A DNA stretch of 47,835 nucleotides from Actinomycetes bacterium (GTDB lineage: Bacteria > Actinomycetota > Thermoleophilia > BMS3ABIN01). The stretch is taken from assembly GCA_021790115.1 (NCBI GenBank), contig JAJYIM010000012.1:1-47835 (forward strand), written 5' to 3'. Below are positions 1 through 47,835 of the stretch, piece after piece; positions within the stretch are counted from its first letter, which is position 1; each line of letters begins with the position of its first letter. Both the position numbers and the translations under genes were made by a program. The notes beneath the pieces were generated by a model that worked only from the letters and a program-made list of their open reading frames with translations, was not told where the DNA came from and did no database searches.

Positions 1-278
1 GTCGACCCCTCCAGCTCCGCCAGCGCCCGCCGGCGCTCGGCCCGCTCGATCATGTAGGCGCCATAAAAGCCGGAAATCCCGATCGCAAAAGAAGCTGTCA
101 GCACCAGGGTGATGACCGAGCCGCCGTTTCTGATCTGGCCGAAGTAGCTGCCAACCAGCACGCCCAGGATGGTGAGGGCGCCGTCAAATGCGTTGAGGGC
201 AAAGTAACGGCGTGCTATTTCGCCGACGCGGGCAATGCGGTGGTACTCGCGAAGAGTGCGGATACTGGGAAGCTTCAA
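1..278 (-). CDS. VIT1/CCC1-like membrane protein, N-terminal part (runs off the left edge)
   Basis: My translation of the minus strand gives LKLPSIRTLREYHRIARVGEIARRYFALNAFDGALTILGVLVGSYFGQIRNGGSVITLVLTASFAIGISGFYGAYMIERAERRRALAELEGS; TTG start at 278 assumed because an in-frame TGA lies just upstream. Confidence 0.55.
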   Translation of the reverse strand, partial: MKLPSIRTLREYHRIARVGEIARRYFALNAFDGALTILGVLVGSYFGQIRNGGSVITLVLTASFAIGISGFYGAYMIERAERRRALAELEGS

Positions 279-300
279 GGAGAGGGAGATGCCCCCTTTT

Positions 301-645
301 TTATCTCATCCAGCGTGCCGAGGCGTCCTGCGGAGTATTTGCTTCCTCAATCAGCTCACGGCCGGTCGAGACCTTGTCGATGCTGTGAATGCTGCCACCG
401 CTTTCCTGGATCACGGCCGCAACTTCATCGAAGTTGATGTGGGATCCTTCCAAAGTGATCTTAATTGTTTCCACTTTGCTGTCAATCTCGTTCAGGACCA
501 CATCGGTTCCTTCCACACCTTCCAGATCACCCAGCTTGACAGCCAGGTCCAGAATCGTAGGTTGGTGAGGTTTAAGCACGTCTAAGACTAGCCTCCGTAC
601 TTTACTCAATGATGTTTCACGCTCCAGTAAATTGTTTGATAACAA
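301..645 (-). CDS. DUF211-family protein
   Basis: SKVRRLVLDVLKPHQPTILDLAVKLGDLEGVEGTDVVLNEIDSKVETIKITLEG pattern typical of DUF211. Confidence 0.8.
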   Translation of the reverse strand: MLSNNLLERETSLSKVRRLVLDVLKPHQPTILDLAVKLGDLEGVEGTDVVLNEIDSKVETIKITLEGSHINFDEVAAVIQESGGSIHSIDKVSTGRELIEEANTPQDASARWMR

Positions 646-699
646 CCTAATAATATCAAAGTGGCTTTGCCCAGTCAGCCTGCCGCCGGGGAGACAGCG

Positions 700-1536
700 T
701 CAGCTTTGGCCTGCGTTTTTTATCTCCTGGTCCTGGTAATAATCGAACACTTTTTCAAGCGCCTGCTCGCCTTCCTGCTGTGCTTTTTCAATTTCCCGGC
801 TTTTTTCGGGAAAAGCCTGCTTAAACTCATTCTCCAGTTCCACTACCCGGCGGACAAGTGACTGCATGGCGTCGGCCACCGGGTCGGGAAGATGCGTCCA
901 GTCGATGTCTGCCGCTCCCACCTTGCGGCCGCGCTCTCTGACCGGACGTCCCGGATTGCCAACGACAGTGGAGTCTGCCGGAACGTCATGGATGACGATG
1001 CTGCCGGCGCCGATTTTGGCATTTTTCCCGACGGTGACTGCCCCCAGAACCTTGGCGCCGGCGCCGACGGTCACCCCGTCCATAAGTGTGGGATGGCGTT
1101 TGCCCGTTTCCTTGCCTGTGCCTCCCAGCGTTACCCCTTGGTAAAGGGTGACGTTGTCGCCAACTTCAGTTGTCTCGCCAATTACGACTCCGGCGCCGTG
1201 GTCAATGAAAAACCCGTCGCCGATGCGCGCCGCCGGATGAATCTCGATCCCGGTCACAAAGCGGTTGAACTGTGAGATCAGGCGCGGCGCAAGCGGCAGT
1301 TCCTGCTCATAGAGAAAATGGGCCATCCGGTGCAGCAAAATGGCATGCAGGCCGGAATAGCAGGTCAGGGCCTCGAACAAGTTTGCCGCGGCCGGATCCC
1401 GTTCACGAATCGCTTCAACATCGCTGCCGATTGCTTTTAAGGTGCGGCCCAGGCCGCCTTCCCGGTTTAACAGCAGGTAGGCGCCACCGCCGGCGGCGGT
1501 AGTCAGCAAAGCCGCGGATTTTTTTAAAAAACTCAT
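700..1536 (-). CDS. cysE: Serine O-acetyltransferase
   Basis: Left-handed beta-helix hexapeptides and IEIHPAARIGDGFFIDHGAGVVIGETTEVGDNVTLYQGVTLGGTG. Confidence 0.93.
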   Translation of the reverse strand: MSFLKKSAALLTTAAGGGAYLLLNREGGLGRTLKAIGSDVEAIRERDPAAANLFEALTCYSGLHAILLHRMAHFLYEQELPLAPRLISQFNRFVTGIEIHPAARIGDGFFIDHGAGVVIGETTEVGDNVTLYQGVTLGGTGKETGKRHPTLMDGVTVGAGAKVLGAVTVGKNAKIGAGSIVIHDVPADSTVVGNPGRPVRERGRKVGAADIDWTHLPDPVADAMQSLVRRVVELENEFKQAFPEKSREIEKAQQEGEQALEKVFDYYQDQEIKNAGQS

Positions 1537-1587
1537 GTTAACGCTTCAGGGTTGATTGCTTCATGTTGCCAAGGGCTCGCCACACGA

Positions 1588-1628
1588 AGAATCTATCTCA
1601 AAAGGCTGTTCGTAGCGAGATAGATTCT
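1588..1628. repeat. Interspersed inverted repeat, short copy (perfect 12-bp arms)
   Basis: AGAATCTATCTC-N17-GAGATAGATTCT. Confidence 0.85.
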
Positions 1629-1757
1629 AAATAGCAATTGAATGGCCGTCATTGCCTTTGATCTTTATTTGAATTCCGTTTAGTATCTACCTGTATCTAA
1701 TATTAACATACCCGCAGTGGCGGCAAGCGGCCCGCCGCGAGGAGGTGCGGCCCGGAA

Positions 1758-1994
1758 ATGAAAACCCAGCGGCTGGAGTTAACCTTTCCCGAGCACTTGA
1801 TAAAAAAGCCAATTATCTATCAATTGGTAAAAGAGGATAACGTTGTGCCAAACATCAGGCGCGCCAGTGTCGATGAGAATTTCGGCTGGATGGTCCTCGA
1901 GCTTAGCGGTGAAGAGTCCGAGCTGGAATCGGCGATTAAGCATTTGCAGCAGCTGGGCATTGAGGTCGAATATCTGGAATCGTTTGTTGAATAA
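1758..1994 (+). CDS. NIL-domain protein
   Basis: 78 aa, LTFPEHLIKKPIIYQLVKEDNVVPNIRRASVDENFGWMVLELSG matches NIL domain pattern. Confidence 0.8.
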   Translation: MKTQRLELTFPEHLIKKPIIYQLVKEDNVVPNIRRASVDENFGWMVLELSGEESELESAIKHLQQLGIEVEYLESFVE

Positions 1995-2028
1995 AAGCAA
2001 TCCGCAGGGGGCGCGGCGTGCTGCGCAG

Positions 2029-2910
2029 TTAGGAATCGATGATTTCCAGGGCATCGTTCATACTGCCACTTCTGAACCCTTCCAGATCGAGAGCGATATA
2101 GGTATAACCAAGCTTTTTTAACCGGTCGACAACCTGTTGCCGCCCCTCGGAAGACACAAGCCGGGCCAGCTCTTCCACGGGGATTTCAATGCGGGCGACG
2201 GCGCCGTGATCCCTGACCCGCAGTTGTTTGAAGCCCAGGCTTCTCATAAACTCCTCCGCCTGCCCAACACGCGCCAGGGCTGCAGGTGTCAAGCGGGTGC
2301 CGTAAGGAAACCGCGAAGACAGGCAGGCCTGAGCCGGCTTCTCCCAATTCTCCAGCCCCAGATGGCGGGCCAGCAGGCGCACCTGCTGCTTGCCGGCTTC
2401 AATCCGGGCCAGCGGATGGATCACACCGGCTTCATCGCTTGCCTTGATGCCGGGGCGAAAATCGCCGAGGTCGTCTGCATTGACACCGTCGGCGATATGT
2501 GCCAAGCCTTTTTCCTGGGCAAGGAGGCGCACCTTACGCCACAGTTCCGACTTGCAGTGATAGCAGCGGTCGGGTCCGTTGGCGGCAAAACCGGGATCAT
2601 CCAGTTCTCTGGTTTGGATTATTGCCAGCCGGATGCCGAGCTGCGCCGCCAGGCGGCGGGATTCGTCCAGCTCCCGGGCCGGCAGTGTTTCTGATTGCGC
2701 CGTTACTGCCAGGGTTTTTTCCCGTCCCAGGACCTGCGCCGCTGCTGCCGCCACCACGGTTGAGTCAACCCCGCCGGAAAATCCGACTGCAATGCTTTCC
2801 AGCGGTTTGATAACGTCAAACAGATTTTTTAGCAAAGCGGCGCCATTTCGAGACGTGGAACTCTTATCTGCCGGCAATCCTGCCATTGTGCGGCTGCTAT
2901 TTGTCCACAA
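2029..2910 (-). CDS. larE: LarE-type ATP-dependent sulfur transferase (PP-loop)
   Basis: PP-loop SGGVDST, CYHCK, and QACLSSRFPYGTRLT as in LarE. Confidence 0.85.
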   Translation of the reverse strand: MWTNSSRTMAGLPADKSSTSRNGAALLKNLFDVIKPLESIAVGFSGGVDSTVVAAAAAQVLGREKTLAVTAQSETLPARELDESRRLAAQLGIRLAIIQTRELDDPGFAANGPDRCYHCKSELWRKVRLLAQEKGLAHIADGVNADDLGDFRPGIKASDEAGVIHPLARIEAGKQQVRLLARHLGLENWEKPAQACLSSRFPYGTRLTPAALARVGQAEEFMRSLGFKQLRVRDHGAVARIEIPVEELARLVSSEGRQQVVDRLKKLGYTYIALDLEGFRSGSMNDALEIIDS

Positions 2911-3310
2911 TCGTTATACCTGTTTCTGCAACGTTCCCGTCCAAAATTTTAAAAACGCGGCTATCGGCCTTATTATCCATCAGCGATACGATCAGATAAA
3001 GGGAGTCGGGATAAAAGGCAAGCTCGCAGTCGCTGGCCGATGGATAGGCGGGGGAGTGGGGGTGAGAGTGGAAAATTGCCACCAGTTCCAGGCCCTCCTG
3101 CTCAATCTGGTCAAAGACACGGAACTGCTCCCGGGAATCCATCTGGTAAAAAGTTGAGCTGGCGGCCGCATTTAGCATGGTAAAAACCCGGCGCACTGTA
3201 CCGTCAGCGTCGCCCGCCAGGATGCCGCACGCTTCTTCAGGGTCGCAGGCCCGGGCATGCTCCAGGACGGCTCCAAGCTGGGCCCGGCTAAGCCGCAGGG
3301 AAGTTGGCAT
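2897..3310 (-). CDS. JAMM/Mov34 (M67) metallopeptidase
   Basis: EEACGIL ... HSHPHSPAYPSASD JAMM signature. Confidence 0.9.
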   Translation of the reverse strand: MPTSLRLSRAQLGAVLEHARACDPEEACGILAGDADGTVRRVFTMLNAAASSTFYQMDSREQFRVFDQIEQEGLELVAIFHSHPHSPAYPSASDCELAFYPDSLYLIVSLMDNKADSRVFKILDGNVAETGITIVDK

Positions 3311-4125
3311 CAGGTCTTCGGCGCCTGGGTTTTGCAGGCGTAAGTGTATTCAACCAGCTCGGTAATTGATGGCTTCTTGCCGCATACCGGGCAGTCGGGA
3401 TTGCGTTTTGCTTTTACCTCATGAAAGCGCAGTTCCTCGGCGTCGAACTGAAGCAGGCGGTTATACAGCGGCTTGCCGATCCCCGTCAGGATCTTCAGCA
3501 CTTCCGTAGCCTGCAGAGTCCCCACCACGCCGGCGACCGCGCCTAACACTCCTGCTTCGGCGCAGCTGGGCACGGTGCCGGGAGGGGGTGGCTCCTCAAA
3601 AACACAGCGGTAGCAGGCTGTCTCGCCGCCGCGGATGCTCATAATCAGCCCCATAAAACGGAGAATGCCTCCTTCAATCAGGGTCTTCTTTTTCATCACA
3701 CAGGCATCGTTCAGCAAGTAGCGGGTGGGGAAATTGTCAACGCCGTCAACGATAACGTCATATTTATCCAATATATCAAAAATATTTTCCTTGGTCAATC
3801 TTTGTTGATAAACATCTATTTCCACGTGGGGATTAATCCGCTGCATTGTCTCACTGGCGCTGGCAGCCTTGGCTTTGCCCACGTCGGGAGTGGCATGCAG
3901 CACCTGCCTTTGCAGGTTGGTGAGGTCGACAACATCATCTTCAATGACGCCAATGCGGCCCACGCCGGCCGCGGTCAGGTAAAGCAGCGCTGGCGAGCCC
4001 AGGCCGCCGGCGCCAATAACCAGCACGCTGGATTCCTTCAGTTTCTGCTGTCCGCTGCCGCCAACCTCGGGCAGGATAATGTGCCTTGAATAACGCTCTA
4101 TTTCCTCTTCAGAAAGATTAAACAT
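3310..4125 (-). CDS. ThiF/MoeB/HesA-family E1-like adenylyltransferase
   Basis: ERYSRHIILPEVGGSGQQKLKESSVLVIGAGGLGSPALLYLTAAGVG; CysxxCys pairs; start at MFNLSEEE rather than the longer ORF. Confidence 0.92.
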   Translation of the reverse strand: MFNLSEEEIERYSRHIILPEVGGSGQQKLKESSVLVIGAGGLGSPALLYLTAAGVGRIGVIEDDVVDLTNLQRQVLHATPDVGKAKAASASETMQRINPHVEIDVYQQRLTKENIFDILDKYDVIVDGVDNFPTRYLLNDACVMKKKTLIEGGILRFMGLIMSIRGGETACYRCVFEEPPPPGTVPSCAEAGVLGAVAGVVGTLQATEVLKILTGIGKPLYNRLLQFDAEELRFHEVKAKRNPDCPVCGKKPSITELVEYTYACKTQAPKT

Positions 4126-4405
4126 TTCCGCCTCCCATGAAGTAAAGAAAGTCAACCCTGTCGCCTTCGCACAGGGAGATATTTTCGAAATCACGCCGCA
4201 CCATAATTTGGCCGTTGATGCGAATGTTTACGTAGGCCGAATTTTCGCCCTGGGCTTCCAGCAAGGAGCGGACGTCCGGCGGGCCGGAGTAAGCTTGTTT
4301 TTTTCCCTGGACAATCAGATTAAGAGGCAAACCGGGCCGAGCCTGGCCACTTCCCAATTTTAACAATTCCGGACCCTTTCCTGAAATTTTGCCGCCGGCC
4401 GCCAT
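4118..4405 (-). CDS. MoaD/ThiS-like sulfur-carrier protein ending ...FMGGGNV
   Basis: Beta-grasp pattern and C-terminal GGG; position directly before the E1. Confidence 0.85.
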   Translation of the reverse strand: MAAGGKISGKGPELLKLGSGQARPGLPLNLIVQGKKQAYSGPPDVRSLLEAQGENSAYVNIRINGQIMVRRDFENISLCEGDRVDFLYFMGGGNV

Positions 4406-4419
4406 CAGCCGGCCCTGAG

Positions 4420-4659
4420 CTAGGCCTGCGCTTTTTTCACGTAAACTTCAACGTGATCCTGCCGGTCTTCAATCCTAAGCACCTGGTGCCCGTTGCTCCT
4501 CACCCACGCGGGTAGGTCGTTCTTGCTGACAGGATCGTCGATCATCACTTTGACGATGCCGCCGCCGCCAAGCTGTTCCAACGCGAGCGCCGTCTTAACC
4601 GACGGCATGGGACATTTCATCCCGCGGGCATCGAGCAGGTAATCTTCTTTTATGTCCAT
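4420..4659 (-). CDS. TusA/SirA-family sulfur carrier
   Basis: LLDARGMKCPMPSVKTALALEQL (CPxP motif); AAGGAGGG SD before ATG at 4659. Confidence 0.9.
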   Translation of the reverse strand: MDIKEDYLLDARGMKCPMPSVKTALALEQLGGGGIVKVMIDDPVSKNDLPAWVRSNGHQVLRIEDRQDHVEVYVKKAQA

Positions 4660-4685
4660 GATTGCCCTCCTTGCTGGACTTGCAC

Positions 4686-4739
4686 AATCTATCTCAAAAG
4701 GCATCTCTGCCGCGAACAGCCTTTTAAAATCGATTCTTA
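4686..4739. repeat. Interspersed inverted repeat copy between cysK and tusA
   Basis: AATCTATCTCAAAAGGC ... GAACAGCCTTTTAAAATCGATTCTTA. Confidence 0.8.
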
Positions 4740-5705
4740 ACGGGAAGATGACCTGGCGTCGCCAAACAGTTGGGTGGTCAGGTAACGCTCGCCCGTATCC
4801 GGCAAGACTGTAACAATCATTTTACCCTTACTTTCAGGGCGTTTGGCAAGTGAAAGCGCGGCAAAAGCGGCCGCCCCTGAGGAAATACCGCAGAGAATCC
4901 CTTCTTTTAGCGCCAATAGCCTGCTGGTCTCCTCGGCGTCTTCGTTGCTTACCTGGATAATTTCATCATAGATGCCGGTATTGAGAATGTCAGGAACAAA
5001 ATTGGCGCCTATCCCCTGAATCCGGTGCGGCCCGGGAGCGCCGCCGGAAAGTACCGGCGACGCCTCGGGCTCGACAGCCACTATGTATGCCGAAGGATTG
5101 CGCTCCTTTAAAATTTCTCCCACGCCGGTGATGGTGCCGCCCGTGCCGATTCCGGACACAAAAATGTCAACGGCGCCCTGGGTGTCGCGCCAGATTTCTT
5201 CGGCGGTGGTCTGACGGTGAATCTCCGGGTTGGCCGGATTGCTAAACTGTTGGGGCACGAAAGCATCGCCGTATGTTTCCACAAGCTCGTCGGCCTTCTC
5301 GACCGCGCCCCGCATTCCCCCGGGGCCGGGGGTAAGGACCAGCTCCGCCCCCAGGGCTTTCAGCAGGCCGCGGCGCTCGACGCTCATCGTCTCCGGCATT
5401 GTCAGCACCAGATGGTAACCCTTGGCGGCGCAGACCATGGCCAGCGCTATGCCGGTGTTGCCGCTGGTGGGCTCGATGATGGTTGTCTTACCCGGGACGA
5501 TTCTGCCCTCACGCTCTGCTGCTTCGATCATGGCTATGCCAATCCGGTCCTTGACACTGCCGCCGGGATTAAAGCTTTCCAGTTTTACCACCACCGAGGC
5601 GCCCAGGCCTTCATTTAGCCGGCGCAAACGCACCATCGGCGTATTGCCGATCAGCTCTATAATATTATTTGCGATCAATGTTGCTCCCGTCTCTACGGTG
5701 CTCAT
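4737..5705 (-). CDS. cysK: Cysteine synthase
   Basis: [46 protein letters not shown]. Confidence 0.95.
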
Positions 5706-5744
5706 CGCGTTCCTCCAACCCTGTAGTTGACTTATTGCTCACTT

Positions 5745-6185
5745 TTAAATATAATACATTTCCTTTGCTTGGTCCTGCAAGACGAGTTCCTTGTCAGCCA
5801 GGTCGGCGATGGTCGCACCGGCCAAAACGCCCTCCAGGCTGCTTTTGGCATCTGTCCAGACATCCCGCACGGCGCAGCGCTCAGCCTTGTCACAAGCGGC
5901 GCCAATCGTGCAGGCGGCGGGGGCAATATTACCGTCAAGAATTTCAATGACATCGAGAACGCTGACATCCTCGGGGAGCCGCTTGAAACTAAAGCCGCCG
6001 CGGACGCCGCGGTGGCTGTTTAGGATTCCTGCTTTGCGGAGACTAGAAAAAAGCTGCTCCAGAAACTGGAGGGGGATATCCCGCTTGGAAGCGATGTCAC
6101 CAATAGGAACCGGCAGGCCTTCGTTATGTTGCGCCAGCTCGACAAGGGCCCTGACAGCATACTTACTCTTGGCAGAAATGTTCAT
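5745..6185 (-). CDS. Rrf2-family regulator with IscR-like CX5CX5C
   Basis: SKYAVRALVELAQ ... LEQLFSSLRKAGILNSHRGVRGGFSF; C-TIGAA-C-DKAER-C. Confidence 0.93.
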   Translation of the reverse strand: MNISAKSKYAVRALVELAQHNEGLPVPIGDIASKRDIPLQFLEQLFSSLRKAGILNSHRGVRGGFSFKRLPEDVSVLDVIEILDGNIAPAACTIGAACDKAERCAVRDVWTDAKSSLEGVLAGATIADLADKELVLQDQAKEMYYI

Positions 6186-6205
6186 GTAAAATCTCCAGTT
6201 ATTTA

Positions 6206-6218
6206 GATAAGTATTATC
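6206..6218. promoter_or_regulatory. Palindrome GATAAGTATTATC in the leader of the Rrf2 gene, candidate operator
   Basis: GATAA-GTA-TTATC lies between the promoter and ATG of the Rrf2 gene. Confidence 0.45.
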
Positions 6219-6236
6219 AGCTTTAATGTAATGTGA

Positions 6237-6265
6237 ATTATATCCACTTGAATAAGACTTGTCAA
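6237..6265 (-). promoter_or_regulatory. Consensus sigma70/A promoter of the cysteine operon
   Basis: Minus strand TTGACA-N17-TATAAT. Confidence 0.8.
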
Positions 6266-6297
6266 GCTTTATGTATAATGATAATTAATACCTGCAA

Positions 6298-6714
6298 ATG
6301 AAAACATTTGAAACAATTGAGCACACCGCGGATATAGGAGTGCGATCCTTTGGCGCCACCGAGGAAGAGGCGTTTGAGAATGCTGCCTTCGGCATGTTCA
6401 GCCTGCTTGCCGATCTGGAACTGGTAAGCGATGAAGTGGAATTTCCCGTGATTGTGGAGGGCGAAGACCGTGAGACGTTGCTGGTGGAGTGGCTCAATGA
6501 GCTGCTTTATATTTATGAAAGCCAGGGTGTGATTCTGAAAAAGTTTCACGTTAGCGTGCTTGAGGATACGCGCCTTGAGGGCAGCGCCTGGGGCGGCCAT
6601 ATTGATCCCGCCCGGCATGAGATCAGGACCGACATTAAGGCGGTCACCTATTATCAGTTGCAGGTAACCAGGACTGAAAAGGGATGGATAGCAGAAGTAA
6701 TCTTTGATGTATAG
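6298..6714 (+). CDS. Archease
   Basis: FETIEHTADIGVRSFGATEEEAFENAAFGMFSLLADLE. Confidence 0.92.
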   Translation: MKTFETIEHTADIGVRSFGATEEEAFENAAFGMFSLLADLELVSDEVEFPVIVEGEDRETLLVEWLNELLYIYESQGVILKKFHVSVLEDTRLEGSAWGGHIDPARHEIRTDIKAVTYYQLQVTRTEKGWIAEVIFDV

Positions 6715-6753
6715 TTGTTTTGAAGCGCTGCCCGGGAAGCTCCAGAATGGAAA

Positions 6754-8196
6754 TTGCCGAATATGGACCTTGTTGAAGTAAATCCTTACCTGTGGGAAAT
6801 TCCGCGGACAGGCGGCATGAATGTGCCCGGCCGGATCTTTGCCGACAGGCAGCTGATGGAAAAGGCCAGAGAGGAAAAAGCGCTGGAGCAGGTGGCCAAC
6901 GTCGCCTGCCTGCCGGGAATAGTCACTGCTTCGCTGGCAATGCCGGACATTCATTGGGGTTACGGTTTTGCCATTGGCGGCGTAGCCGCATTTGGCATGA
7001 ATGACGGCGTCATCTCGCCGGGAGGAGTTGGCTATGACATAGCCTGTGGAGTGCGGCTGCTGCGGACCGACCTGTTGGCGCCGGAAATAAAAACAACCAT
7101 TCCCGGGCTTGTGCATGAGCTCTCCCGCATGATTCCCGCCGGCGTCGGGCGCCGCGGAAATATGAAGTTGAGTCCGAAAGAGCTGGACGATCTGATGACC
7201 GGCGGCGTCCCCTGGGTCATTGAGCAGGGACTGGGCCGGCCGGAAGATGTGGAAGCCATTGAAGACGGCGGCGTGCTGGATGGCGCTGATTCGTCGATGG
7301 TGAGCGCCCGCGCCCGGGAGCGCGGCTTTGACCAGCCGGGCACCTTGGGCGCCGGCAACCATTTTGCCGAAGTGCAGGTGGTGGAGGAGGTTTTCGACCC
7401 CCGGGCGGCGGCTGCCTTCGGAATTGATAAAGATCAGCTTTGCGTTATGGTGCACTCCGGCTCCCGCGGGCTGGGTCACCAGGTGTGCACCGATTACGTA
7501 AAGATTATGGGCCCGGCGGCGGCGCGGGCTGGCATCAGCCTGCCGGACCGGCAACTGGCCTGCGCTCCCATCAGTAGCCGCGAAGGACGTGAATATTACG
7601 CGGCGATGGCCTGTGCCGTTAACTTCGCCCGCTGCAACCGCCAGGTGATGACGCATTTGATCCGCCAGTCATTCGAGTACGTCTTTAAAACTCCGGCGGA
7701 GCGGCTGGGGCTGGAGCTGGTTTATGATGTGTCACACAATGTCGCCAAGTTTGAGGAGCATGAGACGGAAGACGGGAAAGTGCGGCTATGTGTTCATCGC
7801 AAGGGCGCCACCCGCTCCTTTCCGGCCGGCCATCCGGATGTGCCGGCCGGATACAGGGAGGTGGGCCAGCCGGTGATTGTTCCCGGCGATATGGGCACTG
7901 CTTCCTATTTGCTCAAAGGAACAAAGGAATCCATGAGTCTGAGCTTTGGCTCCACCTGCCACGGCGCCGGCCGCGTCATGGGCCGCCGGGCCGCCAAGCG
8001 GATGATTCAGGGGCATGAGCTGAAGGCGCGCCTGGAGGCGCAGGGCATTACCGTCAGGGCAGGGAGCACGAGGGGGCTGGCCGAGGAGGCGCCGGAGGCA
8101 TACAAGGACGTTAACAGGGTTGTGGATGTATGCCATAGGGCCGGGCTCTCCCGCAAGGTGGCAAAGCTGCGGCCGTTGGGAGTGGTGAAGGGATGA
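6754..8196 (+). CDS. rtcB: RNA ligase RtcB (alternative ATG start at 6763)
   Basis: MPDIHWGYGFAIGGVAAFG, GGVGYDIACGVRLLRT, GAGNHFAEVQ, HSGSRGLGHQV. Confidence 0.95.
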   Translation: MPNMDLVEVNPYLWEIPRTGGMNVPGRIFADRQLMEKAREEKALEQVANVACLPGIVTASLAMPDIHWGYGFAIGGVAAFGMNDGVISPGGVGYDIACGVRLLRTDLLAPEIKTTIPGLVHELSRMIPAGVGRRGNMKLSPKELDDLMTGGVPWVIEQGLGRPEDVEAIEDGGVLDGADSSMVSARARERGFDQPGTLGAGNHFAEVQVVEEVFDPRAAAAFGIDKDQLCVMVHSGSRGLGHQVCTDYVKIMGPAAARAGISLPDRQLACAPISSREGREYYAAMACAVNFARCNRQVMTHLIRQSFEYVFKTPAERLGLELVYDVSHNVAKFEEHETEDGKVRLCVHRKGATRSFPAGHPDVPAGYREVGQPVIVPGDMGTASYLLKGTKESMSLSFGSTCHGAGRVMGRRAAKRMIQGHELKARLEAQGITVRAGSTRGLAEEAPEAYKDVNRVVDVCHRAGLSRKVAKLRPLGVVKG

Positions 8197-8233
8197 GGTT
8201 GCCTCAGCAACAGAATATGCTTTTGGGATAGGC

Positions 8234-9067
8234 TCAAAACAGCGTCGGCTTTCTCAAGCTGGCGCAGGAGCACGGCTGCCCTGCATCGACTGCGTCAAGG
8301 GCAGACAGCAGAATCCGCGATTGATTAATGGCGTCCTGCTCGAAAATTTCTGCAAGCAGCAGATGCTCCCAGTCGCGCACCACGCCTTCTGCGTAATTAA
8401 CGACAAGGTAAAGGGCGGCATAGCAGGCGCCAATGTCGCGCGCCAGCCAAACTTCGGGGCACATGCTTTGGCCAATAATGTCTCCAAAGGGCTGCATCAT
8501 CTTGATCTCGGCCCTGCTTTCAAACCGGGGGCCCTCTGTGACCACGCAGGTGCCACGTCCGAAAACCCTTCCCCGCGCGTGCTCTGCCGCGGCTTCGGTC
8601 AGCGCCCGCCCCAGCGCAGGGCAGACGGGATCGCGCATAATCAGGAGATGACCGCCGGCTACAGGAGTGGGATCCCTGTGGGTGGTCAAGTCAACGAAAT
8701 CATCAGGAATGACGATGTCCCGCGGGTCCAGCAACGGGTTTAAGCTGCCGACGCCGGCCTCAGAGAAAATGCGGGTGACTCCCGCCTGGGCCAAAACCCA
8801 GAATAATTGCCGCGAGGCCGTCCCCCGGCCGGTTCCCGGACGCCAGCCATGCAGCTCGGCGGTCAGGCAGCGGCGGCCGCCGGCAGTCTCAAAAAGTTTA
8901 AACGCGGGCGAAATACCGTAAGGAGTGTCAAAAACAAGGTCTTTATCAATGATGCGGGCGCCGGCTCGGGCATCTTCGGGAAAGGCGCAAGCACGGGTGC
9001 CGGAACCGCCGATCACCATCCAGGTTGCTGCAGGAATGTCGGCAGCGGCTGCTTGATCAGGATTCAT
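8234..9067 (-). CDS. MTAP/PNP-family purine nucleoside phosphorylase-like protein
   Basis: IGGSG, TPYGISP, EAGVGSLNPLLDPRDIVIPDDFVDLTTHRDPTP, VVTEGPRFESRAEIKMM. Confidence 0.82.
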   Translation of the reverse strand: MNPDQAAAADIPAATWMVIGGSGTRACAFPEDARAGARIIDKDLVFDTPYGISPAFKLFETAGGRRCLTAELHGWRPGTGRGTASRQLFWVLAQAGVTRIFSEAGVGSLNPLLDPRDIVIPDDFVDLTTHRDPTPVAGGHLLIMRDPVCPALGRALTEAAAEHARGRVFGRGTCVVTEGPRFESRAEIKMMQPFGDIIGQSMCPEVWLARDIGACYAALYLVVNYAEGVVRDWEHLLLAEIFEQDAINQSRILLSALDAVDAGQPCSCASLRKPTLF

Positions 9068-9816
9068 TTAACAAGGTCAACCTGCATCTGCAAGTGGTTG
9101 CCGTTGTCATAGGTGTACTGGCGCAGGGATTGATTAAGGCATCCATCCATTGCCCTGACGGAGCCAATCCGGGTGGTGCCGGTTCTGACCGGCTGCCCCA
9201 GGGAAACCTGGGGATAATCGAGATGGGAGAGCGCCACTGTTAAGCGCGGCTGCGATTGCGGCTGGATGTTTATTTCGATGTCGGGACACTGACCTTCTTC
9301 CTGGTATGCCTTAATGCCGGTGACAACGCCATCGACAGGAGCAAAAACGTTGGTCCCGGCCGGCGCTCCCACATCCATGGCTTTAATGTCTGCATCGCCG
9401 CTGCCGCTCATCACCACATATTTGGTCCCGTCCTGAGGGAAAACCTGTCCCAGGCTGCTGGCAATAACAGAACCATTAACTTGCTGCCCAATCGGGTCGA
9501 GGGGGACCGCGTCATCATCGGCGCTGGGATGAAAGCCGATGGCGGTGACTTCCCTGCCATAAACGGGCAGCATCAGTTGCAGGCCCTCCGCTTGAGCCAA
9601 CGGCACGCGCTCAGGCAATTTCGTTGATGCCACTTCCCTGGCGGCTGACATGGTGGCATCGTCAAGCAGGGGAGTGGACGCCGCCCTCGAAGATACGATA
9701 GAGGCCGTGAATGCGAACATGGCGATGGCAAACATGATCGCGAGGAAAATTGCGGAATGCCATTTATACCTGTATTTTTTTGCTCGTGGCAGTATAGTGT
9801 GGGGCTGGGAAGCCAT
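9064..9816 (-). CDS. Membrane-anchored protein with a degenerate M23/LytM-like fold
   Basis: N-terminal TM; GTNVFAPVDGVVTGIKAY ... LSHLDYPQVSLGQPVRTGTTRIGSV ... NHLQMQVDL pattern. Confidence 0.6.
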   Translation of the reverse strand: MASQPHTILPRAKKYRYKWHSAIFLAIMFAIAMFAFTASIVSSRAASTPLLDDATMSAAREVASTKLPERVPLAQAEGLQLMLPVYGREVTAIGFHPSADDDAVPLDPIGQQVNGSVIASSLGQVFPQDGTKYVVMSGSGDADIKAMDVGAPAGTNVFAPVDGVVTGIKAYQEEGQCPDIEINIQPQSQPRLTVALSHLDYPQVSLGQPVRTGTTRIGSVRAMDGCLNQSLRQYTYDNGNHLQMQVDLVK

Positions 9817-9907
9817 CGGAGGTAATTAAACCACCTGATTATTTTTTTTCAACCCCCTTTGTGCTTATACGATACAATTAGTCGCAGCTTGTTATTGCCC
9901 GGACAGC

Positions 9908-9964
9908 TAAGAATCTATCTCAGAAGGCTATTCCCAACAGAATATGCCGTTGGGGTAGATTCTA
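9908..9964. repeat. Interspersed inverted repeat copy
   Basis: TAAGAATCTATCTCAGAAGGCTATTC ... GTTGGGGTAGATTCTA. Confidence 0.8.
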
Positions 9965-9998
9965 AATATGGAAATTATGAAAAACAGCGGGAGCGGCG

Positions 9999-11108
9999 TT
10001 GAATATTAAAATTCCCAGATGGATGCAGATGGTGGGCCTGCCTGTTTTGATCCTGCTGATCTGGTTTGCGGCCTCGGTGATCACCACCGCCATCTTTATT
10101 TTTTTAAGCGCGGCGCTGCTTTCGCTGATGCTGAATCCGCTGGTCAACCGCCTCGAATGGCTCAAGGTGCCCCGTTATCTCGGCGTCTTTATTGTTTATT
10201 TGGGCCTGCTGGCAGCGATAGTCCTTTTCTTCATCATTGTCATCCCTCCGGCCGTGACCCAACTGCAGCAGCTGATTAATAATCTGCCCAATTACGCAGA
10301 AACAGTGCGAGAGCAGATTGAAAACTGGAAATCAACGCTGCAAAGCCTGAATCTGCCCTTTGATGTCAGTCAGCAGGCGAACAATCTTGCCGACCGCATC
10401 TCCGGCGCTCTGGTAGATTTGGGCCCAACGATTCTGGCCTATTCAATCAACTTGGTGGGCGCCCTGACACAGTTCTTTATCGTGGTTGTCATTTCCATTT
10501 ACATGTTGCTCGACGCCAAGCGGATCGGCCGCTTCGTCAGGAGCCTGTTCCCGAAGCGGTACGAGGCCGATGCGGACGAGTTTGTCTTAAGGACGCAAAG
10601 GGCGGTGACGCATTGGATCCGGGCGCAGGCGCTGCTGAGCCTTATTATTGGCTTAAGCGTCGGCCTCGGCATCTGGTTTCTGGGGTTGGTGGGCATCTGG
10701 CCGGAAGGCTCCAGCTATTCCGCATTCTTTGGGGCTTGGGCGGGTCTGACTGAATTCATTCCTTACTTGGGGCCAATCCTGGGCGCCATTCCCCCGGTAG
10801 TAACGGCCCTGTTTGCATCACCCTGGGCGGCGCTGGCGGTAGTGGGCGTCTTTATCTTTGTTCAGGAAGTGGAGGCTCATATTCTGGTGCCTAATATTAT
10901 GGGCTCGGCGGTGGGCGTGCACCCACTTGTGGTCATATTTGCCATGCTGGCCGGCGCCGAGATTCACGGCATAATTGGCATTATCCTGGCCCTGCCGATG
11001 GTAGCGCTCGGCAGGGAAATTGTCTCCTTTTTCAGATCGAGGCTCAGCCTGGAGCAATGGCGCCAAAGCGAGGAACCAACTCCGTTGGAACAAGCGGCTG
11101 AGGATTAA
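9999..11108 (+). CDS. AI-2E family transporter
   Basis: Polytopic, LNPLVNRLEWLKVPRYLGVFIVYLGLL, YLGPILGAIPPVVTAL, GHPLVVIFAMLAG-like motif. Confidence 0.9.
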   Translation: MNIKIPRWMQMVGLPVLILLIWFAASVITTAIFIFLSAALLSLMLNPLVNRLEWLKVPRYLGVFIVYLGLLAAIVLFFIIVIPPAVTQLQQLINNLPNYAETVREQIENWKSTLQSLNLPFDVSQQANNLADRISGALVDLGPTILAYSINLVGALTQFFIVVVISIYMLLDAKRIGRFVRSLFPKRYEADADEFVLRTQRAVTHWIRAQALLSLIIGLSVGLGIWFLGLVGIWPEGSSYSAFFGAWAGLTEFIPYLGPILGAIPPVVTALFASPWAALAVVGVFIFVQEVEAHILVPNIMGSAVGVHPLVVIFAMLAGAEIHGIIGIILALPMVALGREIVSFFRSRLSLEQWRQSEEPTPLEQAAED

Positions 11109-11144
11109 TCCCTGCCGCCCGGGAACTGGAGCCTGAATGGCAAA

Positions 11145-12644
11145 ATGAGGATATCGCAAGTACTTCAGGGAGTCAAAGTCATCCGGCAGGCCGCGGATCC
11201 GGCGCTTGACATTAGGGCCGTTGTATATGATTCGCGCCGGGTCGAAGCGGGCTCTCTTTTTTTTGCCTTGCCCGGGTTTAAGACTGATGGTCACGACTTC
11301 GCCGCCGAGACTATTAGGAAAGGTGCTGCCGCCGTTGTCACGGAGCGCCCGCTGGCCGGCCTCGGGGCGCGCCAGGTGCAGGTTGAAAACGGGCGGCGCG
11401 CCCTGGCGCAGGCAGCTGCCAATTTCTTTGGCCGGCCGGCTGACAAGCTGATTGTCATTGGCGTTACTGGCACCAACGGCAAGACGACCACTTCTTTTCT
11501 GCTGGATAGTATCCTCAGGGCGGCCGGGAAAAAAACAGGCCTGATCAGCGGCGTGGAGAACCGGTCGGCCCGCGGCCGGGCCAGGGCCCGGCGCACTACC
11601 CCGGAAGCCCCTGATCTCCAAAAACTGCTGGCGGAAATGGTTGAGTCTGGTTTTGAATTTGCCACTATTGAGGTCTCTTCACACGGCATTGAGCTTCAGC
11701 GTGTAACCTGCATTTCTTTTGACATTGCTGTGTTTACCAACCTGACACCAGATCATCTTGATCTTCACCAAACCATGGAGGCTTATTTTCAAACCAAGCG
11801 GCGCCTGTTTGTGCCGGCTGCCGCCAACCAGGAAAAGGGATGCGCCGGCAGGGCAGAGGAGCCGCGCGCTGCGGTCAATATCGGCGACGGCTACGGCCGG
11901 CGGCTGCTTGACGAGCTTGGCCCCGGGCAGGCCGTCAGCTTCGGCGAAGCGGCCGGGGCGGACGTATGCGCTCAAAATTTACGACAGAGCGGCTGGGATA
12001 GCAACTTTGAACTGGCGACGCCGGCGGGTTCAATTCCCGTAAGTTTTCACTTGCCGGGGCGGCATAATATTGACAACGCGCTGGCCGCAGCGGCGGCGGC
12101 GCATCTTTTGCGCCTGCCGTTAGAAGCCACAGCGTCCGGCCTCGCTTCCTTGCGCTCCGTGCCGGGAAGGTTTGAGCAGGTTGATGTCGAGGCAGATTTC
12201 AAAATTGTAGTCGATTATGCCCACAATGAAGACGGGCTTAAGCGAACCCTGGCAACGGCCAGGCGGTTCACTCGCGGGAAGCTGATTCTGGTTTTTGGCT
12301 GTCCCGGCGAACGTGACCGCGACAAGCGCCCCAGGATGGGAAAAATCGCAGGGACCTATGCCGATCTGTCTGTGTTGACTACGGATGACTGTTATGGAGA
12401 AGAGCCGGGGCAGATACTTGATGAAGTAGAGCCGGGCCTGGTTCAGTCCGGCGGCCGCTACCTCCGCATTGCCGAGCGGCGTGGCGCCATTGAGGCAGCG
12501 CTTGAAGCAGCAGCTGCCGGCGATCTGGTATTGATTGCCGGAAAGGGGCATGAGCAGGTGCAAATGATGGCGGTGGGACCGATGCCGTTTAACGACGCCG
12601 ACGTGGTAAGGGAAATAGTTAGGAAGGTGGGACGGCAGGCATGA
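11145..12644 (+). CDS. murE: MurE-like UDP-N-acetylmuramyl-tripeptide ligase
   Basis: VIGVTGTNGKTTTSFLLDSIL, FTNLTPDHLDLHQTMEAYF, VVDYAHNEDGLKRTL, IAGKGHEQVQ. Confidence 0.93.
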   Translation: MRISQVLQGVKVIRQAADPALDIRAVVYDSRRVEAGSLFFALPGFKTDGHDFAAETIRKGAAAVVTERPLAGLGARQVQVENGRRALAQAAANFFGRPADKLIVIGVTGTNGKTTTSFLLDSILRAAGKKTGLISGVENRSARGRARARRTTPEAPDLQKLLAEMVESGFEFATIEVSSHGIELQRVTCISFDIAVFTNLTPDHLDLHQTMEAYFQTKRRLFVPAAANQEKGCAGRAEEPRAAVNIGDGYGRRLLDELGPGQAVSFGEAAGADVCAQNLRQSGWDSNFELATPAGSIPVSFHLPGRHNIDNALAAAAAAHLLRLPLEATASGLASLRSVPGRFEQVDVEADFKIVVDYAHNEDGLKRTLATARRFTRGKLILVFGCPGERDRDKRPRMGKIAGTYADLSVLTTDDCYGEEPGQILDEVEPGLVQSGGRYLRIAERRGAIEAALEAAAAGDLVLIAGKGHEQVQMMAVGPMPFNDADVVREIVRKVGRQA

Positions 12645-12782
12645 CCTGCTTTATAAATATAACGCTATTTGCAAAAAGCGGATTGTGATTGGGGCTGCTG
12701 GGTCTTGCCAGCGCCGCCTCTTGGTGATAAATTTTGATTGTCGTCCAGATTGACAACGATAGCAGCGGGGATGGGAGGCGGC

Positions 12783-13784
12783 ATGTGGAAGCGGACGCTG
12801 ATGTTGGCTTTGGTGGTATTTGTTTGTTGGGGTGGCCTGGAGCCGGTTTTTGCCAGCAGGGCGACTTCCTGTGCTTTAAATGCGCCGGTGCTTCAACAAA
12901 AAATGGTTTGGCCGGTTGAAGGCACGGTGATCAAGCCCTGGAGTCTTGACTGCAATTCGGACCAGGGCCATAGGGGAATTGATATCGAGGCGCCAGCCGG
13001 CAGCAGCATCAGGGCTGCCGAAAACGGGGTCGTTGGCTTTGTCGGATTTACCCCGGCCGAAGGCGGGGGCCAGACGGTTACCATAAACCATCCGCAAGGG
13101 CTAAGAAGTACATATCTTCATTTGACTCAGGCGACTGTGGTGCTGGGCCAGAATGTCGCCCGCGGCCAGGAGATCGGAACCAGCGCCGGCCCCGCACTGC
13201 ATTTCGGCCTTAAGCTTGGCAGCCGCGGCGGGTATTTAGACCCGCTGGAGTATCTTGAAGAGAATGCGCCGGCCGCCGCGTCAAAACAGCCGCCACCAGC
13301 CACGCCCGTGCCGGCGCCCGTTTCTCAGCCGGAAACGCCGGCAGCCGCGCCTGCCGCCAAACCGGTGACAGCTTCGGCGCACCCGGTAGCTTCGGAGCCC
13401 GGCCGCCAGCCCGCCGGAGTCCCTTCTGCCGCAGGCATGCAGGCAACTGCTGCCGGCGCGGCTGAGGAAACGGCGCCGCGGGGCACGCAGCTTCACGCCC
13501 TGCAGCCGGGTGTGCACCCCGTTGAAGATCAGGAGCTTGCCCGGGGGCGGGCAACATTGACCTACCCACACCCGGCTAACCGGATACCATCCGCTCAGGC
13601 TGGCAATAAAATTCAGGTGCATTATCCCGGCTCACGGCCGGGGGTGGAAAAACCCGGAACGCTGCATTTGGTGGAAATCATTGCCGCCGTCGGGATTATC
13701 ATTGCCGCTGCGGCAGCTGCTACCGTGGGAAGAGACAAAAGATTGGCGCCGGTGCCTGAGACAAGTGCTGGGCATCTACGGTAG
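12783..13784 (+). CDS. Secreted M23-domain protein with Pro/Ala-rich linker and C-terminal TM
   Basis: Signal peptide, HRGIDIEAPAGSSIRAAENGVVGFVG, YLHLTQATVVLGQNVARGQEIGTS, ALHFGLK. Confidence 0.8.
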   Translation: MWKRTLMLALVVFVCWGGLEPVFASRATSCALNAPVLQQKMVWPVEGTVIKPWSLDCNSDQGHRGIDIEAPAGSSIRAAENGVVGFVGFTPAEGGGQTVTINHPQGLRSTYLHLTQATVVLGQNVARGQEIGTSAGPALHFGLKLGSRGGYLDPLEYLEENAPAAASKQPPPATPVPAPVSQPETPAAAPAAKPVTASAHPVASEPGRQPAGVPSAAGMQATAAGAAEETAPRGTQLHALQPGVHPVEDQELARGRATLTYPHPANRIPSAQAGNKIQVHYPGSRPGVEKPGTLHLVEIIAAVGIIIAAAAAATVGRDKRLAPVPETSAGHLR

Positions 13785-13866
13785 GTAGTTTGACTCTTTA
13801 CCGGCAGGCATTACCTACCAGGATAGGCTCCAAGCTGCTACTATATCAGCGCAAAATATCCTCTGG

Positions 13867-15405
13867 ATGAGCGCCATGCCAAACAACTTTTATGTTACCA
13901 CACCAATCTATTATGTCAACGATGCGCCGCATATCGGCCATGCTTACACAACTATCGCCGCAGACATACTGGCCCGCTACCACCGGCAAATGGGGGAGAA
14001 TGTCTTTTTCCTAACCGGTACGGATGAGCACGGCAATCCCGTAGCCCGGGCTGCGGAGCGCCGGGGGCTTAAGCCGCAAGAGCACGCCGATGAAATGGCG
14101 GAGAAATTCAAGGCTCTGGCGGCTCAGGTTGGCGCCAGCAATGATTTTTTCATCCGCACCACCGATCCCAGGCATGTCGAGGCAGTGCAGGGCTTCATGC
14201 AGCAACTGTATGACCAGGGGGACATCTATTTGAAATCCTACAAAGGCCTTTATTGCGCGGCCTGCGAAGCTTTTTACGCAGAGAAGGACTTGATCGGGGG
14301 CAAATGCCCAGACCATGGCACGGTTGCAGAAGAAGTAGAGGAGGAAAATTATTTTTTCCGGCTATCGCATTATCAGGAGCGGCTGCTTAGGCATTACCGG
14401 GACAACCCCGATTTCGTGCTGCCGCAGGTCCGCTTAAACGAAGCCAGCAGTTTTATTGGTGGCGGCCTGGAGGACATTAGCATCAGCCGGGCGGCGCTTA
14501 AATGGGGAATACAGGTTCCTTGGGATGAAGGCCAGGTGGTTTACGTTTGGGTGGACGCGCTGCTCAATTATATTACGGCTCTTGGGTTCGCCTTGCAAAA
14601 CGAAGTGTCGAGCAACAAATTCTGGCCTGCTGATTATCATCTGATGGCCAAGGATATTCTTAAGTTTCATGCTGTGATCTGGCCGGCGCTTTTAATGGCG
14701 CTCGGCTACGAACTTCCCCGGCATCTGTTCGTACATGGGTACTTGCTGATGGGAGGGCACAAGATGAGCAAAACGCGGGGAAACGTGCTGGACCCGGTTG
14801 ACATCATCAACAGGTATGGCGTTGACGCCTTCCGTTTTTATTGCTTCCGCGAGGTGGCATTTGGGCAGGACGGCGTTGTCTCCCGGGAAGGCTTTGAGTC
14901 TCGTTATAACTCAGAGCTTGCCAACGATCTTGGAAATCTTGTCAGCCGCACGGTTTCCATGATCGGCAAATATAACGGTGGGATCATCCCGGGCAGGCCG
15001 GCAAAGGATTTGGAAGTCCTGGCCAGCGTAATTACAGGCCGCGCCCATGAAATGGAAGCGGATATGGCCCGGGTGGACCTGACCGGGGCGCTGGAAAAGA
15101 TCTGGTTGATCGTGCGCCGCCTCAACAGGCACGTTGAAGAAAAAGCGCCTTGGGTTCTTGCCAGGGACGAGGCAAAAAACGAGGAACTGCAGGCCGTCCT
15201 GTATTACCTGGCGGAGGGTCTCAGGCTTTGCGCGCTGCTTCTGTATTCTTTTATGCCCGGCACAGCGGTTGAGATCCTGAACAGGCTGGGTCAGCCTGCG
15301 CAGGCATCTGACCTGTCGTTGACCAAGGGGGAGTGGGGCTGTCTTAAAACCGGCGCCGCTATAAAAGCAGCAGGCCCCCTGTTTCCCAAGCTTGCCCAGG
15401 ATTGA
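13867..15405 (+). CDS. metG: Methionyl-tRNA synthetase
   Basis: YVTTPIYYVNDAPHIGHAYTTIAADILARY; KMSKTRGNVLDP. Confidence 0.97.
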   Translation: MSAMPNNFYVTTPIYYVNDAPHIGHAYTTIAADILARYHRQMGENVFFLTGTDEHGNPVARAAERRGLKPQEHADEMAEKFKALAAQVGASNDFFIRTTDPRHVEAVQGFMQQLYDQGDIYLKSYKGLYCAACEAFYAEKDLIGGKCPDHGTVAEEVEEENYFFRLSHYQERLLRHYRDNPDFVLPQVRLNEASSFIGGGLEDISISRAALKWGIQVPWDEGQVVYVWVDALLNYITALGFALQNEVSSNKFWPADYHLMAKDILKFHAVIWPALLMALGYELPRHLFVHGYLLMGGHKMSKTRGNVLDPVDIINRYGVDAFRFYCFREVAFGQDGVVSREGFESRYNSELANDLGNLVSRTVSMIGKYNGGIIPGRPAKDLEVLASVITGRAHEMEADMARVDLTGALEKIWLIVRRLNRHVEEKAPWVLARDEAKNEELQAVLYYLAEGLRLCALLLYSFMPGTAVEILNRLGQPAQASDLSLTKGEWGCLKTGAAIKAAGPLFPKLAQD

Positions 15406-16199
15406 CGGCGGCAGTGGCTGGGGAACGGGATCAAGGGCCGGGGCTGGTTGATGCACATGCCCACCTGGACCTATTAGGAGATGCTCTGGCAGCGGTCACA
15501 GAAGCGACTGCGGCCGGGGTCGATAGGATTCTGACAGTTGGCACCGATCTGGCCAGCAGCCGCCTGGCGGTTGAACTCTCGCTGCAGTTTCCGCAGGTAC
15601 TGGCCTGCATTGGCATTCATCCCCATGGCGCCAGATCCGTTGACGAAAGCGCCATTACTGAGCTTGACAGATTGGCGGCGTCCCCCATGGTAGTGGCCAT
15701 CGGAGAAACAGGGCTCGATTTTTACCGCGAGCTGGCGCCGCCCCGCCAGCAGGCCGACGCTTTTCGCCGGCATATCGAGCTGGCGCGGAAAAACTGCCTG
15801 CCGCTGGTCGTTCACACCCGGCAAGCAGCTAGTCAGACGCTTGAGATTCTCGCCTCAGAAGCAGCGGGGCTGACAGTGGTTCTTCACTGTTTTTCCCTTT
15901 ATGAACATGTGCAGGAATGCGCCAATCGTGGCTATTACATGTCGGTTGCCGGGAACGTGACTTACAAGAACGCCGGGCAGTTGCGCCTGTCGGCGAGAGA
16001 AATTCCGCTGCCATTTATCCTCACCGAGACTGATTGCCCTTATCTGACCCCGGTTCCACACCGCGGCAAGACAAACCGGCCTGAGTTTGTCCGCTTTACC
16101 GCCGCTGAAATTGCCCGGTTACGTGGCTTAAGCTGTGAGGATTTGGCCGCGCAAATACTGGCCAATTTCAACTCCGCTTTTAAGTGCCTGCCCCGGTAG
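15402..16199 (+). CDS. TatD-family metal-dependent hydrolase
   Basis: DAHAHLD, AIGETGLDFYR, LPLVVHTRQA, LTETDCPYLTPVPHRGKTNRP. Confidence 0.95.
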   Translation: MTAAVAGERDQGPGLVDAHAHLDLLGDALAAVTEATAAGVDRILTVGTDLASSRLAVELSLQFPQVLACIGIHPHGARSVDESAITELDRLAASPMVVAIGETGLDFYRELAPPRQQADAFRRHIELARKNCLPLVVHTRQAASQTLEILASEAAGLTVVLHCFSLYEHVQECANRGYYMSVAGNVTYKNAGQLRLSAREIPLPFILTETDCPYLTPVPHRGKTNRPEFVRFTAAEIARLRGLSCEDLAAQILANFNSAFKCLPR

Positions 16200-16250
16200 G
16201 CATATTCTGCTGCGACCGGTCGCGCTACGAATAACCTGCTGAGATAGGCA
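16190..16250. repeat. Degenerate interspersed inverted repeat copy
   Basis: GCGCTACGAATAACCTGCTGAGATAGGC versus consensus CTCGCTACGAACAGCCTTTTGAGATAGATT. Confidence 0.55.
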
Positions 16251-16358
16251 CAGAGCAGCCTGCATTTGTGACAGAGAGCCGCCGGGAAATCGCTTCTCAT
16301 AGTACAGTACAGCCTGCAAATAAGCATATTATCCCAGCATTAGCTTTGCTTATTTGAA

Positions 16359-16376
16359 ACTATCCATTCGGATAGT
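16359..16376. promoter_or_regulatory. Palindrome ACTATCC-ATTC-GGATAGT, candidate Rrf2 operator
   Basis: Perfect 7-bp inverted repeat about 120 bp upstream of the Rrf2-TusA gene. Confidence 0.45.
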
Positions 16377-16498
16377 AAGGTTTAATGAGAAAAGAAAAGG
16401 GAAAAAGAATAAATTGTTGACTCTGGAGGTCTACATTATTAAACTGCAGATGGTAACGAATCAAATCAAAACGATTTTGGAAAATTATTTTTCTTAGC

Positions 16499-17230
16499 AT
16501 GCTCATTTCATTAAAAAGCGAGTATGGGTTGCGCGCCCTGATGGATATTGCAGCCGAAGGAAAGAATAGGCCTGTAGGCCGGGCGGGAATCGCCAGGCGT
16601 CAGCAGATTCCGCTTCCGTACCTGACACAGGTGCTGGGGCGCCTTGTTAACGGCGGCCTGTTAAAGAGCACCAGGGGGCCTGCCGGCGGTTATAATTTGA
16701 GCCGCTCGCCGGCCAGTATCAGTTTGCTGCAAGTAATAACGGCGCTCCAGGGGCAGGTTGCTCCGGCAAACTGCGACTCAATCAGGCAGGGAGGCCAGTG
16801 CGGCCGGCTGGAAGGCTGCGGGCTGGCCGGTGTCTGGTCCCGGCTGCAAAGCGCCAGCGAGAGAGTTCTCGAAAAGACAAGCCTGATGGATATCCTATCG
16901 GAAAACGTTAGCGGCAAGGTTTCCCGGCCGATGAGGTCTCATGAAACGGCAGCAGCCGGCGCAGGCCGGCGCGAAGGCGGCAAGCCTTCCACACACAAAA
17001 GGCTGGACTGCATTGGAGATGCATGTCCGCTACCGATCGTTCGAATTGCCAAGGAGATAAGAGAGCTTCGTCCCAGCCAAATCCTGGAGGTATGGGCGGA
17101 TGATGAGGGAGCCAAAGCCGATATTCCGGCCTGGTGCATGGGAACCGGAAACGATTTTCTTGGCCATGAGGCACATGGGCGGCAAATGAAGTTCATGATC
17201 CGCAAAGCGGCATCTGAGGCGGGAGCCTGA
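16499..17230 (+). CDS. Rrf2-family regulator fused to a C-terminal TusA/SirA domain
   Basis: N-term SEYGLRALMDIAAEG ... GGYNLSRSPASISLLQVI; Cys cluster; C-term RLDCIGDACPLPIVRIAKEIRELRPSQILEVWADDEGAKADIPAWC, single uninterrupted ORF. Confidence 0.9.
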   Translation: MLISLKSEYGLRALMDIAAEGKNRPVGRAGIARRQQIPLPYLTQVLGRLVNGGLLKSTRGPAGGYNLSRSPASISLLQVITALQGQVAPANCDSIRQGGQCGRLEGCGLAGVWSRLQSASERVLEKTSLMDILSENVSGKVSRPMRSHETAAAGAGRREGGKPSTHKRLDCIGDACPLPIVRIAKEIRELRPSQILEVWADDEGAKADIPAWCMGTGNDFLGHEAHGRQMKFMIRKAASEAGA

Positions 17231-17253
17231 CAGCAGCGACCCGGAGGGAAGCA

Positions 17254-18495
17254 ATGCAAAAAGCAATTTTTCTTGATAATGCGGCGACGACGCGGACCGG
17301 CGCGGGCGTGGTCAAGGCAATGCAGCCGTGGCTGGAGCAGAACTTCGGCAGCCCGGCCACTTTGTATTCGCTTGGCTCCCAGGCCAAACAGGCCATCGAG
17401 GACGCCAGGCAGAGCCTGGCCGGGCTGATCGGCGCTGAGGCCAAGGATATTTTCTTTACCAGCGGCGCCACCGAGTCCAATAACTGGGCCATCAAGGGTG
17501 TCGCCGAGGCGCTGGCGGAAAAAGGAAGGCATATTATTACGAACCAGGCCGAGCATCATTCCATTCTGATGCCGCTCCGTTATTTGGAAAAAAAGGGCTG
17601 GGATATATCTTATCTGCCGGTTGACGGCGACGGCCTGGTTGATCCCGATGCTATCTCGGCAGCGATTAGGCCTGACACGGTTCTCATCACCACTGTGCAC
17701 GCCAACCATGAGATCGGCACCATCCAGCCGGTTGCCGAGATAGGCCGGATTGCAGCGGAAAAAAAGATCGCCTTTCATGTGAATGCCGCCCAAACTGTCG
17801 GTCATATCCCTGTAGACGTCAACTCCCTTGGCGCGCATTTGCTATCCATTTCCGGGCACAAATTCTACGGCCCCAAGGGCGTGGGAGCCCTTTATCTTAA
17901 GCGGGGCGTTAGAATTACGCCCTTGTTTCATGGCGGCAGCCAGGAAAAGAAGCGCCGCGCCGGCACCCACAATGTGCCCGGCATTGTCGGCATTGGCGAG
18001 GCGGCCCGGATCGCCCGTAACAGCATGGACGCCGAGATTGAGAAACTCAGTGGCCTGCGGGATTACATCTTTGCCTGGGTGGAGAAAAACATTGAAGACA
18101 TCCGCATAAATGGGCACCGTACCCGGCGGCTCCCAAATAATGTCAATTTTTCCCTCGAGGGGATCGAGGGCGAGTCAATCATGCTGTCCTTGTCATATCC
18201 GACGGCTGAAGGGGCGAGGCCGGTTTTCATTTCCACCGGTTCTGCCTGCGTCTCCGGCAACCTGGAGCCGTCTCATATCCTGCTGGCGCTGGGCCTGCCG
18301 GCGGAGTTGGCGCACGGCTCGGTCAGAATCAGCATGGCGAAAGAAGACACCCGGGAAGACATTGACTACGCTCTGGAGGCGATCGCAGCCGTGGCCGAGC
18401 GCCTCAGAAATATGTCTCCCGTTTATAAACGGGGAGACAAGAAATGCACGGCTTTTGACAAATCCGCAGGTTGTGATTGCGAAGCTGCCAGTTAA
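17254..18495 (+). CDS. Cysteine desulfurase NifS/IscS family
   Basis: FLDNAATTRTG, SGATESNNWAIKG, SGHKFYGPKGVGALY, STGSACVSGNLEPSH. Confidence 0.95.
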   Translation: MQKAIFLDNAATTRTGAGVVKAMQPWLEQNFGSPATLYSLGSQAKQAIEDARQSLAGLIGAEAKDIFFTSGATESNNWAIKGVAEALAEKGRHIITNQAEHHSILMPLRYLEKKGWDISYLPVDGDGLVDPDAISAAIRPDTVLITTVHANHEIGTIQPVAEIGRIAAEKKIAFHVNAAQTVGHIPVDVNSLGAHLLSISGHKFYGPKGVGALYLKRGVRITPLFHGGSQEKKRRAGTHNVPGIVGIGEAARIARNSMDAEIEKLSGLRDYIFAWVEKNIEDIRINGHRTRRLPNNVNFSLEGIEGESIMLSLSYPTAEGARPVFISTGSACVSGNLEPSHILLALGLPAELAHGSVRISMAKEDTREDIDYALEAIAAVAERLRNMSPVYKRGDKKCTAFDKSAGCDCEAAS

Positions 18496-18524
18496 CCGGT
18501 CATTCAGTCAACAGGGAGGATAAT

Positions 18525-18902
18525 ATGTATTCAGAAAAGGTAATGGACCATTTTCAAAATCCCCGCAACATGGGCGAAGTTGAAAACCCGGACGGAGTGG
18601 GGGAAGTGGGAAATCCGCAGTGCGGCGACGTCATGCGCATCACGATCAAAGTCGATGAGAAAGAGGACCGCATTGAGGACGTGAAATTCAAGACGCTGGG
18701 ATGCGGCGCCGCCATCGCCACCAGCAGCATGGTCACCGAGCTTGCCAAGGGAAAGCGCCTGGACGAAGCCGAGGAGATTTCCAAGAAGGTTGTGGCCGAT
18801 GCCCTGGGCGGCCTGCCGCCGCAAAAAATGCATTGCTCCAACCTGGCGTCCGATGGCCTCAAGAAAGCTATCGAGGACTACCGCTCCCGCCATGGCAACT
18901 AG
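18525..18902 (+). CDS. NifU/IscU-type Fe-S scaffold
   Basis: MYSEKVMDHFQNPRNMGEVENPDGVGEVGNPQCGDVM; KTLGCGAAIATSS; MHCSNLA. Confidence 0.95.
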   Translation: MYSEKVMDHFQNPRNMGEVENPDGVGEVGNPQCGDVMRITIKVDEKEDRIEDVKFKTLGCGAAIATSSMVTELAKGKRLDEAEEISKKVVADALGGLPPQKMHCSNLASDGLKKAIEDYRSRHGN

Positions 18903-18981
18903 AGCCTCTTTTTTCCTCAATTCAACGCAATAACCTCCCGGCGCAGGCTTGGCAAATAAATTGCCAGTCCTGAGTTGTTTC

Positions 18982-19167
18982 TAAGAATCTATCTCAAAAG
19001 GCATCTTCTGCTGCTGCCGGCTGCAAAGGCGATGGGCTGCGTCCTCGGAGCAAAAAGTCCTCGACGTACCGCAGCGGGTACGACTGCGGGCTTTTTACTC
19101 CTGCGTCCTTGCCCATCGCCTTTTCGCTCGGCCTCGCAACGAACAGCCTTTTGAGATAGATTCTAAA
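18982..19167. repeat. Long interspersed inverted repeat copy (186 nt, whole-element hairpin)
   Basis: TAAGAATCTATCTCAAAAGGC ... GAACAGCCTTTTGAGATAGATTCTAAA with an inner imperfect hairpin GGCGATGGGC...GCCCATCGCC. Confidence 0.85.
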
Positions 19168-19250
19168 GCCTTCCCGCCCGCGGGCCGATGACGATAATGC
19201 CGAGCGGGGGTGGGTGTTTTTCCTTAAAACACCCGAAAAGCTTGGGGCGG

Positions 19251-21716
19251 ATGAGCTTAAAACTTAAACCTCACATGGGCTTGCGGGGCAAGCTGTTCAT
19301 TACTGTGGGAGCGGTCGTGCTCCTCATCGCTGCCATTCTTACCCTTTATTCATCGGAATACCTGAAGCAGACGATCGATCAGGAATATCGTCATCGGGCG
19401 GAATCGATCGCCGGATTTTTTGAAGTTGCGATGGATAATATGGAAGGGCAGCCCATGAACGAGTCAATGCAGAATCATATCGACTCGCTCATGTTGCATA
19501 ACCAGGACGTTCAGAAGATCAACATCTACGCGCCCGTCAGTGGCACTGTCCGGGATATTGCCAGCAGCGACCATGGCCAGGTGGGCAAGCTTGCCGATGA
19601 AGATGACGCGGCTCCCTTAAGTGGCAGTGGCACGATGTTTACAGATACGAAGGCGGGTAATGATAAGCCAGCTGCCTCGGCAACCGGCGGCGTTGCCGGC
19701 CCTCCGGGGACAAACAACAGCTCGGATATGGTGGCGCCTCTGCCCGAGAACGCCGTTGAAATGATTTCACCACTGCATGATGCAAAAGGCAATGTCGTTG
19801 CTTCAATCGGCGTCTACCTCAACACGGCCCCCCGGGACAGCCTTATCCGTTCTCAGCAAATCCGTTTTGGCCTGATCACTAACCTGGGATTGCTGGCGCT
19901 GCTGGGACTGTTTTATTTTTCATTCAACCGTTTTCTGCTCCGTCCCGTGCGTCAGTTGACGAAAGCGACAAAACTGATAAGCGAGCGGCAATATGATGAA
20001 CCGTTAAATATAAGCCGCCGGGACGAGATTGGCGACCTGGCGCTGGCGGTTAAAAACCTCTCTTCATCACTGAAGTCGCGGGATGAGGAAGTAGGTCTGC
20101 TGCTGGATGCCAGCGCTTCGGTCTCGGCGACGCTTTCTGTTGACAAGATATTACAGACGTTGTGTGACAAGATCGCCGCCTCCCGCATGGTGACGTACTG
20201 CCGTGTTTCCTTGCTTGATCCCAAAAGCGGCATGCTTGTCATCAAGGCTGCCTCCGCCGCGCGGCGGATCGACTGGGACTACCAGGTTGGCGACACGCTC
20301 AAGCTGGATGACGCACGTTATCACTACAAGGTGCTTAACTGCGGTAACCTGATTGTGCTTCGCAGGGATGGAATTCCTGCTGCAGATCATGGCGGGAAAT
20401 GGGACTGGGTTTTGACGCCGGACACCCAGTCGGCCTTGTTGCTGCCGCTCTGGGCTGGCGATGAGATTGTTGGCGTGGTTGCTCTGGGCGAGGTGAGGTC
20501 CTGGAAGCGCGCTACTTTCTCGAGCAAAAAGACAGAGTTTTACCGGACACTGGTAAACCAGGCCGCCGCCGCAATTGATAACGCTCGCCTCTATGAAAAA
20601 GCTGAATGGCACGTCCGGGAGCTTTCCGCCATGCATAATATCAGCCAGGCGCTTACCTCGACGCTAAACTATCAGGAAGTTATCAACGCGGTGGCGCAAA
20701 AGGTGGGCAGCCTGTTTGGAGCGCAGTTTGCTTCCGTGCTTTTGCCCGATGAGAACCGCTGCAACTTGAAGATTGTGGCAAGTTTTAATCTCTCAAGCGA
20801 GTACATCTGGGCGATCAATAAAAAGCGGCGCATGCCCCTGGGGATTGGTCCGGTTGGGAAGGCGTTTAGCGAGCGCAAGCCATTCATAGTCGAAGACGTT
20901 TCTTTGGACCGCGGCTACGAGCAGTGGAAACATATCGCCTCGATGCAGGGATACGCTGCGTTGATAGCACTGCCTTTGATTGCCAAGGATGAAAGCATCG
21001 GCGTCATCTGCATTTATTTCGCCGAGCCGCGCAAGTTTAAGAAGCCCGAGATTGATCTGCTGGCAACTTCCGCAAATGAATCTGCGGTTGCAATTGAGAA
21101 CGCGCGCATTTACAAAGATCTGCAAGAGGCCTTCGTTGGCACGATCAGGTCGCTGGCCGAGACCATTGACGCTAAGGATCCTTATACCCGCGGTCATTCG
21201 GAGCGGGTCTCGCTTTATGCCGAGGTCATTGGCAGGGGGCTGGCGCTGGAAAGCGATGAGCTGAAGACCATCCGGTATGCCGGTTATCTTCACGATATTG
21301 GCAAGATTGGCATACCAGATGCTATTTTGGCCAAGCCGGGCAAGCTTTCCCTGGAGGAATTTAATATCATTAAAAAACATCCGGTTCGTAGCGAGCGCAT
21401 TCTTGAGCCGGTCAGTTTCCCGTACCAGGTTCAGACCATCGTCCGGCATCACCATGAGCGCTTTGACGGCAAGGGCTACCCTGACGGCCTCGCCGGGGAA
21501 GAGATTCCGCTGGGCGCCAGGATTCTGCTGGTGGCGGACGCCTATGAGTCCATGACGTCTGACCGCCCCTACCGCAGGGCGCTCACTGCCGAGCGGGCTT
21601 TGCGTGAACTGGACATCAACAAAGGCACTCAGTTTGATCCCAGGATTGTGGATGTTTTTGTCAATGTCATTATGGCCGGAAATGTTTACCAGCGGCAGAT
21701 GAAAATGGGCGCATAA
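19251..21716 (+). CDS. HAMP-GAF-GAF-HD-GYP sensor phosphodiesterase
   Basis: TM plus HAMP-like region, GAF regions, HSERVSLYAEVIG ... YLHDIGKIGIPDAIL ... HHERFDGKGYPDGL. Confidence 0.93.
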   Translation: MSLKLKPHMGLRGKLFITVGAVVLLIAAILTLYSSEYLKQTIDQEYRHRAESIAGFFEVAMDNMEGQPMNESMQNHIDSLMLHNQDVQKINIYAPVSGTVRDIASSDHGQVGKLADEDDAAPLSGSGTMFTDTKAGNDKPAASATGGVAGPPGTNNSSDMVAPLPENAVEMISPLHDAKGNVVASIGVYLNTAPRDSLIRSQQIRFGLITNLGLLALLGLFYFSFNRFLLRPVRQLTKATKLISERQYDEPLNISRRDEIGDLALAVKNLSSSLKSRDEEVGLLLDASASVSATLSVDKILQTLCDKIAASRMVTYCRVSLLDPKSGMLVIKAASAARRIDWDYQVGDTLKLDDARYHYKVLNCGNLIVLRRDGIPAADHGGKWDWVLTPDTQSALLLPLWAGDEIVGVVALGEVRSWKRATFSSKKTEFYRTLVNQAAAAIDNARLYEKAEWHVRELSAMHNISQALTSTLNYQEVINAVAQKVGSLFGAQFASVLLPDENRCNLKIVASFNLSSEYIWAINKKRRMPLGIGPVGKAFSERKPFIVEDVSLDRGYEQWKHIASMQGYAALIALPLIAKDESIGVICIYFAEPRKFKKPEIDLLATSANESAVAIENARIYKDLQEAFVGTIRSLAETIDAKDPYTRGHSERVSLYAEVIGRGLALESDELKTIRYAGYLHDIGKIGIPDAILAKPGKLSLEEFNIIKKHPVRSERILEPVSFPYQVQTIVRHHHERFDGKGYPDGLAGEEIPLGARILLVADAYESMTSDRPYRRALTAERALRELDINKGTQFDPRIVDVFVNVIMAGNVYQRQMKMGA

Positions 21717-21830
21717 ATTCCTGCTTCAGATTGCCCCAGCAGGCCAAAGTTAGGGCGTGCCTGCATTTCAGGCCGGCGGCGCGCCGGCCGATATCATTAT
21801 TGTCAGGTTTCCTTTCTCCCTTTTTGACAG

Positions 21831-22529
21831 ATGATACTCTGGGGCAAGATAAGCCACTTTTCCGTGTTCATGGTGCTGCAATTGCTCGCCAGCGATCACA
21901 AGTCCGGATTGCTGGAGTTGGAAGACAGTGAGGAGCAGTCAACTATCTATCTGAGCGACGGTCTTGTCGATGCCGTCTCGGTGCCCCGCTCCGATCACCT
22001 GCTGGGCGCCAAGTTGGTAAAAGCAGGTCATATGTCGCAGCCGGATCTAAGAAAGACAATCCTCGCCGCCGCTTTAAAAGATAACAAGCGTGAGTTTTTG
22101 GGACTGACGCTGATGAAGAGCGGGCTGGTCGCTCCAGAGCTGATAGCCAGGACAATTGCCGAGCAGGCATATGACAATACGCTTGAGTTGTCAAACTGGA
22201 TCGAGGGAACTTTCAAGTTTATAATTCCCCGCCAGCCAGCCGTTTTTATTGCATCACCGCGGATCAATGTCCAGCAGTTGCTGCTGGAGACAAGCAGGAG
22301 GCTTGACGAGGGTCAACGCCCCAGCCGGAAAAAAGCGGTTCTTCCCGGGGATGACCTTTGTACCGCCTGTTCGGCTAATTGCACTAAAGAACAGAAGAAC
22401 AAATATCTCAAGGACGGCATTTGCCTGTGGCGCAACATGTCAGTCGTGGTCCGCGAATCGATTTTTTCCCCGGATAAGCCCCGCCTTAACGAGGACAGGG
22501 AGCGGCTGATTGATCTTCCTTTCCTCTAG
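21831..22529 (+). CDS. DUF4388/PATAN-domain protein with C-terminal Cys cluster
   Basis: SGLLELEDSEEQSTIYLSDGLVDAVSV; LCTACSANCTKEQKNKYLKDGICLW. Confidence 0.75.
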   Translation: MILWGKISHFSVFMVLQLLASDHKSGLLELEDSEEQSTIYLSDGLVDAVSVPRSDHLLGAKLVKAGHMSQPDLRKTILAAALKDNKREFLGLTLMKSGLVAPELIARTIAEQAYDNTLELSNWIEGTFKFIIPRQPAVFIASPRINVQQLLLETSRRLDEGQRPSRKKAVLPGDDLCTACSANCTKEQKNKYLKDGICLWRNMSVVVRESIFSPDKPRLNEDRERLIDLPFL

Positions 22530-22535
22530 CAGCGC

Positions 22536-22568
22536 CTCGCTACAAACAATTTTTTGCGGTAGACTCTA
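22536..22568. repeat. Degenerate half-copy of the interspersed repeat
   Basis: CTCGCTACAAACAATTTTTTGCGGTAGACTCTA. Confidence 0.6.
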
Positions 22569-22596
22569 CTGAGACTGGGACTGCCTCGGGCAATTC

Positions 22597-23613
22597 ATGA
22601 TTCCCCTCAAGCGCATATTGATACTGGCGGCGATCATTTTTTTGATCGTCATCGCAGGCACAGCCGGTTTTATGCTTGTGGAGGGCTACGGTGTCATTGA
22701 CGCTTTTTTTACGACCGTTGTCCTAATCTCCACGGTGGGAATGGGAACGGCGCCGGCCTCGGTGGGGGGAAAGCTGCTGGCGGTAGCATTGATCGCCGGG
22801 GGTGTGGGAACCCTGATTTATGCTTTCAGCACAGTGATTGAGTTTTTTATGGCTGGTTACCTGGGTGAGATGTTGGGGGAGCGCAGTATGAGCAAAAAGA
22901 TATCGGAACTTGAGAATCATTATCTTGTTTGTGGCTTCGGCCGCGTGGGAGAACAGGTGGCCCGTGAATTCACCCGGGCAGGCGAGCCATTCGTGGTGAT
23001 AGATTCAAACCCGGAGAGCATTGCCCGTTGCAAGGCCCATGGCATTCTCTTCCTGGAAGGAAATGCCGCCGATGATGAAATTCTTGTCCGGGCGGGGCTG
23101 AAGCGGGCCAGAGGGCTGGTGGCCTGCGTTGACTCTGATGCCGATAATGTTTTTGTCACGCTGTCGGCAAGAGTGTTGTCCCCTCAATTATGGATCGTAG
23201 CCCGCGCCAACAGGGAAGAGTCATACGGCAAGTTGGAAAAAGCGGGCGCCAACAAGGTCATTTCTCCTTACGCCATCGGTGGCCGGGAAATGGCCACGCT
23301 GATGCTGAAGCCGATTGTCAGCGACTACCTTGATGTGGTCACCGGCGGCGGGGAGCTTGAGCTGCGGGTGGAAGAATTTACAATGCCGGCCAGTTCTCCG
23401 GCGATTGGCAAAAGCATTGTCGACCTGCAGATCCGCCAGACAACCGGAGCGATTGTGCTGGCGGTGAGAAAACCAGGCGGAAAATTTGACACAAATCCGG
23501 ATCCGGAAACCACGCTGGCTGAAAAAGACGTCCTCATCACTGTGGGCACACCGGCGGAGATACATTCGCTGGAGCAGCTGTTTGCGCCCACTGGCGCCTC
23601 CCCAGTAAGTTGA
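22597..23613 (+). CDS. Ion channel (2TM pore) plus TrkA-N/TrkA-C protein
   Basis: VVLISTVGMGTAPAS pore; HYLVCGFGRVGEQVAREF Rossmann; TrkA-C at C-terminus. Confidence 0.92.
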   Translation: MIPLKRILILAAIIFLIVIAGTAGFMLVEGYGVIDAFFTTVVLISTVGMGTAPASVGGKLLAVALIAGGVGTLIYAFSTVIEFFMAGYLGEMLGERSMSKKISELENHYLVCGFGRVGEQVAREFTRAGEPFVVIDSNPESIARCKAHGILFLEGNAADDEILVRAGLKRARGLVACVDSDADNVFVTLSARVLSPQLWIVARANREESYGKLEKAGANKVISPYAIGGREMATLMLKPIVSDYLDVVTGGGELELRVEEFTMPASSPAIGKSIVDLQIRQTTGAIVLAVRKPGGKFDTNPDPETTLAEKDVLITVGTPAEIHSLEQLFAPTGASPVS

Positions 23614-23828
23614 CAAGAAAGATTGATTTTTACCTCGATCGCTTCGAAGGCTCCTTTGCCGTGCTGCTTGCCGGCGGCGCGCAGCTTGATTTCCCCCGCA
23701 GTTTGCTTCCCGCAGATGCCAGGGAGGGTGATTTTATCACTTTTCTGATAGAAGTTAACAAAAACAAGACGCGCAAAAACGCAGATGAAATTGGTCGGCT
23801 GCGGCAGAATCTTGACGGGGGAAGCTGA
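23610..23828 (+). CDS. DUF3006-like protein
   Basis: 72 aa, YLDRFEGSFAVLL ... LPADAREGDFITFLIEV; overlaps the neighbouring genes. Confidence 0.7.
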   Translation: MTRKIDFYLDRFEGSFAVLLAGGAQLDFPRSLLPADAREGDFITFLIEVNKNKTRKNADEIGRLRQNLDGGS

Positions 23829-25531
23829 TGGCGGAAAACGCCGATTTTGCCGATTTTGTTTCTGTTTTTCATAAACGTGTTGGCGGCGCTGTCCGGGGCC
23901 TGCTTGCGGACTGGGGCACCCCGGGGCTTGAAGATGATTTTGTCCTGGAGCCCGCGTCAAAGCGCGGTCACGGAGATCTTGCCACAAATATGGCACTGGT
24001 CGCGGCCAGCCACCTCAGGCAACAGCCGCGCCAGCTGGCGGAAAGACTGGTTGAGGCAATGCGGCTGGATGCCAGGCTGCGGGATTTGGCGCGTTTTGAG
24101 ATTGCCGGACCCGGTTTTATCAATTTTCATCTGCACGCGTCCGTACTTGTAAACGCAGCCAGGGATGCACTGGTGCGCGGCAGCCAGTTTGGCGCCAGAA
24201 CCCAGGCCCGTCCGCAAAAAATCCTGATGGAGTTTGTCAGCGCCAATCCCACCGGCGAGCTGCATGTAGGACATGCCCGTTATGCCGCTTACGGCGATTC
24301 TTTAAAACGCATCCTGGCATTTATTGGCAACGATGTCGCGGCCGAGTTTTACATCAATGACTTTGGCGCCCAGATGGAGAATTTTGGCGCCTCTGTGGCG
24401 GCCAGGTACGCCCAGGCCCTGGGCCTTGAGGTTGAGCTGCCGGCGGACGGCTACCGGGGAGAATACCCACGGTATCTGGCTGAGAAGATCCGGGGCGAAA
24501 TCGGCAGCCGGCTTCGGGGTGAAATCGAGCCGGCGACCACCGGCAAGGCGGTTGACTTTTTTAAGCAGCGGGGCTGCGAGATTGTGCTGGAGGAGATGAA
24601 GGCAGAGCTTGACCGGTTCCGAGTCAGGTTTGACAACTGGTTTTCAGAGGCGGGGCTTTACCGCAGCGGCGCGCCGGGGAAAGTTGTGGAAAAGCTGAAG
24701 GATCTTGGTGAGGCTTTTGAGAAAGAAGGGGCTTTGTGGCTTAAAACGACCGGCCACGGCGACGACAAGGACCGCGTGCTGATCCGCGGCAACGGCGAGC
24801 CAACTTATTTTGCTTCTGACATTGCTTATCACGTTGACAAGTTATCCCGTCCGGAACATTACGACCATCTTGTTAACATCTGGGGCGCCGATCATCACGG
24901 TTACGTTTCCCGCGTAAAAGCGGCCATGCAGGCGCTCTTCCCGGATCGCGACGAACCGGAAATCATCATCGGCCAGCTTGTGAATGTAATCGAGATGGGA
25001 GAGCGGAAACAGATGTCCAAGCGCAAAGGCACAATGGTTACGCTTAAGGAGTTGCTGGCGGGCATTGGCGTCGACGCCGCCAGGTTCTTTCTTGTTGACC
25101 GCAGTCATGACAGCACGCTGGATCTGGATATGGAAAAGGCAAGGTTAAAGTCAGAAGAAAATCCGGTATATTACGTTCAATACGCGCATGCTCGCATTTT
25201 CAGCATAATAAAGAAGGCGGCGGCTGAAAACTTCAAACCGGTTGATTATGCCGGTTATGATGCCCTGTCAAGTCAGGAGCGGCAGTTGATCCTCAGCATT
25301 CTTTTTTTCCCCCAGGTAGTGCAGGGTGCCGCCACTGGGCGCGAGCCACACCGGCTGACAGCTTACAGCCGCGACCTTGCCGGTGCTTTTCATACTTTTT
25401 ACCATAATTGCCCCGTGCTGAAAGCCGAGCCGCAGACAGCTTCGTTCCGCCTCGACCTGTGCCTCCTTGTCAGGAATACGATTGCCCGCAGCCTGGATCT
25501 GGTTGGCGTTTCTGCGCCGGAAGCCATGTGA
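23828..25531 (+). CDS. argS: Arginyl-tRNA synthetase
   Basis: FVSANPTGELHVGHARYAAYGDSL; MSKRKGTMVTLKEL. Confidence 0.97.
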   Translation: MAENADFADFVSVFHKRVGGAVRGLLADWGTPGLEDDFVLEPASKRGHGDLATNMALVAASHLRQQPRQLAERLVEAMRLDARLRDLARFEIAGPGFINFHLHASVLVNAARDALVRGSQFGARTQARPQKILMEFVSANPTGELHVGHARYAAYGDSLKRILAFIGNDVAAEFYINDFGAQMENFGASVAARYAQALGLEVELPADGYRGEYPRYLAEKIRGEIGSRLRGEIEPATTGKAVDFFKQRGCEIVLEEMKAELDRFRVRFDNWFSEAGLYRSGAPGKVVEKLKDLGEAFEKEGALWLKTTGHGDDKDRVLIRGNGEPTYFASDIAYHVDKLSRPEHYDHLVNIWGADHHGYVSRVKAAMQALFPDRDEPEIIIGQLVNVIEMGERKQMSKRKGTMVTLKELLAGIGVDAARFFLVDRSHDSTLDLDMEKARLKSEENPVYYVQYAHARIFSIIKKAAAENFKPVDYAGYDALSSQERQLILSILFFPQVVQGAATGREPHRLTAYSRDLAGAFHTFYHNCPVLKAEPQTASFRLDLCLLVRNTIARSLDLVGVSAPEAM

Positions 25532-25559
25532 GCCGCGATTGCCTGCTGGCGGCCGCCAA

Positions 25560-26789
25560 ATGTTTAGTTCATTAAGGCAGCTTCACGGAAGTATTTTTAT
25601 TCTGGCGCTGGCCAACGGCGTTATCATGACCGGATTCATGATGGTATTGCCGCTGCTTCCCCGGTACGCCAATGAACTCGGGTTCAGCGAATTTCAAATC
25701 GGCCTTTTGATAGCATCTTTCTTTGTTGGCCGGGTGCTGTTTGAGTTTCCCGTCGGCATCCTTTCTGATTACGTCGGTCGCAGGCTGATCATGTGGGCTG
25801 CTTTGTTTTTGTTTGCAGCGACGACGGCCGCCTATGCGGTGACGACCACTGCTGAAGTGATGATGGCGCTGAGGCTGCTGTCGGGAATAGCCGCTTCGGC
25901 TTTTGCGGTAGGATCACAGGCGTATATTAACGACTGGACGCCATTTGAGCTGCGCGGCCTTGCCAATGGAGTCAACAGCAGCGCCATTAATGCCGGGGTT
26001 GTTGCCGGGCCCCTGCTGGCGGGGGCCCTGTCGCAGGCCTATTCCATCCGGACTCCGTTTTGGGCCGGCGGCGCCATGGGGGCCGCCTGTTTTGTGGGTA
26101 GCCTGTTCATTCCCGGCGCCGGGACGGGCAGGCCTCGCTCCCGGGGACGCTTCTTTCTGCTGAAACAAGCCGGGATCAAGCGCCTGCTGGGGCCGGTGTT
26201 TTGCCTGCCGGCTTTTTCCTTGTCGCTGGTTCACTTTCTGCAGTGGATGGGCGTTGCCATTTTCCTGACCATGGCGCCGATCATTACGGCTGAAAAGCTT
26301 GGCTGGGGTGCGGGGCTGGTCGCCGTGGCGCTGGCCGCTAGCGGGGCCGTATCGGCAATCTTTAGCCCACTGCTGGGGCAGCTTGCCGACCTTAGGGGCC
26401 GCATTCATCTAATGGCGGCCGGATTAGCCGTGATGGCGCTGGAGAGCCTGGTGGTGCTGCTGCATCCGGGAACGGCGCTTACCATTGTTGCTTTTGCAAT
26501 CGGTGGATTCGGGGCTCCGGCATATTTTAACGCTTTCCTTTCATTAATTGGGGATGTTACCATTCCGGCCCAGCGCGGTGCTGTCACCGGGTTTGTTGGA
26601 TCGTTTGGCGAGTGGGGCAGCATCATCGGCAGCGCCCTGGCGGCTCCCTTGTTATGGCGCGATTTCAACAGCGGCGCGCCGCTTGCCCTGGATACGGCCG
26701 TTTTTTTGATAGCCATGTTATTTGTGATTATCTCCCGGGCTACCCTTTTACAGCACCTTGGCCCCGCAGTGAAAGCAGGAGAGGGCTGA
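25560..26789 (+). CDS. MFS transporter
   Basis: 12-TM pattern; GRVLFEFPVGILSDYVGRRLIM. Confidence 0.9.
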   Translation: MFSSLRQLHGSIFILALANGVIMTGFMMVLPLLPRYANELGFSEFQIGLLIASFFVGRVLFEFPVGILSDYVGRRLIMWAALFLFAATTAAYAVTTTAEVMMALRLLSGIAASAFAVGSQAYINDWTPFELRGLANGVNSSAINAGVVAGPLLAGALSQAYSIRTPFWAGGAMGAACFVGSLFIPGAGTGRPRSRGRFFLLKQAGIKRLLGPVFCLPAFSLSLVHFLQWMGVAIFLTMAPIITAEKLGWGAGLVAVALAASGAVSAIFSPLLGQLADLRGRIHLMAAGLAVMALESLVVLLHPGTALTIVAFAIGGFGAPAYFNAFLSLIGDVTIPAQRGAVTGFVGSFGEWGSIIGSALAAPLLWRDFNSGAPLALDTAVFLIAMLFVIISRATLLQHLGPAVKAGEG

Positions 26790-26796
26790 GGCAGCC

Positions 26797-27621
26797 TTGC
26801 CTGAGTTGCCGGAAGTTGAGATTATCCGCCGCCAGCTTGAGCCTTCCCTTAAGGGAAAGACAATCTTGCATGTCGGCGTCCCCGACCCCTCAATCACCAC
26901 CCCCCTGCGGCCAAGGGCATTTGGCAGCCGGCTGCGGGGAAAAAAAATAATGGCAGTGTCACGCCGGGGAAAATACCTGCGCCTGGAGCTTCAAGGAGGC
27001 GAGATGCTGGTCATTCATCTGCGCATGACAGGCGTGCTGGCATTTAAGGAGAGGGTTATTAAAAAATACGAGCGGCGGCACTTGCGGCTGGTGATTGGTT
27101 TAAGCGGCAGCAGCAGCTTGTTTTTCTGGGACCAGCGCCGGTTTGGCACTGCCAGGATCTTGCAGTCCGACGAAGCCAGATCATTTTTTGGCCGGCTGGG
27201 CCGGGAGCCGCTTAAGCGATCCTTTAACGCGATGGTGTTACAACGGCTGCTTGACTCGCGGAAACAGCCCCTCAAGTCTTTTCTTCTTGACCAGTCGAAG
27301 ATTGCTGGTATTGGCAACATCTACGCCGACGAAGCGCTTTTCCGTGCTGGAATTCACCCCTTGCGGCCGGCCGGAAGCCTGAGCGTGACCGAGGTGCGCC
27401 GGCTAAACCGCGCGATCAAAGCGACTCTCAGGGAGGCAATCAGCATGGCGGGAAGCTCGATTGACACCTACCGCGACGCGCGCGGCCAGCGGGGACGCTT
27501 CCAGGAGGCTTTTCGCGTTCACAGGAGGGTGGGAGAGCCTTGCTCCGGCTGCGGCGGCACGGTTGAGAAGATAAGGGTGGGGGGCAGAGGCACTTATTAT
27601 TGTCCCGGCTGTCAGGAATGA
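26797..27621 (+). CDS. mutM: Formamidopyrimidine-DNA glycosylase
   Basis: (TTG)PELPEVEIIRRQLEP; IAGIGNIYADEALF; CSGCGGTVEKIRVGGRGTYYCPGC. Confidence 0.96.
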   Translation: MPELPEVEIIRRQLEPSLKGKTILHVGVPDPSITTPLRPRAFGSRLRGKKIMAVSRRGKYLRLELQGGEMLVIHLRMTGVLAFKERVIKKYERRHLRLVIGLSGSSSLFFWDQRRFGTARILQSDEARSFFGRLGREPLKRSFNAMVLQRLLDSRKQPLKSFLLDQSKIAGIGNIYADEALFRAGIHPLRPAGSLSVTEVRRLNRAIKATLREAISMAGSSIDTYRDARGQRGRFQEAFRVHRRVGEPCSGCGGTVEKIRVGGRGTYYCPGCQE

Positions 27622-27638
27622 ACCGCCCGGAATCCAGA

Positions 27639-28664
27639 TTAAAATAATACCTGCGGCTCCAGACTGAACTCACGGTAACTTGCAGCTGTGGCGCCGCCGA
27701 GGGATTTGGCCAGATAGAGGGCCCGGTCCGCCTTAGCCCTAAGTGTGCCGACGTCGGCGCCGTCCGTGGGGCAGGCTACAATGCCAATGGAGACCCCGGT
27801 CATCTCCAGTCCGCCACTGCTTAGATTCAATGCTTGCGATCTTTGGCTGATGCGCCGCGCCAGCCGCTTGGCATCCTCGGCAAGCACGCCGGGCATCAGC
27901 ACGAAGAATTCATCACCGCCATACCTTACCGCGACATCGGTCTCTCTTTTTTCCTTTAACAGAATGGAGGCAAGGCGTTTAAGAGCCGCATCGCCGGCTT
28001 CGTGCCCTCGGGCGTCATTTAGCTGCTTTAGCCGGTCCAGATCCAGCATTAACAATGAAAAGGGATTGTGATAACGCTTGTACATTTCCAGGTTATGGTG
28101 CAGCTGCCGCCGAAAAAAACGGACATTGTAAAGACCTGTGAGGCTGTCAGTGTCGGCTTCTCGCTGCAGCCTCTGGGAATGCTTTTCAATGAATGCTTCA
28201 AAGCCAGTCTTCAAGATTTGTCTAAAGCCGTCATCGAGGCGCCGCGAAACAGTCAGCGCCACCCTGTCTGAGACTCTCAGGTGGCGCCCGGCAGCCTCGA
28301 TGATCGTTTCTTTTAACCACATGTAATCATCAATAAGCTTGTCTGACCCGGTTTTTCCCCTTCGCAACGTAGCAATGTGGGCAGCCGCCTGGTGAAGATC
28401 AGGATTTCCGGAAAGATCCTCGGAGGGATCGCCGATTGACCTGGCCAGAGCGGCCACCATCTCTGGCAGGCTGGCGGCAAGCTCCTCGGTGGGAAACGCT
28501 TTTAACGAAGTCAGGCCCAGGCTTTCTATTTCAATTTCGAGCCATCTCTTGATGACCTGGCTTTGATGCCGGCTCAAAGACTCGCTTGCTTTTTGGGCAA
28601 CGATCTCGACATTTTGCCCCGAGCTGGGCGAGGAATCCGCCGTATTTTTAAAAGCCTGATTCAT
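27639..28664 (-). CDS. GGDEF-domain diguanylate cyclase
   Basis: DSLTGLYNVRFF, MLDLDRLKQLND, VRYGGDEFFVLMPG. Confidence 0.93.
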   Translation of the reverse strand: MNQAFKNTADSSPSSGQNVEIVAQKASESLSRHQSQVIKRWLEIEIESLGLTSLKAFPTEELAASLPEMVAALARSIGDPSEDLSGNPDLHQAAAHIATLRRGKTGSDKLIDDYMWLKETIIEAAGRHLRVSDRVALTVSRRLDDGFRQILKTGFEAFIEKHSQRLQREADTDSLTGLYNVRFFRRQLHHNLEMYKRYHNPFSLLMLDLDRLKQLNDARGHEAGDAALKRLASILLKEKRETDVAVRYGGDEFFVLMPGVLAEDAKRLARRISQRSQALNLSSGGLEMTGVSIGIVACPTDGADVGTLRAKADRALYLAKSLGGATAASYREFSLEPQVLF

Positions 28665-28683
28665 GCGCCCGATTCATGCACCT

Positions 28684-28757
28684 TTAGAGCCTGCCCCAGC
28701 AGGCTCATTCTCCTGCGCCCGGCATCGCCACGAAAAGCCCGCTGAGACAGGCTCTAA
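28684..28757. repeat. Variant inverted repeat (tips TTAGAGCCTG / CAGGCTCTAA)
   Basis: TTAGAGCCTGCCCCAGCAGGC ... GCCCGCTGAGACAGGCTCTAA. Confidence 0.75.
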
Positions 28758-28828
28758 GCAAAAAGACGTTTTTTGATAATTGAAAATGCGCCCGCCATTA
28801 ATCCTTGGAGCCAGAGCGATTCTGTCTC

Positions 28829-28909
28829 TCAACAGATTCTTTTAAACAGGGCCGCTATGCCGTCGAGTATTATCTCGCCGCTTCCTTTATTTTTCCAGCC
28901 GGCATTCAC
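28829..28909 (-). pseudogene. Short ORF/remnant paralogous to the C-terminus of the next gene
   Basis: My translation: (GTG)NAGWKNKGSGEIILDGIAALFKRIC*, versus ...DMRDGMAALFKRTL* of the 28929 gene. Confidence 0.5.
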
Positions 28910-28928
28910 AAATTCTGATTACGCATTA

Positions 28929-29384
28929 TCAGAGAGTCCTCTTGAACAAGGCCGCCATGCCGTCGCGCATGTCGCTCCTTTGGTTGCCTCCTGTCGCAGT
29001 GGGCCCTGCCGCACGCAGTGTTTGCCGTTCGGGGCTGTCCTGAAGCATGTTGTTGACCGTGCTGAGCCTGCGAATAATCTCGCTTCTTAACCGCAGCGTG
29101 ATATCCAGCACCGATTCAATGGCGTCCAGGGCTTCCAGCCTGGACTTAAGAATGCTTTTTTCCAAGCGGGTATAATCTGCCGCCATTCTTTCGCTAACCT
29201 CCAGCACTCCCGCGGCAACCTGAGCCAGGGCTGCATCAATCATGCGGCTAAACTCCCTGAGTTCCCGGTCGGCCCCGGGAGAGAAGGACTCCCCTTGACG
29301 GCCGGCGCCCGGCCGGCTCGTTACCGCGGTTGATTCTGACTCCAGCTCGGCAATCCGGCGATCAACCATCCCTTGAATGTCCAT
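28929..29384 (-). CDS. Conserved-looking hypothetical, helical
   Basis: 151 aa ORF, co-directional with the GGDEF gene. Confidence 0.55.
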   Translation of the reverse strand: MDIQGMVDRRIAELESESTAVTSRPGAGRQGESFSPGADRELREFSRMIDAALAQVAAGVLEVSERMAADYTRLEKSILKSRLEALDAIESVLDITLRLRSEIIRRLSTVNNMLQDSPERQTLRAAGPTATGGNQRSDMRDGMAALFKRTL

Positions 29385-29735
29385 TGACCTCCTGTCTGAT
29401 ATTTATTTCTAATATCTCCCTTGGACCCGATCGCGCGAAAGGCCAAGCATGCCGGAACCCGATCACTGTTAAGTCTTGCGCAGGGCCAAATGAAAGGCGC
29501 GGCTGCCAAGATCTGCTCCAGCCGCAGCATGTATTTCTACATGGCATTGTCGGTTTCCTTTATGAATCTGCCGCAAACAGCAAATTCTGCTGCGAACACC
29601 CCCAAGACAGATTTGCAAGAAGCGAATGGCGCAAGGACGACGGAAGGAATTTTTAAATCGGCTTTTTCCTCTCAACAAAAAGAGAGTTATAATGAAACAT
29701 TAATTCGAAGCCTCTGGATCCGTGATCAGGCAAAA

Positions 29736-31130
29736 ATGAGCAGAGCTACAACCATATCGAGCCGCAGGACCGGTTGGCCGGCTTCCAGGCACAGGCCCGT
29801 TGTGACGGCGGCCGCGGCAGTGGTTGCGTTGATAATCATTTTATATGTTTTACTGGCAACCCTGTTTCCTGCCTCCGTAGATATCAGCCCCGCCCTGGGC
29901 AGCACTGACGTTCCCGTCGGTCAGCAGCTCCAGATCTCAGCCAGCTGGCTGAGGGGGACTATCAACAGTGTTGCAGTAAAAGAAGTTCCACTTGACCCTG
30001 CCGGAGCCTCCACCGGGGCTAAGCAGGTTGAGGGGCATCTGGAGAACGGCCTTTTCATGACACCGTCCGGCCCCTTGCAGTTTAAGCCCGACACTCGCTA
30101 CGAAGTGACGGTTAATGCCAGCCTGCTTCAGTTTACTTTGACGGGGCCGCATCACCGCCAGGTCACGGAGCAGGATTCTTTCCAGACGATCACCACGCCG
30201 GCGCCAATCTTTTCGCAGGGCGAGCAGGTTGTTCCCATCGGGGAGCCGATCGTGGTGGAGTTTAATACGCCGATCAGCTCTTTCTCTTATCATTTAAACC
30301 CTGACGTTCAGACTACTTCCAGCATCGATGGCAAAAATCCGACCCGCGCCTATATTAAGTTCAGCGGCGCTTACCAGGAAGGCCAGAAATTTGATCTCAC
30401 CATCACTGCCGCCGTTGGCAAGGACGGCATTCCGCTCAAGCAGCCGTACACGCAAAAAATTGCGACCACTGACCCGCTGAAGGTGGAGTTTGTTCCGGGG
30501 GACGGTGAGGCTGGCGTCAGCCAGGGGGAGCGGCCCACTCTCACTTTTTCGGAAAACATCCGCAATCCGGACGACGCCCAGAAGCTGGTCTCCGTGGATC
30601 CGGCAATTCCGGGAGCATGGAATTGGGTGGAGCCTAACAAACTGGAATTTAAACCGTCACAGGAATTTTCTCAGGCGGAGAAAATCACCATTCATCTGAA
30701 GGGGGGACAGGACGGCCTCAGGGGCGTCAGCGGCAGTTTCTTGCGCGAGGACGTGCAAAGCACTTTTACGGTCCAGACTGAGAAAGTAATAGATGTCAAC
30801 CTCGCGGAGCAAAGAGTCCGCGCATATGATAACGGCCATCTGGTAAAAACGATCATTTGCTCCAGCGGCTCCAAGGCAACTCCCAGCCTCACCGGGACTT
30901 ATGCCGTTTACGCCAAATCGCCGGCCGTCGATATGAGCGGGCCCGGCTATTTTGCTCCCCATGTGCCCTGGGTGCTGATGTTTAACGGCGACTATACTAT
31001 TCACGGCAATTACTGGGCCACCCGGTTTGGCGTTCCCACCAGTCATGGCTGTGTTGGCCTGCCGCCGCCAGACGCGCAATGGCTGTACAACTGGACGCCG
31101 ATCGGCACCATAATAAAGATTCACTACTGA
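29736..31130 (+). CDS. L,D-transpeptidase (YkuD) with Ig-like/Big_5 domains
   Basis: TM anchor; VNLAEQRVRAYDNGHLVKTIICSSG; HGNYWATRFGVPTSHGCVGLPPPDAQWLY. Confidence 0.9.
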   Translation: MSRATTISSRRTGWPASRHRPVVTAAAAVVALIIILYVLLATLFPASVDISPALGSTDVPVGQQLQISASWLRGTINSVAVKEVPLDPAGASTGAKQVEGHLENGLFMTPSGPLQFKPDTRYEVTVNASLLQFTLTGPHHRQVTEQDSFQTITTPAPIFSQGEQVVPIGEPIVVEFNTPISSFSYHLNPDVQTTSSIDGKNPTRAYIKFSGAYQEGQKFDLTITAAVGKDGIPLKQPYTQKIATTDPLKVEFVPGDGEAGVSQGERPTLTFSENIRNPDDAQKLVSVDPAIPGAWNWVEPNKLEFKPSQEFSQAEKITIHLKGGQDGLRGVSGSFLREDVQSTFTVQTEKVIDVNLAEQRVRAYDNGHLVKTIICSSGSKATPSLTGTYAVYAKSPAVDMSGPGYFAPHVPWVLMFNGDYTIHGNYWATRFGVPTSHGCVGLPPPDAQWLYNWTPIGTIIKIHY

Positions 31131-31137
31131 TCAAAAA

Positions 31138-31163
31138 AGCGGCGGGCAACAAAGCCTGCCGCT
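31138..31163. terminator. Bidirectional terminator between convergent genes
   Basis: AGCGGCGGGC-AACAAA-GCCTGCCGCT flanked by A and T runs. Confidence 0.75.
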
Positions 31164-31208
31164 ATTTCGATGGTTAATGTCCTGCGCCGGCGCGGTATGC
31201 TTGACGTC

Positions 31209-31538
31209 TTACGATAAGCCCAGCTCTGAAACAAGTGCGCTCTTGGGCATGGCGCCCACCACCTGCTTGGCGACAGATCCTTTCTTAAACATGAGAATGG
31301 TGGGGATGCTCATAATTCCGTATTTGCTCGCCGTTTCCCTGTTTTCATCAACATTGAGCTTTGCCACTTTGACCTGGCCTTTATAATCGGTGGCGATTTC
31401 CTCAACCAGAGGGCCTACCATACGGCAGGGCCCGCACCAGGCTGCCCAGAAGTCAACAATAACAGGCAAATCTGATTCCAGCACTTCTGACTGGAAATTT
31501 GCGTCGCTTACTTCCAAAACTTCGCCTGCCAACTTCAT
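31209..31538 (-). CDS. trxA: Thioredoxin
   Basis: VDFWAAWCGPCRMVGPLVEEIA. Confidence 0.96.
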   Translation of the reverse strand: MKLAGEVLEVSDANFQSEVLESDLPVIVDFWAAWCGPCRMVGPLVEEIATDYKGQVKVAKLNVDENRETASKYGIMSIPTILMFKKGSVAKQVVGAMPKSALVSELGLS

Positions 31539-31600
31539 CTCCTTTCGTTAATAACACATCGCCGCTGCGCGGCTGACGACGTATTTATCATACCCTCTAT

Positions 31601-31795
31601 TTATAAATGTCGAATCTTGATCGCCCTTTCAGGACAAGCAGAAACACAATCGCCGCAGCCGAGGCAAAGTGCGCCGTCAACAATGGCCGTCTCGCCGGGA
31701 TCCATTTGGAACAATGCCTTTGTCGGGCACGTCTTCCTTGCCGGGCAGGAATCGTGGCACACGCACAAAGTGCTGTCTACAGTTGCCTGCTGCAT
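31601..31795 (-). CDS. 4Fe-4S ferredoxin-like small protein
   Basis: CLGCGDCVSACPERAI plus an upstream CVCHDSCPARKTCP. Confidence 0.8.
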   Translation of the reverse strand: MQQATVDSTLCVCHDSCPARKTCPTKALFQMDPGETAIVDGALCLGCGDCVSACPERAIKIRHL

Positions 31796-31863
31796 TTACA
31801 TCACTGAAAGACCGGCACACTGAATGAGAAACGATGTTGGCCACACGGGCCGGACAGCTAGCC

Positions 31864-32076
31864 TCAGCCAAACCCGCCGGAGGTGCCGCCATAGCCGCCG
31901 CTATAACAGGACGAGCCTATGCCGAATGTGCCGGTGTAAACCTGTTTTACATTGGCGCTTTTGCACTGGGGGCATTCCTTGTCGCTTTCGGTCAGAAACC
32001 CGATAGTGAATTTCTCAAACTCCCAGCCGCAGTCATCACACTTTAAGTCATAAATTGCCAATTTGTCTACCTCCAT
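31864..32076 (-). CDS. FmdB-like zinc ribbon protein
   Basis: IYDLKCDDCGWEFEKF ... ECPQCKSANVKQVYTGTFGIG. Confidence 0.8.
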   Translation of the reverse strand: MEVDKLAIYDLKCDDCGWEFEKFTIGFLTESDKECPQCKSANVKQVYTGTFGIGSSCYSGGYGGTSGGFG

Positions 32077-32237
32077 TAGTCCAGGCTGCGGAAAATGTTT
32101 CTTTTTACGTTAACAGGCCTTTTGATGCAAAAAAAGGGGGAAAGATTCACGGCTTTTTAAGAAATCGCATGCAATCGTGTTAGACTACTTGCTCATGGCA
32201 GGCGGTGAACCCTTTATAACAACTACCAGTCTAACAA

Positions 32238-32849
32238 ATGAAGCTGTCGGTTCCTACCGATGAAGAGTTAATAACACAGATCAGGGAGGGCGACAGGACG
32301 GCGTTTGAGCAGCTTGTATCCCGTTACGAGGACAGGGTGTACAATCTTGCCTACCGGATGCTGGCCAGCCGTCAGGACGCTGAAGACGTTCTGCAAGACA
32401 CATTTCTGAACGTAATCCGGGGGCTGGACAAGTTCAGGGGCACGTCAAGCTTTTCTACCTGGCTTTACCGGATCGCCACCAATGCGGCGCTGACCAAGAT
32501 CAGAAAGCGGAGCCGGCGGGAGAAGAGTGAGAGTGAATTCTTGGATGATGTCTATGCGGTGAAGCGGGCGGCTCGTGCAGGCGCCGTGCTGCCGGACTGG
32601 TCGGCAAATCCGGCCACCAGGGCGCTTGACGATGAGGCCCGCCGGCAAATGGGAGAGGCCATCAATGAGCTGCCGAAGATCTACAGGGCGGTGTTTGTTC
32701 TCCGTGATGTGGAAGGATTGCCGGCCGCCGAGGTAGCCGAAGTGCTCGGGCTCTCGGTGCCGGCCGTCAAGTCGCGGCTGCACCGGGCGCGGCTTTATTT
32801 GAGGAACAGGTTGTCGGGCTATTTTACGGAAGAAATAGAAGGAATTTAA
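32238..32849 (+). CDS. ECF sigma-70 factor
   Basis: YEDRVYNLAYRMLASRQDAEDVLQDTFLNV; LPAAEVAEVLGLSVPAVKSRLHRAR. Confidence 0.95.
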   Translation: MKLSVPTDEELITQIREGDRTAFEQLVSRYEDRVYNLAYRMLASRQDAEDVLQDTFLNVIRGLDKFRGTSSFSTWLYRIATNAALTKIRKRSRREKSESEFLDDVYAVKRAARAGAVLPDWSANPATRALDDEARRQMGEAINELPKIYRAVFVLRDVEGLPAAEVAEVLGLSVPAVKSRLHRARLYLRNRLSGYFTEEIEGI

Positions 32850-32850
32850 C

Positions 32851-33072
32851 GTGGATTGCCAGGAAATATTCGAAACGCTCTCGGAATATTTAGATGAGGA
32901 ACTGGCGCAAGTGAAGTGCCGGGAGCTGGAGCGCCATCTTAAGACATGTCACAATTGCCGGGTCGTTGTCGATACGCTGCGGCAGACGGTTTCGCTTTAT
33001 CATTCCATTCCTTGCGAGAGGCTGCCTGATGAGGCGCGCCTGCGCCTGCACAAGGTTATTAAATTGAAATAA
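32851..33072 (+). CDS. Zinc-finger anti-sigma factor (zf-HC2 type), GTG start
   Basis: MDCQEIFETLSEYLDEELAQVKCRELERHLKTCHNCR (HX3CX2C). Confidence 0.88.
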   Translation: MDCQEIFETLSEYLDEELAQVKCRELERHLKTCHNCRVVVDTLRQTVSLYHSIPCERLPDEARLRLHKVIKLK

Positions 33073-33118
33073 AATCGCGGTACCCATTGCCTCACTAAAA
33101 ATCTGCTCCAAAGATGTA

Positions 33119-33147
33119 TTGACAAATTTGACTTATACGTTTATTAT
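33119..33147 (+). promoter_or_regulatory. Sigma70/A-type promoter
   Basis: TTGACA-N17-TATTAT. Confidence 0.7.
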
Positions 33148-33306
33148 ACTTATTGAGGATAAATAGCTGACGGCTTATGAGAGGCCGGAAGCATGGTCAA
33201 GATGGCCGCATGGGCATTCATGGTCCGTGGGGCTTTTTTTGTTCCCGAATGCCCCGGCAAACATCGGCAACACATAGGGGATGAAAAACAACTAGGGGAT
33301 GAAGAA

Positions 33307-34629
33307 ATGGGGAAAAAAAGCAGACTGCTATGCTTTACTCTTTTCGCGGCAATTCTGATTTTCGCTCTTGCCGGGAGCGCCGCGCTTGCCGGGCCGGTAA
33401 CTCAGCGGCTGGCCACTGGCGATCCTCAAGCTGAGCCGCAGGCCCCCAAGGTCAGCGGTTACGGTCTGGTGTGGGTCAACTCGGGTTCAGGCAATCAGAA
33501 CGTTTACTGGATGAGCCTTTTGAATGAATCTGCAATCCCGGTATCTAGTAACTCCGACGAGCAATGGAACCCCAATATTGATGGCTCCAGTGTTGTCTGG
33601 ACTGACAACCGCACCAACGACTTGGGTGTGCCCGTGCAAAGCATCTACATAAAAGATATGACTACGGGAGTGGAACAACGCGTCAGTCTGGGCACTTACC
33701 TTGCTCCCGATTTCCCCGCCGTCAGCGGCAGCCGCGTTTTTTGGCAGGCCAGAGATTGGCTCATGCCTGCATTTACCCACATTTATTACCGGGACCTTTC
33801 TCAGGCGGGCGATCAAGAGCAGATGCTGGACGGCAAGGTCATGGATCAGGTTCATCCGGTTGCCAGCGGCAACCGGGTAGCCTGGACGGATGAGACCACA
33901 ACCGCAACCCACGTTGAGGTTTACGACTTTGCCACCGGCCAGGCCCAGCTGGTGACAAACAGTTACAGCAACCAGTCGAGCCCGTCTCTTGATGGCGATA
34001 TCATTGCCTGGCAGGACGACCGCAATGGAAACCCTGATATTTATTTAAAAGATCTGGCCTCCGGTTTGGAAGAACCGGTGGCAACGGGCCCCGCTTCTCA
34101 GCAGAGACCCGTGGTGGCGGGACGACTGGTCGCCTGGCTCGAGGACGGCAATGTCATCAAGCTGAAAAACCTCTCCAGCGGCACTACAGTCACGCTGGCG
34201 AACGACCCCAACAGGAAGACCGATCTGGTAATGAGCAAGGCGGGCTGGCTGGTTTGGCAAGACAGCCGCAGCGGCAGCCCCGCCCTTTACGCGATCAATC
34301 TTGCCCCGGGAAAACCAAATCTTAGTCTTGCCGTGAGCGGCTCCCGCTGGGCCAGTTATAGCGACTATGAGCTAGGGCGCTTATCTGTTGATTTTCAGGT
34401 GACAAACTCTTCCGCGGGGGGAGCTTACGGCGCCCGGATCACATCCGCTACCGCCACCAATGGAGTGACTGTCATAACGCCGATGCCTCTGGCCATCGGG
34501 GATATTGCTCCAGCCTCCACTGCAGGGTTCACAATCGTTTACCAGGTGCTGGCGGGTGTGAGCAGGTTTTCCACCTCGCTGGCGGCAAGCTGCCTTGACG
34601 GAGCGGCGGATGTTTACACATATCCTTAA
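33307..34629 (+). CDS. Secreted TolB-like beta-propeller protein with C-terminal YTYP domain
   Basis: Signal peptide; repeats such as VVWTDNRTNDLGVPVQSIYIKDM and IIAWQDDRNGNPDIYLKDL. Confidence 0.8.
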   Translation: MGKKSRLLCFTLFAAILIFALAGSAALAGPVTQRLATGDPQAEPQAPKVSGYGLVWVNSGSGNQNVYWMSLLNESAIPVSSNSDEQWNPNIDGSSVVWTDNRTNDLGVPVQSIYIKDMTTGVEQRVSLGTYLAPDFPAVSGSRVFWQARDWLMPAFTHIYYRDLSQAGDQEQMLDGKVMDQVHPVASGNRVAWTDETTTATHVEVYDFATGQAQLVTNSYSNQSSPSLDGDIIAWQDDRNGNPDIYLKDLASGLEEPVATGPASQQRPVVAGRLVAWLEDGNVIKLKNLSSGTTVTLANDPNRKTDLVMSKAGWLVWQDSRSGSPALYAINLAPGKPNLSLAVSGSRWASYSDYELGRLSVDFQVTNSSAGGAYGARITSATATNGVTVITPMPLAIGDIAPASTAGFTIVYQVLAGVSRFSTSLAASCLDGAADVYTYP

Positions 34630-34682
34630 GAATCTTTTTTCTCAAATGGCTGTTCAGGCTGCAGCAGAACTTAGGCTCTAAA
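34627..34682. repeat. Degenerate interspersed inverted repeat overlapping a stop codon
   Basis: TAAGAATCTTTTTTCTCAAATGGCTGTTC ... TTAGGCTCTAAAAG. Confidence 0.6.
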
Positions 34683-34745
34683 AGCGAAGGCTTCTAGCGG
34701 AGCCGACGCCAAAGCCGCCAGGGCGGCGGCAGGCAAGGTCATGTT

Positions 34746-34782
34746 GGCCTCTATCCGGTCTCAGCCGGAAGGGAGGCCTTTT
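34746..34782 (+). terminator. Intrinsic terminator-like hairpin
   Basis: GGCCTC-TA-TCCGG-TCTCAG-CCGGA-AGG-GAGGCC-TTTT. Confidence 0.65.
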
Positions 34783-34986
34783 GCATTTCGGCCAGGTCCA
34801 CTAACTGACAAATGGAGGTGAGCAAAAATAGCGCAACAAGTCCCTTTTTTGGGACACCTCAGCAAAAAAGATTGCCGAGGGGATGAGGTTATTTCAAAAG
34901 AAGAGGGCAACCAGGGCAACGGCCGCATGGGGGGGGTCAGTGGCACCAAAAAGCAAGACTTCATAAAAGGAGTGAGGAGTGAAAGG

Positions 34987-35766
34987 ATGAGAACTCTACT
35001 AAAAACCAAGCTGCTCGCAGTGGCAATCGTGGCAACTTTTGTGTTGCTGGGATCGGTCACGGCCGTGCTGGCGGACGTCAGCGCCACACCGGGCGGCACC
35101 GTGTACATCGGCAATGATGAAATCGCATCAATAGTTGCCAATCAAGGCACTCTCGTGGCAGCAACGGCCCAGTATGAACTGACAGACATGCTCGCGAACC
35201 TGAATCCGGTCGTCATCAAGCCCGCCGTGGGAGGATTGACGTATCTGACTCTCGATCCGGTGACGGGAACGCTGATCCCGGATGCGCAGGCGGGCGCCGG
35301 GATGCTCAACTATACCGTTGAATTGTATCCATATCCGGCGGTGACTCCTTATTTAAGCGACCCCAATAACATTGGAGTTGACGTCACTCTGCCAAACCAG
35401 GCAAGAATACACATCTACAACGCGGAAAATGCCGCCATGATGGTCAAACAGGGTGTCACAGACACAGGCCAGCAGATTCAGGACCGTGCCGGCCCAACCA
35501 TCGGTATCATTCAGCAGGCTGTTGGCAACTACCTGGTTCTCTCAATGGGTGACGCCACGAATGTCGCCGACGTTGCCCAGTCTGCGGTGACGGCAATTCA
35601 GACCGGTTCCTGGAATAACACCCATGTGGAGACCTGCGTCGCGGCATCGAGCGAAGGCAAGACAGTAGTCATCGGCGTCCCGCCAGGAACCATTGGCGGA
35701 TGGACTCCGACTCAGCCGTACAACCAGTGCCCGGCTCAGCCTGTGCAGCAGAATGCCACTTCGTAG
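34987..35766 (+). CDS. Secreted protein of unknown function
   Basis: Signal peptide LLAVAIVATFVLLGSVTAVLA; SD upstream; no family recognised. Confidence 0.7.
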   Translation: MRTLLKTKLLAVAIVATFVLLGSVTAVLADVSATPGGTVYIGNDEIASIVANQGTLVAATAQYELTDMLANLNPVVIKPAVGGLTYLTLDPVTGTLIPDAQAGAGMLNYTVELYPYPAVTPYLSDPNNIGVDVTLPNQARIHIYNAENAAMMVKQGVTDTGQQIQDRAGPTIGIIQQAVGNYLVLSMGDATNVADVAQSAVTAIQTGSWNNTHVETCVAASSEGKTVVIGVPPGTIGGWTPTQPYNQCPAQPVQQNATS

Positions 35767-35833
35767 TGGCGCCTGATAAGCGACCAGAGAATGGGCCCGG
35801 AAACACACATTGGACATGATAGAGCGTCCTTTA

Positions 35834-36053
35834 GCGCCCGGAGCGCTGCCGGTAGCAAGGCGCGGGTAGCGCTCCGGGCGCCGGGCCACTCACTGCTGGC
35901 GCTATGCCGATTGGAGCACGAATGCCGTCGTGTTCCAAGGGGCGTGTCGCCCCTGGGTCATGCGGCCTGCCCGGATCGCGGTCCGAACCCTGGTTCGATT
36001 TTCATCCCCGGCTGCGCCCGGGCAGGCTGGCGGCCATCTGGCAATGCGCCCAG
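35834..36053. other. Dense array of hairpins, candidate structured RNA
   Basis: 14-bp perfect stem 35834-35847/35868-35881; 11-bp stem 35911-35921/35928-35938; 6-bp stem 35939-35944/35948-35953; 10-bp stem 35965-35974/36018-36027 enclosing CGAAC-CCTG-GTTCG. Confidence 0.5.
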
Positions 36054-36109
36054 CATAGAACTTGCCATTGGTTGATTTGATTCAGATTCAGGTGAAGGAG
36101 TGAAAAAAA

Positions 36110-36268
36110 TTGGTTACATTTGTTTGCCAAAACTGCGGTGAAACGTCTTACAGCGCAGATCAATCCAGCCAATTGCCTTGCCCGTACTGTGCGGAATTTA
36201 TAAAACAAAACGGCAAAGCAGGCAGCACTGCGTCAAAGAAGATGAAGAAGATAAAGGAGCATCGATGA
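36110..36268 (+). CDS. 52-aa zinc-ribbon protein (TTG start), missed by the ORF track
   Basis: (TTG)VTFVCQNCGETSYSADQSSQLPCPYCAEFIKQNGKAGSTASKKMKKIKEHR*; AAGGAG SD; ATGA overlap with the next gene. Confidence 0.75.
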   Translation: MVTFVCQNCGETSYSADQSSQLPCPYCAEFIKQNGKAGSTASKKMKKIKEHR

Positions 36269-36759
36269 AGAAAAGCACGCCAATATGGACAGGCGCCGGG
36301 GTTATGGTGCTGGGGTTGTTGATTGCCGCCACTCCCCGCTTTCTCTTTAAAGTATGCGAGTTTCAGGGCACACACATGATGATGTCGTCTGCCAGCGGCG
36401 GAGCCGGCCATATGTATATGCCGTGCCACTACACTGCCCTTGCCTCCTACATGCTGGGCTTTTTGATATTCATGATGGGGGGCACCTTGTTACTGGCCAG
36501 AACGGGCGAGGCGGCCAGCCTACTTGCTATCGTGTTGGGCGGAGCCGCGATTGCCGTCATCCTCACCCCGATTGTGTTCCCCATCTGCGCGGATCCTAAT
36601 GCCCCATGCAATCACGGCACCAAGCCGATGCTGATGGTGCTGGGTCTAGTCACCTTAATTGCGTCCGGATGGCTGGGGCTGACCTCGCGCAGGCCGGCGG
36701 CTAACAACTTTTCAGATTCCGTCGCCAAAGCAACCTCGTCGCGGTTGCAAAAGGACTAA
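36265..36759 (+). CDS. DUF4418-like membrane protein (copy 1)
   Basis: AATPRFLFKVCEF ... MPCHYTALASYMLGFLIFMMGG ... VFPICADPNAPCNHGTKPMLMVLG. Confidence 0.8.
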   Translation: MKKSTPIWTGAGVMVLGLLIAATPRFLFKVCEFQGTHMMMSSASGGAGHMYMPCHYTALASYMLGFLIFMMGGTLLLARTGEAASLLAIVLGGAAIAVILTPIVFPICADPNAPCNHGTKPMLMVLGLVTLIASGWLGLTSRRPAANNFSDSVAKATSSRLQKD

Positions 36760-36789
36760 GAATGGGCAATCGGGAACCAGAAGGCTGAG

Positions 36790-37992
36790 ATGAAACATCT
36801 CGGACTTTTCTATCTGGCCGCGCAGAATCTAAAGCGCAAACCCTTCCGCAGCTTTGTCACCATAACTGTTGTGGCACTGGCTGCTGGCACCCTGTTTTCC
36901 GCCACCCTCTTTATCGGCAGCGTTGATCGCAGCCTGGAAGTTGGCATGAAGCGCCTGGGCGCCGACATCCTGGTGGTTCCCGAAGGTTCCCGGGAATCCA
37001 GCGAAGCGGCGCTAATTACCGGCGCCCCCACGAGCTTCTATATGAATGACTCCGTTCTTGGTAAAGTGAAAGCCGTCCCTGGTGTGGACCAAGCTTCTCC
37101 CCAGCTTTTCATTGAATCCCTGTTGTCATCCCAATGTTGTACCGGCCATCTGCAGCTGGTGGGTTACGACCCCGCTTCCGATTTCGTAGTAGGGCCGTGG
37201 TTGCAGCAGAACCTGAACCGTCCGTTGAAAAGAGGCGAAGCAGTGATTGGCTCGCTCATCCTGGCCAACAAGGGCGATCGGATCAAATTCTATGGTAAGC
37301 ATTTCAAGGTGGCCGGGGTGCTTGACGCCACCGGCATGGGCGCTGACGAAAGCGTCTTTATGAGACTGGACGACGCCTATCAAATGGCCGCAGAGTCTTC
37401 ACAGAAGGCTGCGGTCCCGCTCGATGTAAAACCGGGACAGATTTCAGCGGTATTGGTTAAAGTGACACCCGGCACCACCATTGACCAGGTAGCCCAACGC
37501 ATCAGGTCCGACATCGCCGGCGTTGTCGTCATCACAGCCAGCGCTCTCTCCCACAGCGTTACCGACCGGCTGTCCGGGTTTCTGCGCGGCTTTTTTATGC
37601 TGGACGCTATTGTTTGGTTAATGTCGCTGCTGACAATTGCTGCAATATTCTCCATGACCGTCAACGAGCGCCAGCGTGAGATCGGCCTCATCCGCGCCAT
37701 GGGAGGCAGCAAGAACTTTGTCTTCCGCCTGATTTTGACAGAAGCTCTGATACTCACCGCAATCGGGGGAGGCGCAGGCGTCTTCGCGGGCGGCGCCGGC
37801 CTCTTTATCTTCAAGGCAATAATCACGTCTAGCCTCGGCATACCTTATCTGTGGCCGCCGCTATGGTATTTCGGCCTCATGGTAGGAGCAACTCTGGTAA
37901 TGGCCGTAGTCGCGGGCGCTTTGGCTTCGCTTTACCCGGCCATTAGCTCGAGCCGGCTGGAGCCTTATTTCGCTATCAGGCAGGGAGAATGA
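36790..37992 (+). CDS. MacB/FtsX-like ABC transporter permease
   Basis: N-terminal TM, periplasmic domain, NERQREIGLIRAMGGSKNFVFRLILTEALIL. Confidence 0.92.
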   Translation: MKHLGLFYLAAQNLKRKPFRSFVTITVVALAAGTLFSATLFIGSVDRSLEVGMKRLGADILVVPEGSRESSEAALITGAPTSFYMNDSVLGKVKAVPGVDQASPQLFIESLLSSQCCTGHLQLVGYDPASDFVVGPWLQQNLNRPLKRGEAVIGSLILANKGDRIKFYGKHFKVAGVLDATGMGADESVFMRLDDAYQMAAESSQKAAVPLDVKPGQISAVLVKVTPGTTIDQVAQRIRSDIAGVVVITASALSHSVTDRLSGFLRGFFMLDAIVWLMSLLTIAAIFSMTVNERQREIGLIRAMGGSKNFVFRLILTEALILTAIGGGAGVFAGGAGLFIFKAIITSSLGIPYLWPPLWYFGLMVGATLVMAVVAGALASLYPAISSSRLEPYFAIRQGE

Positions 37993-38028
37993 CCGCGCCG
38001 TGAATGGGTTGAATCTCAAGGAAAAGTT

Positions 38029-38724
38029 TTGAACAATGGAGGCGCCTTGACAAATTACATCATCTCTGCAAAAGACTTGAGCAAGATTTACGAGGTGGGG
38101 CCCAGCATGGTGCGGGCTGTGGAAAGTTGCAGCCTGGAAATACCCCGGGGCCAGATGGTTTCTATCGTGGGCCACTCAGGAAGCGGCAAGACCACACTGC
38201 TCAGCCTGCTTGGCGGGCTTGTCAAACCCACCTCTGGCCGGGTCTTCTTGGATGGCACGAATATCTGGGCCCTCTCAGATAAAGACCTCTCACGGCTCCG
38301 AAACCGGAAGATCGGTTTTGCCTTTCAGTTTGCCAGCCTCATCCCTACGCTCAACTCTGTTGATAACGTACGCCTGCCCGCCGCCATTGGCGGCAAGCCG
38401 CCCAGTCCCCAACGCGTTTTGGAGTTGCTGGAGATGATGGGCCTTGAGGACCGGGCGCACTCATATCCGGCCATGTTATCAGGCGGCGAGCAGCGGCGCG
38501 TGGCTTTGGCCCGTACGCTGGTAAACGAGCCGGAGATAATCCTGGCTGATGAGCCCACCGGTGACCTGGACGAGGATATTGAGGCGGACATTCTGGAAAT
38601 CTTCAAGAAAATAAATGCCGGGGGCACCACGATTGTTATTGTCAGCCATTCCTGGGCTGTGGCCTCGCAGGCGCAAAGAACGCTGAGGATGCGGCGGGGC
38701 CATCTTTCAGAGGAAGAGGAGTAA
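38029..38724 (+). CDS. MacB/LolD-like ABC transporter ATPase
   Basis: Walker A GHSGSGKTT; LSGGEQRRVALARTLV; LADEPTGDLD. Confidence 0.96.
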   Translation: MNNGGALTNYIISAKDLSKIYEVGPSMVRAVESCSLEIPRGQMVSIVGHSGSGKTTLLSLLGGLVKPTSGRVFLDGTNIWALSDKDLSRLRNRKIGFAFQFASLIPTLNSVDNVRLPAAIGGKPPSPQRVLELLEMMGLEDRAHSYPAMLSGGEQRRVALARTLVNEPEIILADEPTGDLDEDIEADILEIFKKINAGGTTIVIVSHSWAVASQAQRTLRMRRGHLSEEEE

Positions 38725-38729
38725 AGCCA

Positions 38730-39065
38730 GTGGCCCGCCGCGCTTCCAATTTTCTGGTCATTGCCATCGCCGTCGGCCTGACGCTAACTGTCCTCCCCGG
38801 CCTGAGTGGTTGTGGCTCGAGTAAGGCGGGAGCCATGAGTCCGTCACAGCATGCCCGCATCCGGAAAGGCATGACCATTGACCAGGTGGAAGCCATTGCC
38901 GGCAAACCGGCGCGTTCCCACACGAAAGGTTCTTTCAAGAACCCGAACATTATCTGGTATTACACCAAAACTGAGGGTGAGGGTTTGGTGAAGATATCAT
39001 TTATTGGCGGCAGGGTCGACCTGATTTCGCCCTACAATGCGAGCATCCCGCCGCCGGAAGAGTAA
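38730..39065 (+). CDS. Small lipoprotein, SmpA/BamE-like
   Basis: Lipobox LSGC; IRKGMTIDQVEAIAGKPARSH ... WYYTKTEGEGLVKISFIGGRVD. Confidence 0.65.
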   Translation: MARRASNFLVIAIAVGLTLTVLPGLSGCGSSKAGAMSPSQHARIRKGMTIDQVEAIAGKPARSHTKGSFKNPNIIWYYTKTEGEGLVKISFIGGRVDLISPYNASIPPPEE

Positions 39066-39146
39066 GTATCCTTGCTTGCCATGTGCCCATGGCTTTTCGT
39101 TCGATCTCGGACGAAAAATAGTGACCAGAAAGGGAGTTTTATCAGG

Positions 39147-40112
39147 ATGACGAGGTTGTCAAAAACAGCGGTTTTACTCACCCTCACCGCTGGCATATCT
39201 TTAGCTGCCTTGCTAAGCGGCTGTAGCGACCTGCCACCCGGTGTGATCGCAAAAGGAGACGGAATCAACATTACGCAAGGCCAGTTGCAAAAACGTGTTG
39301 ACCTGCTTTCTAAATCTTTGCCACCGACGCAAGGTTCCCAGAGCAGTGAGACAGCCCGGCAAGCGCTCGTCCGCCAGGCGGCCAAGCAGCTGGTCGCTGA
39401 AGCGCTGATCAGGCGCGAATCGGCCAAGCGAGGCATTAAAGTGAGCGACGATGAGGTCCAGAAGCAGATCAACAAAATGCTGGCGCTGCGTTATGCCGGT
39501 GACAAACAGCAGTGGCTGAGTGACCTTCAGGCCGAGGGAACGAACGAGACAGAATACCGCGAAGGCGTCCGCACCCAGTTGCTCTCCAATAAACTGGAGG
39601 CGGACGTGAAAAACAGCGTGCACGCCAGCGATGATGATGCCCGGAGAGAATTTCAGGCATTTGTGTCTGCTAACAAGAGCCCCGACTTCAGGAGGGTCAG
39701 GTTAATTCTTGTGAGCAATCAAACCCTGGCCCAGAATCTGCGCTCGCAGATTGACGGCGGCGCGGATTTCGCGGCGCTGGCGGCAAAGTATAACCAGGAT
39801 AAAAATTCGAGACACAACCAGAACCAGCTGTCGCTTTCCAAGCTGCAGCAGGCCGGTTTGTCACCGGCGGTGAAAAACGCGATTTTTAGCATGTCCTATC
39901 TCCAGGTTGCTGGCCCGATTAAGACTGACAAGGGTTACTATCTCTTGCAGTTGACAGACGTGGAGCCCGACAGGAGCACGCCTTTTGACCAGGCCAAAGA
40001 GCTATTCAGGGAAAAGGCGCAGCAAAAATTGCAACAACAGGCCTGGCAGCAATTCCTGGCCGATGCGGAAAAAAGTGTGGTTTACCGCGATGACGTCAAG
40101 CCCAACCAATAA
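39147..40112 (+). CDS. SurA/PrsA-like parvulin-type peptidyl-prolyl isomerase lipoprotein
   Basis: Lipobox LLSGC; SurA-N-like helical region; RRVRLILVSNQTLAQNLRSQIDGGADFAALAAKYNQD. Confidence 0.85.
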   Translation: MTRLSKTAVLLTLTAGISLAALLSGCSDLPPGVIAKGDGINITQGQLQKRVDLLSKSLPPTQGSQSSETARQALVRQAAKQLVAEALIRRESAKRGIKVSDDEVQKQINKMLALRYAGDKQQWLSDLQAEGTNETEYREGVRTQLLSNKLEADVKNSVHASDDDARREFQAFVSANKSPDFRRVRLILVSNQTLAQNLRSQIDGGADFAALAAKYNQDKNSRHNQNQLSLSKLQQAGLSPAVKNAIFSMSYLQVAGPIKTDKGYYLLQLTDVEPDRSTPFDQAKELFREKAQQKLQQQAWQQFLADAEKSVVYRDDVKPNQ

Positions 40113-41217
40113 AGCAAAAAATATAAACTGGATAACAAAAGGGAGGATAAGAAGGAGCCTCGCCTTTGGCGTCTCGCTGGCCGCAACCATGCTGGCGGCC
40201 GCTTATCTTTCCGTGCCCACCGCCGCCATCACCCCGGCTGACGGTCAGTCCGGGATCGTTCTGGGGACGCCAGTGGAGATTCATTCCTCGCCGCTGGCCA
40301 GCATCGGCAAGTTCGAAGTCTACGCTGACGGCAGGCTTGTGGGCATGGGATTTAACCTGGGCTCCGCCGACCTGGTGCGCGATTTTGATCTGAAACCGGG
40401 ACAGCGGATTCAAATCAAAACCAAGGTGGCTTCGATAATCGGCATCACCAGGGAGTTTGTCTCCAACTTCACGACGGTCACACCGGTGACTGTGGACGCC
40501 ATAAACGTCGACGGGTCGAAACTGATGCCGGGCCAGCAGATAAGCCCTCACCCCACGTTTACCTTCTCCTTCAACAAACCTGTCAGCACTGCCTCGGTTT
40601 CGCTCGACGGTGCCGGTCCGATCAAACTTCAGGTTAGCCGTGAAAATCCGTCTACCGCGGTGCTGCCGCCCAATGTTTCACTTAAACAGGGCGCTGTGCA
40701 TCTCTTCAAGTTGACAGCAACAGGGACGGACTCGTCGACCCTCCTTCAACCTGAAGCGATCAATGTCTTGGTGGTAAAGCCGCTCTCCTTGTATGGCAGG
40801 GTGAATGAGACGGGCGGACAAACGGAGACCGAGCTGGACGCCAGCGTCGCTTTTCGCAACCCAGCAGCAGTAAGCAGGTCGATTACCACTGATATTCCCG
40901 GAGCCAGCATCGCGGTAAAAAAACAGAAGATCATAATTACGGGCACGACCCTCAATACTTCCGCCAGCTACAACATCACCGTCGGCGCCGCTGAGGGAGT
41001 CGACCAGAGTTTCCTGGAAGGCCCGCTGTCACTCACAGTTGCTTTCCACGCCAATCAGTCAGCAGCGGCCGCGGGCGGGTCCGAAACCACATATCGGGGA
41101 TATGTCTATACCGGGAGCGGATCCGCAGGCCAGCCCCGACCGGCGGCCGGCGCTCCGGCCGAATCAGGACCGCCACCAGGATGGCCGCCCTGTTGTCCTT
41201 GGCCGCCAAGAAGGTAA
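40090..41217 (+). CDS. Exported Ig-like (Big_5-like) domain protein
   Basis: TM/signal then AAITPADGQSGIVLGTPVEIHSS; overlaps preceding gene. Confidence 0.7.
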   Translation: MTSSPTNKAKNINWITKGRIRRSLAFGVSLAATMLAAAYLSVPTAAITPADGQSGIVLGTPVEIHSSPLASIGKFEVYADGRLVGMGFNLGSADLVRDFDLKPGQRIQIKTKVASIIGITREFVSNFTTVTPVTVDAINVDGSKLMPGQQISPHPTFTFSFNKPVSTASVSLDGAGPIKLQVSRENPSTAVLPPNVSLKQGAVHLFKLTATGTDSSTLLQPEAINVLVVKPLSLYGRVNETGGQTETELDASVAFRNPAAVSRSITTDIPGASIAVKKQKIIITGTTLNTSASYNITVGAAEGVDQSFLEGPLSLTVAFHANQSAAAAGGSETTYRGYVYTGSGSAGQPRPAAGAPAESGPPPGWPPCCPWPPRR

Positions 41218-41219
41218 TC

Positions 41220-43772
41220 ATGAGAACAAAAAGAACAATAACAATAGCCCTGTTTCTGTCTCTGGCGCTGGCAGCACCGCTGCTGGCGGGCGCAGCGCCG
41301 CCCCGGTTGCTGGCCCTGCCGGCGGCAGGTGCGGCCGGAGGTGCGGCCGGGTCTGTCTACGCCTCAGGCGCAGCGCCGGAGGGCCCTTCCCCCGGTGCAG
41401 CTCCAAGAACGGCAGCTCCAAATGTGGCTTCTAACCGCACCGGCAACCATGCTGCTAACAACCATGCTGCTAACAACTTTCCTGCAAAGCCGGTGATTTC
41501 CACTTCCCCGGCGCCAAGAAAATCCTTGGCGCGACCCTTATTTAAGGATACGACTGCACCCCAGATCTTTAACATCTCTCCGGCCGACGGCGCCATCACA
41601 GGACCTTCCATTACCATAAGCGCCAGCTACATTGATCCGGCGCCGTCAAGCGGTATCGACCCAAGTACGGCAATGATCCATATTGACAATAGGCATCAGT
41701 TTGCTTCTATTCCCACCAGCACCGGCATCTCCGTCCAAAAATCTGGTCTGACCGACGGCGTCCACAAGATTCAGGTATTCGTATGTGATAACGACTATAA
41801 CTGCAGCAGCGCAACCTGGCATATCCGGGTGGACGCCGCCGCTCCCTCCATAACCAACGTCCAGCCCACAGGCACCATTAACACCGCCTCTACGTCAATT
41901 AGAGCCGCCTTTGACGACGGCAGCGGCTCAGGAGTAAATCCGGCCTCGGCGAAAGTGACAATTGACGGCATTAACTCAACCTCTGTCTGCGCAATCAACG
42001 CCGGCGGCGCAAACTGCGCCGTCTCGGGGCTGGCGCCGGGCAGCCATCGCGTTGCTATCGATGTCTCAGACAATGTGGGCAACCATGCCACAAAATCATG
42101 GAGCTTCAATATCGATCTGAATTCGATCGGCGTCAGCAGCCAGGTGCCAGCAGACGGCAGTTGGCAGAGGACGGCGTCTCCCTTTATCGGGGTCAGCTTC
42201 CAGGCGGCGGCCCAAGGCATAATCGATGTAAGCTCCATTACAGTTGAACTCGACGGCGCGGATGTCACAGGACAGGCGACTCGATCGCCGGCAGGCGTCG
42301 GCCTCATCCTGGCAACGCCCCTGAGCGAGGGCACCCATGTGGTCCGGGTGGTGGTTAGTGATAACGCGGGCCACAAGGGGGAAAGCCAGTGGCGCTTCTC
42401 GGTGGACACTATTGCGCCCAAAATCAGCGTCGTCTCACCTGTCGGCAACACGGCGGTCAAGCCTGTGATCAAGGCGGTTTATGCTGACGGCGGCAGCGGC
42501 ATCAACTTGGCGTCGGTGCGCCTGGTGCTTGATGGTGCCGCGCAGACCGACGCCGCCACAGTGAGCGCGAACAGCATCAGATACGCGCCTGATGCCCCTC
42601 TGGCGCCGGGTGTCCATACGGTCCGGCTGACCGTCGCTGATAACGCCGGCAACGCGCAGACTGCTGCCTGGAGATTTACCGTCACGAATGCTCCAACTGC
42701 TGTTCCGGCGCCCGCCGGCGGCGCTGCTGGCTGGCTCCACCGAGGTCCTACTGGTCGCTGGGTAAACTATCCCATTTTTCCCCCTGGCGTCGCAGGTTTC
42801 GGAGGAATCTGGATAATCTCCGGATTTAGCGTCTGGCCCCATATATATTATCTCCCCTGGTATGATCCCCAACCGGCGACCGGCTCACAAAAAAGCGAAC
42901 TATTAATCAGCAACCAGGGGGCAGGCGAAGCAACTGTCAACATTTTTGTCGCCGGCAAGGAAAGATGGCACGGCAGCATTCCCGAAGGTGGACGGGAAAT
43001 CACGGATCTCCCTGGAGCCGCCGGTGGTCCGGTCAAGGTCGTTTGTCCCACGGGCCAGGCGCTGGCTGTTACCCATCGAGTCACGGGAGCTGATTTCATG
43101 AGCGAGACAGCTGCAGCCCCTCAAGAATCGCTGGAGCCAGTCAGCGTGCTGCCTTGGTACGAACCACATCCCGGCGGCACCGGCGACGCCAGCCTTGTGA
43201 TCGGAAATGCCGGCGGGACAGAAGCCGCCGTAGACGTATACATGGGCAACCTCTCCCTGCCTGGCTCCCTGAAAGGGCACTACTCTGTAGCTCCCAACTC
43301 AGCCGCCATTGCCAGGCTGCCGGTCGCCGGGGGCCCCGTAAGAGTCATCTGCACAAACAACCAGCCGCTGGTCATAGGCCTGCTGGCCACCTTCAAGGGG
43401 TCATTCACGGAAATCCTGGCTACGGGCATCTCCAGGCTGGCTCCGGACTACAGGTTAAACGAAGACACCGGCCCGCGTGATCAAATCCTTTCTAACAAAA
43501 TCCTGTTGGGCAATCCTGGCGGCGAAGATGTCCGCGTTCAGCTGAAAGTTGGCAGCCGCCTGGTGCCGGATCGGGAAAGCCCCGAGAACGGTTTTTTCGC
43601 AGTTGCCGCCGGCAGCTCACGGTCTGTCCAACTTGCGCCAGGAGACGACAGTCAAATCGAGGTTAGCTGCCCCGGTTGCCGTTTTGGTGAAGGCGTAGCT
43701 GTAGAGAGGGAGATTGTTCGAAACAACTCGCTCAGCTATCTGGCCGGGGTCTGTCCTGCTGTACAGCCTTGA
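41220..43772 (+). CDS. Large exported protein with four tandem Ig-like repeats and C-terminal repeats
   Basis: Repeats of the form PxIxxxxPxxG ... GxHxVxVxVxDNxGN ... WxFxVD; then repeated LPWY-(D/E)-P units. Confidence 0.8.
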   Translation: MRTKRTITIALFLSLALAAPLLAGAAPPRLLALPAAGAAGGAAGSVYASGAAPEGPSPGAAPRTAAPNVASNRTGNHAANNHAANNFPAKPVISTSPAPRKSLARPLFKDTTAPQIFNISPADGAITGPSITISASYIDPAPSSGIDPSTAMIHIDNRHQFASIPTSTGISVQKSGLTDGVHKIQVFVCDNDYNCSSATWHIRVDAAAPSITNVQPTGTINTASTSIRAAFDDGSGSGVNPASAKVTIDGINSTSVCAINAGGANCAVSGLAPGSHRVAIDVSDNVGNHATKSWSFNIDLNSIGVSSQVPADGSWQRTASPFIGVSFQAAAQGIIDVSSITVELDGADVTGQATRSPAGVGLILATPLSEGTHVVRVVVSDNAGHKGESQWRFSVDTIAPKISVVSPVGNTAVKPVIKAVYADGGSGINLASVRLVLDGAAQTDAATVSANSIRYAPDAPLAPGVHTVRLTVADNAGNAQTAAWRFTVTNAPTAVPAPAGGAAGWLHRGPTGRWVNYPIFPPGVAGFGGIWIISGFSVWPHIYYLPWYDPQPATGSQKSELLISNQGAGEATVNIFVAGKERWHGSIPEGGREITDLPGAAGGPVKVVCPTGQALAVTHRVTGADFMSETAAAPQESLEPVSVLPWYEPHPGGTGDASLVIGNAGGTEAAVDVYMGNLSLPGSLKGHYSVAPNSAAIARLPVAGGPVRVICTNNQPLVIGLLATFKGSFTEILATGISRLAPDYRLNEDTGPRDQILSNKILLGNPGGEDVRVQLKVGSRLVPDRESPENGFFAVAAGSSRSVQLAPGDDSQIEVSCPGCRFGEGVAVEREIVRNNSLSYLAGVCPAVQP

Positions 43773-43809
43773 TCCGGTTCCATTCCATTATTTATCAAAG
43801 GAGGTGAAG

Positions 43810-44274
43810 TTGAAAAAAACCACAAGAGTCACTGCCGGCGGCGTAGTTATTTCCCTTGGCGCCCTGGTTGCCGCCACGCCGCGTTTTCTGTTCCCTGTTT
43901 GTGAGTACTATGGCCATTTCATGAAGTTGCCTAATGGCAAAACCGGCCACATGCCGTGCTTTTATACCGCCTCGGCATCGTACTTGATCGGGATGTTGGT
44001 ATGTCTCATCGGCGTAACGCTGCTGCTCGCCAAGGACCGCGATACCATCAGGCTGTTGGCGGTTGTGCTGGCTGGCGTGGCCACCGGCGTTATTCTCCTG
44101 CCGGTGATTTTCCCGATTTGCCCAAACCCCGACGACCCGTGCAACCATGGCACCAAGCCCATGATTATTGTCCTGGGCATCATGACCCTGATGATGGCTG
44201 GCTGGCTGGGATTTTCTTCCCGCCGCTCCACTGTCAATTACTCGTTGCCGAGGCCTGCGCAGCCTGAACAATGA
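43810..44274 (+). CDS. DUF4418-like membrane protein (copy 2), TTG start
   Basis: AATPRFLFPVCEYYG ... MPCFYTASASYLIGMLVCLIGVTLLLAKD ... FPICPNPDDPCNHGTKPMIIVLG; AAAGGAGG SD. Confidence 0.8.
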   Translation: MKKTTRVTAGGVVISLGALVAATPRFLFPVCEYYGHFMKLPNGKTGHMPCFYTASASYLIGMLVCLIGVTLLLAKDRDTIRLLAVVLAGVATGVILLPVIFPICPNPDDPCNHGTKPMIIVLGIMTLMMAGWLGFSSRRSTVNYSLPRPAQPEQ

Positions 44275-44327
44275 CAGGGAAAGTAGCGCCCGGGCCAGCC
44301 TCACATTAAAACTAGGAGGATGAGAAT

Positions 44328-45320
44328 ATGCGAAAACACTGTCAAGGCAAACTGCGCTATCTGTTTATGTTTTTGTTGGCGGCGGCCCTGGCCTGCCTGG
44401 CGGCGGCCTCATTAGCGCCGGCCGCGGCGGCTGCGGACACTACACCGCCGGTTATCACCAACGTCTCTCCTGCGGATGGAGGCACAGTCTATACCAGCTC
44501 GATCACCATCAGCGCCGATTACAGCGATGAGCCCGGCGGCAGCGGCATCGACCCGTCTACCGCCATGATCCATGTTGACAACCACATGATCATGTCAGGC
44601 TGCACCCAGGACTCGACACACATCTCTTGCCCCAAGTCAGGCCTTACTTACGGCTCCCACAAGCTGGAGGTATTCGTCTCGGATTACGCGGGCAACGAAG
44701 GCTACTCACTGACTCACTTTAATGTTGGTGACAATGTGGCGCCTGCAATCAGCAATATAACTGCCAACGCAAGCACGATCAGCGCCAACTACAGCGATCC
44801 CGCGCCATCGAGCGGCGTCAACACGGCTTCAGTGGCTGTCTACGTTGACGGCGGCTCCGTGCCTGGCTGCACCGCGACCGGTTCACCAGCGGGCACCGTC
44901 AGCTGCCCGGCCCCGGCTCCAGGCCCAGGCATGCATACGATTGATGTGTACATCGCCGACAATGCCGGCAATATTGGCAGCGGCAGCGGCGCGTGGTGTG
45001 TGGGCCGGCCCAATCTGAGCCTCGCTGTTCCACACGCCTATTGGGCCGGCATGTCTGACTATATTACCGGCATCCTGTCTGTCGACTGGACCATCAGCAA
45101 TGCAGGTCCAAACGCCTACAGCGTCCAGATCACGGGCAGCACCAACACCAACGGCGTTACCGTCAACTCAGGCGTTCCCTCCGTAGCGGTAAATATCGCC
45201 ACGGGCGGCTCGGCCACGGTGACGATCAAGTACCACATCCCGGCGAACGTCAGCAGCTGGCATACCGATATGACCGGCAGCGCCCAGGATGAGTGCGGGA
45301 ACTCGTACACGTATCCCTAA
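44328..45320 (+). CDS. Secreted Ig-like repeat protein with C-terminal YTYP domain
   Basis: DTTPPVITNVSPADGGTVYTSSITISADYSDEPGGSGIDPSTAMIHVDN; C-term PNLSLAVPHAYWAGMSDYITGILSVDW ... YTYP. Confidence 0.8.
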   Translation: MRKHCQGKLRYLFMFLLAAALACLAAASLAPAAAAADTTPPVITNVSPADGGTVYTSSITISADYSDEPGGSGIDPSTAMIHVDNHMIMSGCTQDSTHISCPKSGLTYGSHKLEVFVSDYAGNEGYSLTHFNVGDNVAPAISNITANASTISANYSDPAPSSGVNTASVAVYVDGGSVPGCTATGSPAGTVSCPAPAPGPGMHTIDVYIADNAGNIGSGSGAWCVGRPNLSLAVPHAYWAGMSDYITGILSVDWTISNAGPNAYSVQITGSTNTNGVTVNSGVPSVAVNIATGGSATVTIKYHIPANVSSWHTDMTGSAQDECGNSYTYP

Positions 45321-45370
45321 GCGCTGACCAGGGATCAGGCAAAATGGCAATGAACAGAGGAGAAACCGCA

Positions 45371-45502
45371 ATGGAGAAAAAGGAAACGCGGGAACCCTAC
45401 GCCAAGCCCGAACTGGTGAAGCACGAGAACCTGAAGGACCTTACCTTCGAGTGCTCAAACTGGTCGTGCAGCGTGACGGTTCCGCCGGCGACATCAACAT
45501 AG
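45371..45502 (+). CDS. 43-aa putative RiPP precursor peptide
   Basis: MEKKETREPYAKPELVKHENLKDLTFECSNWSCSVTVPPATST; leader spacing YxxPxLxxx(E)xxxxxT; GAGGAG SD; terminator downstream. Confidence 0.65.
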   Translation: MEKKETREPYAKPELVKHENLKDLTFECSNWSCSVTVPPATST

Positions 45503-45536
45503 TAACAAATAACAAACTCTAGTCAAACTACTCCCC

Positions 45537-45563
45537 AAAGCCGGGCCAAATTGGCCCGGCTTT
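45537..45563 (+). terminator. Intrinsic terminator after the 43-aa peptide gene
   Basis: AAAGCCGGGCC-AAATT-GGCCCGGCTTT. Confidence 0.85.
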
Positions 45564-45772
45564 AATTGTGCGCGCCAAGCAGGACGCTGCTTTAAGAGGC
45601 GGAAGTCCTCCACGAGCCATGATGGACCGAAACCGTCAACGGAAGGCAAGCGGGATGGCATCTCAGCAAATAGGGTGGTCATGCAATGGAAATGGTAGTT
45701 GCGGCAATCGCCAGCGTTGCCCGCACGGCTCCGCAGATATTGCTGCATTTTTTGATTTAGAGCCAAACGTTG

Positions 45773-47209
45773 TTAACATGCGGCTTTCTTTTTGCGTTGC
45801 CAGGAAGGTGGAATCCTTGCCTCTCCCCTGTATTTGGCGACGGTGCGGCGGGAAATGGAGATGCTGTTGTTTTTTAGCAGCCCGGCCAGCTTCTGGTCAG
45901 AATGGGGACGGCGTTTGTCTTCGCCGGCGATCAGTTGCCTGAGCTGCTTTTTAACTGCGGTGGCCGCCAGCTCGTTGCCGCCGCCGGTTAGATAGCCGCC
46001 GGAGAAGAAATAACGCAGCTCAAAGATGCCGTAAGGGGTACTGGCGTACTTGTCCGCAACGGCGCGGCTGATGGTGGAGGGATGCACGCCCAGGCGGCTG
46101 GCGATATCTTCCAGGTGTAATGGTTTTAGCAGGGCCGGGCCGCCGGTAAAAAAATCTGCTTGCGCTGCAGCAATGGCCCTGGCGACATTCGTCACCATGG
46201 CGCCGCGCTGCTCTACATCCTTGATCAGATTGGTGGCCTCCTTTATTTTTGTTTTCAGGTATTGGCTCGTCTTCACGTCCTTTGATGAGAAGGCCATCTT
46301 TTGGTAATAACTGTCAAGCTTTAACCGAGGAAGCGTCTCCCGGCCGGCAAGCACCTGGATGCGTCCGTGCTGGCGGCCGATATATACGTCAGGGATCACA
46401 GGAGCAGCTGACGGATTAATATCAAAGAGCGACCCGGGGGCGGGGTTAAGGCTGCGGATGAGCGCGACTGCTTTTTCCACTTGACTTAATCTGACGCCCA
46501 GCTCTCTGGCGATACCGGGCAGAGCGCTGCGGCCAACCTGGGACAGAGACTCTTTCACAATGTTGGCGGCCAGATCGCTGTCCTGGCGGCGCTCAAGCTG
46601 GTCCAGCTGGATCAGCAGGCACTCCTCCAGGCTACGGGCGGCAACGCCAGGGGGATCAAAGCGCTGGATAATCGCCAGGATCGCCTCAACCTCTTTCCCG
46701 GAAGCGTTTGCGCTTTGAGCAACTTCAGCGACCGGCTCGCGCAGATAGCCGCCATCATCAAGGCTGCCTATGATGACCATTCCAATCCGGTGTTTTTCTT
46801 TTGTCAGACGTCGTAAATTGAGCTGCAAAGTGAGGTGATCGGCAAGGCTCACGGGGCTGGCAGCAAGGTCGGCCGGACTTTGCAGCGCCGTTTCCCGGGC
46901 GGCACCCGGCCGGTGGAACTCTACCCGGATGTAATCTTCCCAAAGCTCTCTCCCCGGAAGACCATCCTCAGGGCCGGCCGGCTCGGACATCTCCAGCAGT
47001 GGATTTTCATTAATCTGTTGCTGGACTAACTTATGAACGCCGGCGGAGCTCGAGCTCAGGATCTTGAGTCGCTGGTAAAGACGTGGTGAGGGAGAAAGCT
47101 GTTGCCGCTGGCAAAGCGCAGGCCTGGTGTTAATCATCGAAAGACGCCGAGTCTCAGCCCAACTCGATGACGCCGGTGACATATCTTCTCTTATTACTTC
47201 CACCACCAA
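45773..47209 (-). CDS. rpoN: RNA polymerase sigma-54 factor (possible start at 47137)
   Basis: QINENPLLEMSEP; FDPPGVAARSLEECLLIQL; HPSTISRAVADKYASTPYGIFELRYFFSGG; SRRTVAKYR. Confidence 0.96.
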   Translation of the reverse strand: MVVEVIREDMSPASSSWAETRRLSMINTRPALCQRQQLSPSPRLYQRLKILSSSSAGVHKLVQQQINENPLLEMSEPAGPEDGLPGRELWEDYIRVEFHRPGAARETALQSPADLAASPVSLADHLTLQLNLRRLTKEKHRIGMVIIGSLDDGGYLREPVAEVAQSANASGKEVEAILAIIQRFDPPGVAARSLEECLLIQLDQLERRQDSDLAANIVKESLSQVGRSALPGIARELGVRLSQVEKAVALIRSLNPAPGSLFDINPSAAPVIPDVYIGRQHGRIQVLAGRETLPRLKLDSYYQKMAFSSKDVKTSQYLKTKIKEATNLIKDVEQRGAMVTNVARAIAAAQADFFTGGPALLKPLHLEDIASRLGVHPSTISRAVADKYASTPYGIFELRYFFSGGYLTGGGNELAATAVKKQLRQLIAGEDKRRPHSDQKLAGLLKNNSISISRRTVAKYRGEARIPPSWQRKKKAAC

Positions 47210-47246
47210 TTCCCCTCGGGTGTTTGAATGCGAGGCAAAAAGAAAA

Positions 47247-47289
47247 GCCCGCCGTCCGGTTGCTTTGGGAAAGCAACCGGACGGCGGGC
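47247..47289 (-). terminator. Perfect 20-bp stem hairpin with T-rich tail on the minus strand, just upstream of rpoN
   Basis: GCCCGCCGTCCGGTTGCTTT-GGG-AAAGCAACCGGACGGCGGGC; minus-strand tail TTTTCTTTTT. Confidence 0.8.
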
Positions 47290-47499
47290 TGTCATAGCCT
47301 TAACCGGCGCACTCTGCCGCCGCGGCAGGGTGCCTGAATACCAGTGTAGTCTGGTCCAGTGAATTTGTAAAGGTAAACGAGTCTGTTCAATTCGGCCTGT
47401 TGCCAACTGCACTTATGTATTGTAAAATAATAAGACTTATTAAATAAATGCTTTTTAAGCGGCCCAGGTTCAAGAAGGATGGGGGCTGCGGTCAAGAAG

Positions 47500-47534
47500 G
47501 CCTTACAAGCAAAGAAGCTTGTGAGGCTTTTTTT
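47500..47534 (+). terminator. Intrinsic terminator about 25 nt upstream of the last ORF
   Basis: GCCTTACAAGC-AAAGAA-GCTTGTGAGGC-TTTTTTT. Confidence 0.75.
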
Positions 47535-47558
47535 CGCCAAACAAGAGCGAGGTGGGAA

Positions 47559-47835
47559 ATGGGGATGGAAGGCAAAACATATGTGAAAAAAGCAAAGAGC
47601 TCTTTGATTTGCCCGGTTTGCGGGTCGCATCTGGTTTTTCTGCTCGAAAAACACGAAACCGGCAAGGACGAATGGCTGTTGACGATGAAATGCCCCGAGT
47701 GTCTGGTCTGGCAGTACGTTTCGGCTGAAAACTGCGAATTGCACTTAATCGAGAGGTTGTGCAGAGCCAGCCGTCGGGTAGTCGCCATGGAGCTCCTCGC
47801 TCTGGAAAAAAAGAACATGCTGGATGAATGCACTA
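47559..47835 (+). CDS. Zinc-ribbon-like protein, truncated at the right edge
   Basis: My translation: MGMEGKTYVKKAKSSLICPVCGSHLVFLLEKHETGKDEWLLTMKCPECLVWQYVSAENCELHLIERLCRASRRVVAMELLALEKKNMLDECT. Confidence 0.65.
   Translation, partial: MGMEGKTYVKKAKSSLICPVCGSHLVFLLEKHETGKDEWLLTMKCPECLVWQYVSAENCELHLIERLCRASRRVVAMELLALEKKNMLDECT

Follow-up and report, generated by a model that had tools for sequence, protein, structure and literature searches.

What does a transcription factor gain by carrying a sulfur carrier on the same chain? The question is raised by a gene in the 47,835-nucleotide stretch of DNA analyzed here (the window), in which an Rrf2 winged helix and a TusA domain are encoded together immediately 5' of genes for Fe-S assembly. 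The gene, its parts, and its downstream neighbors are as follows.

16499..17230, + strand: rrf2-tusA fusion gene, 243 aa; ATG start, no internal stop; conserved in 16 genomes
16508..16900, + strand: Rrf2 winged-helix domain, aa 4-134; PF02082, E=9.7e-35; fold like CymR and T. potens IscR
16772..16819, + strand: three-Cys cluster C92-X8-C101-X5-C107, aligned with IscR C92/C98/C104; invariant in fusions and unfused relatives
16901..16996, + strand: variable linker, aa 135-166, probably disordered (pLDDT <50 at 137-163)
16997..17206, + strand: TusA domain, aa 167-236; PF01206, E=3.7e-21
17024-17026, + strand: codon of the catalytic Cys176 of the TusA domain, motif DAC176PLP
17254..18495, + strand: nifS, cysteine desulfurase; catalytic Cys328 equivalent present; lineage-specific Cys-rich C-terminal tail
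18522..18902, + strand: nifU/iscU scaffold; three cluster Cys and Asp39 all present; TIGR03419 above cut-off

The single uninterrupted Rrf2-TusA ORF described in the initial annotation was confirmed, with both Pfam matches far above their cut-offs. PF02082 scored 120 bits against a cut-off of 30, which places the protein in the Rrf2 superfamily, and TIGR00738 scored 112.9 against 73.3. PF01206 scored 75.2 bits against 28.6 and, together with the CPxP cysteine, identified the C-terminal part as a member of the TusA family. The AlphaFold model contained two well-folded domains joined by a disordered linker (137-163), with a low pTM and a low-confidence Cys loop (88-117). The structural matches of the Rrf2 part were CymR, IscR, and RsrR, with CymR (2y75) on top, and the best match of the TusA domain was E. 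coli TusA of the IscS-TusA complex (2.0 Å over 72 columns). In the alignment, Cys176 was invariant in 16/16 fusions, as were Asp202 and Asp208; the invariant cysteines were C92, C101, C107, C171, C176, and C213. The distance between motifs across the linker ranged from 19 to 39 aa among relatives. The CX8CX5C cluster pointed out earlier is present, but it represents the usual ligands of this branch of Rrf2 proteins; since unfused and clostridial relatives also carry it, it was ruled out as a special feature of the fusion.

A false fusion, produced by sequencing error (a concern already raised in the initial annotation), misassembly, or a decaying domain, has one point in its favor, namely the draft, multi-contig state of the genome from which the window was taken. 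The same intact ORF was found in 16 independent assemblies (G000, G001, and G003-G016), which span seven genera of one actinobacterial family (f1). Furthermore, dN/dS at unsaturated synonymous sites was about 0.01-0.2 in both domains, well below 1 and indicative of purifying selection, and was usually lower in the TusA domain than in the Rrf2 domain. These results rule out an artifact, whose probability we consider practically nil. The gene order tatD, rrf2-tusA, nifS, nifU was conserved across the fusion genomes, with metG also upstream, wherever the contig and a simple gene caller allowed it to be read; at L026, L028, and L029, an antisense ORF masked one of these genes or the gene was left uncalled.

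The family that bears the fusion consists of uncultured Actinomycetota, and the named public records are metagenome-assembled Actinomycetota. Among 60 relatives searched, full-length matches were confined to the window's own family. For 299 genomes of the class and, with a profile of the fusion, 399 genomes of the phylum, the matches listed included no full-length fusion from another family. None was listed in 392 Clostridia genomes or on viral contigs, and none of the matches listed from 72,556 plasmids covered 80% of the fusion query. When the profile matches listed were ranked by score, full fusions reached 370-400 bits and proteins from outside the family at most 158. Across the class, phylum, Clostridia, plasmids, and viral contigs searched, the fusion thus appears restricted to this family.

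The region 5' of the fusion gene contains three further elements.

16359..16376, no strand: second upstream palindrome ACTATCCATTCGGATAGT, partly conserved
16413..16437, no strand: 25-bp dyad, putative operator ATTGTTGACTCTGGAGGTCTACATT (AWTGTNNA-N9-TNNACAWT); only exact match in G000
16417..16445, + strand: sigma-70-like promoter TTGACT-17-TAAACT, overlapping the dyad; conserved 5' of the fusion in the family

In 17/17 promoters, a TTGACT-like -35 element lies inside the 25-bp dyad. As the dyad pattern was derived from these 17 promoters, its presence there is no test, and the test was a search of whole genomes. Exact copies numbered one in 15 genomes and two in G007, and none was found in G008, G017, or G018. 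As a control, the reversed pattern gave zero matches except for one copy in G011. When one mismatch was allowed in a regulon search, the matches listed were near the control level in many genomes. In having one exact operator per genome, the fusion differs from IscR, which has a wide regulon. Because the dyad covers the gene's own -35 box and essentially no other copy occurs in the genome, the fusion is, judged from sequence, very probably a dedicated autoregulator with local rather than global scope. A perfect operator-type palindrome of 25 bp was also observed at a contig end in G007 (L077, G007:C75, 1535-1559), after a large membrane-protein-like ORF, and could be a second target in that genome. 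Further palindromes occur at 16320-16376 of the window (one like ATAAGC-N3-GCTTAT, and one like CTATCC-ATTC-GGATAG followed by GGTTTA), and both recur in several relatives. A search of the leader against Rfam gave no match.

We compared the fusion with known regulators. The best PDB sequence match was IscR of Thermincola potens (4cic, E=3.9e-19). With this protein and E. coli IscR, the fusion shares the Rrf2 winged helix, cluster cysteines at three corresponding sites (Cys92/98/104 of IscR), the first position in a desulfurase-scaffold operon, and an operator-like dyad over its own promoter. It differs in its C-terminal TusA domain, in its cysteine spacing (CX8CX5C instead of CX5CX5C), and at the DNA-contact residue Glu43, which is Thr. 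The IscR ligand set of three Cys plus His107 is incomplete, the fourth ligand being replaced by Ala, and the score of the IscR equivalog TIGR02010 was 82.3 bits, below the cut-off of 207.55. Because the two IscR-specific residues are absent and the docking residues of the E. coli TusA-IscS pair are mostly not conserved (see below), the predicted protein should be placed with the Rrf2 regulators and not be called IscR. In RsrR of Streptomyces, Glu8 is a ligand. The fusions have an invariant Glu8 at this position, which is also that of NsrR Asp8, a cluster ligand (PMC5411485), and all unfused sisters have it too. Unlike NsrR and RsrR, the fusion carries a TusA domain and lies in an Fe-S assembly neighborhood instead of near NO or redox genes. 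In CymR, which is also an Rrf2 regulator, sensing depends on a partner from sulfur metabolism, the enzyme CysK (PMC9338935, PMC2869319). A repressor that reads sulfur metabolism via a partner enzyme is the same idea, but here the partner module is fused and the cluster cysteines are kept, whereas CymR binds no cluster. The CymR equivalog NF047409 gave 73 bits against 195, with the three ligand Cys present.

We propose tentatively, with slightly less than even confidence, that the fusion is an IscR-like autorepressor specific to the rrf2-tusA/nifS/nifU operon, with a TusA sulfur carrier of its own attached through a flexible linker. Its features suggest a repressor that may read sulfur directly from the machinery under its control. 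The Rrf2 part would form a dimer, hold a cluster on C92/C101/C107 (perhaps with Glu8), and repress by binding the 25-bp dyad. Cys176 of the TusA domain would take persulfide from NifS in competition with NifU, and the tethered carrier would be loaded when NifS output exceeds NifU demand. The state of the carrier would feed repression, either through sulfur supply to the regulator's own cluster or through altered DNA binding, and repression would be relieved when NifU draws sulfur or cysteine is short. The proposal of a tethered acceptor is based on three precedents: in E. coli, TusA and IscU occupy IscS one at a time (PMC2854127; PMC11446229); E. coli mutated in tusA contains fewer Fe-S clusters and shows increased iscR-lacZ (PMC11302051); and CymR senses through a sulfur enzyme. 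An autorepressor with a sulfur acceptor is supported by the invariance of Cys176, Asp202, and Asp208, the low dN/dS of the TusA domain, the conserved gene order, the unfused sister operons described below, and the single-copy operator dyad common to both. On the other side, the genome contains additional TusA genes (four) and desulfurase-like proteins (at least two), which disfavors this explanation.

The downstream genes bear on the sulfur step. As noted earlier from the sequence, a desulfurase and an IscU scaffold directly follow the fusion: nifS starts 23 bp 3' of it, and nifU is next. Both the catalytic Cys of the desulfurase and the three Cys plus Asp39 of the scaffold are present, identifying a NifS/IscU-type Fe-S assembly pair. 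The NifU model TIGR03419 scored 200.7 against 187.9, and the NifS equivalog narrowly missed its cut-off (485.9 against 530.75). NifS ends in a Cys-rich tail (KKC...GCDCEAAS, 18430-18495 in the window), which occurs in all 16 fusion genomes and is missing from 11/11 other NifS proteins compared from the phylum; it is perhaps a sulfur relay to TusA.

The contact between NifS and the TusA domain was compared with that in E. coli (PDB 3lvj). The fold, the CPxP Cys, Asp45, and Asp51 of E. coli TusA are conserved in the fusion, the domain now being part of a predicted DNA-binding protein. The docking set (M24, R27, R31, and F58 of TusA with W45, E49, and D52 of IscS) is not: in the fusions, R27 is replaced by A/S and F58 by G; in NifS, W45 is replaced by S and E49 by Q; and only position 31 (Arg in 12/16) and D52 (as Glu) are partly kept. 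The E. coli-type TusA equivalog NF001423 scored 47.8 bits against 78. With residues changed on both sides, a different TusA-NifS interface is possible. These replacements also bear on a sensor that works by docking and not by persulfide chemistry, in which TusA would be a NifS-binding adaptor, NifS would co-repress with or sequester the regulator as CysK does for CymR, and the signal would be free NifS unoccupied by NifU. The CymR-CysK precedent in the same protein family, the mutually exclusive binding of TusA and IscU on IscS, and the adjacency of nifS to the regulator in both fused and unfused forms are in line with such an adaptor. However, it is precisely the E. coli docking residues that are not conserved, whereas Cys176 and its surrounding acidic residues, which pure docking would not need, are invariant. 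We regard this alternative as decidedly improbable.

Next, we consider the unfused relatives. Among the matches listed, the best non-fused Rrf2 proteins (families f55 and f74) head a compact operon, rrf2-nifS-dsrE2-tusA, in which the DsrE2 was identified by PF13686 (E=6.6e-52). In the Rrf2 tree, the f55/f74 regulators were sister to the fusions (support 100/99), and the window's other Rrf2 (5745-6185) stood apart. In the TusA tree, which is short and weakly supported, the fused domains grouped together (79/86), near the operon TusAs and one DsrE2-linked TusA of the same genome. The operon TusAs, which are among the closest to the fused domain, are 43-54% identical to it (36% in the partial locus L057). 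The dyad lies at the same distance from the gene in the unfused operons. It is exact in L056, where 1/1000 shuffles were as good, has one mismatch in L058 (9/1000) and two in L060 (36/1000), and in L059, with three mismatches, is at chance level. These operons differ from the fusion in having separate proteins, a DsrE2, and no NifU; in f55/f74, nifU is in a second operon under an ordinary Rrf2, whereas the nifS-nifU operon of the fusion family begins with the TusA-linked regulator. Together with the common operator, they give independent support to a functional link among NifS, TusA, and Rrf2. As a sister clade with nifS, dsrE2, and tusA in one operon, they also indicate, in the manner of a "Rosetta stone," that the partners were probably neighbors before joining. 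The fusion has an apparent single origin, and we infer that, together with the fusion, a regulator from a sulfur-relay operon took over the control of Fe-S assembly.

One genome of the window genome's genus, G002, lacks the carrier. Its Rrf2 ORF of 163 aa stops shortly before nifS and lacks precisely the TusA domain; the regulator, operator dyad, nifS, and nifU are all kept. Since G002 is nested inside the fusions in the tree, this state is a secondary loss, which shows that the regulator can be retained without the carrier. Fission was ruled out as the route, as there is no extra free TusA (4 copies, one fewer than in most of the genus). A joint loss of TusA and the Cys-rich tail of NifS was also rejected; beyond an A7 run, the tail can still be read in frame +1, perhaps because of a frameshift error. 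In G017 and G018, the lack of a fusion is not a real absence: these are incomplete bins without the nifS-nifU region or a NifU orthologue.

The retention of a regulator without TusA is what would be expected if the chain had two separate jobs, with Rrf2 as a normal cluster-sensing autorepressor and TusA as a NifS-dedicated carrier for other pathways (tRNA thiolation, cofactors), the fusion ensuring equal production with no sulfur input to regulation. The three-Cys cluster like that of IscR, the long disordered linker and low pTM, which suggest independent domains, and the separate partners in unfused relatives fit this account as well. Against it, free TusA genes already exist elsewhere in the genome, a carrier would usually be required in greater amount than a repressor, and the TusA domain has remained fused and conserved through seven genera. 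We consider this account possible but somewhat doubtful. G002 and the changed docking residues on both sides also weaken the reading that NifS persulfide regulates the operon. Direct persulfidation of the regulator by NifS, making it a sulfur-flux sensor, was suggested in the initial annotation. In its full form, this reading is a one-component sensor in which persulfide would pass from NifS to the protein's own TusA domain and on to an Rrf2 Cys or cluster, and transcription would be set directly by the balance of desulfurase output and scaffold demand, not by cluster level alone. Such a complete relay appears unlikely. Because nature provides the regulator without the fusion (f55/f74), with it (f1), and with a secondary truncation (G002), the regulatory role of the carrier is directly testable.

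No description of an Rrf2-TusA fusion was found in the open-access literature, represented largely by titles and abstracts, in agreement with the earlier statement that no characterised example was known; in an open-access paper naming both Rrf2 and TusA, they are treated as separate genes. The components are already known, and their combination with its operon is what is new. Known Fe-S regulators read an end product (cluster, NO, or redox state) or a metabolite via a partner enzyme. If the tethered-carrier proposal is correct, a repressor carrying the sulfur acceptor of the desulfurase under its control would sense persulfide flow with the simplest wiring.

Other sulfur genes were observed in the window and its genome. 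A second sulfur cluster (2029-6185, - strand), most of whose genes were named by eye, resembles a CysO-type cysteine synthesis cluster.

5745-6185, - strand: separate Rrf2
4737-5705, - strand: CysK
4420-4704, - strand: TusA
3310-4194, - strand: MoeB/ThiF-like
2897-3310, - strand: JAMM-like
2029-2910, - strand: LarE-like ATP pyrophosphatase

Elsewhere, L078 and L079 (G000:C4 and G000:C40) contain a TusA-DsrE2 pair and a cluster of DsrE-like proteins, TusA, a lipoyl-carrier-like (GcvH) protein, radical SAM, and lipoate ligase-like genes, which by eye resemble an sHdr/LbpA sulfur relay. At L080 (G000:C44), a YeeE-like membrane protein (4953-6455, - strand) lies near a TusA copy (G000:C44:8663-8872), and the two are a possible thiosulfate uptake pair.
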